A stretch of 64,000 nucleotides of DNA from Actinacidiphila alni. Lineage in GTDB: Bacteria; Actinomycetota; Actinomycetes; Streptomycetales; Streptomycetaceae. The notes beneath the pieces are model-generated. The model made no database searches, was not told where the DNA came from, and saw nothing but the letters and a program-made list of their open reading frames with translations. Positions 1-64,000 of the stretch are shown here, in pieces (position 1 is the stretch's first letter; each line of letters begins with the position of its first letter). Made by a program: the position numbers and the translations under genes. The stretch covers positions 1-64,000 of the forward strand of contig NZ_FONG01000009.1 in NCBI RefSeq assembly GCF_900112845.1, written 5' to 3'.

Positions 1-132
1 TGCAGGGCAGATTGCCCACGTGTTACTCACCCGTTCGCCACTAATCCCCACCGAAATGGTTCATCGTTCGACTTGCATGTGTTAAGCACGCCGCCAGCGT
101 TCGTCCTGAGCCAGGATCAAACTCTCCGTGAA
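1..132 (-). rRNA. 16S ribosomal RNA, 5' end only (partial)
   Basis: The reverse complement carries the conserved 16S 5' region, including the AGAGTTTGATCCTGGCTCAG primer site at about 105-125, followed by GACGAACGCTGGCGGCGTGC and the start of helix 6. The mature 5' end is placed near position 132 by lining up the 11 nt before TTTGATC with E. coli 16S. Transcription runs leftward and the rest of the rRNA operon lies outside the window. The boundary is good to a few bases. Confidence 0.97.
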
Positions 133-515
133 TGCTTATTCGCATCACAGGAAGAGCGGCACCACGAGGAGGAATAATCCCCGGGTGCACAGCGTCCTCG
201 CTGTTGTGTTACTTCAAAGGAACCTCGTCCCGATACAAACGAGACGGGGTATCAACATATCTGGCGTTGACTTTTGGCACGCTGTTGAGTTCTCAAGGAA
301 CGGAAGCTTCCATCGGAACCGTTTCACCGGCCCCTCCGGGCTTTCCCTTCGTGTCCACTACGTTAGCCCATTTCCGCTGCGACTCATAATCGAGTCCATC
401 GAATTGATTTTTGGCGCACCAAAAATCGCCCCGATGATCGGGAAGACGTAGGTAGTGGGTGGCCGTCCGGTGCGGTGGGGCCCGGTTCGAACCGGTCCCC
501 GCCGTTTTGGCGGCT
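133..515 (-). promoter_or_regulatory. rRNA operon leader, rich in inverted repeats
   Basis: This stretch between the predicted rrn start site and the 16S 5' end has no credible protein gene. It contains the actinobacterial leader element reading TTGAGAACTCAACAGCGTGC on the minus strand (about 276-295), typical of rRNA processing or antitermination regions. Three perfect inverted repeats lie upstream of it: 406-427 (9-bp arms, loop CGCA), 430-442 (6-bp arms around one G) and 482-495 (14-bp palindrome CCGGTTCGAACCGG). Streptomyces rrn operons usually have several promoters, so other start sites may lie here, but I cannot call them. Confidence 0.7.
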
Positions 516-521
516 CGGACT

Positions 522-550
522 ACGTTACGCACGAGCGGCGGCCGAGTCAA
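522..550 (-). promoter_or_regulatory. rrn promoter (-35 TTGACT, 17 nt, -10 TAACGT)
   Basis: On the minus strand TTGACT (550-545) is followed by exactly 17 nt and TAACGT (527-522), a strong match to the vegetative sigma consensus. The predicted start is near 515, about 380 nt upstream of mature 16S. Its -35 box sits in the loop and stem of the tyrS terminator. Confidence 0.75.
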
Positions 551-565
551 GCTCGGCCGCCGCTC
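533..565 (-). terminator. tyrS terminator hairpin (14-bp perfect stem)
   Basis: Arms 533-546 and 552-565 are perfectly complementary around a 5-nt loop (547-551). It begins 21 nt after the tyrS stop codon. There is no U-tract, as is common for Streptomyces terminators. It overlaps the rrn promoter -35 box. Confidence 0.7.
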
Positions 566-586
566 AAACGTGGATTTCCAGCCGTG

Positions 587-1870
587 TCACACGAGTTCGA
601 CCGCTCCGAGGTTGCGCTTGCCACGGCGCAGCACCAGCCAACGGCCGTGGATCAGGTCGGATGCGGCCGGCACGGCCTCCTCGCTGGTCACCTTGGCGTT
701 GTTGAGGTACGCGCCGCCCTCCTTGATGGTGCGGCGGGCGGCGGACTTGCTCGGGACCAGTTCGACCAGGGCCAACAGGTCGGCCACCGGGGCCAGTTCG
801 CTGACCTGGGCCTTCGGCAGCTCACTGAGCGCGGCGGCCAGGGTGGCCTCGTCGAGCCCGTCGAGATCGCCCTGGCCGAAAAGTGCCTTGGACGCGGCGA
901 TCACGGCGGCGCACTGGTCGGCGCCGTGCACCAGGGCCGTCAGCTCCTCGGCGAGCGCGCGCTGGGCAGCCCGGGCCTGCGGGCGCTCCTCGGTCGCGCG
1001 CTCCAGCTCCTCGATCTCCTCGCGGGGCTTGAAGCTGAAGGTCCGCAGGTAGCGCGCGATGTCGCGGTCGTCGGAGTTCAGCCAGAACTGGTAGAAGGCG
1101 TACGGCGTCGTCAGCTCCGGGTCGAGCCAGACGGCGCCGCCCTCGGTCTTGCCGAACTTGGTGCCGTCCGCCTTGGTGAGCAGCACCTGGGTGAGGGCGT
1201 GCGCCGGGCCGTGCGGCTGGTTGGCCTGCATCCGGCGGATGAGGTCGAGCCCCGCCGTGATGTTGCCCCACTGGTCGCTGCCGCCGATCTGGAGCGTGCA
1301 GCCGTACTGCTTGTACAGCTCCAGGAAGTCCAGCGACTGGAGGATGACGTAGCTGAACTCGGTGTAGCTCATCCCCTCGCCGTCGAGCCGGCTCTTGACC
1401 GTGTCGCGGGCGAGCATCTGGTTGACGCTGAAGTGCTTGCCGTAGTCACGGAGCAGGCTGAGGGCGGAGACGCTCTCGGTCCACTCGTAGTTGTTGGCCA
1501 TGACGGCCTGCGTCGGGCCGGGGGTGTCGAAGTCGAGGAAGGCGGAGAGCTGGCCGCGCAGCGCGCCGACCCACTCCTGCACGGTCTCGACGTCGTTGAG
1601 CGCCCGTTCCGCGCTGGGCTTGGGGTCACCGATCAGTCCGGTGGCGCCGCCCACCAGGGCGATCGGCCGGTGTCCCGCGAGCTGGAAGCGGCGCAGGGCG
1701 AGGATCTGGGTGAGGTGACCGACGTGCAGGCTCTTCGCGGTCGGGTCGAAGCCGCAATAGAGGGTGAGGGGACCGTCCGCGAGCGCCTTGCGCAGGGCTT
1801 CCTCGTCGGTGGTCTGGGCGAGTACGCCCCGCCACCGCAGCTCGTCGACGATGTCCGTCACGTTGTCCAT
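587..1870 (-). CDS. tyrS: Tyrosyl-tRNA synthetase
   Basis: This 427-aa cytoplasmic class I aminoacyl-tRNA synthetase charges tRNA-Tyr with tyrosine. The HIGH-type motif appears as HVGHL near residues 48-52 and the KMSKS-type loop as KFGKT near 237-241. A C-terminal S4-like RNA-binding domain follows (about 360-420). Length is typical of bacterial TyrRS. The ATG at 1870 gives the standard N-terminus MDNVTDIVDEL; the reading frame stays open further upstream, but that region belongs to the preceding glycosylase gene. It lies 77 nt downstream of the DNA glycosylase gene on the same strand and directly upstream of the rRNA operon, separated by a hairpin terminator. Confidence 0.97.
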   Translation of the reverse strand: MDNVTDIVDELRWRGVLAQTTDEEALRKALADGPLTLYCGFDPTAKSLHVGHLTQILALRRFQLAGHRPIALVGGATGLIGDPKPSAERALNDVETVQEWVGALRGQLSAFLDFDTPGPTQAVMANNYEWTESVSALSLLRDYGKHFSVNQMLARDTVKSRLDGEGMSYTEFSYVILQSLDFLELYKQYGCTLQIGGSDQWGNITAGLDLIRRMQANQPHGPAHALTQVLLTKADGTKFGKTEGGAVWLDPELTTPYAFYQFWLNSDDRDIARYLRTFSFKPREEIEELERATEERPQARAAQRALAEELTALVHGADQCAAVIAASKALFGQGDLDGLDEATLAAALSELPKAQVSELAPVADLLALVELVPSKSAARRTIKEGGAYLNNAKVTSEEAVPAASDLIHGRWLVLRRGKRNLGAVELV

Positions 1871-1947
1871 GTCTCCTCGGGTCGGCTTCCTGCCGGGGTC
1901 CTGCCGGATTCCAGCGTGTCCGAGCGTACGCGCTTCCGGCCAGTGGA

Positions 1948-2583
1948 TTATCGACGCTTTCTGGGTGCGTGGGCGCGGTAGGGGCTGACGGTGGGGTCGC
2001 CGTCGATCCAGTAGCGCCAGGGGTGGTCCGCGCCGGCGCCGCCGACGCCGGTACGGGGGCCGCTGCGTACGGTGCCGGCCGGTGGCGGGGTGCCGGTGAG
2101 CATCCGCAGGGGTCCGCCGGGGGCGCAGGCGTCGGCGCCGTTGAGCGCGCGGTCGACGGCGAGGGCGGTGGCGAGCCGGGCCGGGCCCTGGGCGAGGTCG
2201 CTGTCCTTGCGGGAGGTGGGGCGGTGCGCGCGGGCGAGGTCGGCGCCGGTGGTGATCTCGCCGCCGCGCAGCAGTACCCCGCTCGCGGTGCCCTCGGGGC
2301 CGCACACGAGGTTGAGGCAGAACCACATGCCGTAGGTGAAGTAGACGTAGGTGTGGCCGGGCGGGCCGAACATCACGGCGTTGCGGTCGGTGCGGCCCCG
2401 GTAGGCGTGCGAGCCGGGGTCGTTGGGGCCGTCGTACGCCTCGACCTCGGTCAGGCGCAGGGTGACGGTGCCGTCGGGGGTGGTGCGTACGAGGGTGCGG
2501 CCGAGCAGGTCTGGGGCGATCTCCAGGACGGGGCGGTCGAAGAACGAGCGGTCGAGCGGGACCTGTTCGGTTGGCGTGATCAC
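1948..2583 (-). CDS. DNA-3-methyladenine glycosylase (Mpg/AAG family)
   Basis: This 211-aa base-excision repair enzyme should release alkylated purines such as 3-methyladenine from DNA. The AAG fold signature is clear: DLLGRTLVR near the start, [20 protein letters not shown] carrying the catalytic Glu, then the [20 protein letters not shown] segment and LLRGGE. Length is normal for the family. GTG at 2583 is the best start; no strong ribosome-binding site precedes it, so translation may be leaderless. It may share a transcript with tyrS, 77 nt downstream. Confidence 0.93.
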
Positions 2584-2709
2584 GGTGCAGGAGCGTAGTG
2601 GAACCGGACGGCACCCCCTGGCGTTCGTAGAGTTCGCACGGCACGAAACCCACCGTGGGGCAAAGCGCGGGGAAACGATCGGCAATGGGATGCGACAGGG
2701 AGTGGGCGC

Positions 2710-3507
2710 ATGGGGTTCAAGAAGATGCTGGCCAGCCTCGGGGCCGGTGGGGCGTCCGTGGAGACGGAGCTGCACCAGGCGGATGTGACGCCCGGCGGGG
2801 TGGTGCACGGTTCGGTGCGGATCCAGGGCGGTTCCGTCGACCAGCGGATCCAGGGGCTGACGGTCGGACTCCAGGCGCGGGTCGAGGTGGACCGCAAGGA
2901 CGCGCAGGGCAATGAGACCGAGTACCACCAGAACATCGAGTTCCACACGCAGCGGATCGGCGGGGAGTTCGTGGTGCAGCCGGGGGCGGTGCACGATGTG
3001 CCGTTCAGCCTGGAGGTGCCGTGGGAGGCGCCGGTGACGATGTTCATGGGGCGGCAGCTCACCGGGATGCATGTGGGGGTGACGACGGAGCTGCAGATCG
3101 CCCGCGCGGTGGACAAGGGGGATCTGGACCCGGTGAACATCCACCCGCTGCCGGCGCAGGACGCGCTGCTGGAGGCGTTCGGGCGGCTGGGCTTCGCCTT
3201 CCGGAGCGCGGACCTGGAGAAGGGGACGCTGCGGCAGACCCGGCAGCGGCTGCCGTTCTACCAGGAGATCGAGTTCAAGGTGCCGCAGCAGTACAAGGGG
3301 CTCAGCGAGGTCGAGGTGACCTTCGTCGCGGACGGCCGTGAGATGGACGTCGTCCTGGAGATGGACAAGAAGCCGGGCCTGTTCAGCACCGGCAGCGACA
3401 CCCACCGCTCGTTCACCATGAACCTCGACGCGTTCGAGCAGACGGACTGGGCGGACTATCTGCACCAGTGGCTCGCCGAGGTGGGCGCCAAGCGGAACTG
3501 GTTCTGA
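2710..3507 (+). CDS. Spo0M-family sporulation-control protein
   Basis: The 265-aa product matches the SpoOM/Spo0M family, which has an arrestin-like N-terminal beta-sandwich and a C-terminal acidic region. In Bacillus, Spo0M acts in sporulation and cell division control; in Streptomyces the role is poorly defined. Visible family features are the [11 protein letters not shown]-terminus, the [10 protein letters not shown] strand region and the charged stretch [20 protein letters not shown]. There is no signal peptide. GGGAG lies 8-9 nt before the ATG, and the gene reads divergently from the glycosylase. Confidence 0.85.
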
Positions 3508-3527
3508 GCGCCGCCTAGGCTCGGGGG

Positions 3528-3578
3528 GTGCAGTTCCTCTGCACGATCCGGAAGCACGACCAGGAGGTGTCGAGGTGA
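3528..3578 (+). CDS. Possible 16-codon leader ORF coupled to the PEBP gene
   Basis: A -10-like TAGGCT at 3516-3521 places a predicted start site exactly on a GTG at 3528. That GTG opens a 16-residue ORF ([16 protein letters not shown]) whose TGA overlaps the GTG start of the next gene as GTGA. The arrangement suggests a leaderless leader peptide with translational coupling. There is no recognisable -35, and such short ORFs arise by chance, so this is a hypothesis. Confidence 0.25.
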
Positions 3579-4123
3579 CCGAGCAAGCGCGACGGCCGCT
3601 CCCCCATGACTTCCACCCGCCGGTGGCGGAGTTCACCGTGGTGAGCGACGACGTGGTGCCCGGCGGGGTACTGAAGGACGATCAGGTCTACGCGGCGGGC
3701 AATGTCTCGCCGCAGCTGCGGTGGGAGGGGTTCCCGGCCGGGACGAAGAGCTTCGCCGTCACGTGCTACGACCCCGACGCGCCGACCGGCAGCGGTTTCT
3801 GGCACTGGGTGCTGTTCGACATCCCGGTGTCGGTGACGGAGCTGCCGCGCGGCGCGGGCTCCGGTGACTTCCCCGGGCTCCCGGCCGGCGCGGTGCACGC
3901 CCGCAACGACTACGGGACGCGGGACTTCGGCGGCGCCGCGCCGCCGCCCGGTGACGGCTCGCACCGTTATGTGTTCACCGTCTACGCGGTGGACTCGGAG
4001 AAGCTGGGTCCCGACGCGGACGCCTCGCCGGCTTTCGTCGGGTTCAACCTGCGCTTCCACGCGCTGGGCCGGGCGCAGCTGATCGGTGAGTACGAGAATC
4101 CCGAGGGGGCCGGCGCGGGCTGA
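3575..4123 (+). CDS. YbhB/YbcL-family (PEBP-like) protein
   Basis: The 182-aa protein belongs to the phosphatidylethanolamine-binding/Raf-kinase-inhibitor-like family. Visible motifs are [35 protein letters not shown] (the DPDAP and HW anion-pocket elements) and [36 protein letters not shown]. No signal peptide is seen, so it is probably cytoplasmic; ligand and partner are unknown. GTG at 3575 is preceded by AGGAGG, and a possible 16-codon leader ORF overlaps this start. Confidence 0.92.
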
Positions 4124-4538
4124 GTCCGCGGCGGTCCCGGGTGTCCGCGCGCCCGGGATATTGCGTTGCGCTCCGCTGTTCCCCCGTCGCACAGTGGTGC
4201 CTGCCTGACGACGCGACCACCGTCCTCAGGCGGTCGGCACCGCGGTGGCGGGGGTGGCCGGGCGTTCGCGCCGGCCGTCTGCCGGAATCCGGTCTGCGGG
4301 CCGGATGTCCACGCCGGCTGATGCGCTCCGGGTGCCCGTTCTGCACGGGGGACGGCACCCGGGGCGCATGCCTTCCCCCCTTCTGCCGTCACCTTCTGCC
4401 GTCGCCGCGGTGAACAGCACCTTTCCACCCGCGCATCTTCCGGTTGCCGCGCTGAAATTGCGTTGTCCGGGGCGGTGCGCGGGGGCACAGTGGAGCCACT
4501 TCGCCATGGGGGCGGGGCAGGCCCGGGAGGTGGGCGGG
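4124..4538. other. 415-bp intergenic region with a repeated bipartite motif
   Basis: No gene is supported here. TTGCGTTG followed by CACAGTGG occurs twice, at 4161-4197 and 4458-4493, with 21 and 20 nt between the two blocks. The second copy ends about 45 nt before the HNH gene start. A weak hairpin (TCCCGGG/CCCGGGA, 4136-4159) could end the PEBP transcript. Confidence 0.45.
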
Positions 4539-5048
4539 ATGCGTGAGACGCTGGTGCTGAATGCGAGTTTCGAGCCGCTGTCGACGGTGTCGCTGCGACG
4601 TGCGGTTGTGCTGGTGATGCAGGACAAGGCCGTCGTGGAGCAGGCGCATCCCGGGCTGCGGATCCGTGCGGCGGCGGTGGAGGTTCCGGTGCCGCAGGTG
4701 ATCCGGCTCTGCCGGTACGTACGGGTGCCGTTCCGACAACGGGCGCCGTGGTCGCGGCGGGGTGTGCTGGTCCGTGACCGGCACCGGTGCGCGTACTGCG
4801 GGCGCCGGGCGACGACGGTCGACCACGTACAGCCGAAGTCCCGCGGGGGCGGTGACACCTGGCTGAACACGGTGGCCGCGTGCGGCGAGGACAACCAGCG
4901 CAAGGCCGACCGTACGCCGGAGCAGGCGGGGATGCGGCTGCTGACCCGGCCGTTCGAGCCGACGCCGGCGGACGCGCTGCTGCTGGCCCTGGGTGTACGG
5001 GACCGGGCGGCGCTGCCGGAGTGGTTGTCCGTTCCGGCGTCGGCCTGA
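4539..5048 (+). CDS. HNH endonuclease family protein
   Basis: The 169-aa protein begins with the family N-terminus METLVLNASFEPL-like strand (here MRETLVLNASFEPLSTVSLRR) and has an HNH nuclease core: paired cysteines in CAYCGRR, the DH in TTVDHVQPKSRGG, an Asn-bearing helix and a second metal-binding Cys in AACGEDNQRKADRT. This family is ubiquitous in actinobacteria; the cellular target is not known. ATG at 4539 was chosen over ATG at 4506 because it matches the usual family start and has GGGAGG upstream. Confidence 0.88.
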   Translation: MRETLVLNASFEPLSTVSLRRAVVLVMQDKAVVEQAHPGLRIRAAAVEVPVPQVIRLCRYVRVPFRQRAPWSRRGVLVRDRHRCAYCGRRATTVDHVQPKSRGGGDTWLNTVAACGEDNQRKADRTPEQAGMRLLTRPFEPTPADALLLALGVRDRAALPEWLSVPASA

Positions 5049-5064
5049 GAGCCGGCGCCGGGTT

Positions 5065-5832
5065 TTACTTCAGCAGGAGTTGGACGATCGCCGCGATCCC
5101 GACCACCACGATGAGCGCGCGCAGCGCGGTGGGCGGGAGGCGGCGGCCGACGCGGGCGCCGATCAGGCCGCCGACGACGGCGCCGCCCGCGATGAGTCCG
5201 ACGGCCGCCCAGTCCATGTGGGCGACGATGATGAAGAAGACGGCCGCGACACCGTTGACGATGGCGGCGAGCACGTTCTTCATGCCGTTGATGCGTTGCA
5301 GGGATTCGTTGAGCACCAGTCCCATCAGGGACAGGTAGAGCACTCCTTGGGCGGCGCCGAAGTAGCCGCCGTACATGCTGGCGAGCAGCATGCCGATGAC
5401 GAGGAACGGGCCGCCGTGGTCGGGGGCGGCGGTTCCGGTGCGGTCGCGGCGGGCCTGGACGGCGCGGGCCAGCCGGGGCTGGAGCACCACCAGGACGAGG
5501 GCGATCGCGATGAGGACGGGCACGATCGCCTTGAAGGCCGTGGACGGCAGCGTGACGAGCAGGATGGCGCCGATGAGTCCGCCGGCGAAGGCGACGGCGC
5601 CCAGCCGCAGCAGGCGGGGGCGCTGGCCGGCGAGTTCACCGCGGTAGCCGATCGCGCCGGTGACGGAACCGGGTACGAGCCCCAGTGAGTTGGAGACATT
5701 GGCGGTGACCGGGGGCAGGCCGACCGCGAGCAGGACCGGGAAGGTGATGAGGGTCCCGGAGCCGACGATGGTGTTGATGGTGCCCGCACCGATTCCGGCC
5801 GCGAACACGGCCAGTGCTTCCGCCCATGACAT
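5065..5832 (-). CDS. TSUP-family membrane permease (TauE/SafE)
   Basis: A 255-aa polytopic membrane protein of the sulfite exporter TauE/SafE family. It has about eight hydrophobic segments and the duplicated glycine-rich signature: GAGTINTIVGSGTLITFPVLL near residue 15 and GGYFGAAQGVLYL near 155. TSUP proteins move sulfite, sulfonates or other organic anions; the substrate here cannot be read from sequence. It faces the HNH gene convergently, with 16 nt between stops. Confidence 0.9.
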   Translation of the reverse strand: MSWAEALAVFAAGIGAGTINTIVGSGTLITFPVLLAVGLPPVTANVSNSLGLVPGSVTGAIGYRGELAGQRPRLLRLGAVAFAGGLIGAILLVTLPSTAFKAIVPVLIAIALVLVVLQPRLARAVQARRDRTGTAAPDHGGPFLVIGMLLASMYGGYFGAAQGVLYLSLMGLVLNESLQRINGMKNVLAAIVNGVAAVFFIIVAHMDWAAVGLIAGGAVVGGLIGARVGRRLPPTALRALIVVVGIAAIVQLLLK

Positions 5833-5929
5833 GTGTGGTCTCCATGATCTCCGCGCGTCCTCCCCGCCGTCGAGGTCGAGGGGTGCGCGGCGATCATGTC
5901 ACAGCGGGGGTGTGCGGCCCACGGTCGTC

Positions 5930-6895
5930 TCAGTCCTTGTCGAAGGGCGGCGACTCGCGGCGCGGTGCCGGGGTCTTGGCGGCGGTGTCGCGGGCGCCGA
6001 GGCCGGCGCCGCCGCTGCCGGGGGCACCGGGGATGTTGACGATGCCGCCGAGGCCCTTGAGCGCGTCGTTCAGCTCGCTGGGGATGATCCACAGCTTGTT
6101 GGCGTCGCCCTCGGCGATCTTCGGCAGCATCTGGAGGTACTGGTACGCGAGCAGCTTCTGGTCCGGGTCGCCGGCGTGGATCGACTCGAAGACCGTACGG
6201 ATCGCCTGGGCCTCGCCCTCGGCGCGCAGCGCGGCGGCCTTGGCCTCACCTTCGGCGCGCAGGATCTGGGACTGCTTCTCGCCCTCGGCGGTGAGGATCT
6301 GGGACTGCCGGACACCTTCGGCGGTGAGGATCGCGGCGCGCTTGTCGCGGTCGGCGCGCATCTGCTTCTCCATCGAGTCCTGGATGGAGGTGGGCGGTTC
6401 GATCGCCTTCAGCTCGACGCGGTTGACGCGGATGCCCCACTTGCCGGTGGCCTCGTCGAGGACGCCGCGCAGTGCCGCGTTGATCTCCTCGCGGGAGGTG
6501 AGGGTGCGCTCCAGGTCCATGCCGCCGATGATGTTGCGCAGGGTGGTGACGGTGAGCTGCTCGATCGCCTGGATGTAGCTGGCGACTTCGTACGTCGCGG
6601 CGCGGGCGTCGGTGACCTGGTAGTAGATGACGGTGTCGATGTTGACCACCAGGTTGTCCTGGGTGATCACCGGCTGCGGCGGGAACGGCACGACCTGTTC
6701 GCGCAGGTCGATGCGGTTGCGGATGGTGTCGATGAACGGCACCACGATGTTCAAGCCGGCGCTGAGGGTCCTGGTGTAGCGGCCGAAGCGCTCGACGATG
6801 GCGGCGCTGGCCTGCGGGATCACCTGGACGGTCTTGATCAGCGCTATGAAGACGAGCACCACCAGGATGATCAGGACGATGATGATGGGCTGCAT
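5930..6895 (-). CDS. SPFH/band 7 membrane protein (paraslipin/QmcA type)
   Basis: This 321-aa protein has one N-terminal transmembrane helix (about residues 3-22), an SPFH/band 7 domain (IPQASAAIVERFGRYTRTLSAGLN) and a long Ala/Glu-rich coiled coil with tandem LTAEGxxQSQI/LRAEGEA repeats (about 195-250). Such proteins build membrane scaffolds and usually partner with NfeD proteins. The NfeD gene lies directly upstream on the same strand. A GGAG ribosome-binding site precedes the ATG. Confidence 0.93.
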   Translation of the reverse strand: MQPIIIVLIILVVLVFIALIKTVQVIPQASAAIVERFGRYTRTLSAGLNIVVPFIDTIRNRIDLREQVVPFPPQPVITQDNLVVNIDTVIYYQVTDARAATYEVASYIQAIEQLTVTTLRNIIGGMDLERTLTSREEINAALRGVLDEATGKWGIRVNRVELKAIEPPTSIQDSMEKQMRADRDKRAAILTAEGVRQSQILTAEGEKQSQILRAEGEAKAAALRAEGEAQAIRTVFESIHAGDPDQKLLAYQYLQMLPKIAEGDANKLWIIPSELNDALKGLGGIVNIPGAPGSGGAGLGARDTAAKTPAPRRESPPFDKD

Positions 6896-7044
6896 GGCCG
6901 CTCCCCGCGCCGTTTGGGTCCGGAGGTGTCACGTACCGCCATCGGATACGACGACATGATCAATTGTCGCAGACAGTAGGCACCCCGCGTGCCGGTTCGG
7001 CGAATTCCCGGTCGCGGCGGGCCCGTTGGCTGCGGGTGGTGCGG

Positions 7045-7467
7045 TTACATGACGACGGCCGTGGCGCCGTCGATCTCCACCACGTCCACGTGCTGTCCGG
7101 GGTCGAAGGTCCGGCCGCTGTCCAGGGACCGTGCCGACCACACCTCGCCGCCCAGCTTGATCCGGCCGCCCGAGCCGCTGTCGACGCGTTCCAGGACGAC
7201 GGCCTGCTTGCCCTTGAGTGCGTCGACGCCGCTGCGCTGTTCGGGGCGTTGGCGGTTGCGGTAGGCGATCGGCCGTACGAAGACCAGCAGTGCGACCGAC
7301 ACCACGGCGAAGACCACGACCTGGGCGACGATGCCGCCGCCCATGCCGGCGGTCGCCGCGCCGCCCACCGCACCGACCGCGAACATCCCGAATTCGGGCA
7401 TCGCGGTGATCACCAGTGGAATGCCGAGACCCACTGCCGCTATCAGCCACCACAACCATGCGTCCAC
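7045..7467 (-). CDS. NfeD-family membrane protein
   Basis: A 140-aa protein with two or three N-terminal transmembrane segments and a C-terminal OB-fold (ALKGKQAVVLERVDSGSGGRIKLGGEVWSAR). NfeD proteins pair with SPFH scaffolds, and the SPFH gene follows 149 nt downstream on the same strand. The start is GTG at 7467. A -10-like TACGAT (7480-7475) puts the predicted transcript start at 7468, so the message is probably leaderless. Confidence 0.9.
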   Translation of the reverse strand: MDAWLWWLIAAVGLGIPLVITAMPEFGMFAVGAVGGAATAGMGGGIVAQVVVFAVVSVALLVFVRPIAYRNRQRPEQRSGVDALKGKQAVVLERVDSGSGGRIKLGGEVWSARSLDSGRTFDPGQHVDVVEIDGATAVVM

Positions 7468-7545
7468 ATGGTCAATCGTAGGCGTGCGAGGGGCAGTTGC
7501 GGCAGTGCGCAGGTGGGACGAGTTCTCCTGGGGCGGGTGGGACGG

Positions 7546-8337
7546 TCAGGACAGCGGCAGTCCGGCGGCCGTCCAGCGGTCGCCGCGGCGCTCGACGACC
7601 AGCGGCAGGCCGAAGCAGCGGGAGAGATTGCGGGAGGTGAGTTCGAGGTCGATCGGTCCCGCGGCGACGACCTTGCCCTGACGGATCATCAGGACGTGGG
7701 TGAAGCCGGGCGCGATCTCCTCGACGTGGTGGGTGACCATGATCATGGAGGGCGCGATGGGGTCGCGGGCGAGCCGGCCGAGGCGGCGTACCAGGTCCTC
7801 GCGTCCGCCGAGGTCGAGGCCGGCGGCGGGCTCGTCGAGCAGCAGCAGTTCGGGGTCGGTCATCATCGCGCGGGCGATCAGGGTGCGCTTGCGCTCGCCC
7901 TCGGACAGGGTGCCGAACTTGCGGTCGAGGAATTCGCTCATGCCGAGCCGGTCGAGGAAGGCGCGGGCGCGATCCTCGTCGACCTTCTCGTACCCCTCGT
8001 TCCAGGTTGCGGTCATGCCGTACGCGGCGGTGAGGACGGTCTCCAGGACGGTCTGCCGGCGCGGCATCTTCTCGGCCATGGCGGCGCCGGCCATGCCGAT
8101 CCGCGGGCGGAGTTCGAACACGTCGACATTGCCGAGCTTGTCGCCGAGGATCTGGACGGTGCCGGTGGTCGGGAAGAGATAGCTGGACGCGACATTGAGC
8201 AGGGTGGTCTTGCCCGCGCCGTTGGGACCGAGGATGACCCAGCGTTCTCCCTCGGCGACCGACCACGACACATGGTCCACCAGAGCCCGTCCGTCGCGGA
8301 CCACGGATACGTCCACCAGCTCCAGCACATCGCTCAT
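7546..8337 (-). CDS. ABC transporter ATP-binding protein
   Basis: A 263-aa single ABC ATPase domain with Walker A GPNGAGKTT, signature LSEGERKR, Walker B LLLLDEPAAGLDLGG and the switch His in MVTHHVEEI. A serine in place of one glycine of LSGGQ makes it resemble ModF/YlmA-type proteins. No permease gene is adjacent, so its partner is unknown or it acts alone. The ATG at 8337 gives MSDVLELVDVSV; an in-frame ATG at 8355 is an alternative. Confidence 0.9.
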   Translation of the reverse strand: MSDVLELVDVSVVRDGRALVDHVSWSVAEGERWVILGPNGAGKTTLLNVASSYLFPTTGTVQILGDKLGNVDVFELRPRIGMAGAAMAEKMPRRQTVLETVLTAAYGMTATWNEGYEKVDEDRARAFLDRLGMSEFLDRKFGTLSEGERKRTLIARAMMTDPELLLLDEPAAGLDLGGREDLVRRLGRLARDPIAPSMIMVTHHVEEIAPGFTHVLMIRQGKVVAAGPIDLELTSRNLSRCFGLPLVVERRGDRWTAAGLPLS

Positions 8338-8450
8338 GAGCGCGTTGTCTCCCATTGCAGTCTCGGCTGTCTGTCCTGTGCGCCGGTAGGCACGGGTCCA
8401 GAAGGATCCCCCGGGGAAAACTTACGCCACCGCGCGTCGGGTCCAGTCCA

Positions 8451-8456
8451 TAGGCT
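8451..8456 (+). promoter_or_regulatory. -10 element TAGGCT for a predicted leaderless transcript
   Basis: TAGGCT ends at 8456, placing the usual start site at 8463, the first base of the next gene's ATG. That gene has no clear ribosome-binding site. No convincing -35 box is seen. Confidence 0.4.
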
Positions 8457-8462
8457 GGGGGC

Positions 8463-9251
8463 ATGCTTGATGAACCTCGCTCAGGGCGGCTGGCCGCGTG
8501 GGGAAATGCCCTGCTTGCCGGACTTGCCGCGCCCGATGACGTCGCACAGGAGATCACCGGGACCGATGCCGTGCACCGGATCTCCGGGCTGCCGGGCGAG
8601 CCGGTCCCGGTGGGGCTGACGCTCGGGCTCGGCCGGCTGCGCGCGCTGGGGGTGACCGGGCTGCGGCTGGCGCTGCCGGTGTCGGGGCACCCGCTGGGGC
8701 TGAGCGGGCCGCCGGAGTTCAACGCGCGGGCGCTGGCGGCGGGCGAGGCGGTGCTGACGGTGGGCGGTGCGGCGGTCGGTCTGGTGCCGGAGGTGTACGA
8801 GGCGGGGCCGGCGGGCGATCTGCACGTCGAGGTGGAGTGGCAGTGCCTGCCGGTACGGGACGCGCCGCCGGCCGACGTGCCCTCGCTGAGCGAGGCCGAG
8901 CGGGAGCTGGCGGAGGCGCTGCGGGACGCCACGGACGCGCTGGCGCGGCTGGACGTGGCGGGCGCGGGCCCGTCCGCGCAGGCGGCGCTGGAGGCGTACC
9001 GGGCGCGGGCCGAGCGCGGCGGCGAGCTGCTGGCGCCGGGCTATCCGCCGCGGGCGGTACGGGTGCTGGCGCTGGCGCAGCGGATCGCGGCGCTGGTGGC
9101 GATCGCCTCGGACGGGCACGGCGGGGCGGTCAGCGCCTCGCAGATCGCGGCGCGGGCGGAGTTGCTGCGGCCGGTGGAGCGCACCGCGCGCCGGGCGCAG
9201 GTGGCGGCGTACAACGCGTATGTGGAGGAGGCGGAGCGGCGCCGGTCGTGA
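8463..9251 (+). CDS. Conserved actinobacterial protein of unknown function
   Basis: I do not recognise a domain in this 262-aa protein. It has no signal peptide or membrane segment. The N-terminal half is Gly/Leu-rich and predicted beta-like (ISGLPGEPVPVGLTLGLGRL); the C-terminal half (about 140-262) is Ala/Arg/Glu-rich and helical. Strong G/C third-position bias confirms coding. The transcript looks leaderless, and the gene ends at a strong hairpin shared with the convergent chaplin gene. Confidence 0.8.
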   Translation: MLDEPRSGRLAAWGNALLAGLAAPDDVAQEITGTDAVHRISGLPGEPVPVGLTLGLGRLRALGVTGLRLALPVSGHPLGLSGPPEFNARALAAGEAVLTVGGAAVGLVPEVYEAGPAGDLHVEVEWQCLPVRDAPPADVPSLSEAERELAEALRDATDALARLDVAGAGPSAQAALEAYRARAERGGELLAPGYPPRAVRVLALAQRIAALVAIASDGHGGAVSASQIAARAELLRPVERTARRAQVAAYNAYVEEAERRRS

Positions 9252-9254
9252 GAA

Positions 9255-9289
9255 CGGCGCGTACGCGGCTGCCCGCCGCGTACGCGCCG
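9255..9289. terminator. Bidirectional terminator hairpin (14-bp perfect stem)
   Basis: Arms 9255-9268 and 9276-9289 are perfectly complementary with a 7-nt loop. It lies between two convergent genes, 4 nt after one stop codon and 20 nt from the chaplin stop, so it can serve both. Confidence 0.75.
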
Positions 9290-9308
9290 CCGTACCGCGC
9301 GGGTGCGG

Positions 9309-9551
9309 TTACTTGTTGACCGCGGCGTTGCCGAAGGCCGGGTTCAGCAGGCCGATCACGTTCACGGAGTTGCCGCTGATGTTGACCGGGACGTGCACCG
9401 GAACCTGCACCAGGTTGCCGGAGGCCACGCCCGGGGACTTCACGGCGGTGCCGCACGCGTCGGCACCGCTGGCGGAGGCGACACCGGTACCGGCGGCGAC
9501 CAGGCCGCCCGCCACGAGGGTGATGGTCGCGGCCTTCTTCAGGTTCATCAC
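9309..9551 (-). CDS. chpE: Short chaplin, ChpE-like
   Basis: An 80-aa secreted hydrophobic protein that assembles amyloid-like surface films for aerial growth. A Sec signal peptide ends at about ASA (residues 25-27), followed by one chaplin domain (SPGVASGNLVQVPVHVPVNI, then SGNSVNVIGLLNPAFGN). The two cysteines usually found in VNVCGN and GNxCVN are replaced by Ser and Ala, as in ChpE, the cysteine-poor S. coelicolor chaplin. Unusually, one Cys remains near the mature N-terminus (ADACGTAV). A GGAGG site precedes the ATG. The neighbouring two-component pair matches the remembered chpE locus. Confidence 0.93.
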   Translation of the reverse strand: MMNLKKAATITLVAGGLVAAGTGVASASGADACGTAVKSPGVASGNLVQVPVHVPVNISGNSVNVIGLLNPAFGNAAVNK

Positions 9552-9680
9552 TTCGAACTTCCTCCTTGCTGGGGCACCGCGGCGATGCGCCGCGGTACGC
9601 CATGCAGAACGGGAAGTCGCCGATCAGGATGCGTCGTTCGGGCGACATACACCCGACAGTATGAATCTCACTCCGGAATC

Positions 9681-9766
9681 CGCCGTCGCGCGGTCGCTCA
9701 CGCCGTCGTCCGGTTGCTCACGCCGTCGCCCGGCCGCCAGCGCCGTCGCTCAGTTGCCCACGCCGT
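9681..9766 (-). repeat. 20-bp tandem repeat, four copies plus a partial
   Basis: On the minus strand ACGGCG recurs at exactly 20-nt spacing (plus-strand anchors 9761, 9741, 9721, 9701, 9681), with consensus ACGGCGTGRGCAACYGRRCG. The first copy encodes the last residues and stop of the response regulator; later copies lie downstream of its stop. This suggests tandem duplication of the gene's 3' end. Confidence 0.75.
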
Positions 9767-10394
9767 TGCGGACCGCCCACAGTGCGGCCTGGGTGCGGTC
9801 GGCGAGGTCGAGCTTCATCAGGATGTTGGAGACGTGCGTCTTGACCGTCTTCTCCGACAGGACCAGGGCCCGGGCGATCTCCCGGTTGGAGCGGCCGTCG
9901 GCGATCAGCCCGAGCACCTCCCGCTCGCGTTCGGTCAGCGCGTTGCCCCGGCCCTGTCCGGTGCCGCCCTGTTCCTGGGAGAGCAGCGCGCCGGCCACCT
10001 CGGGCTGGAGCAGGACGTGTCCGGCGTGCACGGAGCGGATGGCGTCGGCGAGCGCGACCGGGTCGACGTCCTTGTAGACGTACCCGGCGGCGCCCGCCCG
10101 CAGCGCGGGGACGACGGTGCGCTGTTCGGTGAAGCTGGTGACGATCAGCACCCGGGCCGGGTTCTCCGCGTCGCGCAGCAGCCGCAGCGCCTCGATGCCG
10201 TCGACGCCGGGCATCTTGACGTCCATCAGGATCACGTCGGGCCGCAGTTCCTGGGCGCGGGCGACGCCCTCCTCGCCGTCGCCGGCCTCGCCGACCACCT
10301 CGATGTCGCCCTGCACCTCGAGGAAGGTGCGCAGTCCCCTGCGGACGACCTGGTGGTCGTCGACGAGCAGCACGCGGATGGTGTTCTCAGCCAC
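9750..10394 (-). CDS. NarL/LuxR-type response regulator
   Basis: A 214-aa DNA-binding regulator. The receiver domain has the acidic pocket in VLLVDDH, the phospho-acceptor Asp in [10 protein letters not shown] (about residue 57), the Thr/Ser switch in IVTSF and the Lys in YVYKDV. A LuxR helix-turn-helix ([20 protein letters not shown], about 150-200) follows. GTG at 10394 overlaps the kinase stop by 8 nt, so the two are translationally coupled partners. Its C-terminal codons form the first unit of a 20-bp tandem repeat. Confidence 0.95.
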
Positions 10395-11550
10395 CGGGCA
10401 CCTCCATCTCGATGACGGTGCCCTTGCCGGGCTCCGATTGCACGGTGAGCCGGCCGCCGACACCGCTGGCCCGGTCCCGCATGGAGACCAGCCCGAGGTG
10501 CCGGCCGGCCCGGCGGACCGCGGACGGGTCGAAGCCGCGGCCGTCGTCCCTGATCCGCAGCCGGGCGCCCTTGTCGTGGCCTTCGAGGACGACGTCCACG
10601 GAGTCGGCGTGCGCGTGCCGCAGCGCGTTGTGCATCGCCTCCTGGGCGACCCGCAGCAGCGCCTCCTCCTGGGCGGCGGGCAGTGCCCTGACCCGGCAGG
10701 CGTGGAAGCTGACGTCGGCGGAGTGCACCCGGTCGAGCACGTCGGCCTGGGTGCGCAGGGTGGCGACCAGGCCGTCCTCGTCGAGCGCGGCCGGGCGCAG
10801 TTCGACGACGACGGCGCGCAGTTCGTCGGCGGCCTCGGCGGCGAGCGCCGCGACCTGCCTCAGCTCGCCCTTGGCGCGGACCGGGTCGCGGTCGACCAGG
10901 GAGGCGGCGGCCTGGGCGGTCAGCCGCAGCGAGAAGAGCTTCTGGGAGACGGCGTCGTGCAGTTCGTGCGCGATCCTGGCCCGCTCCCCCGCGAGGGTCA
11001 GTTCGCGGCTGCGCTCGTAGAGCCGGGCGTTGGTGAGCGCGATCGCGGCGTGGTCGGCGAGGATCCGCAGCAGGTCCTCGTCGTCCTCGGTGAAGCCGCA
11101 GGTGCCGTCGGCGCGGCGGGCTCCGTCGGGGCCGCACTTCTTGTTGGCGAGGAAGACCGCGCCGAGGATCTCGTCGCAGTCCACCACCGGCATGCCGATG
11201 AAGTCCCGCATGTCGGGGTGGTGCTTGGGCCAGCCCTGGAAGCTCTCGAAGGTGCGGACGTCGGCCAGCCGCAGCGGGATGGCCTCGTGCAGGATCGCGG
11301 CGAGGATGCCGTGCTGCCGGGGCAGCGGGCCGATCGCCTTCCACTCCTCGTCGCTGACGCCGTCCACCACGAACTGGGCGAAACCGCCGTGGTCGTCGGG
11401 CACGCCCAGGGCCGCGTACTCGGCGTCGAGCAGCTCGCGGGCGGAGGCGACGATCGTCTGCAGGACGTCGCGCACCTCCACCTGGCGGCTCATCGCCAGG
11501 ACCGCGGCGCTGACCGCTTCGATTCCGCCTCGTGGCGGCCGGATGGGCAT
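10387..11550 (-). CDS. GAF-domain sensor histidine kinase (HisKA_3)
   Basis: A 387-aa cytoplasmic sensor kinase without membrane segments. A GAF domain spans about residues 25-180 ([38 protein letters not shown]). The phosphoacceptor is the His in [20 protein letters not shown] (about residue 200), followed by a HATPase_c domain with NALRHAHA and DDGRGFD. It resembles DevS-like kinases, but no haem ligand can be assigned from sequence. It phosphorylates, presumably, the overlapping downstream regulator. Confidence 0.94.
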
Positions 11551-11743
11551 GTCCCCACCGTACCGGCGTGGGGTGACCGTGCGTATGCGCCGCCGGACGG
11601 GTCGGGCTCGGTCGTGCGGACTAGTCCCAAGTGACCGCGGGCGGTGCGGCGGGCGGCCGAGGCGGGTGGGACCGACGCGTTCCTACGGTGAGGGCACGAG
11701 GTGGCCCGGCGGTCGGCCGGGCTCCGGTGCGGAGGGTTCGATC

Positions 11744-12475
11744 ATGCCGGTAGCGATCATCACGGGGGCGTCGCGGGGACTCGGGCGGGCGCTGGCCGCC
11801 GGGCTGGCGGAGCGCGGCTGGGACCTCGTGCTGGACGGGCGGAACGCGGACGCGCTGCGGTCCGCGGCGCGGGAGCTGGAGCGGCAGTACGGGGACGGGC
11901 GGGCCGGGTCGGCGCCGGGGCGGCCACCGGTGCGGGCGGTGCCGGGCGATGTGACGTCGCCGGGGCACCGTACGGAGCTGGTGGCGGCGGCGCGGGAGCT
12001 GGGCGGTGTGGATCTGCTGGTGAACAACGCGAGCGCGCTGGGCGCCGAGCCGCTGGTGCCGCTGGCCGAGCTGCCGGTGACGGGGCTGCGGGAGGCGCTG
12101 GAGACCAATGTGACGGCGCCGCTGGCGCTGACGCAGGAGGCGCTGGTGCCGCTGCGGGCGGCGCGCGGCGCGGTGCTGAACGTCAGCTCGGACGCGGCGG
12201 TCGAGGCGTATCCGACGTGGGGCGGTTACGGCGCGAGCAAGGCGGCGCTCGAACAGCTGTCGGCGGTGCTCGCGCAGGAGGAGCCGGAGCTGCGGGTGTG
12301 GTGGGTGGACCCGGGCGATCTGCGGACCGCGCTGTACGCGGCGGCGGTGCCGGACGACGCGGACTTCGCGGACCGGCCGCTGCCGGAGGCCGTGGCCCCG
12401 GCGGTCCTGCGGCTGCTGGACGAGGGGGCGCCCAGCGGCCGGTACACCGCGCCGGCGCTGCGGGAGGCGCGATGA
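11744..12475 (+). CDS. SDR-family oxidoreductase
   Basis: A 243-aa NAD(P)-dependent short-chain dehydrogenase with the TGASRGLG cofactor motif, NNAS, the active-site Ser in LNVSSDAA and an intact YGASK catalytic pair. The substrate is unknown. The stop codon overlaps the ATG of the QueA-like gene (ATGA), so the two are translationally coupled. A GGAGG sequence lies ahead of the ATG at 11744. Confidence 0.93.
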   Translation: MPVAIITGASRGLGRALAAGLAERGWDLVLDGRNADALRSAARELERQYGDGRAGSAPGRPPVRAVPGDVTSPGHRTELVAAARELGGVDLLVNNASALGAEPLVPLAELPVTGLREALETNVTAPLALTQEALVPLRAARGAVLNVSSDAAVEAYPTWGGYGASKAALEQLSAVLAQEEPELRVWWVDPGDLRTALYAAAVPDDADFADRPLPEAVAPAVLRLLDEGAPSGRYTAPALREAR

Positions 12476-13596
12476 GTGCCGCACCGCGGACGGTCGGCAC
12501 AAAGCAGGCCGCCCATATAAAGGGGACAAGAGTCAGCAATAAGGACATAGGGCGCGGTACGGGCGGGCTGGCCGGGCTGCGCGTCCCGGACTCCCTGCTG
12601 GCCACCGCCCCGGCCGCCCGCAGGGACGCGGTACGGCTGCTGGTCGGCGAGCGGCGCACGGGAGCCGTCGCCCAGCACGCCTTCCGCGCGCTGCCGGAAC
12701 TGCTGCGGGCCGGTGACGTCCTGGTGGTGAACACCTCGCGGACGCTGCCCGCCGCGGTCGACGGGCGGCTGGACGGCGCCCCGGTGGTGGTGCACTTCTC
12801 GACGCGCGGGGCCGACGGCCGCTGGGTGGTGGAGGTGCGCGACCCGGACGGCCACGGCTCGACGGTGCGCAGGACCGGCGGCCCGGCGGGCGCGGTGGTG
12901 GAGCTGGCGGGCGGCACGCGGCTGGTGCTGGCCGAACCGCTCGACCCGGCCGCGGACCGGCTGTGGGTGGCGCGGCCGACGGACTGGGACCCGATCGCGT
13001 ACATGCGGCGGCACGGCCGGCCGATCCGTTACGGCTACACCGAGCGGGACCAGCCGCTGGCCGCGTATCAGACGGTGTTCGCGGTGCCGTCGCCCGACGG
13101 CACGGGCTCGGCGGAGATGCCGAGCGCCGGGCGGCCGTTCACCAGGGCGCTGGTGACCGAGCTGGTCAGCCGGGGCGTGCAGATCGCGCCGATCACCCTG
13201 CACACCGGGGTGGCGTCGGTCGAGTCGCACGAGCCGCCGTACGCCGAGCCCTTCGCCGTGTCGGCGGCCACGGCCCGGCAGGTCAACGCGGCGCGCGCGG
13301 GCGGCGGCCGGGTGGTGGCGGTGGGCACCACGGCCGTACGGGCGCTGGAGTCGGTGGCCGACGAGCGCGGTGTGGTGCGGCCCGGCGGCGGCTGGACGGA
13401 GCTGGTGGTCACCCCGGAGCGCGGGGTGCGCGCGGTGGACGGACTGCTCACCGGGCTGCACGAGCCGGAGGCCTCGCACCTGTTGATGCTGCGGGCGCTG
13501 TCCGGGGACCGGCTGCTGGAGCGGGTCTACGCCGAGGCGCTGCGCGGCGGATATCGCTGGCACGAATTCGGCGACGTCAATCTTCTGCTGCCATAA
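12472..13596 (+). CDS. QueA-like S-adenosylmethionine:tRNA ribosyltransferase-isomerase
   Basis: The 374-aa product matches the QueA family, which transfers the ribosyl part of SAM to preQ1-modified tRNA in queuosine synthesis. Family blocks include DVLVVNTSRTLPA, RYGYTERDQPLAAYQTVFA, ITLHTGVASVESHEPPYAE and HLLMLRAL. The first ~30 codons are odd: they use ATA, AGA, AAT and ACA while the rest is almost all G/C-ending. The ATG at 12472 overlaps the SDR stop, yet homologues I recall begin nearer codon 33. No other queuosine gene is in the window. Confidence 0.85.
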   Translation: MSAAPRTVGTKQAAHIKGTRVSNKDIGRGTGGLAGLRVPDSLLATAPAARRDAVRLLVGERRTGAVAQHAFRALPELLRAGDVLVVNTSRTLPAAVDGRLDGAPVVVHFSTRGADGRWVVEVRDPDGHGSTVRRTGGPAGAVVELAGGTRLVLAEPLDPAADRLWVARPTDWDPIAYMRRHGRPIRYGYTERDQPLAAYQTVFAVPSPDGTGSAEMPSAGRPFTRALVTELVSRGVQIAPITLHTGVASVESHEPPYAEPFAVSAATARQVNAARAGGGRVVAVGTTAVRALESVADERGVVRPGGGWTELVVTPERGVRAVDGLLTGLHEPEASHLLMLRALSGDRLLERVYAEALRGGYRWHEFGDVNLLLP

Positions 13597-13608
13597 ACGT
13601 CACATAAA

Positions 13609-13645
13609 GCGCCCCCGTCGTCGCCTTGGGTGACGGCGGGGGCGC
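13609..13645 (+). terminator. Terminator after the queA-like gene
   Basis: Arms 13609-13622 and 13632-13645 pair over 14 positions with one G-U, around a 9-nt loop, 12 nt past the stop codon. Confidence 0.7.
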
Positions 13646-13720
13646 CGCCGTGTGAGGTGACCTATAGGACCTGCGTCACATACTAGGCCGCTTAGTGGAA
13701 TGGCCGCCCCGTACACCCGG

Positions 13721-13774
13721 CGGGAAATAGCGATTTCCCGGCGCTTGCCCGGCGGCTACGAATGGAGTTCGTAG
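13721..13774 (+). promoter_or_regulatory. Paired hairpins upstream of the transglycosylase gene
   Basis: Two perfect inverted repeats sit in the 250-bp region before the gene: CGGGAAAT/ATTTCCCG (13721-13740, loop AGCG) and CTACGAA/TTCGTAG (13756-13774, 5-nt loop). They may be operators or a structured 5' leader. I do not see the conserved core of the ydaO c-di-AMP riboswitch that precedes some Streptomyces wall-hydrolase genes. Confidence 0.4.
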
Positions 13775-13846
13775 GAACGCTCGTTGACCCCCGTTTTCGG
13801 ACCCTCTAAGAATTCTCCAGTCCGCAAACGGAAGAGGTTAATTCCT

Positions 13847-14692
13847 ATGCAGCTCCCCACGATCCCGAAGATCGGTCGGCTGACCAAGACCCACAAGATC
13901 ACGGCGGCCGGCGCCGCTGCCGCGGCCGCGGTCGTCCTGGCCGTCACCGGTCTGCAGGCGACCGGCGGGACTGCCTCCGCGTCCGCCTCCGCCGCCGCCG
14001 TCGGCGACCCGACCGGTTTCCAGGTCACCGCCGAACAGCAGGCCAAGAGCGTCAACAGCATCGACGCGCAGGCCGGTGTCGCCAAGCAGCGCGCCGTCAC
14101 CGAGGCCGCCGCGAAGAAGAAGGCGGCGGAAGAGGCGGCGAAGAAGAAGGCCGCCGCCGAGGCCGCGGCCAAGAAGAAGGCCGCCGAGGAGGCCGCCGCG
14201 AAGAAGAAGGCGGCAGCGGACGCCGCCGCGAAGAAGGCCGCCGCCGAGGCCGCCGCCAAGAAGAAGGCCGCTCAGGACGCCGCCGCCCAGCGCGCCAAGG
14301 ACAAGGCCGCCGCGAACCGCTCCACGACGCGTACCGCCGTGCAGTCCACGCCGCAGACCACCACCACGTACTCCAACGACCTGGACGGCTGGATCAAGCA
14401 GTCGCTGGCGATCATGGCCCAGCACGGCATCCCCGGCAGCTACGACGGCATTTACCGCAACATCATGCGCGAGTCGAGCGGCAACCCGCAGGCGATCAAC
14501 CTGTACGACTCCAACGCCGCCGCCGGTATTCCGTCGAAGGGCCTGCTCCAGGTCATCGACCCGACCTTCCAGGCGTACCACGTCGACGGCACCTCGTGGG
14601 ACATCTACGACCCGGTCGCGAACATCACCGCCGCCTGCAACTACGCCGCGGCGAACTACGGTTCCATGGACAACGTGGACTCCGCGTACTGA
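13847..14692 (+). CDS. Secreted lytic-transglycosylase-like (SLT) protein
   Basis: A 281-aa exported protein with a positively charged N-terminus, a hydrophobic stretch (AAAAAAVVLAVTGL) and cleavage near ASASA, about residue 45-50. A long Ala/Lys/Glu-rich region (about 85-165) should form an extended helix or coiled coil. The C-terminal SLT domain has the catalytic Glu in NIMRESSGNPQAIN and SKGLLQVIDPTFQAY, followed by AACNYAAANYG. It should cleave peptidoglycan glycan strands. ATG at 13847 has GAAGAGG upstream; an in-frame start at 13784 would add 21 unlikely residues. Confidence 0.92.
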   Translation: MQLPTIPKIGRLTKTHKITAAGAAAAAAVVLAVTGLQATGGTASASASAAAVGDPTGFQVTAEQQAKSVNSIDAQAGVAKQRAVTEAAAKKKAAEEAAKKKAAAEAAAKKKAAEEAAAKKKAAADAAAKKAAAEAAAKKKAAQDAAAQRAKDKAAANRSTTRTAVQSTPQTTTTYSNDLDGWIKQSLAIMAQHGIPGSYDGIYRNIMRESSGNPQAINLYDSNAAAGIPSKGLLQVIDPTFQAYHVDGTSWDIYDPVANITAACNYAAANYGSMDNVDSAY

Positions 14693-14710
14693 TTCCAACA
14701 GCCGTAGTAC

Positions 14711-14748
14711 GAAAGGGCGGTGGGACCGAATGGTCCCACCGCCCTTTC
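14711..14748. terminator. Bidirectional terminator (17-bp perfect stem)
   Basis: Arms 14711-14727 and 14732-14748 are perfectly complementary around the tetraloop GAAT, between convergent genes that end at 14692 and 14765. The GAAAGGG/CCCTTTC base gives a short U-run in both directions. Confidence 0.9.
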
Positions 14749-14764
14749 CGTGTATTCGGACCGA

Positions 14765-17500
14765 TTACTTCCGCATGACTTCCGGCTCGTGCCGGCGCAG
14801 CAGCCGGGAGACCACGACACCGCAGACGGCGCCGAGCGCCAGCAGCACGATCATGTCGAGCGTCCAGGTGCCCGCGGTGTGCTTCCACAGCGAGTCCGGC
14901 GGACCCGTCGGGTCCCACGGCATGATCACATTGAGATTCGCCGTGGCGCCCAGCGCGCCGACCGCCCAGCGCGACGGCATCAGCCAGGCGAACTGCTCGA
15001 TGCCGGGCGAGTCGTAGAGCTGGAAGAGCACGCCGGTGAAGACCACCTGGACGATGGCGAACATGACCAGCAGCGGCATCGTCTTCTCTGCGGTCTTCAC
15101 CAGCGAGGAGATGATCAGGCCGAACATCATCGAGGTGAAGCCGAGGCCGATGATGGCGAGCGTCATCTCGATCGCGGGCTGGCCCTTGGAGATCACGCCC
15201 TCGGTGGGCATGGTGCGCGGTGCGAAGCCGATGCCGCAGATGATGGCGCCCTGCACCGCGGTGATCAGGCCGAGCACGATGACCTTGGACATCAGATACG
15301 CCGACCGCGACAGGCCGGTGGCCCGTTCCCGTTCGTAGATGACCCGTTCCTTGATCAGCTCACGCACGGAGTTGGCGGCGCCGGAGAAGCAGGCGCCGAC
15401 CGCGAGGATCAGCAGGATGGTGCCCGCGTCCTTGTTGATGCCGTGCGCCTTGACCGGTCCGGGGCCGAGGCCGCTGGCCGCCGGGATGACCACGCTCACC
15501 ACGCCGAGCACGGCGGGCAGGATGAACATCAGGGCGATGAAGCCGCGGTCGGAGGCGATCACCGACAGATAGCGGCGGATCAGCGTGATCAGCTGCGGCA
15601 TCCACGCCTGCGGCTTGGGCGGCCTGGCCACCTGGTGCGGGATCACCGGCGCCTGCTGCGGCGCCGCCTGGTCCAGCTCCGCGGCGTACATCTGGTAGTG
15701 CTGCGAGCCGTGCCAGCGACCGCCCCAGTCGTAGTCGCGGTAGTTCTCGAAGGCGGAGAAGACATCGGCCCAGGTTTCGTAGCCGAAGAAGTTCAGCGCC
15801 TCGTCCGGCGGGCCGAAGTAGGCGACGGAGCCGCCCGGGGCCATCACCAGCAGCTTGTCGCACAGCGCCAGTTCGGCCACCGAGTGGGTGACGACCAGGA
15901 CGGTGCGGCCGTCGTCGGCCAGGCCGCGCAGCAGCTTCATCACGTCGCGGTCCATGCCCGGGTCGAGGCCGGAGGTCGGCTCGTCCAGGAAGATCAGCGA
16001 CGGCTTGGTGAGCAGCTCCAGGGCGACGGACACGCGCTTGCGCTGGCCGCCGGAGAGCGAGGTGATGCGCTTGTCGGCGTGGATGTCGAGCTTCAGCTCG
16101 CGCAGCACCTCGTCGATCCGCGCCTCGCGCTCGGCGGACGCGGTGTCACCGGGGAAGCGGAGCTTGGCGGCGTACCGCAGCGCGGTCTTGACCTGGAGTT
16201 CCTTGTGCAGGATGTCGTCCTGCGGGACCAGGCCGATGCGCTGCCGCAGCTCGGCGAACTGCTTGTACAGGTTCCGGTTGTCGTACAGCACCTCGCCCTG
16301 GTCGGCGGGCCGGTAGCCGGTCAGCGCGCGCAGCAGCGTGGACTTGCCGGAACCGGACGGGCCGATCACACCGATCAGCGACTTCTCCGGGACGCCGAAG
16401 GAGACGTCCTTGAGGATCTGCTTGGTGGTCTTGCCGTGCGGCACGGTGACCGTCAGGCGGCGGGCCGAGAAGGAGACCTCGCCGGTGTCGACGAACTCCT
16501 CGAGACGGTCGCCGACCAGCCGGAAGGTGGAGTGGCCGACGCCGACGATGTCGTTGGGGCCGAGCAGATGGCGCTGGATCGGCTGACCGTTGACATAGGT
16601 GCCGTTGTGGCTGCCGAGGTCGACGATCTCGTAGCGGCCGTCGGGGTGCGCCCGGAATTCCGCGTGGTAACGGGAGACCTGGAGGTCGGAGACGACCAGT
16701 TCGTTCTCCAGCGCACGGCCGATCTTCATGACCCGGCCGAGGGCGAGCTGGTGGAAGGTGGTCGGGCTGCGCACGCCCTGCGGGTGTCCGCCGGCGGGCT
16801 GCTGCGGCTGCTGGCGCGGGGCCGGCGGCTGCTGGACCGGCGGCTGCTGGCCGGGCCGGCCCCAGCCGCCCTGGCCCTGCTGGGGCTGGGGCTGCTGCGG
16901 CGCGTACTGCTGCGGCGGCTGCTGGGCGGGCGGCTGCTGGCCCCAGCCGCCCGGCTGCTGCTGGCGCGGCGGCGCGGCGGGCGCCTGGGCGTGCATCTGC
17001 GCCTGCTGGGCCGGCGGCTGGACGTGCGGCTGGGCCTGCTGCGGCATCTGCGGCTGCGCGTGCTGTTGCGGCTGCGCCTGCGGCTGGACGTGCGGCGGGG
17101 CCGCCGCGGCCTGCGCGGCGACGGGCGCCTGCTGGTAGCGCTGCTGCGGCGTCGCGTGCGCGGTCTCCGCGCTGTACACGTCGCCGCCCGCCGGGGCGCC
17201 CGCGGCGAAGTTGAGCCGGGGGCCGTCCGTGGCGTTGCCGAGGTGGATGGTCGAGCCGGGCCCGACCTCGGTCTGCTGGACCCGCTGCCCCTGCACGAAC
17301 GTGCCGTTGGTGCTGCCCAGGTCCTCTATGAGCCAACCGCGCTCCCCGCGCCGGATCGTGGCATGGCGCCACGACACCCGGGCATCGTTGATCACCAGAT
17401 CACCCGACGGGTCGCGCCCGAGGCTGTACGACCTGGCCGCGTCCAGCGTCCAGGTCCGTCCGTTCAATTCGAGTACGAGTTCAGGCACCCCAAGCCCCAT
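14765..17500 (-). CDS. Double-FHA ABC exporter (ATPase and permease fused)
   Basis: A 911-aa protein with an N-terminal FHA domain (about 1-100; SLGRDPSGDL, GSTNGTF), a Gln/Pro/Ala-rich linker (about 115-240), a second FHA (about 250-335; RYHAEF, GSHNGTY), an ABCG-type ATPase (Walker A GPSGSGKST near 378, LSGGQRKR near 482, LIFLDEPTSGLDPG near 505) and an ABC2-type permease with about six helices (630-905). FHA domains bind phosphothreonine, so transport is probably controlled by Ser/Thr kinases; it resembles mycobacterial Rv1747. GGGGGA lies 7 nt before the ATG. Substrate unknown. Confidence 0.95.
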   Translation of the reverse strand: MGLGVPELVLELNGRTWTLDAARSYSLGRDPSGDLVINDARVSWRHATIRRGERGWLIEDLGSTNGTFVQGQRVQQTEVGPGSTIHLGNATDGPRLNFAAGAPAGGDVYSAETAHATPQQRYQQAPVAAQAAAAPPHVQPQAQPQQHAQPQMPQQAQPHVQPPAQQAQMHAQAPAAPPRQQQPGGWGQQPPAQQPPQQYAPQQPQPQQGQGGWGRPGQQPPVQQPPAPRQQPQQPAGGHPQGVRSPTTFHQLALGRVMKIGRALENELVVSDLQVSRYHAEFRAHPDGRYEIVDLGSHNGTYVNGQPIQRHLLGPNDIVGVGHSTFRLVGDRLEEFVDTGEVSFSARRLTVTVPHGKTTKQILKDVSFGVPEKSLIGVIGPSGSGKSTLLRALTGYRPADQGEVLYDNRNLYKQFAELRQRIGLVPQDDILHKELQVKTALRYAAKLRFPGDTASAEREARIDEVLRELKLDIHADKRITSLSGGQRKRVSVALELLTKPSLIFLDEPTSGLDPGMDRDVMKLLRGLADDGRTVLVVTHSVAELALCDKLLVMAPGGSVAYFGPPDEALNFFGYETWADVFSAFENYRDYDWGGRWHGSQHYQMYAAELDQAAPQQAPVIPHQVARPPKPQAWMPQLITLIRRYLSVIASDRGFIALMFILPAVLGVVSVVIPAASGLGPGPVKAHGINKDAGTILLILAVGACFSGAANSVRELIKERVIYERERATGLSRSAYLMSKVIVLGLITAVQGAIICGIGFAPRTMPTEGVISKGQPAIEMTLAIIGLGFTSMMFGLIISSLVKTAEKTMPLLVMFAIVQVVFTGVLFQLYDSPGIEQFAWLMPSRWAVGALGATANLNVIMPWDPTGPPDSLWKHTAGTWTLDMIVLLALGAVCGVVVSRLLRRHEPEVMRK

Positions 17501-17731
17501 GTGTTGTCCCCCGAGTAGTCCCCCATGGGGGGAGTCTAGAGATAGCGAAGTTCGGGAGGAACTATTGCAGGCTCCTGTCTCGTAACAGAAAACAGCCCCG
17601 ATGTACGGGTTCCGCAACGGACGTTGACGGCGGCCCGCTCGGCCCCGGAGAGTGGGGCGCATTGAGGTGCTGGTGCTCGCGTGCTCGCGTCGGCGTGCAC
17701 GCGCGGGGGACGTACGGCCTCGGGGGTCGGG

Positions 17732-19612
17732 ATGAGTGCACGGACCACGCCGTGGACGAGTGTGTTGCTCGCCGCTGTGGCGTCGGTGAGTTGGGCTTTT
17801 CTGGCGATGGCGGGCACGGCCGCGCTCGCGCTCCATCTGCTCGGCGCGGACACCGCCGGTTCGCTGGGGCCGATGACCGCCGCCGTGGTCGCGATGGCGG
17901 TCGGCGGCAAGGCGCGGCCCGGCGGCGACGTCGGGGCGTTCGGGCTCAGCGGCTCGCAGACGCAGGCCGGGATCGGGATAGCGCCGCTGGGCGTGGCCCT
18001 GGTCGGCGCGCTGCTGCTGTCGTGGGTCTTCCTGCGTTCGCTGCGCCGGGCCGGTGCCGAGGTGAGCGTGCGGGAACTGCTGGCGCGGGTGGTGAGCACC
18101 GCGGTGCTCTTCCTCGCCGTGCTCGGCGGCCTCGCCTGGGCCGGGCAGGACACGGTCGCCATCGACGGTTCCGCGCTGAGCCCGTCCAAGGGCACCACCG
18201 ACGACCTGCTGGGCAAGCTGCCGGGCGTCGGCAAGATCAGCGGCGGCCTCGCGGACGGTCTGCAGGGGCTGATCCAGACCAAAGCGTCGATCACCTTCGA
18301 GGTCGCCACCGGCCGGACCCTGATGGGCGGTCTGCTGTGGGTGCTCGGCGTGCTGCTGATCGCGCTGCTCGCCTCGCGCCGTACCCCGCTGCCGGCCGGC
18401 TGGGAGGGCGTGCACCGTACGGTGCGGCCCGCGGTGTCCGCGCTGGTGGCGGTGCTGGTCGTCGCGGTGCTCGCGGGTGACGCGGCGGCCTGCTACGCGG
18501 CGCTGACCGGTGACGAGCCGGGCCGGATCATGGGCGGCGCGCTGATCGGCGCGCCCAACGGGGTGTGGCTCGCGGTGCCGCTCGGCCTGTTCGTGCCGTG
18601 GAAGGGCCAGGCGTCGGGACCGCTGACGGCGTTCCTGCCCGACCCCGTCGACAAGCTGCTGGCCGGGGGCGCGGGCAAGACGATCACACCGGGCGCGCTC
18701 GCCGACCTCGACGGGCGGGTGTGGCTGCTGCCGGTCGCCATCGCGCTGATGATGCTGGTCGCGGGCGCGCTGACCGCCACCCGTACACCGCTCGGCGACA
18801 GCACGAAGACCGGGTTCGTGGGCCGGTGCGCGCTGCGGCTCGGGATCGTCACGGCGCTCGCGCTGCCGCTGCTCACCCAACTGAGCAAGGTGAAGGTGAA
18901 CGCCAATCTGTCGGTGTTCGGCCTCGATGCGGTCGGCGCCGGGATCGATCTGCACGGCTCCCTGCCGCTGGGGCTGCTGCTCGGCGCCCTGTGGGGCGCG
19001 GGCGCGGCGGCCCTGGGCGCGCTGCTGGCGCTGGCCTTCGGGTCCGCGGGGCGGCAGGTCGCGCCGCTGGCGCTGGCCGGTATGTCCGGTGCGGCCGGTC
19101 CCGACGGCCAGGTCCCGGCCGCCGTTCCCGCCACCGGCGGGGTGCCGGTGGTCGCCACGGCCGTACTGCCGGTGGCCGACAACCCGTACGCGGAACCATC
19201 GGTGGACAATCCGTACGCCGAGCCGCCAGCCGACCATCCGTACGCCGAACCGCCCGGCGCCGCGCCCGCGGGGCCGTACGGCGAAGCGGCGGCGGAGACC
19301 GGCAAGGGGACGCCGGCCGGAGCGCCCGGTGGTGACGACGCGGGCCGTACGTATCCGGCGATCGCGTACGAGCCGGGACCGTATCTGCCGAGCCCGGTCT
19401 ACCGGCCCGAGGACGAGTCGAACCCGTACGCGGAGCCGCGGTCCGGGGAGGAGCAGGCCGCGCCCGGGGCCGGTGGCGCGGACTCGCCGACCGTCGTGGG
19501 CCCGCCGCCCGGCCCGCGCCGCCCCGCCCCGGGCGGGTCCGAGGACAAGTGGCCGGAGCCGCCGCCTCCCCCGCCGCCCGCGGCGCCCCGCCCGCCGCGC
19601 CGCCCCCGCTGA
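17732..19612 (+). CDS. Streptophobe-family membrane protein
   Basis: A 626-aa protein with about ten hydrophobic segments over residues 1-450 and a disordered Pro-rich C-terminus (about 480-626). The tail holds repeated NPYAEP/HPYAEP units (four clear copies) and ends in a polyproline and Arg-rich run. This matches the streptophobe family, found in Streptomyces and without known function. It is divergent from the double-FHA exporter; the roughly 230 bp between them may control both. The ATG at 17732 gives MSARTTPW; an upstream in-frame start at 17681 is less likely. Confidence 0.85.
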   Translation: MSARTTPWTSVLLAAVASVSWAFLAMAGTAALALHLLGADTAGSLGPMTAAVVAMAVGGKARPGGDVGAFGLSGSQTQAGIGIAPLGVALVGALLLSWVFLRSLRRAGAEVSVRELLARVVSTAVLFLAVLGGLAWAGQDTVAIDGSALSPSKGTTDDLLGKLPGVGKISGGLADGLQGLIQTKASITFEVATGRTLMGGLLWVLGVLLIALLASRRTPLPAGWEGVHRTVRPAVSALVAVLVVAVLAGDAAACYAALTGDEPGRIMGGALIGAPNGVWLAVPLGLFVPWKGQASGPLTAFLPDPVDKLLAGGAGKTITPGALADLDGRVWLLPVAIALMMLVAGALTATRTPLGDSTKTGFVGRCALRLGIVTALALPLLTQLSKVKVNANLSVFGLDAVGAGIDLHGSLPLGLLLGALWGAGAAALGALLALAFGSAGRQVAPLALAGMSGAAGPDGQVPAAVPATGGVPVVATAVLPVADNPYAEPSVDNPYAEPPADHPYAEPPGAAPAGPYGEAAAETGKGTPAGAPGGDDAGRTYPAIAYEPGPYLPSPVYRPEDESNPYAEPRSGEEQAAPGAGGADSPTVVGPPPGPRRPAPGGSEDKWPEPPPPPPPAAPRPPRRPR

Positions 19613-19679
19613 CCGGGGCGGTCCGCCACCCGAGACGGGCGGTCGCCCCGCCGGGCCGGGCCGATACGGTGGGACCACC

Positions 19680-20924
19680 ATGAACGACGTCTCGCAGCCC
19701 GCGCCTGTCGCCGACGTTCCTCCGGCGGACGCGCCCACCCTCCTTGTCAAGATCTTCGGCAAGGACCGCCCCGGCATCACCGCCGGGCTCTTCGACACGC
19801 TCGCCGCCTTCCGGCTGGACGTGGTGGACATCGAGCAGGTGGTCACCCGGGGCCGGATAGTGCTGTGCGCCCTGGTGACGGCCCCGGCCGCCGCGCTGGA
19901 GGGCGAACTGCGCTCCACCGTGCACAGTTGGGCCGAGTCCATCGGCATGGAGGCGGAGATCATCTCCGGCACGGGCGACAACCGGCCGCGCGGCGAGGGC
20001 CGTTCGCATGTCACCGTGCTCGGCCGGCCGCTCACCGCGGAGTCGACGGCCGCCACCGCGGCGCTGATCACCAACGCCGGCGGCAACATCGACCGGATCT
20101 TCCGGCTCGCCAAGTACCCGGTGACCGCGGTCGAGTTCGCCGTCTCGGGCGCCGAGCCCGGGGCGCTGCGCTCGGTGCTCTCGGTGGAGGCGGCGGCGCT
20201 CGGCATCGATGTCGCGGTGGTCCCGGCAGGCTTGCAGCGCAGGGCGCAGCGGCTGGTGGTGATGGACGTGGACTCCACCGTCATCCAGGACGAGGTGATC
20301 GAACTCTTCGCCGCGCACGCGGGCTGCGAGGCCGAGGTCGCGCAGGTGACGGCCGCCGCGATGCGCGGCGAGCTGGACTTCGAGCAGTCGCTGCACGCGC
20401 GGGTGGCGCTGCTGGCGGGTCTGGACGCCTCGGTGGTGGACAAGGTCCGCTCCGAGGTGCGGCTGACACCCGGCGCGCGCACCCTGATCCGTACGCTCAA
20501 GCGGCTCGGCTACCAGGTGGGTGTCGTCTCCGGCGGTTTCACCCAGGTCACCGACGACCTCAAGGCGCGGCTCGGCCTGGACTTCGCGGCGGCCAACACC
20601 CTTGAGGTGGTGGACGGCCGCTTCACCGGCAAGGTGATCGGCCCGATCGTGGACCGGGCGGGCAAGGCACGGCTGCTGCGCAGCTTCGCCGAGCAGGCCG
20701 GGGTGCCGCTGAGCCAGACCGTGGCGATCGGCGACGGCGCCAACGACCTGGACATGCTCAACGCGGCCGGGCTCGGCGTCGCCTTCAACGCCAAGCCCGT
20801 CGTCCGGCAGGCCGCGGACACCGCCGTGACGGTGCCCTTCCTCGACACGGTGCTGTATCTGCTGGGCATCACCCGCGAGGAGATCGAGGCCGCCGACGCG
20901 CTGGACGGCGTCCCCACGCTCTGA
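19680..20924 (+). CDS. serB: Phosphoserine phosphatase
   Basis: A 414-aa cytoplasmic HAD-family enzyme for the last step of serine synthesis. Two ACT-like regulatory domains occupy about residues 20-180, followed by the HAD core with catalytic DVDSTV (DxDxT), GVVSGGFTQV and GDGANDLDML. Length fits the long actinobacterial SerB type. There is no Shine-Dalgarno sequence; TACGGT at 19665-19670 predicts a start only 3 nt before the ATG, so translation is probably leaderless. Confidence 0.96.
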   Translation: MNDVSQPAPVADVPPADAPTLLVKIFGKDRPGITAGLFDTLAAFRLDVVDIEQVVTRGRIVLCALVTAPAAALEGELRSTVHSWAESIGMEAEIISGTGDNRPRGEGRSHVTVLGRPLTAESTAATAALITNAGGNIDRIFRLAKYPVTAVEFAVSGAEPGALRSVLSVEAAALGIDVAVVPAGLQRRAQRLVVMDVDSTVIQDEVIELFAAHAGCEAEVAQVTAAAMRGELDFEQSLHARVALLAGLDASVVDKVRSEVRLTPGARTLIRTLKRLGYQVGVVSGGFTQVTDDLKARLGLDFAAANTLEVVDGRFTGKVIGPIVDRAGKARLLRSFAEQAGVPLSQTVAIGDGANDLDMLNAAGLGVAFNAKPVVRQAADTAVTVPFLDTVLYLLGITREEIEAADALDGVPTL

Positions 20925-20957
20925 CCGCGAGCGCGGCCGTGGGCCGTACGCGGCGGC

Positions 20958-21473
20958 TCAGTCGTGCGGTGCCCAGAAGGCGGTCAGCCGGCCGACACCG
21001 TGCTCGACGGACTTCCAGGAGCCGGAGAAGGTGACGACGGCGAAGGCGGCGGTCGGGAAGCCGCGGGACATCCGGGCGGCGGTGTCGCCCTCCGCGCCGC
21101 CCGCGAGGGCGTCGGCGAGCGCGTGGGTGCCGGGATTGTGGCCGATCAGCAGCAGCGAGCCGATCTCGTCGGGGGTCTCGGTGAGCAGGGCCAGCAGATC
21201 GCCCAGGGTGGCTTCGTAGAGCCGCTCCTCGTAGACGGTCTTCGGGCGGTGCGGCATCTCGTGCGCGGCGAGCTTCCAGGTCTCCCGGGTACGGACCGCG
21301 GTGGAGCACAGGGCGAGTTCCGGGGTGATGCCGTCGTCGGCGAGGCGGCGGCCCGCCGCAGCGGCGTCCAGCCGTCCCCGGTCGGCCAGTGGCCGCTCGT
21401 GGTCGGCGACCGACGGCCAGTCGGCCTTGGCGTGGCGGAGCAGGACGATCGTGCGGGGCGAATCGGCGGTCAT
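20958..21473 (-). CDS. SixA-type histidine phosphatase family protein
   Basis: A 171-aa histidine phosphatase. The catalytic RHG-type motif appears as LLRHAKADWP with RHA, and the second His is in LLIGHNPGTHALADALAG. A conserved Glu lies in YEERLYEAT. SixA proteins dephosphorylate phosphohistidine in signalling proteins, but many relatives have other substrates. It is convergent with serB, 33 nt away. Confidence 0.92.
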   Translation of the reverse strand: MTADSPRTIVLLRHAKADWPSVADHERPLADRGRLDAAAAGRRLADDGITPELALCSTAVRTRETWKLAAHEMPHRPKTVYEERLYEATLGDLLALLTETPDEIGSLLLIGHNPGTHALADALAGGAEGDTAARMSRGFPTAAFAVVTFSGSWKSVEHGVGRLTAFWAPHD

Positions 21474-21608
21474 GCCCCTCAGCTTTCCAGAAAACCCGCT
21501 GTCAGGCGCGGGATGGGCGATCTCCTGCGCCGTACCGCCCGGCGCTGCGTACCCTGCCGGGGCGTGCGGTGCGGGGCCGGCGGCGGTTCGTGGGACGCGC
21601 GGAACGGG

Positions 21609-21863
21609 TCACAGGATGTGCGCGACGAAGTGCGGCAGGGCCGCCGCGATCCGGCCGAGCAGATCGCCGGAGGAGGAGGCGGTGGAGGCGTCGGCGGTGC
21701 CGCCGCTGAGCAGCGCGAGCAGGGCCGCGAAGGCGAGCGCGGGCAGCGCGACCGCCCACCACGGCAGCCGGGTCTGCACCTGCTCCGGCTCGTGCTTCCC
21801 GGTGGCCGGGCCGGCGGTGGTCCCGGACTGCCGGGAGTAGAAGTGCGGGGACTGCGTGGTCAC
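21609..21863 (-). CDS. Small single-pass membrane protein, unknown function
   Basis: An 84-aa protein with a polar N-terminus, one membrane helix (WWAVALPALAFAALLALLSG, about residues 37-56) and a Ser/Ala-rich C-terminus. GTG at 21863 is preceded by GGAGG 8 nt away. It looks like a Streptomyces-restricted family; I cannot assign a role. Confidence 0.7.
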   Translation of the reverse strand: MTTQSPHFYSRQSGTTAGPATGKHEPEQVQTRLPWWAVALPALAFAALLALLSGGTADASTASSSGDLLGRIAAALPHFVAHIL

Positions 21864-22083
21864 GGTGACCGCCTCCGGAGAACCGTCGAAGTGCCGTTGT
21901 CTGACTGCTGTCTGACTGCACTGAGACGCTACGGGCGGGCGCCGTGTGACCCCATCCGGTCGTCCACCCACTTGACCCTGACCCTGACCCCCTAGGGATG
22001 GTGGGGTTGTCCCCACCCCCCTGTCGGGGTCGTGGCCGGAAGCGGCCGTACGGACGGGCGCCGCGGACGGGCGGGCGGCCTCG

Positions 22084-22206
22084 TCAGCCCATGCGGGCGG
22101 CGATGGTGGCGACGATGGCGACCAGCGCGGGGACACCCATCATGAGTCCGAAGACGATGAGCAGGCGCCGCTGGCTCTGCGGGGGGTTCGGTTCGAGTAC
22201 GGGCAT
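22084..22206 (-). CDS. SGM_5486-family transporter-associated miniprotein
   Basis: A 40-aa protein starting MPVLEPNPPQSQRRLL, with one membrane helix (IVFGLMMGVPALVAIVATIA). It matches a tiny Streptomyces family found beside CynX/NimT-type MFS carriers, and indeed sits 42 nt downstream of such a gene on the same strand. It may be a small subunit or stabiliser of the carrier (inference). Confidence 0.85.
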   Translation of the reverse strand: MPVLEPNPPQSQRRLLIVFGLMMGVPALVAIVATIAARMG

Positions 22207-22248
22207 GGGCTCAGTCTCGCACCGGGCCGCGTCTCCCCCGCACCGGGG

Positions 22249-23655
22249 TCACCATTCGTCCTCGATGTGCCGTCTGCGTCCGGCGAGCACCCCGCAGACG
22301 ATCTGCGGCACCATCAGCGCGGTCATGAAGAGGATCGGCAGCCCCCAGCCGCCGCTCGCCTGGTTGAGCGTGCCGACCAGGATCGGCCCGGGGATGGAGA
22401 TCAGATAGCCGGTGCTCTGCGCGAAGGCGGACAGCCTGACCACTCCCGCGCCGCTGCGCGAGCGCATCCCGATCATCGTCAGGGCCAGCGGGAAGGCGCA
22501 GTTGGCGACGCCGAGCAGCAGCGCCCACACCCACGGCGCGGCGGCCGGGGCGCTCCACAGGCCCGCGTAGCCGATCAGGCCGAAGACGCCGAGCAGCACC
22601 ACCAGCGGGCCCTGGGTGCGCATCCGGGCGGCCAGCGGCGGCAGTACGAAGGACAGCGGCACACCCATCACCATGGTGACGGCGAGCAGCAGGCCCGCTT
22701 TGTCGGCGGACAGGCCGGCGTCCCGGAAGATCTGCGGCATCCAGCCCATGGTGATGTAGGCGGCGGTGGCCTGGAGCCCGAAGAAGCAGGCGAGCGCCCA
22801 GGCGGTGCGGCTGCCGGTGATCCGGCCGGAACCGCCGTCCCCGGCGGCCCGCGTACGGTCAGTGGCCCGCGTACGGTCGGTGGCCTGCGCACGGTCGGCG
22901 GACCGCGTGCTGTCCTCGGCGGGGGTCCCGACCGGCTCGCGCGGCGCGCCCGTACGGTCGCGGACCAGCGGCAGCCAGGGCAGCACGGCGACCGCGGCCA
23001 GGGCGGCCCAGACGCCGAGGCCGAGCCGCCAGCCGTGGCCGAGGGCGTGCGTCATGGGGACGGTGACGGCGGCGGCCAGCGCGGTGCCGAGCGACAGGGC
23101 CATCGAGTACAGGCCGGTCATCGTGCCGACCTTGTCGGGGAAGTAGCGCTTGACGATGACCGGCATCAGCACGTTCGAGACGGCGATGCCGCCGAGCGCG
23201 AGGGCGCTGAGGACCAGGAACAGCACGGTGTTCCCGGCCAGCGGGCGCAGCGCGAGCCCGGCGGTGATGGCGGCCATGCCGACGCAGACCACGGCGCCCG
23301 GGCCGAAGCGGCGGGCCAGCCGGGGCGCGGCGAAGCCGAAGAGCGCGAAGCACGCGGAGGGCACGGAGGTGAGCAGGCCCGCCATGGTGCCGCTCATGCC
23401 GAGGCCGTCGCGGACCTCCTCCAGCAGGGCGCCGAGGCTGGTGATGCCGGGGCGGAGGTTGACGGCGGCCAGCAGGAGTCCGACGACGACGAGGCGGCGC
23501 AGCCAGGGGCTCGCGCCGGTGCCGGGCGCGGCGGCGGACGCGGTACGGGAGGCGCCGGAGGGCGTGGCGGCGGCCTGGACCGGTATCGCGGCCGGTGTCG
23601 GGGTGGCGGTCAGGCCCTTCGCGGTGCCGGGGGCGGGGGATTCGTCATCACGCAT
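22249..23655 (-). CDS. MFS transporter, CynX/NimT family
   Basis: A 468-aa carrier with about 12 membrane helices. The first has the family sequence NLRPGITSLGALLEEVR, and the central cytoplasmic loop (about residues 245-285) carries tandem ATDRTR repeats. The family includes cyanate and 2-nitroimidazole carriers; the substrate here is unknown. ATG at 23655 lies 22 nt from the divergent fadR-type gene across a palindrome. A minus-strand -10-like TATGAT (23667-23662) predicts a start on the ATG itself. Confidence 0.93.
   Translation of the reverse strand: MRDDESPAPGTAKGLTATPTPAAIPVQAAATPSGASRTASAAAPGTGASPWLRRLVVVGLLLAAVNLRPGITSLGALLEEVRDGLGMSGTMAGLLTSVPSACFALFGFAAPRLARRFGPGAVVCVGMAAITAGLALRPLAGNTVLFLVLSALALGGIAVSNVLMPVIVKRYFPDKVGTMTGLYSMALSLGTALAAAVTVPMTHALGHGWRLGLGVWAALAAVAVLPWLPLVRDRTGAPREPVGTPAEDSTRSADRAQATDRTRATDRTRAAGDGGSGRITGSRTAWALACFFGLQATAAYITMGWMPQIFRDAGLSADKAGLLLAVTMVMGVPLSFVLPPLAARMRTQGPLVVLLGVFGLIGYAGLWSAPAAAPWVWALLLGVANCAFPLALTMIGMRSRSGAGVVRLSAFAQSTGYLISIPGPILVGTLNQASGGWGLPILFMTALMVPQIVCGVLAGRRRHIEDEW
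22846..22917 (-). repeat. 18-bp in-frame tandem repeat inside the MFS gene
   Basis: Three near-identical 18-nt units (22846, 22864, 22882) and a degenerate fourth encode ATDRTR-like hexapeptides in the central loop of the transporter. The period is a multiple of three, so copy-number change would keep the frame. Confidence 0.75.
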
Positions 23656-23659
23656 GCAC

Positions 23660-23676
23660 CCATCATAGAATGATGG
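23660..23676. promoter_or_regulatory. Palindromic operator between MFS and FadR-type genes
   Basis: CCATCAT-AGA-ATGATGG is a perfect inverted repeat. It contains a plus-strand -10 box TAGAAT (23666-23671, predicted start at 23678) and a minus-strand -10 box TATGAT (23667-23662, predicted start at 23655). Both predicted starts are the A of an ATG. A dimeric GntR-type repressor bound here would block both genes. Confidence 0.65.
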
Positions 23677-23677
23677 G

Positions 23678-24364
23678 ATGAATCTCGGTCCCGTGCCCCG
23701 GCACACCACACTCGCCGACCGTACGATCGCCAGCCTCCGCTCCGAGATCACCTCGGGTGCGTGGCCGGTCGGCTCCCGTATCCCCACGGAACCCGAGCTG
23801 GTCGAGCGGCTCGGTGTGGCGCGCAACACCGTGCGCGAGGCGGTGCGGGCGCTCGCGCACAACGGTCTGCTCGACATCCGGCAGGGTTCCGGCACCTATG
23901 TGGTGGCCACCAGCGAGCTTGCCGGTGTGATGCGCGCCCGCTTCGCCGACGCCGATCCGCTGCACGTGGCCGAGCTGCGCGGTTCGCTGGAAGGCACCGC
24001 CGCCGCGCTCGCCGCGCAGCGCAGGACCGACGCCGATCTGCGGCAGCTCGACGCGGCGCTGGAGCGGCGTGAACGGGCCTGGGAGTCCGGCGCCGCCGAG
24101 ATCTTCGTCGAGGCCGACGCGACCTTGCACCTGGCCGTGGTGGCGGCCTCGCACAATGACGTGCTCACCGCGCTCTACGCCGACCTCGGCGAGGTGCTGC
24201 GGGACTTCCTGCGCGCCGACGTGGGCACCGACCTGCGGCCGGAGGACCATCTGGACCACGCCGGACTGGTCACCGCGATCCGCGCCGCCGACCCGGTGAC
24301 GGCGGCGGCCGAGGCCCGCGACCACGCCTTCCACTGCCGCTTCGGCGGCGCGCTCACCCGCTGA
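23678..24364 (+). CDS. GntR/FadR-family transcriptional regulator
   Basis: A 228-aa repressor-type regulator. The N-terminal winged helix-turn-helix is clear (RIPTEPELVERLGVARNTVR, then GLLDIRQGSGTYV, about 33-75). An all-helical FCD ligand domain follows (about 95-225) with likely metal/ligand residues in EADATLHLAVVAASHN and DHLDHAGLVTAI. It probably controls the divergent transporter and itself through the palindrome that overlaps both starts. The message looks leaderless. Confidence 0.93.
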   Translation: MNLGPVPRHTTLADRTIASLRSEITSGAWPVGSRIPTEPELVERLGVARNTVREAVRALAHNGLLDIRQGSGTYVVATSELAGVMRARFADADPLHVAELRGSLEGTAAALAAQRRTDADLRQLDAALERRERAWESGAAEIFVEADATLHLAVVAASHNDVLTALYADLGEVLRDFLRADVGTDLRPEDHLDHAGLVTAIRAADPVTAAAEARDHAFHCRFGGALTR

Positions 24365-24396
24365 CCCCGGACGCCGGTCACGGACACGGACACGGA

Positions 24397-24439
24397 CACT
24401 GCAGTGCCCCGCACCTGTCCGGTGCGGGGCACTGCAGTG
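24397..24439. terminator. Bidirectional terminator (19-bp perfect stem)
   Basis: Arms 24397-24415 and 24421-24439 are perfectly complementary around the loop TGTCC, between the convergent fadR-type gene and fabI. This is one of the longest perfect stems in the window. Confidence 0.88.
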
Positions 24440-24457
24440 CTTCGTGACGAAGGCGTC

Positions 24458-24518
24458 CGCCGTATGGACACTCGCCGTACGGACACTCGCCGTACGGGAC
24501 GTCCGCCGTACGGTCAGC
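24458..24518. repeat. 15-bp tandem repeats at the fabI 3' end
   Basis: CGCCGTAYGGACACT-like units begin at 24458, 24473, 24488 and 24504 (spacing 15, 15, 16). The last copy runs into the fabI stop codon. A separate GGACAC triplication lies at about 24382-24399. Confidence 0.6.
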
Positions 24519-25305
24519 CGCCGACCGCGTGCACGCCGCCGTCCACGTGCACGATCTCGCCGGTGGTCTTCGGGAACCAGTCGGAGAGCAGCGCGACGAT
24601 GCCGCGACCGGCCGGCTCCGGGTCGGCGGTGCTCCATTCCAGCGGGGACAGGTGGTTCCAGGTGTCCGACAGCTCGTTGAAGCTGGGGATCGACTTCGCG
24701 GCCATCGAGCCGATCGGACCGGCGGAGACCAGGTTGACCCGCACATTGCGCGGGCCGAGGTCGCGGGCCATGTAGCGGGAGGTCGCCTCCAGCGCCGCCT
24801 TGGCCGGGCCCATCCAGTCGTAACCGGTCCAGGTGAACTGCGCGTCGAAGGTCAGGCCGACGACCGAGCCGCCGCCCGTGCCGGAGGCGCTGTCAGGTGC
24901 AGGCATCAGCGGAAGGCAGGCCATCGTCAGCGACTTCAGCGAGAACGCCGAGACGTGCATGGCCGTCGCGACGGACTCGAAGGAGGTGTTGAGGAAATTG
25001 CCGCCCATGGCGTCCTGGGGGGCGAAGCCGATGGAGTGCACCAGGCCGTCGAGGCCGCCCAGCTCCTCGCGGACCACCTTCTCCAGGCGCTCCAGGTGCT
25101 CGGCGTTGGTCACGTCCAGCTCGATGACCTTGACCGGCTTCGGCAGCTTCTTGGCGACGCGCTCGGTGAGGGTGGGCCGGGGGAAGGCGGTCAGGAGGAT
25201 CTCGGCCCCCTGCTCCTGGGCCAGCTTGGCCGCGTGGAAGGCGATGGAGGACTCCATCAGCACACCCGTGATGAGGATGCGCTTGCCGTCGAGGATTCCG
25301 CTCAT
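24514..25305 (-). CDS. fabI: Enoyl-ACP reductase (InhA/FabI)
   Basis: A 263-aa NADH-dependent enzyme for the last reduction of the FAS II elongation cycle. It has the InhA-type N-terminus MSGILDGKRILITGVLMESS and the FabI-specific Tyr-x6-Lys pair in GYDWMGPAKAALE (near residue 160). The C-terminus carries the conserved GEIVHVDGG. It follows fabG by 4 nt, the same order as mycobacterial mabA-inhA. It is the target class of triclosan and isoniazid-type inhibitors. Confidence 0.97.
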   Translation of the reverse strand: MSGILDGKRILITGVLMESSIAFHAAKLAQEQGAEILLTAFPRPTLTERVAKKLPKPVKVIELDVTNAEHLERLEKVVREELGGLDGLVHSIGFAPQDAMGGNFLNTSFESVATAMHVSAFSLKSLTMACLPLMPAPDSASGTGGGSVVGLTFDAQFTWTGYDWMGPAKAALEATSRYMARDLGPRNVRVNLVSAGPIGSMAAKSIPSFNELSDTWNHLSPLEWSTADPEPAGRGIVALLSDWFPKTTGEIVHVDGGVHAVGG

Positions 25306-25309
25306 GTTC

Positions 25310-26029
25310 TCAGTGACCCATGCCCAATCCGCCGTCAACGGGGATGACGGCTCCAGTGATGTACGAGGCGTCGTCCGAGGAGAGGAACCGCACCGTCGCG
25401 GCGATCTCCTCGGGCTTCGCGTAGCGGCCGAGCGGCACCTGCGCCACGATGCCCTCGCGCTGCTCGTCGGTGAGCACCTGGGTCATGTCGGTGTCGACGA
25501 AACCGGGTGCCACGACGTTGAAGGTGATGTTGCGCGAACCCAGTTCGCGGGCCAGCGACCGGGCGAAGCCGACGAGTCCGGCCTTGGACGCGGCGTAGTT
25601 GGCCTGTCCGGCCGAGCCGAGCAGTCCGACGACCGACGAGATCAGGACGACACGGCCCTTCTTGGCCCGCAGCATCCCGCGGTTGGCGCGCTTCACGACC
25701 CGGTAGGTGCCGGTGAGGTTGGTGTCGACGACGGACGTGAAGTCGTCCTCGGACATCCGCATCAGGAGCTGGTCCTTGGTGATGCCGGCGTTGGCGACCA
25801 GCACCTCCACGTTGCCGTGCTTCTCCTCGATCTCCTTGTATGCCTGTTCGACCTGCTCGGAGTCGGTGATGTCGCAGCGCACCGCCAGGCAGCCACGCTC
25901 CAGCAGCTCGGCCGGCGGCTCGCCCGAGCGGTAGGTGATGGCGACCTTGTCGCCCGCGTCGGCGAAGGCGCGGGCGATGGCGAGGCCGATGCCCCGGTTG
26001 CCTCCGGTGACGAGAACCGAGCGGCTCAA
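25310..26029 (-). CDS. fabG: 3-oxoacyl-ACP reductase
   Basis: A 239-aa NADPH-dependent SDR that reduces beta-ketoacyl-ACP in fatty-acid synthesis. Motifs are TGGNRGIG, NAGI, the active-site Ser in VLISSVVG, YAASK and the family C-terminus AVIPVDGGLGMGH. The start is TTG at 26029, preceded by GGGAG 7 nt upstream; no ATG or GTG fits the family N-terminus. It is the first gene of a fabG-fabI operon. Confidence 0.96.
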   Translation of the reverse strand: MSRSVLVTGGNRGIGLAIARAFADAGDKVAITYRSGEPPAELLERGCLAVRCDITDSEQVEQAYKEIEEKHGNVEVLVANAGITKDQLLMRMSEDDFTSVVDTNLTGTYRVVKRANRGMLRAKKGRVVLISSVVGLLGSAGQANYAASKAGLVGFARSLARELGSRNITFNVVAPGFVDTDMTQVLTDEQREGIVAQVPLGRYAKPEEIAATVRFLSSDDASYITGAVIPVDGGLGMGH

Positions 26030-26150
26030 CGGATCACTCCCTAAGTCGTGAGTTTCTCCGTGAAAAGCTATCGGTCCCGGCACCGTTCCGGGGAATCGGC
26101 CCCGACAGGCTGCTCCCGTGGTCGCTGTGGGCTTCCTACAGAAGCGGCGG

Positions 26151-27062
26151 TCAGACCTTCGCGCGGGCGGCGGCCTTGCGGCGGCTCCAGAGCAGCAGCC
26201 CCACGGCCCCCGAGGCCAGCACGGCGCTGCCGGACAGCGTCGTCTCCAGGGTGCCGGTCGAGCTGTCCCCGGCGGTCACGTCGCTGGTGGCGAGCTTCGC
26301 CGTGGTGGATGTCACGGCGACGTCGCCGCCGTGGCCGTGGTGGCTGACGGTGGACCTGGCCGCGCCGGCCGCGATCTGCTGCTCGGTCGGCGCCTTCGGG
26401 GCGGCCGCGGCGGCCGCCTGCGTTCCCTGGCCGAAGACGACATCGGAGCAGCCGTAGAACGCCTCGGGGCTGTCACTGCGCTGCCACACCTGGTAGATCA
26501 GATGCCTGCCGGTGCGGCTGGGCAGGGTGGCCGGGAAGGTGTAGTAGCCGCTGGGCGCCGACGCGACGGTGTTGTAGACGGCGATCGGGGTGTCGTCCAG
26601 GTCGGACCACTTCAGCGGCTTGGTCGGGTCGTAGCCGGCCTTGGTGATGTAGAGCGTCATGGTGCCCTTGTGCGGGGCGGTGACGCGGAAGCTGATGTCG
26701 GTGGTGCCGGCCGCGACGGTGGTGGCGGGCCAGTCGGTACGGGCCCAGTCCAGCGCCCGGTACTTGTCGCGGTTGGCGGAGCAGAGGTGGCCGTCGGGGA
26801 TGATCGTGCGGCTCTGCCCGTTGGCGTTGGCGATGTTGACCTCGTTCCAGTCGTACAGCGGCTGGGTGCCGCTGTCGGCGACCAGGTCCTTGCAGACCTG
26901 CGACTGGGGGTGTTCCGGGCCTTCGGCGAAGCAGCCGGAGACCCGGCTGACCGGGGTGCTGAGCGCTCCGTGCGCGCTCGCGGTCACCGGGGTGAGCGCG
27001 GCGATCGTGAGTGCGGCGGCGCCGACCGCGCCGAGCGTGACCGCATTGCGGCGTGCTGACAT
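26151..27062 (-). CDS. Lytic polysaccharide monooxygenase (AA10), membrane-anchored
   Basis: A 303-aa secreted copper enzyme that oxidatively cleaves chitin or cellulose. The signal peptide ends ASA at residue 30, leaving His31 as the mature N-terminus; with His in VTAPHKGTM it forms the copper histidine brace. Disulfide-type cysteines and the AA10 blocks YDWNEVNIAN, SANRDKYRALDWA and HLIYQVWQRSDSPEAFYGCSDV are present. After a Thr/Ala/Ser-rich linker comes a C-terminal helix (SGSAVLASGAVGLLLW) and basic tail, so it is cell-attached. No exact LAxTG sortase motif is seen. A DasR-like site lies about 95-110 bp upstream. Confidence 0.94.
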   Translation of the reverse strand: MSARRNAVTLGAVGAAALTIAALTPVTASAHGALSTPVSRVSGCFAEGPEHPQSQVCKDLVADSGTQPLYDWNEVNIANANGQSRTIIPDGHLCSANRDKYRALDWARTDWPATTVAAGTTDISFRVTAPHKGTMTLYITKAGYDPTKPLKWSDLDDTPIAVYNTVASAPSGYYTFPATLPSRTGRHLIYQVWQRSDSPEAFYGCSDVVFGQGTQAAAAAAPKAPTEQQIAAGAARSTVSHHGHGGDVAVTSTTAKLATSDVTAGDSSTGTLETTLSGSAVLASGAVGLLLWSRRKAAARAKV

Positions 27063-27154
27063 GTGGGGGGCTCCTTGTCATGCGGGGTCATGCGGGGTGT
27101 GGTGCGGGATGTGGTGCAGCGGACAGGAGTGAGGGCGGCGACCCGAGCATAGAG

Positions 27155-27170
27155 ATTGGTCTGGACCAAC
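27155..27170. promoter_or_regulatory. DasR-responsive element (dre)-like operator
   Basis: ATTGGTCTGGACCAAC closely matches the published DasR consensus ACTGGTCTAVACCABT, with a near-perfect palindromic core TTGGTC-TG-GACCAA. It lies about 95-110 bp upstream of the LPMO start. DasR is the GntR-type repressor of N-acetylglucosamine and chitin genes. Confidence 0.75.
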
Positions 27171-27361
27171 CTCAAGAAGTCTGACCGTATTGGCATCTGA
27201 CGAATCCTCAGTGCGTCGTACGGCGCCGGCCGGGTGCCGGTCGCCGGCCGGTCGCGGGCGGCGGCGCGTTTGTCCACAGGGGCGGGAAAAGTACGCGCTG
27301 GCTGTCGGCCGGTCATGATTCACTGCGAGTACCTGTCGAACGGTCGAAGGGGAAGTCCGTC

Positions 27362-28891
27362 GTGCCTCATGAGGTCGATCAGTCATTTCTGGCGCTGCCG
27401 CTGCGGGCACTCGCCGACGCCGCGCTGGCCCGCGCCCGCGCGCTGGGCGCCGACCATGCCGATTTCCGGCTGGAGCGGGTGCGCGGCGCGACCTGGCGGC
27501 TGCGCGACGCCCGCCCGTCCGGCAGCTCGGACACCACCGATCTCGGCTACGCGGTACGGGTGGTGCACGGCGGCGCCTGGGGCTTCGCCTCCGGTGTCGA
27601 CCTGACGATGGACGCGGCGGCGAAGGTCGCCGCGCAGGCCGTCGCGATGGCCAGGCTGTCCGCGAAGGTGATCGCGGCGGCGGGCTCCGACGAGCGCGTG
27701 GAGCTGGCCGACGAGCCGGTGCACGCCGACCGGGTGTGGGTGTCGGCGTACGGGATCAACCCGTTCGACGTCCCGGACGCCGAGAAGACGGCGCTGCTGT
27801 CCGAGTGGTCGGCGCGGCTGCTGGCGGCCGACGGGGTGGACCACGCGGACGCCTCGCTGCTGACCGTGCAGGAGAACAAGTTCTACGCCGACACCGCCGG
27901 CACCACCACGACACAGCAGCGGGTCCGCCTCCAGTCGCAGCTGACCGCGGTCTCGGTCGACCCGGCCACCGGCGACTTCGACTCGATGCGCACCCTGGCG
28001 CCGCCGGTCGGCCGCGGCTGGGAGTATCTGACCGATCCCGCCGCCGGCTGGGACTGGGACGCCGAACTGGCCCGTATCCCCGAGCTGCTGGCCGAGAAGA
28101 TGCGCGCGCCGTCGGTCGAGGCGGGCGCGTACGACCTGGTGGTCGACCCGTCCAATCTGTGGCTGACCATCCACGAGTCGATCGGCCACGCCACCGAGCT
28201 GGACCGCGCACTCGGCTACGAAGCGGCGTACGCGGGCACCTCCTTCGCCACCTTCGACCAGCTCGGCACCCTCAAGTACGGCTCCCCGCTGATGAATGTC
28301 ACCGGTGACCGCACCGCCGAGCACGGCCTGGCCACCGTCGGCTTCGACGACGAGGGCGTGGCCGGACAGTCCTGGGACCTGATCAAGGACGGCACCCTTG
28401 TCGGCTATCAGCTCGACCGGCGGATCGCGAAACTCACCGGCTTCGAGCGGTCCAACGGCTGCGCGTACGCCGACTCCCCCGGCCATGTCCCGGTGCAGCG
28501 GATGGCCAATGTCTCGCTCCAGCCGGCGCCCGACGGGCCCTCGACCGAGGAGCTGATCGGCGGCGTCGAACGCGGCATCTACGTGGTCGGCGACCGGTCC
28601 TGGTCGATCGACATGCAGCGCTACAACTTCCAGTTCACCGGGCAGCGGTTCTTCCGGATCGAGAACGGCAAGCTGGCGGGCCAGCTCAAGGACGTCGCCT
28701 ACCAGGCCACCACCACCGACTTCTGGGGCTCGATGGAGGCCGTCGGCGGCCCGCAGACCTATGTGCTGGGCGGCGCGTTCAACTGCGGCAAGGCCCAGCC
28801 GGGCCAGGTCGCGGCCGTCAGCCACGGCTGCCCGTCGGCCCTCTTCCGGGGCGTCAGCATTCTCAACACCACCCAGGAGGCCGGACGATGA
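27362..28891 (+). CDS. tldD: TldD metalloprotease subunit
   Basis: A 509-aa subunit of the heterodimeric TldD/TldE zinc protease, known for toxin (CcdA) turnover and maturation of microcin and modified peptides. The zinc-binding HExxxH is visible as IHESIGHATELD near residue 270, and the C-terminal CGKAQPGQ block is present. It starts at GTG 27362 with GAAGGGG upstream. The stop overlaps the tldE ATG by 4 nt. Confidence 0.95.
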   Translation: MPHEVDQSFLALPLRALADAALARARALGADHADFRLERVRGATWRLRDARPSGSSDTTDLGYAVRVVHGGAWGFASGVDLTMDAAAKVAAQAVAMARLSAKVIAAAGSDERVELADEPVHADRVWVSAYGINPFDVPDAEKTALLSEWSARLLAADGVDHADASLLTVQENKFYADTAGTTTTQQRVRLQSQLTAVSVDPATGDFDSMRTLAPPVGRGWEYLTDPAAGWDWDAELARIPELLAEKMRAPSVEAGAYDLVVDPSNLWLTIHESIGHATELDRALGYEAAYAGTSFATFDQLGTLKYGSPLMNVTGDRTAEHGLATVGFDDEGVAGQSWDLIKDGTLVGYQLDRRIAKLTGFERSNGCAYADSPGHVPVQRMANVSLQPAPDGPSTEELIGGVERGIYVVGDRSWSIDMQRYNFQFTGQRFFRIENGKLAGQLKDVAYQATTTDFWGSMEAVGGPQTYVLGGAFNCGKAQPGQVAAVSHGCPSALFRGVSILNTTQEAGR

Positions 28892-30282
28892 GCAGCGCGA
28901 CGAGCAAGCCGCACGAGATCGTCGAGCGGGCGCTGGAGCTGTCCACCGCGGACGGCTGCGTGGTGATCGCCGAGGAGGAGTCCAGCGCCAATCTCCGCTG
29001 GGCGGCCAACGCGCTGACCACCAACGGCGTCACCCGCGGCCGTACGCTCACCGTGATCGCCACCGTGGACGGCGCCCAGGGCACCGCCTCCGGTGTGGTC
29101 TCCCGCGCCGCGGTGACCGCCGACGAGCTGGAGCCGCTGGTGCGGGCCGCCGAGGCGGCCGCGCGCGAGGCGGGCCCGGCCGAGGACGCGCAGCCCCTGG
29201 TGGCGGACGTGCCCGCGTCGGCCGCCTTCACCGAGGCGCCCGCCGAGACCGGCTCGGACGTCTTCGCGTCCTTCGCACCCGCCCTCGGCGAGGCTTTCGC
29301 GACGGCCCGCGCCGGCGGACGCGAGCTGTACGGCTTCGCCTTCCACTCGATGACCTCGACGTATCTGGGCTCCTCGACCGGGCTGCGGCTGCGGCACGAC
29401 CAGCCGACCGGCACCCTGGAGCTCAACGCGAAGTCCCCGGACCGTACGCGCTCGGCGTGGGCGGGCGCCGCCACCCGGGACTTCACCGATGTGGACCCGC
29501 GGGCCATGGACACCGGTCTGGCCCAGCGGCTGGCCTGGGCCGAGCGCCGGGTCGAGCTGCCGGCGGGCCGGTACGAGACGCTGCTGCCGCCGTCGGCCGT
29601 CGCGGACCTGATGATCTACCAGCTCTGGTCGGCGGCGGCCCGGGACGCGGCGGAGGGCCGTACGGTCTTCAGCCGTCCCGGCGGCGGCACCAGGGTCGGC
29701 GAGAAGCTGTCCCCGCTGCCGCTGACGCTGCGCAGCGACCCGGCGGAGCCCGGCCTCGAAGCGGCGCCCTTCGTGATCGCGCACGCCTCGGGCGACGACA
29801 TCTCGGTGTTCGACAACGGGCTGCCGCTCGGCCCGGTGGACTGGATCCGGGACGGCTCGCTCACCCATCTCACCACCACCCGGCACAGCGCCGGCCTCAC
29901 CGGGCTGCCGGTGGCGCCCGGCGTCGACAATCTGGTGCTGGACGGCGGCGGCACCCGCTCCCTGGAGGAACTGGTCGCGGACACCGAGCGCGGGCTGCTG
30001 CTGACCTGCCTGTGGTACATCCGCGAGGTCGACCCGGCCACGCTGCTGCTCACCGGCCTCACCCGCGACGGCGTCTACCTCGTCGAGAACGGCGAGGTGA
30101 CCGGCGCGGTGAACAACTTCCGCTTCAACGAGTCGCCGGTGGACCTGCTGGGCCGGGCCGCCGAGGCGGGCCGCACCGAGCGGACGCTGCCGCGCGAGTG
30201 GAGCGACTACTTCACCCGGGCCGCGGCACCGAGCCTGCGGATCCCGGACTTCAACATGAGTTCGGTCAGCCAAGGAGTCTGA
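28888..30282 (+). CDS. tldE: TldE/PmbA metalloprotease partner subunit
   Basis: A 464-aa protein of the PmbA/TldE family. It lacks the HExxxH motif and forms the catalytic cleft together with TldD. Family regions are seen in [36 protein letters not shown] and [21 protein letters not shown]. The ATG overlaps the tldD stop (ATGA), giving equimolar coupled translation. Confidence 0.93.
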
Positions 30283-30333
30283 CCGCGACGGCCCGAGGAA
30301 GACGACATGAGGAATCAGAGGAACGAAAGGATC

Positions 30334-30888
30334 ATGCTGGACGAGAAGAAGACGGTCAGGACGTCGAAATTCCTGTCGATGGTGCTGCGGCACAATCCGG
30401 ACGCGGTCGGCATCACGCTCGACGCGGCGGGCTGGGTCGAGGTGGACGTGCTGCTGGCCGCGTGTGCCGCCAAGGGCCGCCGCATCTCGCGCGCCGACCT
30501 GGACCATGTGGTGGCGACCAACAACAAGAAGCGGTTCGCCTACTCCGAGGACGGCCGCCGGATACGGGCCAGCCAGGGTCATTCGGTGACCGTGGAGCTG
30601 GGCCTTGAGGCCGTGGAACCGCCGGAGGTGCTCTACCACGGCACCGCCGCCCGGACCCTGCCGCTGATCCTGGCGGAGGGGCTCAGGCCGATGTCGCGGC
30701 AGGACGTGCACCTGTCGGCGGACAGGGAGACGGCCGTGCGCGTGGGAGCACGGCACGGCCGTCCGGTGGTGCTGGTGGTGGACGCCCGGGGGCTGGCCGC
30801 CGAGGGCCATGTCTTCCGGGTCAGTGCCAACGGGGTGTGGCTGACCGACCGCGTCCCGCCGGAGCGGCTGCGGCAGGCCGACGCCTGA
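30334..30888 (+). CDS. kptA: RNA 2'-phosphotransferase (KptA/Tpt1)
   Basis: A 184-aa NAD-dependent enzyme that removes an internal RNA 2'-phosphate, known from eukaryotic tRNA splicing. It has the winged-helix N-terminus SKFLSMVLRHNPDAVGITLD and the NAD-binding C-terminal half (VLYHGTAARTLPLILAEGL, QDVHLSADRETA). Bacteria lack the splicing route that makes its substrate, so its role is unresolved. ATG 30334 fits the family start; ATG 30307 (adding MRNQRNERI) is possible and has GGAAGA upstream. Confidence 0.93.
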   Translation: MLDEKKTVRTSKFLSMVLRHNPDAVGITLDAAGWVEVDVLLAACAAKGRRISRADLDHVVATNNKKRFAYSEDGRRIRASQGHSVTVELGLEAVEPPEVLYHGTAARTLPLILAEGLRPMSRQDVHLSADRETAVRVGARHGRPVVLVVDARGLAAEGHVFRVSANGVWLTDRVPPERLRQADA

Positions 30889-30900
30889 CCCCGCCGGGCG

Positions 30901-31185
30901 TCACCGTGGTGCGGTGGTCTTCCTGGTGCCCTTGTACATCGACCAGAGGGCGTCGCCGACGGCCACCACGACCACGGCGCCGATGAGCTGCAGTACGTGC
31001 CGGGTCCAGTCGAACCCCTTGGTGTCGTTGACGCCGATCCAGGTGGACACGGCATTGCCGAGCACACTGCCGCCCATACCGCAGATCACGGTGAGCCACA
31101 GCGGCAGCGTCTGCTTGCCGGGCAGGATCGCCTTGGCGATCAGACCCAGCACCAGACCGACGATGATCGCCCACAACCAACCCAT
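30901..31185 (-). CDS. GlsB/YeaQ/YmgE-family stress membrane protein
   Basis: A 94-aa inner-membrane protein with three hydrophobic helices and the family pattern GWLWAIIVGLVLGLIAKAILPGK followed by a Gly-rich GMGGSVLGNAV. This transglycosylase-associated family has no demonstrated enzyme activity and is often stress-induced. GAGG precedes the ATG. It ends 12 nt from the convergent kptA stop. Confidence 0.9.
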   Translation of the reverse strand: MGWLWAIIVGLVLGLIAKAILPGKQTLPLWLTVICGMGGSVLGNAVSTWIGVNDTKGFDWTRHVLQLIGAVVVVAVGDALWSMYKGTRKTTAPR

Positions 31186-31417
31186 GTCACTCGCCTCCTC
31201 GCGTCCGGGCGGCGAACGCCCGGCACTCGTGCCGCCAGTCTGTGCCCGCTCCGGCCGCACCGCATGTCGAGAGGGCCGTCCGACGTACCCGGCCGCGCCC
31301 CGCCCGCACCCCGCTCTCGATGCGGGCGGGGTCGCGGCGTACCGTAAGGAGACCGGGCCGGGCGCTGTGACCCGTGATCAGCACAGCTCGGCCGAGCGAG
31401 CGGGTGGTGGGAGCGCG

Positions 31418-31798
31418 ATGCGGAAGCAGGGCGGGCCTGAGGTCTTCCAGATCACAGGAGCACGTACCGGGCTGACCCAGGACGTGGCGGGGCGGCAGCG
31501 GCGGTACATCATCTCGATGTCGATCCGTACCGTCTCGGTGATCCTCACCGTGGTGCTGTGGGACGTCGAACGCGTGCTGGCCTGGGGGATGCTGGTGGTC
31601 GGCGTGCTGCTGCCGTACGTGGCGGTGGTCTTCGCCAACGCGGGCCGCGAGAACGTGCCCTCGCTGCCGTCGTCCTTCGTGCTTCCGCAGGCCAGGCCGA
31701 TGCTGGAGGCGGGCGAGCCGGCCGATGCGGAACGGCGTGCCGCGTACGTTCCCGAGCCCGCCGCGCCGAACCTCAAGAAAAGCTCAGATCAATCGTGA
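31418..31798 (+). CDS. DUF3099 membrane protein
   Basis: A 126-aa protein with two membrane helices (about 35-80; IRTVSVILTVVLWDVERVLAW and MLVVGVLLPYVAVVFAN) and an Asn/Pro-rich tail. The ITGARTGLTQDVAGRQRRYIISMSIR segment is typical of the actinobacterial DUF3099 family. Function is unknown. GGTGGGAG precedes the ATG. Confidence 0.88.
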   Translation: MRKQGGPEVFQITGARTGLTQDVAGRQRRYIISMSIRTVSVILTVVLWDVERVLAWGMLVVGVLLPYVAVVFANAGRENVPSLPSSFVLPQARPMLEAGEPADAERRAAYVPEPAAPNLKKSSDQS

Positions 31799-31944
31799 AG
31801 TTCCATTCCACGGACGGTTGAGCGCGTGACATACTTCGTACGCGCTCCGCATCCCCCGTCGGAGCGACGGACCGACGCCGGGCGGCTCCCCCCGTGGCTG
31901 CCCGGCGTCGCCATGCCCGGCGACGGTTCTGTTTACTGGGTCCC

Positions 31945-32190
31945 GTGACCGACGAGAAGCCGATCTGCTCGGCGAAGGACTGCCGTACCCCCGCGGTGTG
32001 GGTGCTGGCCTGGAACAACCCGAAACTCCACACGCCGGAGCGGCGCAAGACGTGGCTGGCGTGCGAGGAGCACCGCGAGCACCTGTCGCAGTTCCTGGGG
32101 ATGCGCGGCTTCCTCAAGGACGTCGTGCCGCTCGCCGAGTGGGAGAACTCGCAGGACTCCGGGGGCGGCGGCTCAGCCGCCGATCGCTGA
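31945..32190 (+). CDS. Small Cys/His-rich protein, possibly zinc-binding
   Basis: An 81-aa cytoplasmic protein. Cys residues in PICSAKDCRTP and the ACEEHREHL segment give a CxxxxC...CxxHxxH-like set that could bind zinc. The central VWVLAWNNPKLHTPERRKTW block is strongly conserved in homologues I recall, which are sometimes mislabelled acetone carboxylase. GTG at 31945 is the likely start. Its last 18 nt overlap the 3' end of moaA on the other strand. Confidence 0.8.
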   Translation: MTDEKPICSAKDCRTPAVWVLAWNNPKLHTPERRKTWLACEEHREHLSQFLGMRGFLKDVVPLAEWENSQDSGGGGSAADR

Positions 32191-33162
32191 CATCGGGCGC
32201 TCGGGCTGCGCAAAGGCCGGGTCGTCCAGGCCCGAGCCCGCCTTCTTGCCCCACATCGCCGCCCGCCACAGCTCGGCGATCCGCGCGTCGGAGGCGCCGG
32301 AGCGCAGCGCCGAGCGCAGGTCGGACTCCTCGCGGGCGAACAGGCAGTTGCGGACCTGGCCGTCGGCGGTCAGCCGCGTACGGTCGCAGGCGTGGCAGAA
32401 GGGGCGGGTGACCGAGCCGATCACACCGACCCGGGCCGGGCCGCCGTCCACCAGCCAGCGCTCGGCGGGCGCGGAGCCGCGGGTCGACTCGCCCTCGGGG
32501 GTGAGGGTGAAGCGGTCGTGCAGGGCGGCGAGGATCTCGTCCGCGGTGACCATGTCGGTGCGCTGCCAGCCGTGCTGGGCGTCGAGCGGCATCTGCTCGA
32601 TGAAGCGCAGTTCGTAGCCCCGCTCGACGGCCCAGGCCAGCAGCTCGGGCGCCTCGTCGTCATTGACGCCGCGCATCAGCACCGCGTTGACCTTCACCGG
32701 GGCCAGGCCCGCCTCGGCGGCGGCGGCCATGCCGGCCAGGACGTCCGCGTGCCGGTCGCGGCGGGTCAGGGTGCGGAAGACCTCGGGCCGCAGGGTGTCG
32801 AGGGAGACATTGACCCGGTCCAGGCCCGCGGCGCGCAGCGCGGCGGCGGTGCGGCGCAGCCCGATGCCGTTGGTGGTCAGCGACAGCTTGGGGCGCGGCT
32901 CCAGGGCCGCGCAGCGCTCGACGATGCCGACAAGGCCGGGCCGCAGCAGCGGCTCGCCGCCGGTGAAGCGGACATCGGTCACGCCCAGCTCGGTGACCGC
33001 GATCCGTACCATCCGGACGATCTCGTCGTCGGTCAGCAGATCGGGCTTGGCCAGCCACTGCAGGCCCTCTTCCGGCATGCAGTAGGTGCAGCGCAGATTG
33101 CAGCGGTCGGTGAGGGAGACGCGGAGGTCGGTCGCCACTCGGCCGTAGGTGTCGATGAGCAC
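32173..33162 (-). CDS. moaA: GTP 3',8-cyclase (molybdenum cofactor synthesis)
   Basis: A 329-aa radical-SAM enzyme for the first step of molybdopterin synthesis. The N-terminal cluster ligands are Cys21, Cys25 and Cys28 (CNLRCTYC). The second [4Fe-4S] site shows FCHACDRTR and NCLF. The required C-terminal Gly-Gly is present (SAIGG). No other moa gene is nearby. It overlaps the convergent Cys/His-rich gene by 18 bp. Confidence 0.97.
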   Translation of the reverse strand: MLIDTYGRVATDLRVSLTDRCNLRCTYCMPEEGLQWLAKPDLLTDDEIVRMVRIAVTELGVTDVRFTGGEPLLRPGLVGIVERCAALEPRPKLSLTTNGIGLRRTAAALRAAGLDRVNVSLDTLRPEVFRTLTRRDRHADVLAGMAAAAEAGLAPVKVNAVLMRGVNDDEAPELLAWAVERGYELRFIEQMPLDAQHGWQRTDMVTADEILAALHDRFTLTPEGESTRGSAPAERWLVDGGPARVGVIGSVTRPFCHACDRTRLTADGQVRNCLFAREESDLRSALRSGASDARIAELWRAAMWGKKAGSGLDDPAFAQPERPMSAIGG

Positions 33163-33273
33163 GGGCTCCGCCTCCTTTCGGGCGCTCGGGTGCGCGTGAC
33201 ACGTCCGGGCGCCGGATGCGCCGCGGTCCTTCCACCCTATGACGTGGTGCCGACAATGCGGCAGGCCAATCTA

Positions 33274-33286
33274 CAACAATTTGTTG
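33274..33286. promoter_or_regulatory. AT-rich palindrome upstream of moaA
   Basis: CAACAA-T-TTGTTG is a perfect inverted repeat in otherwise GC-rich DNA, 112 bp upstream of the moaA start and 147 bp upstream of the small plus-strand ORF. It looks like a regulator-binding site; the protein is unknown. Confidence 0.4.
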
Positions 33287-33432
33287 AAGATACGGCCGGG
33301 CGGGCGACCCGGCGAGCACGCGCGGCCGGATGCGACACCGCGGCGCGCCCGGTTCGTTGAGCAGTCCGGCGGCGCACACCACGCCGTCACCCTCCCGTCA
33401 CCCTGCCGCCCAGGATCCGCCGAGGCACCGCC

Positions 33433-33654
33433 GTGAACACCCCGCCCACCCCGCCGCCGCACCAGCCGCAGGTCCCGGCCCGCAGGCCGTACGGGAGCGT
33501 GTGGCTGCCGACCACCGCCGGCTCTCCCGCCTCCCCCGTGGCTCCCACCGCCCCGGCCGCCACCGTCACCCCGGTCGCGCCCCGCCATCCGTACCGGGTG
33601 CGGCTGCCGCTGCTGAGCATCCAGGCGTTGCGATCCGGCCGCCGGGACGGCTGA
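33433..33654 (+). CDS. Small Pro-rich hypothetical protein
   Basis: A 73-aa ORF with almost every third codon position G or C and GAGG 7 nt before its GTG start, which favours real coding. The N-terminal half is Pro/Thr/Ala-rich; the C-terminus is basic (RHPYRVRLPLLSIQALRSGR). No domain, signal or membrane helix is seen. It lies alone between moaA and the protease gene. Confidence 0.5.
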   Translation: MNTPPTPPPHQPQVPARRPYGSVWLPTTAGSPASPVAPTAPAATVTPVAPRHPYRVRLPLLSIQALRSGRRDG

Positions 33655-33797
33655 ACGGCCGCCGCCGCGGGGCCGTTTCGGACCGATCCGCGCAAGTGGA
33701 CTTCTTCGGGCGCCCGTTGGGCACTAGTTTCCATCGTCATGCACACGCCGTACGGCAGACCCGCCCGTCCGGCGGCCGATGGACGATTGGAGACCCC

Positions 33798-35393
33798 ATG
33801 GTTCCGCTCCCAGGACTCCCCCGGCGGCGCCGCGCGCTCACATCCGGGCTCGGCCTGGCGATGGCCGCCGCCGTCGCCCTGATCCCCGGCACCACATCGG
33901 CGTCCGCCACGCAGGCCGCGCACGCCCGGCTCGGCGCCGCCACCGCCGCGCACCCCGGCCAGGCGCCGCGGACGAACGGCCAGGCGCCGCGTACGGACGG
34001 GCCGTTGCTGTCGTACGTCGTCTCCGTCGACGGCGGGCGCGGCACGCAGAAGTCCGTCGAGCGCGCGATATCCCGTGCGGGCGGCCAAGTGGTGATCGCC
34101 TACGACCGGATAGGCGTGATCGTCGCGCATTCGGCCGACCCCGGCTTCGGGGCGGCGCTCCGGCGGGTGCGCGGCGTGCACAGCGCGGGGGCGACCAGGA
34201 CGGCCGCCATCGAGCCGACCGCGACCACCCAGGCGGGCTCCCTGCGGACGCTGACCGCCGCCGAGGCCGCCGCCATCGGTGCGCAACGGACCGACGGGCA
34301 GGAGCCGTTGGAGGCCGACCAGTGGGACCTGCGGGCGATCCGCGCCGACAAGGCGGCGCGGGTGAACCCGGGCAGCCCCCGGGTGACCGTCGGGATCATC
34401 GACACCGGTGTGGACGACACCCACCCCGACCTGGCCGCCAACTTCTCCCCGAAGCAGTCCGCGAGCTGCGTGGGCGGTGTCCCCGACACCTCGGCCGGCG
34501 CCTGGCGCCCGTGGGACCCCGCGGTCGACTACCACGGCACCCATGTGGCCGGTGAGATCGCCGCCGCGCGCAACGGTGTCGGTGTGGCGGGCGTCGCCCC
34601 GGGCGTACGGATCGCGGCGATCAAGGTCAGCGAGCCGGGCACCGCGCTGTTCTACCCCGAGAGCGTGGTCTGCGCCTTCGTCTTCGCCGCCGACCACGGC
34701 ATCGCGGTCACCAACAACAGCTATTACATCGACCCTTGGCTCTACAACTGCCCGAACGACCCGGACCAGCGCGCCATCGTGGACGCCGTCCAGCGGGCCG
34801 CCGCGTACTCCACCCGCAAGGGTGTGCTCAATGTCGCCGCCGCGGGCAACAGCGCCGACGACCTCGCCTCGCACTCACTGACCGACACCTCAAGCCCCGA
34901 CGACTCCACGGCGGTCACCCGCACCGTCGACCCGCACGTCTGCCTGGACATCCCGACCCAACTCCCGGGCGTCGTCACGGTGTCCGCGACCGGCGCGCAG
35001 AACCTCAAGTCGTACTACTCCAGTTACGGCCGGAACGTCATCGATGTGGCCGCGCCCGGCGGCGACGGCTACCAGATCCCGGACACGCCGTCCGGCAACG
35101 GCCGCATCCTGTCGACGCTCCCCGGCGGAAAGTACGGCTACCTACAGGGCACGTCGATGGCCAGCCCGCATGTCGCCGCGGTCGCCGCGCTGATCAAGAG
35201 CCGGCACCCGCACGCCTCACCGGCGCTGCTCCAGGCGCTGCTCAAGGCCGAGGCGGACAACCCCGGTTGCCCGACCGGGCTGTACGACCCGGACGGCGAC
35301 GGCGTGCAGAACGCCACCTGCACGGGCCCGAAGCCGTACAACAGCTTCTACGGGCACGGCATCGTGGACGCGCTGGACGCCGTCGTCGAGTAA
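33798..35393 (+). CDS. Secreted subtilisin-like serine protease (S8)
   Basis: A 531-aa exported protease with a twin-Arg-like basic N-terminus (PRRRRALTSGLGLAMAAAVAL) and cleavage near SASA, about residue 35. A propeptide-like region spans about 60-130. The catalytic triad is Asp in GIIDTGVDDTHPD (about 201), His in YHGTHVAGEIAA (about 247) and Ser in GTSMASPHVAAVAAL (about 452), with the oxyanion Asn in AAAGNS. Several Cys may form disulfides. The signal type (Sec or Tat) is uncertain. Confidence 0.95.
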   Translation: MVPLPGLPRRRRALTSGLGLAMAAAVALIPGTTSASATQAAHARLGAATAAHPGQAPRTNGQAPRTDGPLLSYVVSVDGGRGTQKSVERAISRAGGQVVIAYDRIGVIVAHSADPGFGAALRRVRGVHSAGATRTAAIEPTATTQAGSLRTLTAAEAAAIGAQRTDGQEPLEADQWDLRAIRADKAARVNPGSPRVTVGIIDTGVDDTHPDLAANFSPKQSASCVGGVPDTSAGAWRPWDPAVDYHGTHVAGEIAAARNGVGVAGVAPGVRIAAIKVSEPGTALFYPESVVCAFVFAADHGIAVTNNSYYIDPWLYNCPNDPDQRAIVDAVQRAAAYSTRKGVLNVAAAGNSADDLASHSLTDTSSPDDSTAVTRTVDPHVCLDIPTQLPGVVTVSATGAQNLKSYYSSYGRNVIDVAAPGGDGYQIPDTPSGNGRILSTLPGGKYGYLQGTSMASPHVAAVAALIKSRHPHASPALLQALLKAEADNPGCPTGLYDPDGDGVQNATCTGPKPYNSFYGHGIVDALDAVVE

Positions 35394-35881
35394 CGGGGGG
35401 GCAGCCGCCGCGCACCGCTCTCTCAGAGCTTGACCAGCACTTTGAGGGCGGTGCGCTCGTCCATCGCGCGGTAGCCGTCGGGCACTTCGCCGAGACCCAC
35501 CGTCAGGTCGAAGACCGGGGACGGGTCGACGCTGCCGTTCAGCACGTCGGGCAGCAGCTCGGGGATGTACGTCCTGACCGGCGCGACACCGCCGCGCAGC
35601 GCGATGTTGCGGTCGAACATCTCGCCGAGGTCGAGGCCCGTGCCGCTGCCGTGCGGGACGCCGACGTAGCCGATGGCGCCGCCATCACGGGTGATGCCGA
35701 CCGCGGTCCGCATCGACTGTTCGGTGCCGACGGCCTCGATCACCGCGTGCGCGCCCTGTCCGCCCGTCAGTTGGCGGACCGCGGCCACGGCCTCGTCGCC
35801 GCGCTCGGCGACCACGTCGGTGGCGCCGAAGCCCCGGGCGATGTCGGTGCGCGCCCGGTGCCGGCCGAGCGCGATGATCCT

Positions 35882-35908
35882 CCCCTGGCCTCCGGCATGG
35901 GGGACCCC
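35882..35908 (-). repeat. 27-nt palindromic insert in adh (in frame)
   Basis: The element forms the hairpin CCCC-TG-GCC-TCC-GGC-AT-GGGG followed by GACCCC on the plus strand. It adds GVPHAGGQG to the protein where relatives I recall read about KRLGAERIIALG. On the gene strand it ends GGGGAGGATC, as does the second insert. Confidence 0.6.
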
Positions 35909-36337
35909 AGCGCCCAGCCGCTTCGCGGCCAGCACCCCGCACAGGCCCACGGCGCCGTCCCCGACCACCGCGACCGTCGCGCCCGGCCGCACCCCGGCGC
36001 CGAGGGCCGCGTGGTGCCCGGTGCCCAGCACGTCGGACAGCGACAGCAGCGCGGTCAGCAGCCGCTCGTCGCAGAGCGCGTCGGCGGGCAGCCTGACGAG
36101 GGTGGCGTCGGCGAACGGCACCCGGACCGCCTCGCCCTGGCCGCCGTCGGACTGGCCCTGCTCGCCGATCGAGCCCCAGAATCCGCCGTGTACGCAGGAG
36201 GTCGTCAGGCCCTCGGCGCAGTACGCGCACACGCCGTCCGACCATACGAACGGCGCCACGACCAGGTCGCCGGTCCGCAGCCCGGAGACGTCGGCGCCGG
36301 TCTCCTCCACCACGCCGAGGAATTCGTGCCCGATCCT

Positions 36338-36369
36338 CCCCCTCAGCCCTTCGGGCGCGGGGGTGCCCC
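36338..36369 (-). repeat. 32-nt palindromic insert in adh (frame-breaking)
   Basis: The plus strand reads CCCCC-TCA-GCCC-TTCG-GGC-GC-GGGGG then TGCCCC, a hairpin with a short overhang, built like the 27-nt element 430 bp away. It lies between codons for KPGQ and RIGHEF, which are adjacent or nearly so in relatives, and brings a stop codon and a frame change. Confidence 0.65.
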
Positions 36370-36550
36370 CTGCCCGGGCTTGCGCGCGGACTCCCCGCGG
36401 TACGCCCACAGGTCGCTGCCGCAGATGCAGGCCCGCACCACGCGGACCACGGCGTCCCCCGCGTGCCGGACCCGCGCGTCCGGCACGTCCTCCACCCTCA
36501 GGTCGTGCGGTGCGTGGATGACGGTGGCGCGCATGCGGTGTCCTCGCTGG

Positions 36551-37228
36551 TCAGCTCGGTGTGATCGGGGCGGCTCCACGGTACGCCGGGTCGGCCGCCA
36601 CCGCGCGCGGCGCCCCCGCGGCGAGCAGCGACTGCGCCGCCAGATAGGTCGCCATGATCCAGAAGTCGTGGCCCGGCAGCTCCGGCCAGTCCGCGAGGCC
36701 GGTCGCGATGAGCGTGTCGGACAGCAGGAAGAGGGCGCCGCCGAGCGCCGTGACCGGGCCGAGGCCGTACGCGGCCGCCGCCATCGCCGTCAGCAGCAGG
36801 CTGTAGGCGGCGACCGGGACCCGGAGTCCGGCGTCGAGTCCCGGCCAGAGCAGGGCGACCATCACCGCCCACACGACGGCGTAGACCGCGTGCTGCGGGC
36901 CCGGGGCGTGTCCGTGAAGTCGCCGGGCGGCGAAGAGCCGCAGGTAGCAGATGTGGCCCGCGGCGAAGCCGGCCATGCCGAGCAGGAAGGGGACGGTGCC
37001 GCCGATCTCCAGCAGGACGTCGCCCGCGCAGCCGCACATCAGGGCGGCGAGCAGGGCGCGCGGGGCGCCGCGGGCGGCGGCCCAGGCCGCGAGCGCCGGC
37101 ATCAGGAGGGGTTTGGTGGCCAGTTGGACGAGGTGCTGGTCCAGGGCGATCGCGGTCAGATGGAGGACGGCGAGGGCGCAGAACGCGTCCCGCGAGCGCG
37201 CACCGGTCCCCGGGCCAGGGGTTCTCAC
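36551..37228 (-). CDS. Lysoplasmalogenase (YhhN/TMEM86 family)
   Basis: A 225-aa polytopic membrane protein with about seven helices. The family acids are in TKPLLMPALAAW, CGCAGDVLLEIGG and LGGALFLLSDTLIA; YhhN/TMEM86 enzymes hydrolyse vinyl-ether lysophospholipids. Plasmalogens are not expected in Streptomyces, so the true substrate is uncertain. GTG at 37228 overlaps the upstream hydroxylase-type gene stop (GTGA), suggesting one lipid-related operon. Confidence 0.88.
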   Translation of the reverse strand: MRTPGPGTGARSRDAFCALAVLHLTAIALDQHLVQLATKPLLMPALAAWAAARGAPRALLAALMCGCAGDVLLEIGGTVPFLLGMAGFAAGHICYLRLFAARRLHGHAPGPQHAVYAVVWAVMVALLWPGLDAGLRVPVAAYSLLLTAMAAAAYGLGPVTALGGALFLLSDTLIATGLADWPELPGHDFWIMATYLAAQSLLAAGAPRAVAADPAYRGAAPITPS

Positions 37229-38145
37229 GAGACGGACGGGCTGGTCGTGGTGGCCGGTGCCGGCGACACCGACATGTCCGGCGCCGCCGTGCCAGGCGCC
37301 GCGGTGTCCGCCGCCGCTTCCGGCCGCCAGCCCGGGCCGCGGAAGAGGTGGCCCGCGCGGGCCCGCCAGGTGGGGGCGGCGGCGAGGTCGCGGGCGATCG
37401 CGGCGTACTCGTGGGTGGCGACCCGCAGCGGGTTGTAGGTGGCGATGTTCTTGGTGAGGCCGTAGACGGGTGTCTCGGCCTCGGCGGTGAAGGAGCCGAA
37501 CAGCCGGTCCCAGACGATGAGGATGCCGCCGAAGTTGCGGTCCAGGTAACCGCCCTGGGAGGCGTGGTGCACCCGGTGGTGCGACGGCGTGTTGAGGACG
37601 AACTCCAGCGGGGCGGCCAGCTTGTCGACCCGTTCGGTGTGGATCCAGAACTGGTACACGAGATTGACGGAGGAACAGAAGGCCAGCGCCGCCGGGTGCA
37701 CGCCGAGCGCGATCAGCGGCAGGTAGAACGGCCAGGACGTGAGGCTGGTCCACGGCTGCCGAAGTGCCGTGGAGAGGTTGAAATTCCGGCTGGAGTGGTG
37801 CACGACGTGGCAGGCCCACAGGATCCGGATCACATGGTGGCCGCGGTGCGACCAGTAGTAGAAGAAGTCCTGCGCGAGCAGCATCAGCGGCAGCGTCCAC
37901 CACTCGACGGGCACCCGCAGCGGGGTCAGCGCGTACACACCGGAGTAGATCGCCACGACCGGGATCTTCCAGAGCGCGTCGGTGACCAGACTGCCCAGTC
38001 CCATGGACAGACTCGTGGCGGTGTCCTTGCCCCCGTAACCGGCGGCGTCCTCGTCGGGATGAAAGCGGTAGCTCACCATCTCCACGACGGTGAGCAGCAC
38101 GAAGGCGGGTATCGACCACAGCACGACATCGGGCAGTTGCGGCAT
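37225..38145 (-). CDS. Fatty acid hydroxylase/sterol desaturase family protein
   Basis: A 306-aa membrane di-iron enzyme. The histidine clusters are HRGHH, HVVHHSS and HHRVHHAS, set among four or five membrane helices. The C-terminal ~50 residues are Ala/Pro/Thr-rich and disordered. Family members hydroxylate or desaturate lipids, carotenoids or sterols; the substrate is unknown. It is the first gene of a pair with the lysoplasmalogenase-like gene. Confidence 0.93.
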   Translation of the reverse strand: MPQLPDVVLWSIPAFVLLTVVEMVSYRFHPDEDAAGYGGKDTATSLSMGLGSLVTDALWKIPVVAIYSGVYALTPLRVPVEWWTLPLMLLAQDFFYYWSHRGHHVIRILWACHVVHHSSRNFNLSTALRQPWTSLTSWPFYLPLIALGVHPAALAFCSSVNLVYQFWIHTERVDKLAAPLEFVLNTPSHHRVHHASQGGYLDRNFGGILIVWDRLFGSFTAEAETPVYGLTKNIATYNPLRVATHEYAAIARDLAAAPTWRARAGHLFRGPGWRPEAAADTAAPGTAAPDMSVSPAPATTTSPSVS

Positions 38146-38252
38146 GAACGCACCATAGGGGCACGTCCGGGCGCCGCACCAGACCTTGTTACCGACAAGT
38201 ACGGGCCGGGGTGGCCGGTAGCTGTCAGTGGCGAGCCGTATTCTCTGTGACC

Positions 38253-39266
38253 ATGCTCGACAACTCCACCGCGCAGGCACCGCCCCCGTCCCCGTGGCCC
38301 ACCGCCTATCCGGACGGATACGCGGTGGTCGACGTCGAGACCACCGGACTCGGCCGGGACGACCGGATAGTGTCCGCGGCGGTGTACCGGCTGGACGCCC
38401 GCGGTGAGGTGCAGGACCACTGGTATTCGCCGGTCAACCCGCAGCGCGACCCGGGGCCGGTGTGGATCCACGGGCTCACCGGCGCGATGCTCGCCGACGC
38501 CCCGCTCTTCCCCGAGATCGCAGAACAGCTCGCCGAACGGCTCGCGGGGCGCGTGCTGGTGGCGCACAACGCGGTCTTCGACTGGTCGATGCTCGCCCGG
38601 GAGTACGCGCGGGCCGGTTCCGCCGCGCCCGTCGAGCAGCGGCTGTGCACGATCGTGCTCGCCAAGGAGCTGCGGCTGCCGCTGGCCAACCACAAGCTGG
38701 AGTCGCTGGCTGCGCACTACGGGGTCGAGCAGCGGCGGGCGCACCACGCCCTGGACGACGCGCGGGTGCTGGCCGAGGCGTTCCGGCCGAGCCTGCATCT
38801 GGCCGCCGCGGCCGGGCTCCCGCTGCCGCTGCACACCTGCCGGCCGCTCACCGAGTGGGTCGACGGCGCGTCCGAGACGGTCCCCTCGCCGCGCTCCGGC
38901 CGCCCTTCGTACGGGCCCGGCGCGTACCGCACCACCGGCTGGCGCCCGTCCCGCAAGCGGCCCGCCTGCCCGTACCCCAACCCCGGGCGGCTCGCGCCCG
39001 ACGGGCCGCTCGTGCAGGGCATGCGCGTCGCCTTCTCCGGCGACACCGGGATAGACCGCGAGCTGCTGGAGGACCGGGCGACCGACGCGGGCCTGCACGT
39101 CGCCTCCAGCGTCAGCCGCCTCACCAGCCTGCTGGTCACCAACGACCCGGACTCCCCCACCTCCAAAGCCGTCAAGGCCCGCACCTTCGGCACCCCCGTC
39201 ATCGACGAGCACCGCTTCACCGAACTCCTGAAGGCAGTGACCCCGGCCGACGGCGTCCACGGCTGA
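38253..39266 (+). CDS. DEDDh 3'-5' exonuclease with C-terminal BRCT domain
   Basis: A 337-aa protein of the DNA polymerase III epsilon family. The exonuclease motifs are VVDVETTGL (Asp, Glu), VAHNAVFDWSML (Asp) and HHALDDARV (His, Asp), over residues 20-190. After a Pro/Arg-rich linker there is a BRCT domain (about 250-330; GMRVAFSGDTGIDRELLEDR, LLVTNDPDSPTSKAVKA). It probably acts in repair or proofreading. TATTCT at 38239-38244 predicts a 2-nt leader; GTG at 38247 is an alternative start. Confidence 0.93.
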   Translation: MLDNSTAQAPPPSPWPTAYPDGYAVVDVETTGLGRDDRIVSAAVYRLDARGEVQDHWYSPVNPQRDPGPVWIHGLTGAMLADAPLFPEIAEQLAERLAGRVLVAHNAVFDWSMLAREYARAGSAAPVEQRLCTIVLAKELRLPLANHKLESLAAHYGVEQRRAHHALDDARVLAEAFRPSLHLAAAAGLPLPLHTCRPLTEWVDGASETVPSPRSGRPSYGPGAYRTTGWRPSRKRPACPYPNPGRLAPDGPLVQGMRVAFSGDTGIDRELLEDRATDAGLHVASSVSRLTSLLVTNDPDSPTSKAVKARTFGTPVIDEHRFTELLKAVTPADGVHG

Positions 39267-39337
39267 CGGAGTGATGTCGTGACCCGGACGGGTCGTGCCG
39301 TGTTGCCCGGGCGGGGGCGGGGCCGCAGCCTGGCGGC

Positions 39338-39589
39338 ATGGCACGTTGTGAGGTCTGCGGGAACGACTACGTCATGAGCTTCGAGGTGCACGCGCAGGGC
39401 GCGGTGCATGTCTTCGACAGCTTCGAGTGCGCGATCCACCGGATGGCGCCGATCTGCGAGCACTGCATGGTGCGGATCGTGGGGCACGGGGTGGAGGTGG
39501 ACGGTCACTGGTACTGCGGCGGGCACTGCGCGAAGGCGGAGGGCGGGACGGGGATCGTGGACCGGGTCGGCACGGTCGCCCCGGCCTGA
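39338..39589 (+). CDS. Small Cys-rich protein, metallothionein-like label
   Basis: An 83-aa protein with Cys/His clusters MARCEVCGNDY, FECAIHRMAPICEHCMVRI and HWYCGGHCAKAEG, suited to bind one or two zinc ions as a treble-clef or LIM-like fold. Homologues are often called prokaryotic metallothionein without proof. It may be a metal sensor or adaptor. Confidence 0.83.
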   Translation: MARCEVCGNDYVMSFEVHAQGAVHVFDSFECAIHRMAPICEHCMVRIVGHGVEVDGHWYCGGHCAKAEGGTGIVDRVGTVAPA

Positions 39590-39664
39590 GCCCGGGAGCG
39601 GGTGACCCGGGACAGGTGACCCCCTACCGCAGGAGCCGCGGGGACCGAGTTGTACCGTCGTGGG

Positions 39665-40513
39665 GTGTACCGCTTCCTCTGGTCCCGCCAATGGGTGTTC
39701 CTCACCCTCCTCGGTCTGGTCATGATGCCCACCATGGTCAGACTGGGCTTCTGGCAGCTCCATCGGCACGAGCACCGGGTGGCGAACAACAGGATCATCG
39801 CGGCGAGCCTGGCGGCGAAGCCGGTCCCGGTCGAGACGGTGACGCACCCCGGCGCCGTCCTCCCGAAGCGTGATCTGTACCGCTCGGTGACGGCCAAGGG
39901 CCACTTCGACACGGCGCACGAGGTGGTGGCCCGGCACCGTACGGCGGGCAACTCCGGTTCCGACGACACCTCCGGCGGCGGCCAGGAGGTCGGCTACCAC
40001 GTCATCACCCCGCTGATCCTGGACGACGGCCGGGCGGTCCTGGTCAACCGCGGCTGGATCTCGCCCGGCGACGACCCGACGAAATTCCCGAGGATCACGC
40101 CGCCGCCGACCGGCGAGGTGACCGTGACCGGGCGGCTGCGCCCCGACGAGACGACGTCCGCGACCGGCATCCGCAACCGCAAGGGCCTGCCCGACCGGCA
40201 GATCATGCTGATCAGCAGCACGGCGGACGCGAAATTCGTCCCCGCGACCCTGGTGTCCGGCTATCTGGAGCTGGTGTCGGTCTCGCCGAAGCCCGGCCCG
40301 CACCAGCCCGCGCTGATCCCGGAGCCCGACCACAGCAGCATCGGCCCGCACATGGCGTACGCGATCCAGTGGTGGCTGTTCACCGCGATGGTGCCGGTCG
40401 GCTGGGTGGTGCTGTTCCGCCGCGAGCGCGCCGAACGCGTCGCGGCGAAGGAGAAGCAGGACAATCCGGAGAGCCCGCAGGAACCCGAGGGCAGCGTTCC
40501 GGTGGCGGTCTGA
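39665..40513 (+). CDS. SURF1-family cytochrome oxidase assembly protein
   Basis: A 282-aa membrane protein with N- and C-terminal helices (FLTLLGLVMMPTMVRLGFWQL and YAIQWWLFTAMVPVGWVVLF) flanking an extracytoplasmic domain. SURF1 signatures are GFWQLHRHEHR, VLVNRGWISPG and HMAYAIQWW. It helps mature the haem a3 site of cytochrome c oxidase. GTG 39665 gives VYRFLW as in relatives; TTG 39650 is an alternative. Confidence 0.92.
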   Translation: MYRFLWSRQWVFLTLLGLVMMPTMVRLGFWQLHRHEHRVANNRIIAASLAAKPVPVETVTHPGAVLPKRDLYRSVTAKGHFDTAHEVVARHRTAGNSGSDDTSGGGQEVGYHVITPLILDDGRAVLVNRGWISPGDDPTKFPRITPPPTGEVTVTGRLRPDETTSATGIRNRKGLPDRQIMLISSTADAKFVPATLVSGYLELVSVSPKPGPHQPALIPEPDHSSIGPHMAYAIQWWLFTAMVPVGWVVLFRRERAERVAAKEKQDNPESPQEPEGSVPVAV

Positions 40514-40572
40514 CGTCCGGTCCCCGCACCCTGGACGGATCCATCCCCACTGGAAGGCGGCGAGGCGACACC

Positions 40573-42381
40573 GTGCCAGGACGTATCGAGGACTACGCGC
40601 TCATCGGCGATCTCCAGACCGCGGCGCTGGTGGGCAGGGACGGTTCCATCGACTGGCTGTGCCTGCCGCGTTTCGACTCGGCCGCGTGCTTCGCGGCGCT
40701 GCTCGGCGACGAGGGCAACGGCCGCTGGCTGCTGGCGCCGGCCGCCACACGGGAGACGGACGGCCCGGCCACGTGCACCCACCGCTCGTACCGCGGCGAC
40801 ACCCTGGTGCTGGACACCTTCTGGGAGACGCCGACCGGCACGGTGAAGGTCACCGACTTCATGCCGCAGCGCGACCGGGCCCCCGATGTGATCAGGATCG
40901 TCGAGGGCGTGTCGGGGCAGGTCGACATGCACGTCGAGCTGAGCCTGCGGTTCGACTACGGCGCGGTCGTGCCGTGGATGCGCCGCACCGACGGCCACCG
41001 GGTGGCCATCGCGGGCCCGGACTCGGTCTGGCTGCGCAGCGAACCGCCGGTGAAGGCGTACGGCAGGAACATGCGGACGTACGCCGACTTCACCGTCGAG
41101 GCCGGCGAGCGGGTGGCGTTCATACTGACCTGGCACCCCTCGCACGAGAAGCGCCCGCGACGGGTGGACCCGTACCAGGCACTGGAACAGAGCCTGGCGG
41201 ACTGGGACGCCTGGTCCGCGCGGTGCCGGTACGACGGGCCGTGGCGGCCCGCGGTGCTGCGCTCGCTGATCACGCTCAAGGCGCTGACGTACGCGCCGAG
41301 CGGCGGGATCGCCGCCGCCGCGACGACCTCGCTGCCCGAGGAGATCGGCGGTGTCCGCAACTGGGACTACCGCTACTGCTGGCTGCGCGACGCCGCCCTG
41401 ACCCTCAACGCGCTGGTCTCCGGCGGCTTCCTGGAGGAGGCGGGCGCCTGGCGGGACTGGCTGCTGCGCGCGGTCGCCGGCGATCCGGCGGACCTGCAGA
41501 TCATGTACGGCATCGGCGGCGAGCGGCGGCTGACCGAGTACGAGGTGCCGTGGCTGGCCGGTTACGAGCGCTCGGCGCCGGTCCGGATCGGCAACGCGGC
41601 GGCCGGACAGCTCCAACTGGACGTCTACGGCGAGGTGCTGGACTCGCTGCATCTGGCGCGGTCGGCCGGGATGAGCGACGAGCCGCACGCCTGGAATCTG
41701 CAGCGGGCGCTGATGGACTTCCTGGAGTCCAACTGGCGCGACCCGGACGAGGGGATCTGGGAAGTCCGCGGCCCGCGGCGGCACTTCGTGCACTCCAAGG
41801 TGATGGCGTGGGTCGCCGCCGACCGCGCGGTGCGCACCGTGGAGGCGCTGCCGCGGCTCAAGGGCGATGTGGCGCGCTGGCGTTCGATGCGGGCGCAGGT
41901 GCACGCGGAGGTCTGCGAGAAGGGCTACGACGCGCGGCGCAACACCTTCACCCAGTCCTACGGTTCGACCGAACTGGACGCGGCGACGCTGCTGATCCCG
42001 CAGGTCGGCTTTCTGCCGCCGTCCGACGAGCGGGTGGTCGGCACGGTGGAGGCGGTGCGCCGCGAACTGGACCTCGGCGGATTCGTCCGCCGCTACACCC
42101 CGGAAGCGGCCGGGGTGGACGGCCTGCCGGGCTCCGAAGGGGCCTTCCTGGCCTGCTCGTTCTGGCTGGCGGACGCGCTGCACGCGACCGGGCGCACCGA
42201 GGAGGCGACCGAGCTGTTCGAGCGGCTGCTGTCGCTGCGCAACGACGTGGGGCTGCTCGCCGAGGAGTGGGACCCGGTCGCGGGCCGGCTGCTCGGCAAC
42301 TTCCCGCAGGCGTTCAGCCATGTCGGCCTCGTCAACACCGCGGTCGCCCTGTCGGGCGCCCCTACTGCGAAGGACTGCTGA
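40573..42381 (+). CDS. Glycoside hydrolase family 15 (glucoamylase/trehalase-like)
   Basis: A 602-aa cytoplasmic enzyme with the GH15 N-terminus IEDYALIGDLQTAALVGRDG and SIDWLCLPRFDS, a beta-sandwich (about 30-220) and an (alpha/alpha)6 barrel with VRNWDYRYCWLRDAALTLNA and the catalytic Glu region LAEEWDP near the end. Actinobacterial members include acid trehalases (mycobacterial type) as well as glucoamylase-like enzymes, so substrate is open. The next gene follows 3 nt later. Confidence 0.94.
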   Translation: MPGRIEDYALIGDLQTAALVGRDGSIDWLCLPRFDSAACFAALLGDEGNGRWLLAPAATRETDGPATCTHRSYRGDTLVLDTFWETPTGTVKVTDFMPQRDRAPDVIRIVEGVSGQVDMHVELSLRFDYGAVVPWMRRTDGHRVAIAGPDSVWLRSEPPVKAYGRNMRTYADFTVEAGERVAFILTWHPSHEKRPRRVDPYQALEQSLADWDAWSARCRYDGPWRPAVLRSLITLKALTYAPSGGIAAAATTSLPEEIGGVRNWDYRYCWLRDAALTLNALVSGGFLEEAGAWRDWLLRAVAGDPADLQIMYGIGGERRLTEYEVPWLAGYERSAPVRIGNAAAGQLQLDVYGEVLDSLHLARSAGMSDEPHAWNLQRALMDFLESNWRDPDEGIWEVRGPRRHFVHSKVMAWVAADRAVRTVEALPRLKGDVARWRSMRAQVHAEVCEKGYDARRNTFTQSYGSTELDAATLLIPQVGFLPPSDERVVGTVEAVRRELDLGGFVRRYTPEAAGVDGLPGSEGAFLACSFWLADALHATGRTEEATELFERLLSLRNDVGLLAEEWDPVAGRLLGNFPQAFSHVGLVNTAVALSGAPTAKDC

Positions 42382-42384
42382 CCC

Positions 42385-43146
42385 ATGGATCTGGGACTCG
42401 ACGGCCGGGTGTACGTGCTGACCGGCGCCAGCCGCGGCCTCGGCCTCGCCGCCGCACGCGAACTGGTCGCGGACGGCGCCAAGGTGGTGGTCTCCGGCCG
42501 CTCCGCCGAGGCGGTGGCCGCCGCGGCGGACGAACTGGGCGGGCCTGAGCGGGCGTTGGGCGTCGTGGCGGACAACTCCGCGCCGGAGACGGCGGAACGG
42601 CTGCTGACGGCGGCCCGCGACGCCTACGGCCGGGTGGACGGCGTGCTGATCAGCGTCGGCGGGCCGGCGGCCGGTGCGGCCGTCGGCATCACCGACGAGC
42701 AGTGGCTGGGCGCCTTCGAGACGGTCTTCCTCGGCGCGGTGCGCCTCGCGCGGGCCGCGGCCGGTGTACTCGGCGAGGGCGGCGTGATCGGCTTCGTGCT
42801 GTCCGGGTCGGTCCGCGAGCCGATCCCCGGCCTCGCCGTCTCCAACGGCCTGCGGCCGGGGCTGGCCGGCTTCGCCAAGACGCTCGCCGCGGAGCTGGGT
42901 CCGCACGGCATCCGGGTGGTCGGCCTGCTGCCCGCCCGGATCGACACCGACCGGGTGCGGGAGCTGGACGCGCTGGGCGGCGACCCGGAGGCCGCCAGGG
43001 CGAAGGCGAGCGCGGCGATCCCGCTCGGCCGCTACGGCACCCCCGAGGAGTTCGGCCGGGCGGCGGCCTTCCTGCTGTCCCCGGCCGCGTCCTATCTGAC
43101 CGGCCTGATGCTGCCGGTCGACGGCGGCGCGCTCCACGCCCTCTGA
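42385..43146 (+). CDS. Atypical SDR-family protein lacking the Tyr/Lys pair
   Basis: A 253-aa Rossmann-fold protein with TGASRGLGLAAARELVADGA and the usual C-terminal YLTGLMLPVDGG. Where YxxxK is expected the sequence reads LAVSN (in IPGLAVSNGLRPGLAGFAKT), so both catalytic Tyr and Lys are absent. The Ser region GFVLSGSVRE remains. It may be a divergent enzyme or a non-catalytic NAD(P)-binding protein. It is co-transcribed with the GH15 gene. Confidence 0.9.
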   Translation: MDLGLDGRVYVLTGASRGLGLAAARELVADGAKVVVSGRSAEAVAAAADELGGPERALGVVADNSAPETAERLLTAARDAYGRVDGVLISVGGPAAGAAVGITDEQWLGAFETVFLGAVRLARAAAGVLGEGGVIGFVLSGSVREPIPGLAVSNGLRPGLAGFAKTLAAELGPHGIRVVGLLPARIDTDRVRELDALGGDPEAARAKASAAIPLGRYGTPEEFGRAAAFLLSPAASYLTGLMLPVDGGALHAL

Positions 43147-43158
43147 CCGCCGGCGGGC

Positions 43159-43182
43159 GGCGCCGGGAGCTGTCCCGGCGCC
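43159..43182. terminator. Bidirectional terminator (10-bp perfect stem)
   Basis: GGCGCCGGGA and TCCCGGCGCC pair around loop GCTG, 12 nt after the SDR stop and ahead of the convergent AmaP-like gene end. Confidence 0.65.
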
Positions 43183-43306
43183 GTACGACGCCGGCGGCCG
43201 AGCCGGGGCCCTAAATCCGCGCCGACCGGTCGGCCCGCGGGGCCCGGTGCCGCCCGGCGGTCGGGCCCGCTGCCCGACCGCCCTCTCACATCCGCTGCCG
43301 CGCCCG

Positions 43307-43903
43307 TCAGTTGACCCGCGAAGCCCGGTGTCGTACGGGGCGCAGGCGGGCCTCGGCGGGGAGGCGGTCGAGGCCGGCGGACGTACGGGCGCGGTCCAGG
43401 ACCGCCGTGTCGAGGCCGGCGACCACCTCGTCGGGGGTGGCGTCGGGGGCGAGGCCGAGCACTATCCGCGCCGCGGGCGCGCCGCGTTTGCCGCCAAGCG
43501 CGGCGCGCGCCCACTCCACGCCCTTGTACGCCTCGGTCTCCGAGGTCAGCACGTGCTCCACGGCCCGACCGCGCAGCAGAGCGCCCTGCCCGTCGCCGCT
43601 GTCCACCCGCAGCTGGCGCAGCCGCCGGGTGCGGGCCTGCGCGAGCAGCCACCACAGGGCAGCGAGCACGAGCACGCCGAGCGCGGCGATGACCACCGGC
43701 CACCACCAGTCGTGGGCGCGGTAACGGGTCCTGTCGTGCGCGGTGAGCAGCACGTCCTTGGGACCGGTGAAGGGCCACCAGTGCGGCATCGTGAAATTCC
43801 ACCGGCGTTGCAGATCGAGGCCGCCGACCAGCACGGACAGGCCCACGACCAGCAGCACCAGGCCGGTCAGTGCGAGCAGGATCCGGTTCAGCGCGGTACG
43901 CAT
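43307..43903 (-). CDS. amaP: AmaP-type Asp23 membrane anchor protein
   Basis: A 198-aa protein with two membrane helices (about 5-28 and 70-95) and a cytoplasmic C-terminus that looks like a degenerate Asp23 domain. It matches the alkaline-shock membrane anchor family, which holds Asp23 at the membrane in Staphylococcus. It is the last gene of a five-gene minus-strand cluster and starts 7 nt after the preceding stop. Confidence 0.85.
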   Translation of the reverse strand: MRTALNRILLALTGLVLLVVGLSVLVGGLDLQRRWNFTMPHWWPFTGPKDVLLTAHDRTRYRAHDWWWPVVIAALGVLVLAALWWLLAQARTRRLRQLRVDSGDGQGALLRGRAVEHVLTSETEAYKGVEWARAALGGKRGAPAARIVLGLAPDATPDEVVAGLDTAVLDRARTSAGLDRLPAEARLRPVRHRASRVN

Positions 43904-43910
43904 CAGCCGG

Positions 43911-44879
43911 TCACCCCTTCTTTTCCGCGCGCTGGACATGGACGCGCACCTGCGGCGTTCTGGCGAGGCCGAGCTGGCGCACGGCGTCGTCGAGCGCGGC
44001 CGTCAGGTCGCGGCGGACGTCGTCGAGGTCGCGGAAGTGCGAACTGCCGCGGGCGTCGATCTTGCGGCGGCGTACGGTGACGCGGACCCAGCGGATGCCG
44101 GCGACCCCCATCGCCCGGTCCCGCAGCACCAGTTCGGCCGCGCGCCGGTCGAGCCCGGCGCGGACGCCGTCCTGGCCGTGGCGGGCCATCGGCAGCAGGC
44201 CGCGTTCGCCCGGGGTGAGGGCGAGCACGAGCAGCCACAGGCCGAGCACCGCGGCGACGGCGGCGCCGACGATCACCCAGACGTCGTCCAGGTGACGGGT
44301 GGCCAGTTCGTCGGCGAGCCGCTTGCGCCAGCTCATCGCGTCCCGGTCCGCGCGCACCGCCGACACGTCGTACAGGAACAGCCCGGCGACGGCGAGGATC
44401 ACGGCCGCGGTCAGCGCCGAGGGCACCCGGCGCCCGGCCCAGAACCGGCGTGCGCCGACGAGCGGTTGCCGCCCGGCGGCCGGCTCGTACGGCGCCGCGA
44501 CGCCGCTCCCGGCCGGCTCCTCCGTGAGCGTCCCGAGCCGCGCGGTGGGCTCGGGCCCGGCCTCCTCCGGCCCGGTCCCGGAAGGCTGCTTCGCCATGCG
44601 TACGGTCGGCTCGGTGTCGGGGCCGGCCCCGGTCCCGGACGCCGGCTTCCCCAACCGTACGGTCGGCTCGGCGTCGGACCCGGCGGCCGTACCGCCGTCA
44701 CCGCTCGGATCGCGCGCGGGCGCGGCGGCCGGGCCGGAATCGGCGTCCCGGCCCGGCACATTTCGCGCGCCCGCGGGGCGCCCGGCGCCGTCCGCCGGTG
44801 TGCCGGCCGGGTCCGGGGCGGGTCCCGACGGGTCCGCCCCGTCGTCGTCCGGCCGCCCGCCGGGGCTTTCGTCGCTCAC
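43911..44879 (-). CDS. DUF6286 membrane protein of the Asp23 cluster
   Basis: A 322-aa protein with a long disordered acidic/Gly/Pro-rich N-terminus (about 1-145). The tail contains repeated EPTVRLGKP/EPTVRMAKQ/EPTARLGTL motifs, two membrane helices (about 155-175 and 200-225) and a cytoplasmic AmaP/DUF6286-like domain (GVAGIRWVRVTVRRRKIDAR). The repeated EPT[VA]R motifs could be kinase targets, since the pTxxR/FHA pattern is common in actinobacteria (inference). GTG overlaps the upstream stop as GTGA. Confidence 0.83.
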   Translation of the reverse strand: MSDESPGGRPDDDGADPSGPAPDPAGTPADGAGRPAGARNVPGRDADSGPAAAPARDPSGDGGTAAGSDAEPTVRLGKPASGTGAGPDTEPTVRMAKQPSGTGPEEAGPEPTARLGTLTEEPAGSGVAAPYEPAAGRQPLVGARRFWAGRRVPSALTAAVILAVAGLFLYDVSAVRADRDAMSWRKRLADELATRHLDDVWVIVGAAVAAVLGLWLLVLALTPGERGLLPMARHGQDGVRAGLDRRAAELVLRDRAMGVAGIRWVRVTVRRRKIDARGSSHFRDLDDVRRDLTAALDDAVRQLGLARTPQVRVHVQRAEKKG

Positions 44880-45247
44880 TGCACCCTTCCCTCGTCCTTG
44901 CGGCGGTCCGCGGCCGAGTGCAGCCGCTCCACCTCGACGGCGACCTCGGGCACCGACATGCCGGTCAACGCCTCGACGCGGGAGGTGACATGTCCGCGCA
45001 CCGAGCCGCAGACCGCGCCGATGTCGGCGGGATAGCCCAGTTCGAGGGTGAGCCGCAGCCTGGCGCTGTCCTTGCGGACCGACACCGAGGCGTGCGGGGA
45101 CCGGTCACGCGGCACCAGCGCGGCGCCGGGGGCGTCGCCCAGCACCTCACCGGCCGCCTGTGCGGCGATCTTCGCGACCACCCGGTCGGCGATCCGCAGC
45201 GCACCGCGGTCGGCGGCGGGCAGCGGTGCGGGGACGGCTGTCCCCAT
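44876..45247 (-). CDS. Asp23/Gls24-family envelope stress protein (second copy)
   Basis: A 123-aa soluble protein of the Asp23/Gls24 family (RIADRVVAKIAAQAAGEVLG, LRLTLELGYPADIGAVCGSV, VEALTGMSVPEVAVEVERLH). Asp23 forms membrane-associated sheets in Firmicutes and is induced by cell-wall stress. ATG at 45247 overlaps the stop of the gene before it by one nucleotide. Confidence 0.88.
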   Translation of the reverse strand: MGTAVPAPLPAADRGALRIADRVVAKIAAQAAGEVLGDAPGAALVPRDRSPHASVSVRKDSARLRLTLELGYPADIGAVCGSVRGHVTSRVEALTGMSVPEVAVEVERLHSAADRRKDEGRVQ

Positions 45248-45447
45248 CAACGCCGCCGGTCGCGGTCGCGGTCCCGGTCACGGGAGCGGAAGAACTCCCC
45301 CGGTTCCAGGTCGCCGTCGAGGAATTTCCCGGCCACGAAGCCGACCGCGCCGAGCGCCGCCACCAGCAGAAAGGCTCCGAACCCGCCGAAGTATCCGGCG
45401 AAGCCGAGCGCCATTCCGACGGCCAGGCCGATCACCGCCATGCTCAT
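45247..45447 (-). CDS. Small DUF2273-like membrane protein
   Basis: A 66-aa protein with two hydrophobic helices (MAVIGLAVGMALGFAGYFGG and FGAFLLVAALGAVGFVAGKFL), then DLEPGEFF and a repeated RDRDRDRR tail. DUF2273 proteins accompany asp23 and amaP in many Gram-positives. A GGAGAG site precedes the ATG. Confidence 0.83.
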   Translation of the reverse strand: MSMAVIGLAVGMALGFAGYFGGFGAFLLVAALGAVGFVAGKFLDGDLEPGEFFRSRDRDRDRDRRR

Positions 45448-45524
45448 CGTCCGCTCTCCGTCCCATTGGCCGTGCCGGCCCCGTTGGCCGCGCATGACCT
45501 TTCCGTCTGCACTGACTTGGACCC

Positions 45525-46025
45525 CTACTGGACGCGTTGCTCACGCTCGTCGTCGTCATCGTCGTCGGGAAGTTTCACATCGCCGACCGCGATGTTGACC
45601 TCGACCACTTCGAGGCCGGTCATCCGCTCGACGGCGGTGATCACGTTCTCCCGCACGGCGCGGGCGACCTCGACGATGGAGACGCCGTACTCGACGACGA
45701 TGTCCAGGTCGAGCGCGGTCTGCACCTCGCCGACCTCGGCCTTCACGCCGCGCGAGACGGACCGGCTGCCGCCCGGCACCCGGTCGCGGACCGCGCCGAA
45801 GGTGCGGGACAGGCCGGTACCCATCGCGTGCACGCCCACGACGTCGCGCGCGGCGAGTCCGGCGATCTTCTCCACCACGCCGTCGGCGATGGTGGTGCGG
45901 CCGCGGGTGGCCGGGGCGCCGAGCGCCTTGCGCCCGCCCGCGTTGCCCTTGTCCAGGGTCCTGCCCTCACCCGGTGCCGACGAGCCCTCGGGCTCGTCCC
46001 TGTCGTGCTGCGCGGTGTCCGTCAT
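45525..46025 (-). CDS. Asp23/Gls24-family envelope stress protein (first copy)
   Basis: A 166-aa protein with a disordered N-terminus (about 1-45), the Asp23 core (GRTTIADGVVEKIAGLAARDVVG, DLDIVVEYGVSIVEVARAVR, TGLEVVEVNIAVGDV) and an unusual acidic end, LPDDDDDDEREQRVQ. It leads the minus-strand envelope-stress cluster and is divergent from the plus-strand gene at 46160. Confidence 0.9.
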   Translation of the reverse strand: MTDTAQHDRDEPEGSSAPGEGRTLDKGNAGGRKALGAPATRGRTTIADGVVEKIAGLAARDVVGVHAMGTGLSRTFGAVRDRVPGGSRSVSRGVKAEVGEVQTALDLDIVVEYGVSIVEVARAVRENVITAVERMTGLEVVEVNIAVGDVKLPDDDDDDEREQRVQ

Positions 46026-46159
46026 CGCGAGTCGTCCCTTCGTCTGCGCTGCTCCGTGCCCCACACTATGTGCGCATGCCCCCGCGCGCTGCGGGGAAGC
46101 GACGACAGGGTTCCGCCGACCCCCCAATAGAGTGGTCGGCCTGCGGAAGGCGATGCGCG

Positions 46160-46918
46160 GTGACCATGGACCGACTGGCCAGGACGGTACGGGAGCAGGT
46201 CGCGCTGGGCCGTCTGCTGCCGCTCGGCGCCCCCGACGACGACGCGTGGATCACCGAGCGCGCGACCGTACGGGCGCTGCGGTGGACCACGGCTGGGCTG
46301 TCCGGGGTACGGCTCGGGGAAGTGTCGCTGGCGCTGACCCAATCGGGCGGTGACGTGCCGGACACGGCGCCGGTGGGCGCGCTGCCGCATCTGCCGGTAC
46401 GGATCGAGGCGTCGTTCGAGGCCGCGCCCGACGAGCCGCTGCCGCTGGTCGCGGACCGGCTGCGGGACGTGCTGTGGACCACCGCGCGGGACGGTCTCGG
46501 CATCGCCGTGTCGGCGGTGGACCTCCAGGTCACCGGGCTGCTGGACGGCGACGACAGCGACGGTACGGAGCTGCCGCCGGGCGATCCGGGCGCGGAGGTC
46601 GAACCGTACGACCCGGACGGCCCCGTGGTGGTCGGGGTGCGGAAGCTGAGCGACGCGGTCGCGGCGGCGGCGCTGTCCGTGCCCGGGGTGGTACGGCTCA
46701 GCACGCGGCCCGTCGGACTCGGCTCCGGGGTGCGGATCAAGGACTCCGAGGACCCGGACGACGAGCCGGGCCGCCGGGTCCAGGTGCAGATCGCGGTCTC
46801 CCCCGGCCACCGCCCCCTTGAGGTGGTCAGGGCGGTGGCCGCCGCGGTCACCGCCGCCGCGTCCCCGGACGCCCCGGGCCCGGTGCGTACGGCCGTGGTG
46901 GTGACGGACGCGGGCTGA
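46160..46918 (+). CDS. Asp23-locus protein, unknown function
   Basis: A 252-aa protein without membrane segments. Relatives that I recall beside Streptomyces asp23 genes are labelled nucleopolyhedrovirus P10 family, a name with little meaning here. Two repeated halves resemble Asp23-like folds: LRWTTAGLSGVRLGEVSLAL and GIAVSAVDLQVTGLL, then VAAAALSVPGVVRLSTRP and VQVQIAVSPGHRPLEVVRAV. GTG 46160 is preceded by GGAAGG; ATG 46166 is the alternative. Confidence 0.75.
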   Translation: MTMDRLARTVREQVALGRLLPLGAPDDDAWITERATVRALRWTTAGLSGVRLGEVSLALTQSGGDVPDTAPVGALPHLPVRIEASFEAAPDEPLPLVADRLRDVLWTTARDGLGIAVSAVDLQVTGLLDGDDSDGTELPPGDPGAEVEPYDPDGPVVVGVRKLSDAVAAAALSVPGVVRLSTRPVGLGSGVRIKDSEDPDDEPGRRVQVQIAVSPGHRPLEVVRAVAAAVTAAASPDAPGPVRTAVVVTDAG

Positions 46919-47033
46919 CGCCGGGCGGCCGTGCCCGTACGTTTTCCGCGCGCCGCGGGCGGTACGACCGGCGGTGCCGACGCCGGGGGGCGGTCGTGGG
47001 CGCTCCCGTGTGCTTCTGCGCGCCGCAGGGCGG

Positions 47034-47825
47034 TTACTCCCCGACGCCCGCCAGGTCGCGCAGCCGGCGGCCCTGGGCGGCGCGTTCGGCGGCGTACTGC
47101 TCGGTCTCGGTGTGGGCGGCGGCGGTGCGCAGCAGGGCCTTGGTCTCGATGACGGCGTCCCGCGGCGGGGCGAGCAGTGCGGCGACGAGGTCGCCGACGG
47201 CGGCGTCGAGGTCGGCGGCGGGGACGACGAGATTGGCCAGGCCGGTGCGCTCGGCCTCGTCGGCGCGCACGAAGCGGCCGGTGGCGCAGATCTCCAGGGC
47301 GCGACCGTAGCCGACCAGTTCCACCAGCGGCTTGGTGCCGGTGAGGTCGGGGACCAGGCCGAGGCTGGTCTCGCGCATGGCGAACTGCACATCGTCGGCG
47401 CACACCCGCAGGTCGCAGGCGAGCGCGAGCTGGAAACCGGCGCCGATGGCGTGACCCTGGACGGCGGCGACCGTGATCAGATCGGTGCGCCGCCACCAGC
47501 TGAAGGCGTCCTGGTAGCCGGAGATGGCCGCGTCGAGACCGTCCTCCGAGCCACGCGCGAGGTCCAGGAACGACGGTTCGCCGTCGAACCCCTCGGGCGT
47601 GAATGCCTGCCGGTCGAGTCCGGCGGAGAAGGACACGCCCTCACCGCGCAGTACGACGACCCGTACCTGTCCCGGCAGCAGCCGTCCCGCTTCGGTCAGG
47701 GCGCGCCACAGGGCGGGCGACTGAGCGTTGCGCTTGGCCGGATTGCACAAGGTGATGTGCGCGACGGAGTCGTCGACGGCAAGCCGGACTCCGTCACGTT
47801 CGAGCAGAATCTTGGCGTCGGGCAC
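47034..47825 (-). CDS. Enoyl-CoA hydratase/isomerase family protein
   Basis: A 263-aa crotonase-fold enzyme. The oxyanion-hole strands are SFSAGLDRQAF and AVQGHAIGAGFQLALACDLR; the usual catalytic Glu position in the second region reads TSLGLVPDLTGTKPL. It may act in fatty-acid or branched-acid degradation. GTG 47825 has GGAGG 6 nt upstream. Confidence 0.91.
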   Translation of the reverse strand: MPDAKILLERDGVRLAVDDSVAHITLCNPAKRNAQSPALWRALTEAGRLLPGQVRVVVLRGEGVSFSAGLDRQAFTPEGFDGEPSFLDLARGSEDGLDAAISGYQDAFSWWRRTDLITVAAVQGHAIGAGFQLALACDLRVCADDVQFAMRETSLGLVPDLTGTKPLVELVGYGRALEICATGRFVRADEAERTGLANLVVPAADLDAAVGDLVAALLAPPRDAVIETKALLRTAAAHTETEQYAAERAAQGRRLRDLAGVGE

Positions 47826-47934
47826 TGGGCACCTCCGAGCGGACCGGACTGGATTACCGAAGAGTAACCAATCGGATCCGCCTGCCGGACAGGGCCCTTC
47901 GAGCCCGGGCCCGTGGTGTCCGCCCGCGGAGCCG

Positions 47935-48156
47935 TCAGGCCGCGGTGGCCTTCTTGCCCCGTGTGGCACCGCCGCGACCGCGCAGGGTCACGCCGGACTC
48001 GCTGAGCATCCGGTGCACGAATCCGTAGGAGCGGCCGGTCTCCTCGGCCAGCGCCCGGATGCTCGCACCGGAGTCGTACTTCTTCTTCAGGTCCGCCGCG
48101 AGCTTCTCGCGCGCGGCGCCGGTCACCCGGCTGCCCTTCTTCAGAGTCTCGGCCAC
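47935..48156 (-). CDS. gbn: Gbn, GATC-binding nucleoid-associated protein
   Basis: A 73-aa basic protein with one helix-turn-helix (ASIRALAEETGRSYGFVHRM) and Lys-rich ends. It matches the small actinobacterial protein SCO1839, described as Gbn, a nucleoid-associated protein that binds sites with a GATC core and affects sporulation and antibiotic timing. The recognition helix is intact. A cluster of GATC sites lies just upstream. I rely on memory for the SCO1839 identity. Confidence 0.88.
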   Translation of the reverse strand: MAETLKKGSRVTGAAREKLAADLKKKYDSGASIRALAEETGRSYGFVHRMLSESGVTLRGRGGATRGKKATAA

Positions 48157-48583
48157 CCGTGCCTCCTCCAGGGAAGTGCGCTATGGACTCTCATGATCAC
48201 CCCTAAGGGCGTTCCTGGCCACCCATTCGACAAGGTCCATCACGGGACATTCACCGGAGGAATGCGCCGCATAGGCCGCTGCCAAGGCCCCGGAAGCGGC
48301 ATTTCCGGCCCGGCAATTACCGGCCGAGAACGGTTTGCGGGGAATATCGGCAGGTCAGCCGTGGTTGGTAAGGAGTTCCGCCACGTCACGCCACTGATCA
48401 CCGCGGCGCCCGGCCGTACCGGGCCGCGGGGGCGCGCGGTACGAGCCGGACTCACGCAGATGACGGATGATCAATGGGCCGAATGATCGAATCGGCATGA
48501 TCACCCGGCGCGGCGGCGTGCGGCCGGGGCCCGGGGCCGCGTAATGCCCCGGGCGGTCCCACGGCCTCGGGTCGGCGGCGGCC
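48157..48583. other. Intergenic region with clustered GATC sites
   Basis: No gene is supported in these 427 bp between gbn and the ABC-F gene, both on the minus strand. GATC occurs five times (48195, 48396, 48469, 48485, 48499), three of them within 34 bp, against roughly one expected at this base composition. The region is also less GC-rich than its surroundings around 48180-48320. Confidence 0.5.
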
Positions 48584-50182
<1,599 letters not shown>

Positions 50183-50352
50183 GGGAAAAGCTCCAGGACG
50201 GGACGGACGACGGAAACGGGCGCGAGGTCGTACGCCGTGGCTAATCGAGGAAGAGAACTGCCATGGGGACCAGTCTACTGGCGCCCGGCAAACGGATGAC
50301 CGGCGCGGGCCTCCCCGCGCCACGATGCGACAAATCCCACATAATCGGGCAC

Positions 50353-51246
50353 ATGCAGTTCGACGACGACGCACGGCTCGACACCTCGCAGGTCCAGGAC
50401 CAGCGTGGCGGCTCCGGGGGCGGTCCCAGCGGCAAGATGCTGGGCGGCGGCATCGCCGGACTCCTCGCGATCGTGGTGGGCCTGGTGTTCGGCATCAGCC
50501 CCAATCAGCTGGGGCTCAGCGGCGGCAGCGACACCTCCGCCGGCACTCCGGCGGTCAACGCCGAGCTGGCGCGTACGTGCTCGACCGGGCGGGACGCCAA
50601 CGCCGTGGACGAGTGCCGGATCGTCGCCGTGGTGAACAGCGTGCAGGCGTACTGGACCGGCGAGTTCAGCCGCCGCGGCGCCACCTACCGGCCGGCGCCC
50701 ACCGTCTTCTTCGACAGTCCGGTCCGCACCGGCTGCGGTGTCGCCGACCCGCGCACCGGGCCCTTCTACTGCCCGGCGGACCGCAAGGTCTACATCGACC
50801 TCGGCTTCTTCCGCACGCTCCAGACCCAATTCGGCGCCCGGGGCGGCCCGTTCGCCGAGAGCTATGTCGTCGCGCACGAGTACGGCCACCACGTGCAGAA
50901 TCTGACGGGGGTGCTGAGCGCGGCGCAGGACGGCCGCAGCGGCGCCAACAGCAAGTCCGTACGGGTGGAGTTGCAGGCCGACTGCTACGCCGGGCTGTGG
51001 GCGAAGAACGCCACCCGCACCCTCAATCCGGTCACCGGCTCCCCGCTGGTCACCGCGGTGACCGACGACGACATCGCGCGCGGCCTGGACGCGGCGGCGG
51101 CCGTCGGCGACGACACGATCCAGTCCCGGGCGCAGGGCCGGGTGTCGCCGGACTCCTGGACGCACGGCTCGGCCGCCCAGCGCCAGCAGTGGTTCACCAC
51201 CGGCCTCCAGACCGGCGACCTGGCCGCCTGCGACACCTTCGGCTGA
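50353..51246 (+). CDS. YpfJ-family neutral zinc metallopeptidase
   Basis: A 297-aa protein with a short cytoplasmic N-terminus, one membrane helix (GGGIAGLLAIVVGLVFGI, about 31-48) and an external protease domain. The zinc motif is VVAHEYGHHVQNLTG (HExxH, about 175) with the distal ligand Glu in VELQADCYAGLWA. CATAAT at 50340-50345 predicts a start 1 nt before the ATG, so it is probably leaderless. It is divergent from the ABC-F gene. Confidence 0.94.
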   Translation: MQFDDDARLDTSQVQDQRGGSGGGPSGKMLGGGIAGLLAIVVGLVFGISPNQLGLSGGSDTSAGTPAVNAELARTCSTGRDANAVDECRIVAVVNSVQAYWTGEFSRRGATYRPAPTVFFDSPVRTGCGVADPRTGPFYCPADRKVYIDLGFFRTLQTQFGARGGPFAESYVVAHEYGHHVQNLTGVLSAAQDGRSGANSKSVRVELQADCYAGLWAKNATRTLNPVTGSPLVTAVTDDDIARGLDAAAAVGDDTIQSRAQGRVSPDSWTHGSAAQRQQWFTTGLQTGDLAACDTFG

Positions 51247-51306
51247 GCCCGCGCCGCTTCCGCGTACGGGGGCCGCGTCCCGGATCCCCGCCCCCCTTGC
51301 TCGCCG

Positions 51307-52686
51307 TCAGGCTTCTCCGGTGTGCACCTGGAAGGCGGCCCTGCGCATCGCCTTGGCCAGCGCCGGGTCCGGGTGCGCGGCGGCCAGCGCCACCAAGACC
51401 TGGACGGTCCGCGGATGGCCGACATTGCGCACCTCTTCGAGCAGCCCGGGGACCGAGCCCTGGACGGCCGTCTCCAGGTGACTGACCAGCAGATGGTCCT
51501 CGCCGTGGTCGGCGACCGCCGCGGCGGTGTCGATCCACAGCCAGGTGGCCTCCTCGCGGGTCAGCAGCCCGGTCGCGGTGTCCGGGTCGCCGCCGTCCAG
51601 CTCGGCCAGCCACAGCACCGCGTACGGCCGCAGCGTCGGCTCGTCGACCACGTCGCGCACCGCGGACTCGGCCGGGTCGCCGACCACCCGCAGCGCTTCG
51701 AAGGCCAGGCCGCGCAGCAGCGCGTCGTCGCCGCGCGCGGTCTCCAGCAGTTCGCTGACGGCCGGGGCGACCGGGCGGGCGGCCAGCCACGCGCGGTACT
51801 CGTCGCGGGCGGGTCCGGGGGACAGCCGGGCGCTGGCCCGCAGCATGGTCTCGGCGGACTGCTCCATGTGCCCGGCCGGGCCCTGCGCGGCCACGCAGAT
51901 CTGCTCCAGCTTGACCCACACCGCCCAGCTGCCGATCGCGGTGAGCGTGACCTCGTCGGGGCGCTCGGTGTCGCGCGGGCGCAGCGCGCCGACCCGGGCG
52001 AGGGCGTCCAGCGTCCAGTCGAGCAGCGCGGGCAGCGGGTCGGGTTCGTCGCCCGCGGCGTCGGCGGGCGGCTCGTGCCGCTCGGCGCGCAGTTCCGCCA
52101 CCCGCTGGCGCAGCAGGTCCAGCAGAGTGTCGATCGGCACCGGCTCGTCGGACAGGTGCAGGAAGGACAGCAACTGCGGTGCGGCCTCGACGACTTCGGC
52201 GACCAGCGCCGGGTCGGGCCCGGCCGCGGGTCCCGGCAGGAAGGGGTGGGCCAGCGACCAGGCGTCGAAGAGCGCGACCCAGCCGCGCAGCACCGCGGTG
52301 TCGTCGGTGTCCCAGGCCCGCAGCCGCCAGCCGGGCCTGGCGGTGCCGCCGTGCAGTTCGATCAGGCCGGACAGCCGGGCCCGGTCCCACGCGGTACGGA
52401 TCTGCGACCGGGTCAGGGTGAGTGCCGCGGCGGCCTGTTCGGCCGCGTCGTCGGGCAGTATCCCGGTCGGCCCCGCGGTGCCGGGGCCGGTGCCGGCCCA
52501 GCGCGCGAGCCGTACGGCGTCGGCCAGTTCGGTCCTGGCGAGCCGGGCGAGCCGGTCCAGCGGCGGGGTGCCCTCGGGCGGGCGCGGTGGTCTGGACCGG
52601 CGCGTCGTGGCGGTCCGGCGGGCCGCGGTGAGCGGCCGTCGGGGCACAAGGCGAAGCGGAGTGTCTCGCGGGCTACGGGACGTCAC
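51307..52686 (-). CDS. Conserved helical protein of unknown function
   Basis: A 459-aa protein with no recognised domain, signal or membrane helix. The N-terminal ~45 residues are Arg/Pro/Thr-rich. The middle has a winged-helix-like segment (EQAAAALTLTRSQIRTAWDRA). The C-terminal third contains HEAT-like helical repeats (LLRGLAFEALRVVGDPAESAVRDV, VLVALAAAHPDPALAKAMRRA). Start GTG 52686 is my choice; an ATG at 52722 would add 12 residues. Confidence 0.82.
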   Translation of the reverse strand: MTSRSPRDTPLRLVPRRPLTAARRTATTRRSRPPRPPEGTPPLDRLARLARTELADAVRLARWAGTGPGTAGPTGILPDDAAEQAAAALTLTRSQIRTAWDRARLSGLIELHGGTARPGWRLRAWDTDDTAVLRGWVALFDAWSLAHPFLPGPAAGPDPALVAEVVEAAPQLLSFLHLSDEPVPIDTLLDLLRQRVAELRAERHEPPADAAGDEPDPLPALLDWTLDALARVGALRPRDTERPDEVTLTAIGSWAVWVKLEQICVAAQGPAGHMEQSAETMLRASARLSPGPARDEYRAWLAARPVAPAVSELLETARGDDALLRGLAFEALRVVGDPAESAVRDVVDEPTLRPYAVLWLAELDGGDPDTATGLLTREEATWLWIDTAAAVADHGEDHLLVSHLETAVQGSVPGLLEEVRNVGHPRTVQVLVALAAAHPDPALAKAMRRAAFQVHTGEA

Positions 52687-52854
52687 TGGAGAAGTCTCCC
52701 CGGTGAGCGCCCATAATCCCAAACGGAACCGGGCCCGGCTCCTTCCGCCATGGGCCGGACGGCATCGCTCCGGTTGCCGGCGGGCCGGTTTTCCGGCAGG
52801 TCAGGGCGTACGGGGCGGGCCGCCGTCAACTGTCCGGGCGGCCCGCGCGGCCGT

Positions 52855-53970
52855 TCACATCAAGGGGGTGAGGAATCGGCGCAGCGTCTCCTCGTAGTCG
52901 GCGGGGCCGACATTCCACATCGCGCCGTGCGGCGCGCCGGGCACGGTGTGCAGGATCACCAAGTCGTCGCGGAGGGCGGCCAGTTCGCGGGAGGCGGCCC
53001 AGGGCGCGAGGGTGTCGTCGGGGCCGTGCACCAGGAGGGTGGGGACGGTCAGCCGGGCCGGGTCCGCGAGATCGGCGACGCTCTCCGGCCGCAGCCCGGC
53101 CCGGCCCTCGGCGGCGCGGACGGCCAGCGGCATCAGCGCGTCGGGCACGCCGTGCGACGCGGCGGCGGCGCGGACGGTGTCCTGCCAGTGCAGCACCGGG
53201 GAGTCCAGCACCAGACCGCTGACCCGGTCGCGCACCTCGGACCACGCCAGCGCGCGCAGCGCCATGGCGGCGCCGCTGGACCAGCCGAGGAGCACGATGC
53301 GGCGGGCGCCGTACTCGACCGCGTAGCGCATCGCCGCGTCGAGGTCGCGCCACTCGGTGGCGCCGAGGTGGCCGATGCCGTCGGGGGACGCGGGGGCGCC
53401 CGGGTCGTTGCGGTAGCCGAGGACGAGCTGCGGGAAGCCGTGGGTGTGCAGGGCGGTCGCCACATTGAGCGGGTGCTCGCGAGTGGTGCCGAGGCCGTGC
53501 ACGGTGATCGCCCAGGTGTCGCGAGCGCCGGGCACGAACCAGGCGGGCAGCGGCCCGAGTTCACCCGGCACCAGCACATCGGTGTGCTCCAGGCCGAGGG
53601 CGCTGCCGGGGTCGCCCGCGTACACCTGCGGGGTCAGCCGGACCCGGCCGCCGGGGGTGAGGGTGCCGCGCTGGACGCCCAGCAGCCGCCGGGTGACCGA
53701 GTACGCGGTGGTGTCGAGGATCTCGCCGACGGCGGCGTGCAGATCGGGCCCGGTCAGGCCCCAGACGCCGGGGCGCGCCGTGGCCGGGGTGCGGGTGAGC
53801 ACCACCCGGTCGGCGCGCGCGCCGTGCAGCGTGATGTCGCCCTCGGACGCCGGGACCTGCGGCGCCGGCCTGAGGGCGAAACGGGATCCGTACCGGCCGG
53901 CCGCCAGCGCGGCCGTACCGGCACCCAGCACGGTGGTGGCGGCCATGGCCACCGCGGTTCGGGTACGCAT
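52855..53970 (-). CDS. Alpha/beta hydrolase, exported or anchored
   Basis: A 371-aa hydrolase. A short N-terminal hydrophobic segment (RTAVAMAATTVLGAGTAALA) looks like an uncleaved anchor or signal. The nucleophile elbow is LGWSSGAAMALRA, the acid is in LLVHGPDDTLAP and the His in VPGAPHGAMWNV. It resembles serine aminopeptidase/dienelactone-type hydrolases; substrate unknown. Confidence 0.9.
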   Translation of the reverse strand: MRTRTAVAMAATTVLGAGTAALAAGRYGSRFALRPAPQVPASEGDITLHGARADRVVLTRTPATARPGVWGLTGPDLHAAVGEILDTTAYSVTRRLLGVQRGTLTPGGRVRLTPQVYAGDPGSALGLEHTDVLVPGELGPLPAWFVPGARDTWAITVHGLGTTREHPLNVATALHTHGFPQLVLGYRNDPGAPASPDGIGHLGATEWRDLDAAMRYAVEYGARRIVLLGWSSGAAMALRALAWSEVRDRVSGLVLDSPVLHWQDTVRAAAASHGVPDALMPLAVRAAEGRAGLRPESVADLADPARLTVPTLLVHGPDDTLAPWAASRELAALRDDLVILHTVPGAPHGAMWNVGPADYEETLRRFLTPLM

Positions 53971-54135
53971 CCCCTCCAGTGTGGGCGCCGCGCCGCGAAG
54001 CGGCCAGGGGACGGCGGCAGCCGGGTGACGGTCGCCCCGGGCGGCGGCCGACCGTACGGCCCGGGGTGCTCCTCTGCGACCGGCCGGGGTGCTTCTCCGC
54101 GCCCGGCCCGGGGGGCTCCTCCGCGGCCGGCCGGA

Positions 54136-54801
54136 TCAGTCCTCGTCCGGTGCCGCGCCGGGCTGCCCGTAGCCGCGCAGCTTCTCCGCGACCTTCGTCA
54201 GCTCGCGTCCGGAGAGCGTGCGCGGGGTGCGGACGCCCGCGGACTCGGCGAGCAGCCAGACCCGGCACATCCACTCCAGCTGGGCGGTGTTGTCGTACGC
54301 CCTGCCGAGCGTGTCGGCGTACACGAGCGTGCCGTGGTTGCGCATCAGGCAGCCGGTGCGGTCGCGCAGCGCCTTGAGCACGGCGGCGGCGAGCCGGTCG
54401 GTGCCGTAGGTGGCGTAGTCGGCGACGCGCACCCGGCCGCCGAGGGCCGCGGCCATGTAGTGGATCAGCGGCAGCTCGTCGACGAGGGTGGACACGGCCG
54501 TCGCGTGCGGGGCGTGGGTGTGCACGATCGCCCGGGCCTCGGTGGCGCGGTAGACGGCCAGGTGCATGGGCAGCTCGCTGGTCGGCCGCAGCTCCCCCAT
54601 CAGCTGCCGCCCGGCGAGGTCCACCACGACCGCGTCGTCCGGGCCGAGCCGGTCGTACGGGACGCCGGTCGGGGTGACCAGCACCAGATCGCCGGCCCGG
54701 GCCGACACATTGCCGGACGTACCGACCACCAGACCGTCGGCGACCGAGCGCCGGGCGGTGTCCACCACGTCCGACCAAGCCTTCTCCAGGGAGTCCCGCA
54801 C
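54136..54801 (-). CDS. Class II aldolase/adducin family protein
   Basis: A 221-aa zinc aldolase of the L-fuculose-phosphate type. Visible are the phosphate-binding GTSGNVSAR, the Glu in SELPMHLAVYRA, the zinc histidines in IVHTHAPHATAVS and the third in LMRNHGTLVYA. It could cleave a sugar phosphate or a methylthioribulose-type compound; context does not decide. Start GTG 54801. Confidence 0.9.
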   Translation of the reverse strand: MRDSLEKAWSDVVDTARRSVADGLVVGTSGNVSARAGDLVLVTPTGVPYDRLGPDDAVVVDLAGRQLMGELRPTSELPMHLAVYRATEARAIVHTHAPHATAVSTLVDELPLIHYMAAALGGRVRVADYATYGTDRLAAAVLKALRDRTGCLMRNHGTLVYADTLGRAYDNTAQLEWMCRVWLLAESAGVRTPRTLSGRELTKVAEKLRGYGQPGAAPDED

Positions 54802-54906
54802 GAAGGCATTATCACCGCCCGCTTCCCGGCGGGGTCGGATCACGCGATTCGGCTCGATACTGACGGCAGGCCACTCGCCCACTCCGGCACCACGAATCCG
54901 CCGTCA

Positions 54907-54928
54907 GTTCATCTTCCGTTCACTCACC
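54907..54928 (+). promoter_or_regulatory. PHO box (PhoP-binding direct repeats)
   Basis: Two adjacent 11-nt repeats, GTTCATCTTCC and GTTCACTCACC, match the Streptomyces PhoP repeat consensus GTTCAYYYRSS. They lie 50-71 bp upstream of the phosphate transporter start, suggesting control by PhoR-PhoP under phosphate limitation. Confidence 0.75.
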
Positions 54929-54977
54929 GTCCGTACGGTCGCCTCGCCACTGTCCGATCAAACGAATGCCTGGGTCC

Positions 54978-56210
54978 ATGGAACACATCACGCTCCTGAT
55001 CGGAATCGTGATCGTCACCGCGCTCGTGTTCGACTTCACGAACGGTTTCCACGACACCGCCAACGCGATGGCCACCACCATCTCGACCGGCGCGCTCAAG
55101 CCCAAGACGGCGGTGGCCATGTCCGCCGTGCTCAACCTCGTCGGCGCCTTCCTCTCCGTGGAGGTCGCCAAGACCATTTCCGGCGGCATCATCGACGAGT
55201 CGTCCGGCATCAAGCCCGAAGTGATCTTCGCCGGCCTGGTCGGCGCGATCGTCTGGAATCTGCTCACCTGGCTGGCCGGACTGCCCTCCAGCTCCTCGCA
55301 CGCCCTCTTCGGCGGTCTGATCGGCGCCACCCTCGTCTCGGTCGGCGCCCATGGCGTGCACGGCGACGCGGTCGTCATGAAGGTGCTCATCCCGGCCGTC
55401 GCCGCGCCCTTCGTGGCGGGCCTCGCCGCGATGCTCGCCACCCGCCTCACCTACCGGATCGGCCGCGACGCCGACCCCGAGGCCACCTCCAGGGGCTACC
55501 GCGCCGGCCAGATCGCCTCGGCCGGCCTGGTCTCGCTCGCCCACGGCACCAACGACGCGCAGAAGACGATGGGCGTCATCACCCTGGCGCTGATCACCGG
55601 CGGCGTCGTCGCCCCGCACTCCGACCCGCCGCTGTGGGTGATCGTCTCCGCGGGCAGCGCCATCGCCCTCGGGACGTACATCGGCGGCTGGCGGATCATC
55701 CGCACCATGGGCAAGGGCATCACCGACATCCAGCCGCAGCAGGGCTTCGCCGCCCAGACCGGCGCCGCGGCCACCATCCTGGCCTCCTCGCACCTCGGCT
55801 TCGCGCTGTCCACCACGCAGGTCTGCTCCGGCTCGGTGATGGGCGCGGGCCTCGGCCGCAGCGGCGCCGTGGTCCGCTGGAGCACCGCGGGGCGGATGGT
55901 CGCCGCGTGGGCGTTCACGCTGCCCGCGGCCGGGCTCGTCGCGGCCGGCACGGCGCTGCTCGCCGATCAGGGCACATGGGGTGTGACCACGGTGGCGGTG
56001 CTGGGTCTCGCGGTGTGCGCGGTGATCCGTACGGCGTCCCGGCGCAAGCCGGTCACCAGCGCCAATGTGAACGACGACGGGGCCGTCGCGACCGCCGGCA
56101 CCGTCGGTGCCGTGGAGCCGCAGGGCGCCGTCACCGCGGCCATCGCGGCCGTGATCCCGCCGCCCGCGGGTCCCGTCGCACCCGCCACCGACGCACCCGC
56201 CACGGCCTGA
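54978..56210 (+). CDS. pitH: Low-affinity inorganic phosphate transporter (Pit/PHO4)
   Basis: A 410-aa membrane protein with about ten helices. The duplicated PiT signature is present: DFTNGFHDTANAMATTI near residue 20 and LAHGTNDAQKTMGVI near 185. It couples phosphate or metal-phosphate uptake to protons. The C-terminal ~50 residues are Ala/Pro-rich. ATG 54978 gives MEHITLLIG; ATG 54966 is an in-frame alternative. A PHO box lies just upstream. Confidence 0.94.
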   Translation: MEHITLLIGIVIVTALVFDFTNGFHDTANAMATTISTGALKPKTAVAMSAVLNLVGAFLSVEVAKTISGGIIDESSGIKPEVIFAGLVGAIVWNLLTWLAGLPSSSSHALFGGLIGATLVSVGAHGVHGDAVVMKVLIPAVAAPFVAGLAAMLATRLTYRIGRDADPEATSRGYRAGQIASAGLVSLAHGTNDAQKTMGVITLALITGGVVAPHSDPPLWVIVSAGSAIALGTYIGGWRIIRTMGKGITDIQPQQGFAAQTGAAATILASSHLGFALSTTQVCSGSVMGAGLGRSGAVVRWSTAGRMVAAWAFTLPAAGLVAAGTALLADQGTWGVTTVAVLGLAVCAVIRTASRRKPVTSANVNDDGAVATAGTVGAVEPQGAVTAAIAAVIPPPAGPVAPATDAPATA

Positions 56211-56242
56211 CCGCCGCGCCCGACACCCAAGGACGTCCTTTC

Positions 56243-56533
56243 ATGAGCATCGACTGGCACGCGCTCGGCACGGTCTTCGTCGTCACCCTGGTGGCGACCG
56301 TCGGCCTGGTCGGCGTGTTCACCCTCGGCATCGTCGCCACCGGCCGGCGCGGCGGCTCCGCTTCCGCTGCCTCCGCTTCCTCCGGGTCCCCTGCTTCCTC
56401 TGGTCCCTCTGCCTCCTCTGATCCCTCCGGTACGGGCGGCGGGGCCGCGCTGCTGGCCCGTACCGGCGGCTGGGTCTGCTTCGCCGCCTGCGCGGCCGCC
56501 GTCGCGTACGGCATCCATCTGATCGTGGGCTGA
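56243..56533 (+). CDS. Small two-helix membrane protein downstream of pit
   Basis: A 96-aa protein with two membrane helices (TVFVVTLVATVGLVGVFTLGI and GWVCFAACAAAVAYGIHLIV) joined by a Ser/Ala/Gly-rich loop encoded by imperfect TCC/TCT-rich repeats (about 56358-56432). It starts 32 nt after the transporter stop with a GGACG site. It is probably a transporter accessory; the family is unnamed to me. Confidence 0.78.
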   Translation: MSIDWHALGTVFVVTLVATVGLVGVFTLGIVATGRRGGSASAASASSGSPASSGPSASSDPSGTGGGAALLARTGGWVCFAACAAAVAYGIHLIVG

Positions 56534-56639
56534 ACGGCGCGACTCGAACGACCTGGCGCGAACTCGCCGTCGGCCGACCGGATGTGGACCTCGCCACACT
56601 CCGTCTTCCCAGGTCAACGGCGAGTTGACGGGCCTGCGC

Positions 56640-56818
56640 GCACGTGGTGGACTGCGGAGGCCATGCGGCGGCAGGAGAGGAAGTCCGGTGCGAATCCGGC
56701 GCGGTCCCGCCACTGTCACCGGGGAGTGCACTCCCAACCCGTACGTCACGGCCGGAAGTCCGGTTGGAAGACCGGGAGTGCGTAGATCCGGGAGCCAGGA
56801 GACTCTCACCGCCGGTCA
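56640..56818 (+). promoter_or_regulatory. Cobalamin riboswitch
   Basis: The conserved core is clear: CCGGTGCGAATCCGG (about 56685-56699), then GCGGTCCCGCCACTGTCA, and the B12 box GCCAGGAGACTC (about 56794-56805). It lies on the coding strand upstream of cobD-cobQ-cobN, so adenosylcobalamin should repress the operon. Outer boundaries are approximate. Confidence 0.93.
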
Positions 56819-56858
56819 CGTCGAACCAGGGCGCGGACCCTGAGTGAGGACTTCTGCC

Positions 56859-56951
56859 ATGCCCGGCTGCGCGCGCTTCTTCCTCTTCCGACCGGACACA
56901 CCCCCGCCGTCGCCTTCACCGTCGCACCGGATGCCGGTGGACGTGGGCTGA
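56859..56951 (+). CDS. Possible 30-codon ORF between riboswitch and cobD
   Basis: An ORF of 30 codons starts at ATG 56859 with TGAGGA 8 nt upstream, and stops 4 nt before the cobD ATG. It would encode MPGCARFFLFRPDTPP and a Ser/Pro-rich end. Position and spacing suggest a translated leader coupled to cobD, perhaps the element the riboswitch sequesters. No homologue is known to me. Confidence 0.4.
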   Translation: MPGCARFFLFRPDTPPPSPSPSHRMPVDVG

Positions 56952-56955
56952 ACCG

Positions 56956-57906
56956 ATGCGTGCCGATCGCGTTTTCGCGTACGGCGCCGCACTCGGCTTT
57001 CTCGGCGATCTCGTCGCGGGCGACCCGCGGCGCGGCCATCCGGTCGCGGCGTTCGGCCGCGCCGCGGCGGCGCTGGAGCGCCGCATGTGGCGCGACGACC
57101 GGGCGAGCGGGGCGGTGTACGCCGCGCTGTGCGCCGGGGGCGCGGTGGCCGCTGCCGTGCTCGCCGAGCGGGCCGTACGGTCCTCGCCGGTGCTGCGCGC
57201 CGGGCTGACCGCCGCCGCCACCTGGTCGGTGCTCGGCGGTACGTCGCTGGCCCGTGAGGCGCGGGCCGTCGGCGCCGCGCTGGAGGCCGGTGACCTCGAC
57301 GCGGCCCGCGCCCGGCTGCCGCATCTGTGCGGGCGGGACCCGCAGGCGCTCGACGAGGCGGGGATCGCGCGGGCCGTGGTGGAGTCCGTCGCCGAGAACA
57401 CCTCGGACGCGGTCGTCGGGGCGCTGGTGTGGGGCGCGTTGGGCGGGGTGCCGGGGCTGGTCGGCTTCCGCGCCGTCAACACGCTGGACGCGATGGTCGG
57501 CCACCGGTCGCCGCGGCACCTGCGGTTCGGCTGGGCCGCCGCGCGTCTCGACGACGTGGCCGGTTACCCGGGCGCCCGGCTGACGGCGGCGCTCGCCGTC
57601 CTCTGCGGGCCGTCGCCGCGTACCGCCCTCGCGGTCTGGCGGCGCGACGCCGCCGCCCACCCGAGCCCCAACGCGGGCCCCGTCGAGGCCGCCTTCGCCG
57701 GCGCCCTCCGCCGCCGCCTCGGCGGCCCCCTGTCCTACGCCGGCCGCACCGAGCACCGTGCCCTCCTCGGCCCCGAACTCCCGCCCCCCACCCCCGCGGA
57801 CATCCCTCGCGCCATCCGCCTCTCGCGGCGCGTCTCGGCCCTGACGCTCGCCCTGTGCGCCCTCACAACCACCGCCTTCCCCCTGCCGCGCGGGGCCGCC
57901 TCGTGA
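56956..57906 (+). CDS. cobD: Adenosylcobinamide-phosphate synthase
   Basis: A 316-aa membrane enzyme (CobD/CbiB) that attaches the aminopropanol arm to adenosylcobyric acid. Family blocks are [64 protein letters not shown] and [15 protein letters not shown]. It has several membrane helices. It starts the cob operon; the stop overlaps cobQ as GTGA. Confidence 0.95.
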
Positions 57907-59420
57907 CGCGGCTCGGGGGCGGGCTGCTGGTCGCCGGGACGACCAGTGATGCGGGCAAGTCCGTCGTGACGGCGGGGATGTGCCGGTGGCTGGCGCGGCG
58001 GGGGGTGCGGGTCGCGCCGTTCAAGGGGCAGAACATGTCGCTGAATTCGTTCGTGACCCGGGAGGGCGCCGAGATCGGCCGGGCGCAAGCGATGCAGGCG
58101 CAGGCGGCGGGCGTGGAGCCGACGGCGCTGATGAATCCGGTGCTGCTCAAACCGGGCGGCGACCGCAGCAGCCAGGTGATCGTGCTCGGCAAGGCGGTGG
58201 GCGAGCTGAGCGCCCGCGGCTACCACGGCGGCCGGCAGGCCGATCTGCTGGCGACGGTCACCGACTGCCTGGAGCAGCTGCGCACCCAGTACGACGCGGT
58301 GATCTGCGAAGGCGCCGGCAGCCCCGCCGAGATCAATCTGCGCCGCACCGACATCGTCAACATGGGTGTGGCCCGCGCCGCGCACCTGCCCGTCGTGGTG
58401 GTCGGCGACATCGACCGCGGCGGCGTCTTCGCCTCCTTCTTCGGTACGACGGCGCTGCTCGCCCCGCGGGACCAGGCCCTGGTCGCGGGCTATCTGGTCA
58501 ACAAATTCCGCGGCGACGTCTCCCTGCTCCAGCCGGGTCTGGACATGCTGCGCGGCCTCACCGGCCGCCCGGCGCTCGGCGTGCTGCCGTACGCGCACGG
58601 CCTCGGCATCGACGAGGAGGACGGCCTCCGTGTGTCGCTGCGCGGCACCGTCCGCGAGTCGGTGGTCGCGCCACCGCACGGCGAGGACCTGCTGCGCGTC
58701 GCGGTCGCCGCCGTCCCGCTGATGTCCAACTTCACGGACGTCGACGCGCTCGCGGCGGAACCCGGCGTCGTGGTGCGGTTCGTGGACCGCCCGGAGGAGC
58801 TGGCGGACGCCGATCTGGTGGTGCTGCCGGGCACCCGCGGCACCGTGCGGGCGCTGGAGTGGCTGCGCGAACGCGGCCTCGCGGACGCGATCGCGCGCCG
58901 CGCCGCCGAGGGCCGCCCGCTGCTCGGCATCTGCGGCGGCTTCCAGATGCTCGCCGAACACATCGAGGACGACGTGGAATCGCGGGCGGGCAGCGTCCCG
59001 GGCCTCGGTCTGCTGCCGGTCCGGGTCAGGTTCGCCGCCGCGAAGACCCTGGCCCGGCCGGCCGGCACGGCGTACGGGGAGCCGGTCGAGGGTTACGAGA
59101 TCCACCACGGCGTGGCCGAAGTCCGCGGCGGCGACGAGGAGTTCCTGGACGGCTGCCGGGTCGGCGCGGTCTGGGGCACGCATTGGCACGGCTCCCTGGA
59201 GAGCGACGGCTTCCGGCGCGCCTTCCTGCGCCGGGTCGCCGCCGCGGCCGGCCGCCGCTTCGTGCCGGCGCCGGACACCGTCTTCGCGGCGCTGCGCGAG
59301 GAGCAGGCGGACCGGCTCGGCGACCTGATCGAGGAGCACGCCGACACCGCCGCGCTGCTGCGGCTGATCGAGCAGGGCCCGCCGCCGGGCCTGCCCTTCG
59401 TACCGCCGGGCGCGCCATGA
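57903..59420 (+). CDS. cobQ: Cobyric acid synthase
   Basis: A 505-aa amidotransferase that amidates four side chains of adenosylcobyrinic diamide. The N-terminal ATPase domain has [14 protein letters not shown] and [12 protein letters not shown]; the C-terminal class I glutamine amidotransferase has the catalytic Cys in [11 protein letters not shown] and His in [13 protein letters not shown] 57903 overlaps the cobD stop. Confidence 0.96.
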
Positions 59421-59506
59421 CCGGCGCCGGGCACACCACTTCGCGGCCTTCCGTCCCGCTCCCCCGCCGGGCGGCGGGACCCGACCACCTTGACGATGGG
59501 ACACAC

Positions 59507-62500
59507 GTGAGCACCGTTCTGCTGCTGTCCACCGCCGACACCGATCTGCTGGCGGCCCGCGCCGCGGGCGACGGCACTGTCACGTACCGGATCGGGAATC
59601 CGTCCCGGGTCGACCCGGCGGCCGACCTGCCCGCGCTGCTGGACGGCGCCGACCTCGCGGTGGTGCGGCTGCTCGGCGGCCGACGGGTCTGGGAGGAGGG
59701 GCTCGCGGTGCTCGCGGCCTCCGGGGTGCCGACGGTGCTGCTGGGCGGCGAGTCGGTGCCGGACGCGGAGCTGATGGCGCTGTCGTCGGTGCCCGCGGGC
59801 GTCGTCGCGCAGGCGCTGCGCTATCTGGTCGAGGGCGGCCCGGACAATCTCACCGAGCTGGCCCGCTTCCTGTCGGACACCGTCCTGATGAGCGGCGAGG
59901 GCTTCGCGGCGCCGCGCCGCATGCCCGACCACGGCGTGCACGGCGCGCATCCGTACGAGGAGGGCCGTCCGACGGTCGCGGTGCTCTTCTACCGCGCCCA
60001 CGAACTGTCGGGGAACACCGCCTTCGTGGACACACTGTGCGCGGCGGTCCGGGAAAGGGGCGCCAACGCTCTTCCGGTGTACTGCGGTTCACTCCGGGGG
60101 GCCGACGACGGGCTGTACGAGCTGCTCGGCCGGGCCGACGCGATCGTGGCGACGGTGCTGGCGGCCGGCGGCACGGTGGCGTCGGAGGCGAGCGCGGGCG
60201 GTGACGACGAGGCGTGGGACATCGGCGCGCTCGCGGACCTGGACGTCCCCGTCCTCCAGGGACTGTGCCTGACGTCGTCCCGGACGGCCTGGCAGGAGTC
60301 GGACGCGGCGCTGACACCGATGGACGCGGCGATGCAGGTGGCGATCCCGGAGTTCGACGGGCGGCTGATCACGGTGCCGTTCTCGTTCAAGGAGACCGGC
60401 GAGGGCGATGTGCCGGTCTACGTCGCCGATCCGGAGCGGGCCGCGCGGGTCGCCGGGATCGCGGTGCGGCACGCGGCGCTGCGGCACAAGGCGAACGCGG
60501 ACAAGCGGCTCGCGCTGGTCTTCACCGCCTACCCGACCAAGCACTCCCGGGTCGGCAACGCGGTCGGCCTGGACACCCCGGCCTCCGCCGTCCGGTTGCT
60601 GGACGCGCTGCGCGACGCGGGTTACGTGACCGGTGAACACCCGGGCGAGGGCGACGAGTTGATCCACCGGCTGATCGCGGCCGGCGGGCACGACGTGGAG
60701 TGGCTGACGGAGGATCAGCTCGCGGCGGCGCCCGCGCGGGTCCCGCTGGCGGACTACGAGAAGTGGTTCGCCGCCCTCGACCCCGACCTGCGGGCCGGCA
60801 TCCTGGAGCACTGGGGCGAGCCGCCGGGCTCCCTCTACATCGACGGCACCGACATCGTGCTGGCGTCGCTCCAATTCGGCAATGTCGTGGTGATGATCCA
60901 GCCGCCGCGCGGCTTCGGCGAGAATCCGATCGCGATCTACCACGACCCGGACATGCCGCCGTCGCACCACTACCTGGCCGCGTACCGCTGGCTGGAGACC
61001 TCGGCTGCCGAGGGCGGTTTCGGGGCCGACGCGATCGTGCACCTCGGCAAGCACGGCACGATGGAGTGGCTGCCCGGCAAGGGCCTCGGTCTGTCGGCGG
61101 GCTGCGCGCCGGACGCGGTGCTGGGCGAACTCCCCCTGGTCTACCCGTTCATCGTCAACGACCCGGGCGAGGGCACCCAGGCCAAGCGGCGCGGTCACGC
61201 CACCGTTGTGGACCATCTCGTGCCGCCGATGGCCCGCGCCGACACCTACGGCGATCTGGCGAAGCTGGAGCAACTCCTCGACGAGTACGCCCTGGTGAAC
61301 GATCTCGACCCGACGAAGTCCCCGGCGATCCGCAGCCAGATCTGGACGCTGGTGCGGGCCGCCGAACTCCACCACGACCTGCATGTGGACGAACAGCCCG
61401 ACGAGGACGGCTTCGACGACTTCGTGCTGCATGTCGACGGCTGGCTCTGCGAGATCAAGGACGTGCAGATCAGGGACGGTCTGCACATCCTCGGCGGCGG
61501 CCCGGTCGGCGAGGCCCGGGTCAATCTGGTGCTGGCGGTGCTGCGTTCGGCGCAGGTGTGGGGCGGTGTCGGCGCCGCGCTGCCGGGCCTGCGGGCCGCG
61601 CTCGCCGCCTCCTTCGGCCTGGAGGAGAAGGCGCTGCTGGCCGAGCCGGGCGCCCGCGCCGAGCTGCCGCCGACGCTCACCGCGCTCGCCGAAGGACCGG
61701 CCCGTACCGGCTCGGACGCCGTCGACCTGCTGGAGCAGATCGCGCGCCGTCTCGCCGAGGCGATGGAGGCCGCCGACTGGTCGCCGGACGCGGCGACGCG
61801 CGTCGTACGGGACGTGCTCGGCGGGCACCACGTACCGGACGCCGTACGGGTACTGGAATTCGCCGCGCGCGAGGTCGTGCCGCGGCTGGCCAGGACCACC
61901 GACGAGATCGACCACATCCTGCGGGCGCTGCGCGGCGGTTACGTACCGGCCGGGCCGTCCGGGTCGCCGACCCGCGGGCTGGTCAATGTGCTGCCGACCG
62001 GCCGTAATTTCTACTCCGTCGATCCCAAGGCCATTCCGTCCAGGCTCGCCTGGGACGTCGGCACGGCGCTCGCGGACTCGCTGCTGGCCCGGCATCTGGC
62101 GGACACCGGCGCGTACCCGGCGTCGGTGGGCCTGACCGTGTGGGGCACCTCCTGCATGCGCACGCAGGGCGACGACATCGCGGAGATCCTCGCGCTGCTC
62201 GGCTGCCGGCCGCTGTGGGACGACGCGTCGCGCCGCGTCACCGGCTTCGAGGTGATCCCCGCCGAGGAGTTGGGGCGGCCACGGATCGACGTCACCGTCC
62301 GGATCTCCGGCTTCTTCCGTGACGCCTTCCCGCACGTCGTCGCCCTGGTGGACGACGCGGTGCGGACCGTCGCCGAGCTGGACGAGGACCCGGCCGTCAA
62401 CCACGTGCGGGCGCACGCCGACGAGGACTTCACCGGGCACGGCGACCGGCGGCGCGCGACCGCCCGGATCTTCGGCTCCAAGCCGGGCGCGTACGGGGCG

Positions 62501-63199
62501 GGCCTGCTGCCGCTGATCGACGCCCGCAACTGGCGCTCGGACGCCGACCTCGCCGAGGTCTACGCCGTCTGGGGCGGCTACGCGTACGGCCGGGGCCTGG
62601 ACGGGCGGGCCGCGCGCGGCGACATGGAGGCCGCCTTCCGGCGGATCCAGGTCGCCGCGAAGAACGTCGACACCCGCGAGCACGATCTCGTGGACGCCGA
62701 CGACTACTTCCAGTACCACGGCGGCATGGTCGCCATGGTCCGGCACCTGACCGGATCGTCCCCGCAGGCGTACGTCGGCGACTCCGCGCTCACCGACCAG
62801 GTCCGCACCCGCACCCTGGGTGAGGAGACGCACCGCGTCTTCCGGGCCCGGGTCGTCAACCCGCGCTGGATGGCGGCGATGCGGCGGCACGGCTACAAGG
62901 GCGCCTTCGAGATGGCGGCCACCGTCGACTACCTCTTCGGCTACGACGCGACCGCGGGCGTCGTCGACGACTGGATGTACGAGCGGCTCGCCACCGAGTA
63001 CGTCTTCGACCCGCAGAACCAGGACTTCATGCGGAAGTCCAACCCCTGGGCGCTGCGCGGCATCACCGAGCGCCTCCTCGAAGCCGCCGACCGCGGTCTG
63101 TGGTCCGCCCCTGACCCGGACACGCTGGAGCGGCTGCGCGCCACATATCTGGAGCTCGAAGGCGACTTGGAGGGCGACGTGGCAGGTGACGACGCATGA
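59507..63199 (+). CDS. cobN: Cobaltochelatase subunit CobN
   Basis: A 1230-aa large subunit that binds the corrin ring and inserts cobalt with ATP-using AAA+ partners. Typical CobN/BchH blocks are TAYPTKHSRVGNAVGLDTP, HLGKHGTMEWLPGKGLGLS, YPFIVNDPGEGTQAKRRGH and TGRNFYSVDPKAIPS. GTG 59507 gives the usual MSTVLLLSTAD-type start. An ATG at 59417 overlapping the cobQ stop is also in frame and would add 30 low-complexity residues. Confidence 0.95.
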   Translation: MSTVLLLSTADTDLLAARAAGDGTVTYRIGNPSRVDPAADLPALLDGADLAVVRLLGGRRVWEEGLAVLAASGVPTVLLGGESVPDAELMALSSVPAGVVAQALRYLVEGGPDNLTELARFLSDTVLMSGEGFAAPRRMPDHGVHGAHPYEEGRPTVAVLFYRAHELSGNTAFVDTLCAAVRERGANALPVYCGSLRGADDGLYELLGRADAIVATVLAAGGTVASEASAGGDDEAWDIGALADLDVPVLQGLCLTSSRTAWQESDAALTPMDAAMQVAIPEFDGRLITVPFSFKETGEGDVPVYVADPERAARVAGIAVRHAALRHKANADKRLALVFTAYPTKHSRVGNAVGLDTPASAVRLLDALRDAGYVTGEHPGEGDELIHRLIAAGGHDVEWLTEDQLAAAPARVPLADYEKWFAALDPDLRAGILEHWGEPPGSLYIDGTDIVLASLQFGNVVVMIQPPRGFGENPIAIYHDPDMPPSHHYLAAYRWLETSAAEGGFGADAIVHLGKHGTMEWLPGKGLGLSAGCAPDAVLGELPLVYPFIVNDPGEGTQAKRRGHATVVDHLVPPMARADTYGDLAKLEQLLDEYALVNDLDPTKSPAIRSQIWTLVRAAELHHDLHVDEQPDEDGFDDFVLHVDGWLCEIKDVQIRDGLHILGGGPVGEARVNLVLAVLRSAQVWGGVGAALPGLRAALAASFGLEEKALLAEPGARAELPPTLTALAEGPARTGSDAVDLLEQIARRLAEAMEAADWSPDAATRVVRDVLGGHHVPDAVRVLEFAAREVVPRLARTTDEIDHILRALRGGYVPAGPSGSPTRGLVNVLPTGRNFYSVDPKAIPSRLAWDVGTALADSLLARHLADTGAYPASVGLTVWGTSCMRTQGDDIAEILALLGCRPLWDDASRRVTGFEVIPAEELGRPRIDVTVRISGFFRDAFPHVVALVDDAVRTVAELDEDPAVNHVRAHADEDFTGHGDRRRATARIFGSKPGAYGAGLLPLIDARNWRSDADLAEVYAVWGGYAYGRGLDGRAARGDMEAAFRRIQVAAKNVDTREHDLVDADDYFQYHGGMVAMVRHLTGSSPQAYVGDSALTDQVRTRTLGEETHRVFRARVVNPRWMAAMRRHGYKGAFEMAATVDYLFGYDATAGVVDDWMYERLATEYVFDPQNQDFMRKSNPWALRGITERLLEAADRGLWSAPDPDTLERLRATYLELEGDLEGDVAGDDA

Positions 63200-63245
63200 G
63201 GACGCCGTCGACGAGGACCCGCGACCGTGACCATCTGGAGGCATC

Positions 63246-64000
63246 GTGAGTACGCCGTATCCGTTCACCGCGCTCGTCGGGCAGGACGACCTGCGGCTGG
63301 CGCTGCTGCTGAACGCGGTGAGCCCGGCCGTGGGCGGGGTGCTGGTCAGGGGTGAGAAGGGCACCGCCAAGTCGACGGCGGTGCGGGCGCTGTCCGCGCT
63401 GCTGCCGGAGGTGGCGGTGGTGCCCGGGTGCCGTTTCTCCTGCGACCCGGCGGCGCCCGACCCGGGGTGCCCGGACGGCCCGCACGAAGCGGGCGGCGGC
63501 GCCGAACGGCCGGCCCGCGTCGTGGAGTTGCCGGTCGGCGCGAGCGAGGACCGGCTGGTCGGCGCGCTGGACATCGAGCGGGCGCTCGCGGAGGGCGTGA
63601 AGGCGTTCGAGCCGGGCCTGCTCGCGGCGGCGCACCGCGGTGTGCTGTACGTGGACGAGGTGAATCTCCTCCACGACCACCTGGTGGACCTGCTGCTGGA
63701 CGCGGCGGCGATGGGCGCGAGCTATGTGGAGCGCGAGGGCGTCTCCGTCCGGCACGCGGCCCGTTTCCTGCTGGTCGGCACGATGAACCCCGAAGAGGGC
63801 GAGCTGCGCCCGCAGTTGCTCGACCGCTTCGGCCTCACTGTCGAGGTGACCGCCTCGCGGGAGACCGACGAGCGCGTCGAGGTCGTACGGCGGCGGCTCG
63901 CGTACGACGCCGATCCGGCCGCTTTCACGGCCCGTTGGGCGGCGGACGAGCAGGGGGTGCGCGAACGGATCGCCGCCGCACGGCGGTTGCTGCCCGAGGT
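63246..64000 (+). CDS. Magnesium/cobalt-chelatase AAA+ subunit (ChlI/D-like), partial
   Basis: The ORF is open to the window edge (251 codons seen). It is a ChlI-type AAA+ ATPase: [15 protein letters not shown], Walker [11 protein letters not shown], a Cys-rich insert after the second strand ([14 protein letters not shown]), Walker [22 protein letters not shown] and sensor [20 protein letters not shown]. In Streptomyces such proteins often continue into a ChlD-like VWA domain and serve CobN in place of CobST. GTG 63246 has GGAGG 4 nt upstream. Confidence 0.92.

Follow-up and report, generated by a model that had tools for sequence, protein, structure and literature searches.

The window analysed here, a 64,000-nucleotide stretch of Actinacidiphila alni DNA with a GC content of about 73%, carries a divergently oriented transporter gene and regulator gene whose start codons, at 23655 on the minus strand and 23678 on the plus strand, are separated by only 22 nt (GCACCCATCATAGAATGATGGG, positions 23656-23677; Table 1). 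The transporter scores 421.4 bits against the TIGR00896 CynX model (cutoff 406), placing it among the CynX/NimT MFS proteins, and it also matches MFS_1. The regulator belongs to the FCD class of GntR proteins, with both the GntR helix-turn-helix (PF00392, from about residue 13) and the FCD domain (PF07729) above their gathering scores; its 86.9 bits against the NCBIfam NanR model (cutoff 260) place it outside NanR. Among solved structures, the nearest to it are PdhR-like proteins and other GntR members of modest similarity, from which no ligand can be deduced. Directly 3' of the regulator gene lies a strong inverted repeat (CACTGCAGTGCCCCGCACC..GGTGCGGGGCACTGCAGTG, 24398-24440), which may be a terminator that lacks a T run, and the interval between the regulator and a fabI-like gene contains short CCGTACGGACACTCG-like repeated units (24462-24513).

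Table 1. Features of the divergent transporter-regulator locus (window coordinates; a dot marks features given without a strand)
Feature	Position	Strand	Remarks
CynX/NimT-family MFS transporter gene	22249..23655	-	start ATG 23655-23653; TIGR00896, MFS_1
Rightward -35-like element TCGTCA	23642..23647	+	inside transporter gene; 18-bp spacer; 9/12 matches
Palindrome CCATCAT-AGA-ATGATGG of the preliminary description	23660..23676	.	present; all seven pairs in only 44/139 orthologous loci
Conserved 24-bp block CCATCATAGAATSATRGGATGANT	23660..23683	.	predicted operator, both -10 boxes and regulator start codon
Three 8-bp repeats ATCATAGA / ATSATRGG / ATGAWTNN	23662..23685	.	third overlaps regulator start codon
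Leftward -10 box TATGAT	23662..23667	-	predicted +1 at 23655; nearly invariant across 139 loci
Rightward -10 box TAGAAT	23666..23671	+	predicted +1 at 23678; sigma70-like match
GntR-family FCD-domain (FadR subfamily) regulator gene	23678..24364	+	start ATG 23678-23680; PF00392, PF07729
Candidate leftward -35 element GGGACC	23687..23692	-	inside regulator gene here; 3/6, 19-bp spacer, weak

A preliminary description of this DNA had placed a palindrome between the two ATGs, and we find it there, as the sole match at up to two mismatches within the window (0.03 expected from shuffled sequences). Bare inverted repeats of the same 7-3-7 form are not rare, with 15 in the window, close to the number predicted from composition, of which only this one has an A+T content of at least 10/17. 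The pattern AnnnTAnnnT occurs five times in the window, only here flanked on each side by a start codon at leaderless distance, and the complete arrangement CAT-N6-AnnnTAnnnT-N6-ATG is found at one place in the 8.27-Mb genome, this one, with about 0.1 estimated from base composition. The 7-3-7 repeat alone is ordinary, but its combination with the start codons is not. The locus also appears to be one small target, since a search of the genome at up to three mismatches finds no second copy of the site; we accordingly reject a regulon of further sites. The only two-mismatch match to the palindrome in the genome (G000:C20:421021) does not fit the 24-bp block and was discarded.

The two -10 boxes that had been proposed are present and overlap in the TA at 23666-23667, with exactly 6 nt between each box and its ATG. 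Both are nearly invariant across 139 distinct loci, the TAGAAT columns changing only at G23668, which is C in four. A sigma70 promoter scan of 500 bp returns a single site, TCGTCA-18-TAGAAT (shuffle mean 0.0). Both -35 candidates lie inside the opposite gene in the window, as had been claimed. The leftward one is a poor match here; in most Streptomyces it reads TGGACA, and the KGTCCA columns at 23687-23692 are partly conserved. With predicted starts 23 bp apart, the arrangement has the geometry of bidirectional promoters, which are defined by divergent start sites 7-25 bp apart (PMC10268837), and this geometry supports the earlier suggestion that the two promoters would not be open together, through mutual exclusion of polymerases. 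On both sides the -10 box stands 6-7 nt from the start codon with no Shine-Dalgarno sequence, as in a pair of leaderless genes.

The conserved block is longer than the palindrome and tracks the regulator gene. Over the 139 loci, the first 80 of which were chosen by protein similarity and part of the remainder by the block pattern itself, columns 23662-23681 are nearly invariant, with exceptions at 23672 (C/G) and 23675 (G/A), and the flanks vary freely; all 80 orthologous loci picked by protein similarity carry the block. A pattern scan allowing up to three mismatches finds it in 376 of 396 Streptomycetaceae genomes, nearly always in one copy, and the reversed pattern, used as a control over the family genomes, gives one match. 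Among 184 family genomes searched both ways, every one of the 178 with a regulator ortholog has the block, and every one of the six without an ortholog lacks it. Nineteen of the 20 block-less genomes have no regulator ortholog, and in the other the gene is cut at a contig end: the block is lost together with the regulator gene. At two loci that have lost the regulator and kept the transporter ortholog (L184 and L202), CATGAT-N6-ATG still stands ahead of the transporter. We rejected a protein-coding cause of the conservation, as the minus frame reads TGA where 23672 is C and the plus frame reads TAG. An ATTGG..CCAAT pair downstream in many Streptomyces was rejected as the operator, being absent in the window's clade and not general.

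Paralogous GntR/FCD genes keep a related block, TAGGATGACYGG, ahead of the regulator, and their sites take the form GTTGTAGG / ATGACYGG / (ATGAC or GCAAY), in the same register and with the same 8-bp period. In the paralogs examined that stand in tandem with a transporter, TAGGAT is present and the leftward TATGAT is absent, and five same-genus paralogs have leaderless starts of the form TAGGAT-N6-ATG. At same-genus paralogous GntR/FCD genes (L213 and L216-L219), the ATG lies six bases past a -10-like box in an operator-like block (GTTGTAGGATGACCGG-ATG), and at L226-L229, L231, L232 and further paralog loci the GntR/FCD gene is often preceded by two tandem copies of the block GTTGTAGGATGACCGGGCAAG, spaced by about 23 bp.

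In 137 of the 139 loci a transporter start codon (135 ATG, 2 GTG) lies at 6-7 nt from TATGAT, and ATG at this distance in 135/139 suggests that the leaderless transporter is ancestral. The minus-strand frame is open upstream of the transporter ATG in the window; one relative, which has C at 23672, carries a stop there, so this upstream frame does not belong to the conserved gene. For the regulator, the leaderless state appears confined to the clade of the window (Actinacidiphila with its close relatives; 27 sequences), and in other Streptomycetaceae the gene starts 20-170 nt downstream, usually behind a Shine-Dalgarno sequence. The earlier proposal that both mRNAs would be leaderless thus fits the transporter generally and the regulator in this clade, but not the regulator elsewhere. 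On the regulator tree, the leaderless state takes two changes, within or adjoining Actinacidiphila. The AUG at 23678 is itself kept in 136/139 loci; in leadered Streptomyces (e.g., L022, L031, and L050), the mRNA predicted from the block ATG would have AUG at its very 5' end and might encode a short leaderless peptide that overlaps the start of the regulator, and a 59-nt regulator leader is constant in 30 sequences from such loci. We do not claim a leaderless upstream open reading frame in these relatives, as the distinct leader lengths (leaderless lengths 0 and 6 set aside) divide 26:21:15 modulo 3, which is not convincingly skewed.

From the layout, conservation, single copy, co-loss with the regulator, and start-codon spacing observed here, we infer start sites, binding, repression, and a ligand response. 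We consider it likely that the 22 bp between the start codons form a bidirectional sigma70-type promoter that overlies the operator of the neighboring GntR/FCD regulator and is shut by that regulator in both directions. RNA polymerase would load in one orientation at a time, the -10 boxes overlapping on their common TA step, and transcription would start at 23655 for the transporter or at 23678 for the regulator, each mRNA beginning at the A of its AUG. The regulator is predicted to bind the 24-bp block, covering the start codon of its own gene as well as the two -10 boxes, and would thereby repress the transporter and itself together until released by a ligand, which would probably be either a small carboxylate or the compound that is transported.

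The preliminary description took the 17-bp palindrome, centred on 23668, as a one-dimer operator and the functional unit, which we regard as unlikely. Although it is perfect in the window and in 44/139 loci, and six of its pairs persist in 81-100% of loci, the seventh, 23664-23672, is disrupted in 62%, and invariant positions reach 23681, outside the palindrome, with the block extending 7 bp beyond it. The start codons do abut the palindrome, as had been noted, but the conserved block contains that of the regulator rather than merely adjoining it. Identity at lag 8 is 0.66, against 0.03-0.40 at other lags from 3 to 14, and the dyad axes at 23668 and 23672 and the period-8 direct repeat score 0.66, 0.64, and 0.66, respectively; inverted and direct repeats are not cleanly separable here, and these readings coincide in part, since ATSAT is almost self-complementary. 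We prefer to describe the block as three copies of an 8-bp unit rather than as one dyad, since the A at 23675 in 15 loci breaks a second palindrome pair yet improves the 8-bp repeat, and since the paralogs keep the same register. The three repeats may accommodate more than one dimer. The conserved block contains no GT..AC core of the kind found in FadR-subfamily operator boxes (TKGT/ACMA, with GT and AC 2-3 nt apart), so its predicted assignment to the adjacent regulator, outside the usual consensus of that subfamily, rests on conservation and co-loss.

A somewhat less probable alternative still is that the block is the regulator's operator and nothing else, with promoters farther out inside either gene and the likeness to -10 boxes a by-product of A+T richness. 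The block is indeed much longer than two -10 boxes require, and regulators of other clades have leaders and Shine-Dalgarno sequences; against this, neither start here leaves room for a Shine-Dalgarno sequence, the transporter ATG is held at its fixed distance from TATGAT, and the tandem paralogs keep TAGGAT without the leftward box. We give least credence to the idea that only the transporter promoter is leaderless and that the regulator is made from a start farther upstream or by translation from GTG 23693. Most orthologs outside the clade do align only from about residue 7, but an in-frame TAG at 23666-23668 means that no start is possible further upstream, and no Shine-Dalgarno sequence precedes 23693. 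Moreover, that codon, the sixth of the gene, is CTG, CTC, GTA, GTC, or ATG in relatives, and many clade members have no start codon at this position, while all 27 leaderless loci share ATG 23678 and an uninterrupted frame.

The bidirectional promoter-operator that we favor has a precedent for each of its steps, in bidirectional promoters, single-site FadR-type divergons, leaderless mRNAs, and NanR dimers on repeats. It resembles the bidirectional promoters of Warman, Grainger, and colleagues (PMC10268837, PMC12825309) in its predicted opposite-strand starts, overlapping -10 elements, and exclusive polymerase loading; those starts are mostly 18 bp apart with the -10 largely in common, whereas only the TA is common here, and each predicted start falls on a start codon. 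PacrA/acrR, too, joins a transporter with its repressor, and AcrR represses both RNAs there (PMC12825309), as the regulator would do here; in Escherichia coli, basal activity was too low for polymerase competition at the five promoters tested (PMC12825309). FadR-subfamily GntR divergons also place one site, regulating both, between a divergent regulator and a structural gene, usually with a GT..AC core and TKGT/ACMA consensus (PMC4494728), unlike the block here, which lacks these boxes, sits in a 22-bp intergenic region, and overlaps a start codon. NanR, an FCD-type GntR regulator, binds as several dimers to short, closely spaced repeats, (GGTATA)3, rather than to one palindrome (PMC8012715); the repeat differs from ours, and NanR cooperativity needs a 32-residue N-terminal extension that is absent from the regulator here. 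Leaderless mRNAs make up 21% in Streptomyces coelicolor (PMC4895711) and are known in mycobacteria too (PMC4633059), with a -10 box followed by AUG at +1 as predicted here, where, in contrast, two would stand back to back from one promoter.

The locus would be a very compact natural two-way switch, and it comes with built-in evolutionary controls, namely one block whose regulator is leaderless in one clade and has a leader in relatives, and tandem paralogs with a similar block but no leftward -10, which make polymerase competition and leaderless translation testable by single-base changes in a soil bacterium that is harmless. More tentatively, and with rather less than even confidence, we suggest that two promoters are united in one 24-bp block with an operator whose 8-bp tandem repeats depart from the usual FadR-subfamily consensus and with a start codon that the third repeat supplies. 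If so, repression, promoter choice, and leaderless translation would be fixed by the same bases, and the leaderless regulator would have arisen in Actinacidiphila by a deletion bringing the operator's own ATG in frame. The block further provides a predicted binding motif for a regulator that almost all genomes of the Streptomyces family encode.

Follow-up and report, generated by a model that had tools for sequence, protein, structure and literature searches.

Does Gbn, a protein with thousands of binding sites, govern the expression of its own gene, and if so, through which of the sites that lie before it? In Streptomyces coelicolor, these thousands of sites are accompanied by few direct effects on transcription (Du et al., PMC9239103), and the promoter of gbn (SCO1839) itself is strongly bound, with an enrichment of 67.75-fold at 25 h and 58.18-fold at 48 h and a summit at -326/-324 (Du et al. 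2022, PMC9239103). The high-affinity consensus reported in that work is GATCWT, and in gel shifts Gbn retards a promoter fragment from -561 to -239 that contains eight GATC. Autoregulation is not mentioned in the sections of that paper considered here, and a literature search on Gbn, Streptomyces and autoregulation returned no paper. Here we analyse the front of gbn in a 64,000-nucleotide stretch of Actinacidiphila alni (hereafter the window; GC content 73%), in which a sequence-only reading had pointed to a cluster of GATC sites as a sign of autoregulation or as a nucleation site for Gbn. Occupancy of the gbn promoter by Gbn was known before; the conservation of the sites and their anatomy are new.

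The gene in the window passes as the orthologue of S. coelicolor gbn, as it encodes a 73-aa protein with a single HTH_58 domain (Pfam PF19575, E-value 2.6e-33, residues 5-66) and adjoins an ABC-F gene, from which it is separated by a gap of 427 bp. It is the sole full-length copy in the whole genome. Of 416 confirmed relatives the best 80 were kept, a set that by this choice leans to close relatives; they are 93-99% identical, and the ABC-F gene precedes gbn in all 80 as it does in the window. The two systems share the same gene and the same upstream region, for which both Gbn occupancy and in vitro binding are reported in S. coelicolor (PMC9239103), and relatives such as L028 carry eight GATC in the stretch matching -561 to -239. 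Gbn of the present strain is expected, from its sequence identity to the S. coelicolor protein, to bind GATCWT, and the proposal that Gbn is the binder is well supported by the identity of the gene and by the published ChIP and gel shift on the matching region. No solved structure of a relative was matched at an E-value of 0.01. Elsewhere in the genome, a 325-codon open frame (G000:C14:15634-15972, loci L002 and L003) carries two tandem HTH_58 copies, and similar multi-copy frames occur in other genomes of the genus. Gbn also matches the model of the archaeal CRISPR-repeat-binding protein Cbp1 below its cut-off (35 of 140 bits, E-value 1.2e-8), and HTH_58 matches were obtained in the control genomes of Haloferax and Sulfolobus; both observations bear on the restriction to Actinobacteria that has been published for this family.

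Table 1. Features of the gbn locus in window coordinates, all on the minus strand; a position -n before the gbn start codon equals 48156+n.
Feature	Window coordinates	Relative to gbn start	Strand	Basis or remark
gbn	47938..48156		-	73 aa, GTG start at 48156, HTH_58 domain
Ribosome-binding site of gbn, GGAGGAGG	48162..48169		-	sequence, conserved
Proximal Gbn site GATCAT, proposed -10 box	48193..48198	-42..-37	-	conservation and register test
GTGGCC, proposed -35 element	48217..48222	-66..-61	-	18-bp spacer to GATCAT
GACCTTGTCGAAT, nearly invariant, just upstream of the -35-like element	48225..48237	-81..-69	-	81 aligned loci
AtrA-like inverted repeat GGAA-N7-TTCC	48292..48306	-150..-136	-	conserved in the family; AtrA site predicted for S. 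coelicolor gbn
CTGACCTG, conserved block	48351..48358	-202..-195	-	alignment of 81 loci
GATC without WT	48396..48399		-	poorly conserved
TCATCTGCGTGAG, conserved flank of distal array	48451..48463	-307..-295	-	alignment
Distal Gbn array	48467..48502	-346 to -313 (GATC triplet)	-	GATCAT at 48497-48502, 48483-48488 and 48467-48472
ABC-F ATPase gene	48584..50182		-	NF000355 above cut-off; upstream of gbn, same strand

The gap contains all five GATC in front of gbn (48195, 48396, 48469, 48485 and 48499), which span 308 bp, three of them falling within 34 bp (48469-48502), exactly as the sequence-only reading had counted. Its expectation of roughly one GATC was too low, the 398 GATC of the window amounting to 1.9 per 310 bp. 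When the gap itself was dinucleotide-shuffled 5000 times, the mean was 2.9 GATC per 427 bp and at least five occurred in 13%, while runs of five inside 308 bp are found 50 times across the window. Across the window, GATC is over-represented relative to dinucleotide shuffles (398 versus 272 expected), an excess that probably arises from codon usage. The published consensus GATCWT fits four of the five GATC, 48396 being the exception; the earlier reading had missed this extension of the motif. Four GATCWT in the gap were reached in 0.08% of the shuffles (P 0.0008) and three within 34 bp in 0.02% (P 0.0002); this triplet is unique in the window, which has one further independent stretch, at 5846-6119, where four GATCWT fall inside 308 bp. 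The whole genome has seven GATCWT triplets on one strand whose gaps measure 2-30 bp, and the six not associated with gbn are inside long open frames with every spacing a multiple of 3, whereas the gbn triplet, spaced by 16 and 14 bp, is out of codon steps and the tightest of the seven. Chance, or the somewhat lower GC content of the intergenic gap, would suffice for five plain GATC, whose enrichment is unremarkable against shuffles of the same DNA (P ~0.13) and was discarded as a signal; for the GATCWT sites this explanation is refuted by the composition-preserving shuffles and by the class-wide and family-level conservation described below, and we assign it a negligible probability.

The search for Gbn relatives covered 60 genomes of the order and 118 of the class, 28 of the latter being without a match. 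Loci that duplicated the window or were other than gbn (L001-L003, L095, L114-L124) were excluded. The Streptomycetaceae set comprised 154 loci, or 148 once identical 450-bp upstream sequences had been removed. The class-wide set comprised 88 loci of 27 families, drawn from 75 of the 80 matching genomes outside the family and 13 of the same order; five genomes with weak or partial matches (G096, G134, G147, G159, G196) were left out, and one locus (L188) has just 256 bp of upstream sequence. When the gap was aligned in the window and 80 relatives (the best 80 of the 416), separate conserved blocks emerged: the distal array with its flank, CTGACCTG, the AtrA-like repeat and a proximal block that hardly varies, within which GATCAT lies at about -42/-43. 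GATCWT is present at -46 to -40 in 153 of the 154 Streptomycetaceae loci, and the longer pattern GGTGGCCA-N17-GATCATG in 145 of the 148 distinct ones. Outside the family, GATCWT was found at -110 to -20 in 74 of 88 loci, and in the majority of loci in 24 of the 27 families, compared with 249/2963 (8.4%) of other windows of the same loci, 56/523 (10.7%) of windows further upstream, and a mean of 10.8 and a maximum of 20 of 88 loci when the same -110 to -20 stretches were shuffled. The proximal site was absent in the remaining 14 of the 88 loci. An N-terminal extension of gbn across the -42 site was ruled out by one-base length differences among relatives, which shift the frame.

GATCAT of the proximal site agrees with TATAAT in 4/6 letters, and together with GTGGCC it forms a promoter-like layout, followed by a short leader with a good ribosome site; GTGGCC fits TTGACA poorly, and a consensus scan called no sigma-70 consensus promoter. 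In most loci the proximal GATCWT reads along the coding strand and in some it is turned (AWGATC). A TGGC-like element, T[GA]G[CT], stands at one fixed distance upstream in all 148 distinct Streptomycetaceae loci and in 53 of the 88 loci of the class (17 of 27 families), against 0-5 of 88 at 24 other shifts, the pattern having been derived from the very loci in which it was counted, so that only the turned sites constitute a held-out set. The exact register is missing in 35 of 88 loci, and five families with at least two loci each (6, 15, 16, 27 and 35) have no register match. For the held-out test, a profile of the element was learned from 60 GATCWT-oriented sites and applied to 25 AWGATC-only sites of 12 families. 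It peaked only at a shift of -3 (family-averaged score -0.6, versus -6.2 to -2.9 at 28 other shifts), which was the best shift for 14 of the 25 sites, in 5 of the 12 families, the remaining sites having theirs elsewhere. A peak at -3 means that the distance is held constant to the hexamer NAWGAT rather than to GATC; like a -10 box, this hexamer carries A as its second and T as its sixth letter. The proximal site is therefore most likely the -10 box of the gbn promoter. Judged by sequence, the promoter-like arrangement at gbn is common across the class, not universal. The exact pattern TRGC-N19-GATCATG has four matches in the genome, the three others lying inside open frames of 460-574 codons, and no further gene with a gbn-type promoter was found by it. 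For promoter replacement in S. coelicolor, the native gbn promoter was taken as -157 to +4 (PMC9239103).

The same register might mean that the hexamer is retained solely for its role as a -10 box, with its match to GATCWT a coincidence, since the spacing tracks the hexamer rather than GATC, and since locus L234, compared by eye with its relative L238, has GAACAT in place of GATCAT, so that the hexamer can persist without GATC. We regard such a coincidence as quite unlikely: a -10 box requires no GATC, the full GATCWT is nevertheless present near the start, in either orientation, in 74 of 88 loci, and the gene it adjoins is that of the protein binding just this word.

In contrast with the proximal site, the distal array appears to be a feature of the Streptomycetaceae. 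At least three GATC within 40 bp are found between -390 and -230 in 120 of the 148 distinct loci of the family and in 0.47% of 3426 control windows, and the core GATCATTYGG is present in 142 of the 148. An extended core, GATCATTCGG-N3-A-N4-TGATC, occurs without mismatch in 20 of 35 genomes of the genus, always beside gbn and nowhere else, whereas with up to two mismatches it has matches elsewhere too; the window carries one mismatch to it, its third GATC being shifted by 3 bp. In the class-wide set, GATCWT between -300 and -110 averages 0.47 per locus versus 0.18 in control stretches, with at least two in 10 of 88 loci, a signal so weak that upstream arrays were rejected as a class-wide rule and the array is assigned to the Streptomycetaceae. 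Differently laid-out GATC arrays precede gbn in other families (L158-L160 and L167, -136 to -49; L178-L189, -155 to -113), as if arrays beside the proximal site had arisen more than once. A small ORF across the array, starting at an ATG at -341, was ruled out, as that ATG is not conserved. The sequence-only reading had tied its case to conservation near gbn in relatives, and the comparison did not refute it, the array being conserved in the family and the proximal site recurring across the class. It had put its emphasis on the distal triplet; the single proximal site at 48193-48198 is more widely conserved and mechanistically more telling.

The distal triplet coincides with the published S. 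coelicolor ChIP summit at -326, and the -561 to -239 fragment used in the gel shift excludes the proximal site (PMC9239103). The position of the summit, at the array and not at -42, counts against a repressor acting at the -10 box, as do the extent of the gel-shift fragment and the published mutant, in which only 9.5% of strongly bound promoters changed versus 6.9% overall (PMC9239103). An alternative view is that the sites do no more than load or sequester Gbn, as seems to hold for most of the thousands of others, with gbn output independent of them: the summit is 270-300 bp upstream of the putative promoter, and most bound promoters were unchanged in the mutant (PMC9239103). Binding of this inert kind would leave the single promoter register of the proximal site across families unexplained, and we consider it unlikely. 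As to what the array does, Gbn binding to a fragment with ten gbn promoter sites hardly altered its conformation in tethered-particle experiments (PMC9239103); given these data, which show no compaction, neither looping between array and promoter nor the nucleation site suggested earlier is favoured.

Between array and promoter, the gap holds an AtrA-like repeat, found at -200 to -100 in 96 of 148 Streptomycetaceae loci and in 3 of 7173 control windows. An AtrA site has been predicted for S. coelicolor gbn (PMC9239103), and by the GGAA-N7-TTCC form in front of it gbn of the window is likewise a putative AtrA target. GACCTTGTCGAAT, which is perhaps an activator site, and CTGACCTG have the letters GACCT in common. 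No terminator-like hairpin or intrinsic terminator was found in 47900-48700, where the sequence-only reading had supposed that read-through from the ABC-F gene would be affected. A known structured RNA was rejected, the single Rfam match being sub-threshold, on the other strand and in the coding region. The position of the repeat would suit positive autoregulation, in which polymerase, or an activator such as AtrA, is drawn in with the help of the array and Gbn boosts the expression of its own gene during sporulation, as would the published rise of gbn expression with development (PMC9239103). A site on the -10 box, however, should block rather than help, and the average effect of promoter-bound Gbn is a general, mild suppression (PMC9239103); we hold activation by Gbn to be very improbable. 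In other published work, gbn was raised in a HupA/HupS double mutant (PMC11472566), and gbn and ccr1 had no mutual effect (PMC11272600).

We consider it rather probable that the GATCWT sites are operators of gbn, with the proximal one as the -10 box that Gbn occludes and the distal array as an auxiliary. GTGGCC would act as the -35 element and GATCAT as the -10 box, with a transcription start predicted near -30 (about 48186). Gbn bound to the proximal site would exclude RNA polymerase, so that Gbn probably represses its own gene in simple negative autoregulation, and the level of Gbn would be capped as it rises in development. Against this reading stands the rise of gbn in development despite the presence of the protein at that stage (PMC9239103). 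The distal array is probably the strong Gbn-loading site, raising local occupancy, and most likely serves as an auxiliary operator, holding Gbn close to the promoter with no looping involved. If the amount of Gbn is capped in this manner, developmental induction must depend on other factors; the candidates here are the AtrA-like repeat and the GACCTTG block. As would be expected of negative autoregulation, the predicted site of the gene product is part of its own putative promoter and conserved there, and the recurrence of this arrangement across many soil-bacterial families suggests a limit set by Gbn on its own synthesis. Forced gbn expression postpones sporulation by ~17 h, and loss of the gene speeds development by 2-5 h (PMC9239103), which shows why such a cap could be useful. 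The autoregulation proposed earlier is thus strengthened by conservation and by the overlap with a probable -10 box; a measurement of the gbn promoter both in the presence and in the absence of Gbn was not found in the literature searched, the published deletion having removed the gene itself and left the gbn table entry blank (PMC9239103).

Sites in their own promoters likewise limit the synthesis of other nucleoid proteins, as in the autoregulated fis and hns genes of E. coli. Gbn differs from these in being an unrelated protein, of the HTH_58 type, with sequence-specific recognition of GATCWT, and in that at gbn, across many families of the class, one site and the -10 box appear to have merged. 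The sections of the S. coelicolor paper used here (PMC9239103) contain neither the -42 site, nor its -10-like overlap, nor conservation beyond S. coelicolor, and no description of a promoter-embedded site or of its class-wide spread was found in the literature searched. A further possibility, which we offer tentatively and think doubtful, is that Gbn recognises a -10 look-alike and that its ancestral job was to switch off promoters with GATCWT -10 boxes, its own first, an arrangement kept since before many families of the class split. If true, the direct regulon of Gbn would consist of the promoters with such -10 boxes, so far masked by the thousands of chromatin sites that are silent.

Because the Gbn site and the -10 box are apparently the same letters in many families, the gbn promoter offers a concrete place to test direct repression, and it gives a rule for picking the few Gbn binding sites that should matter. 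Autorepression at this promoter would explain how the amount of Gbn, a protein that influences when sporulation occurs, is held in check.
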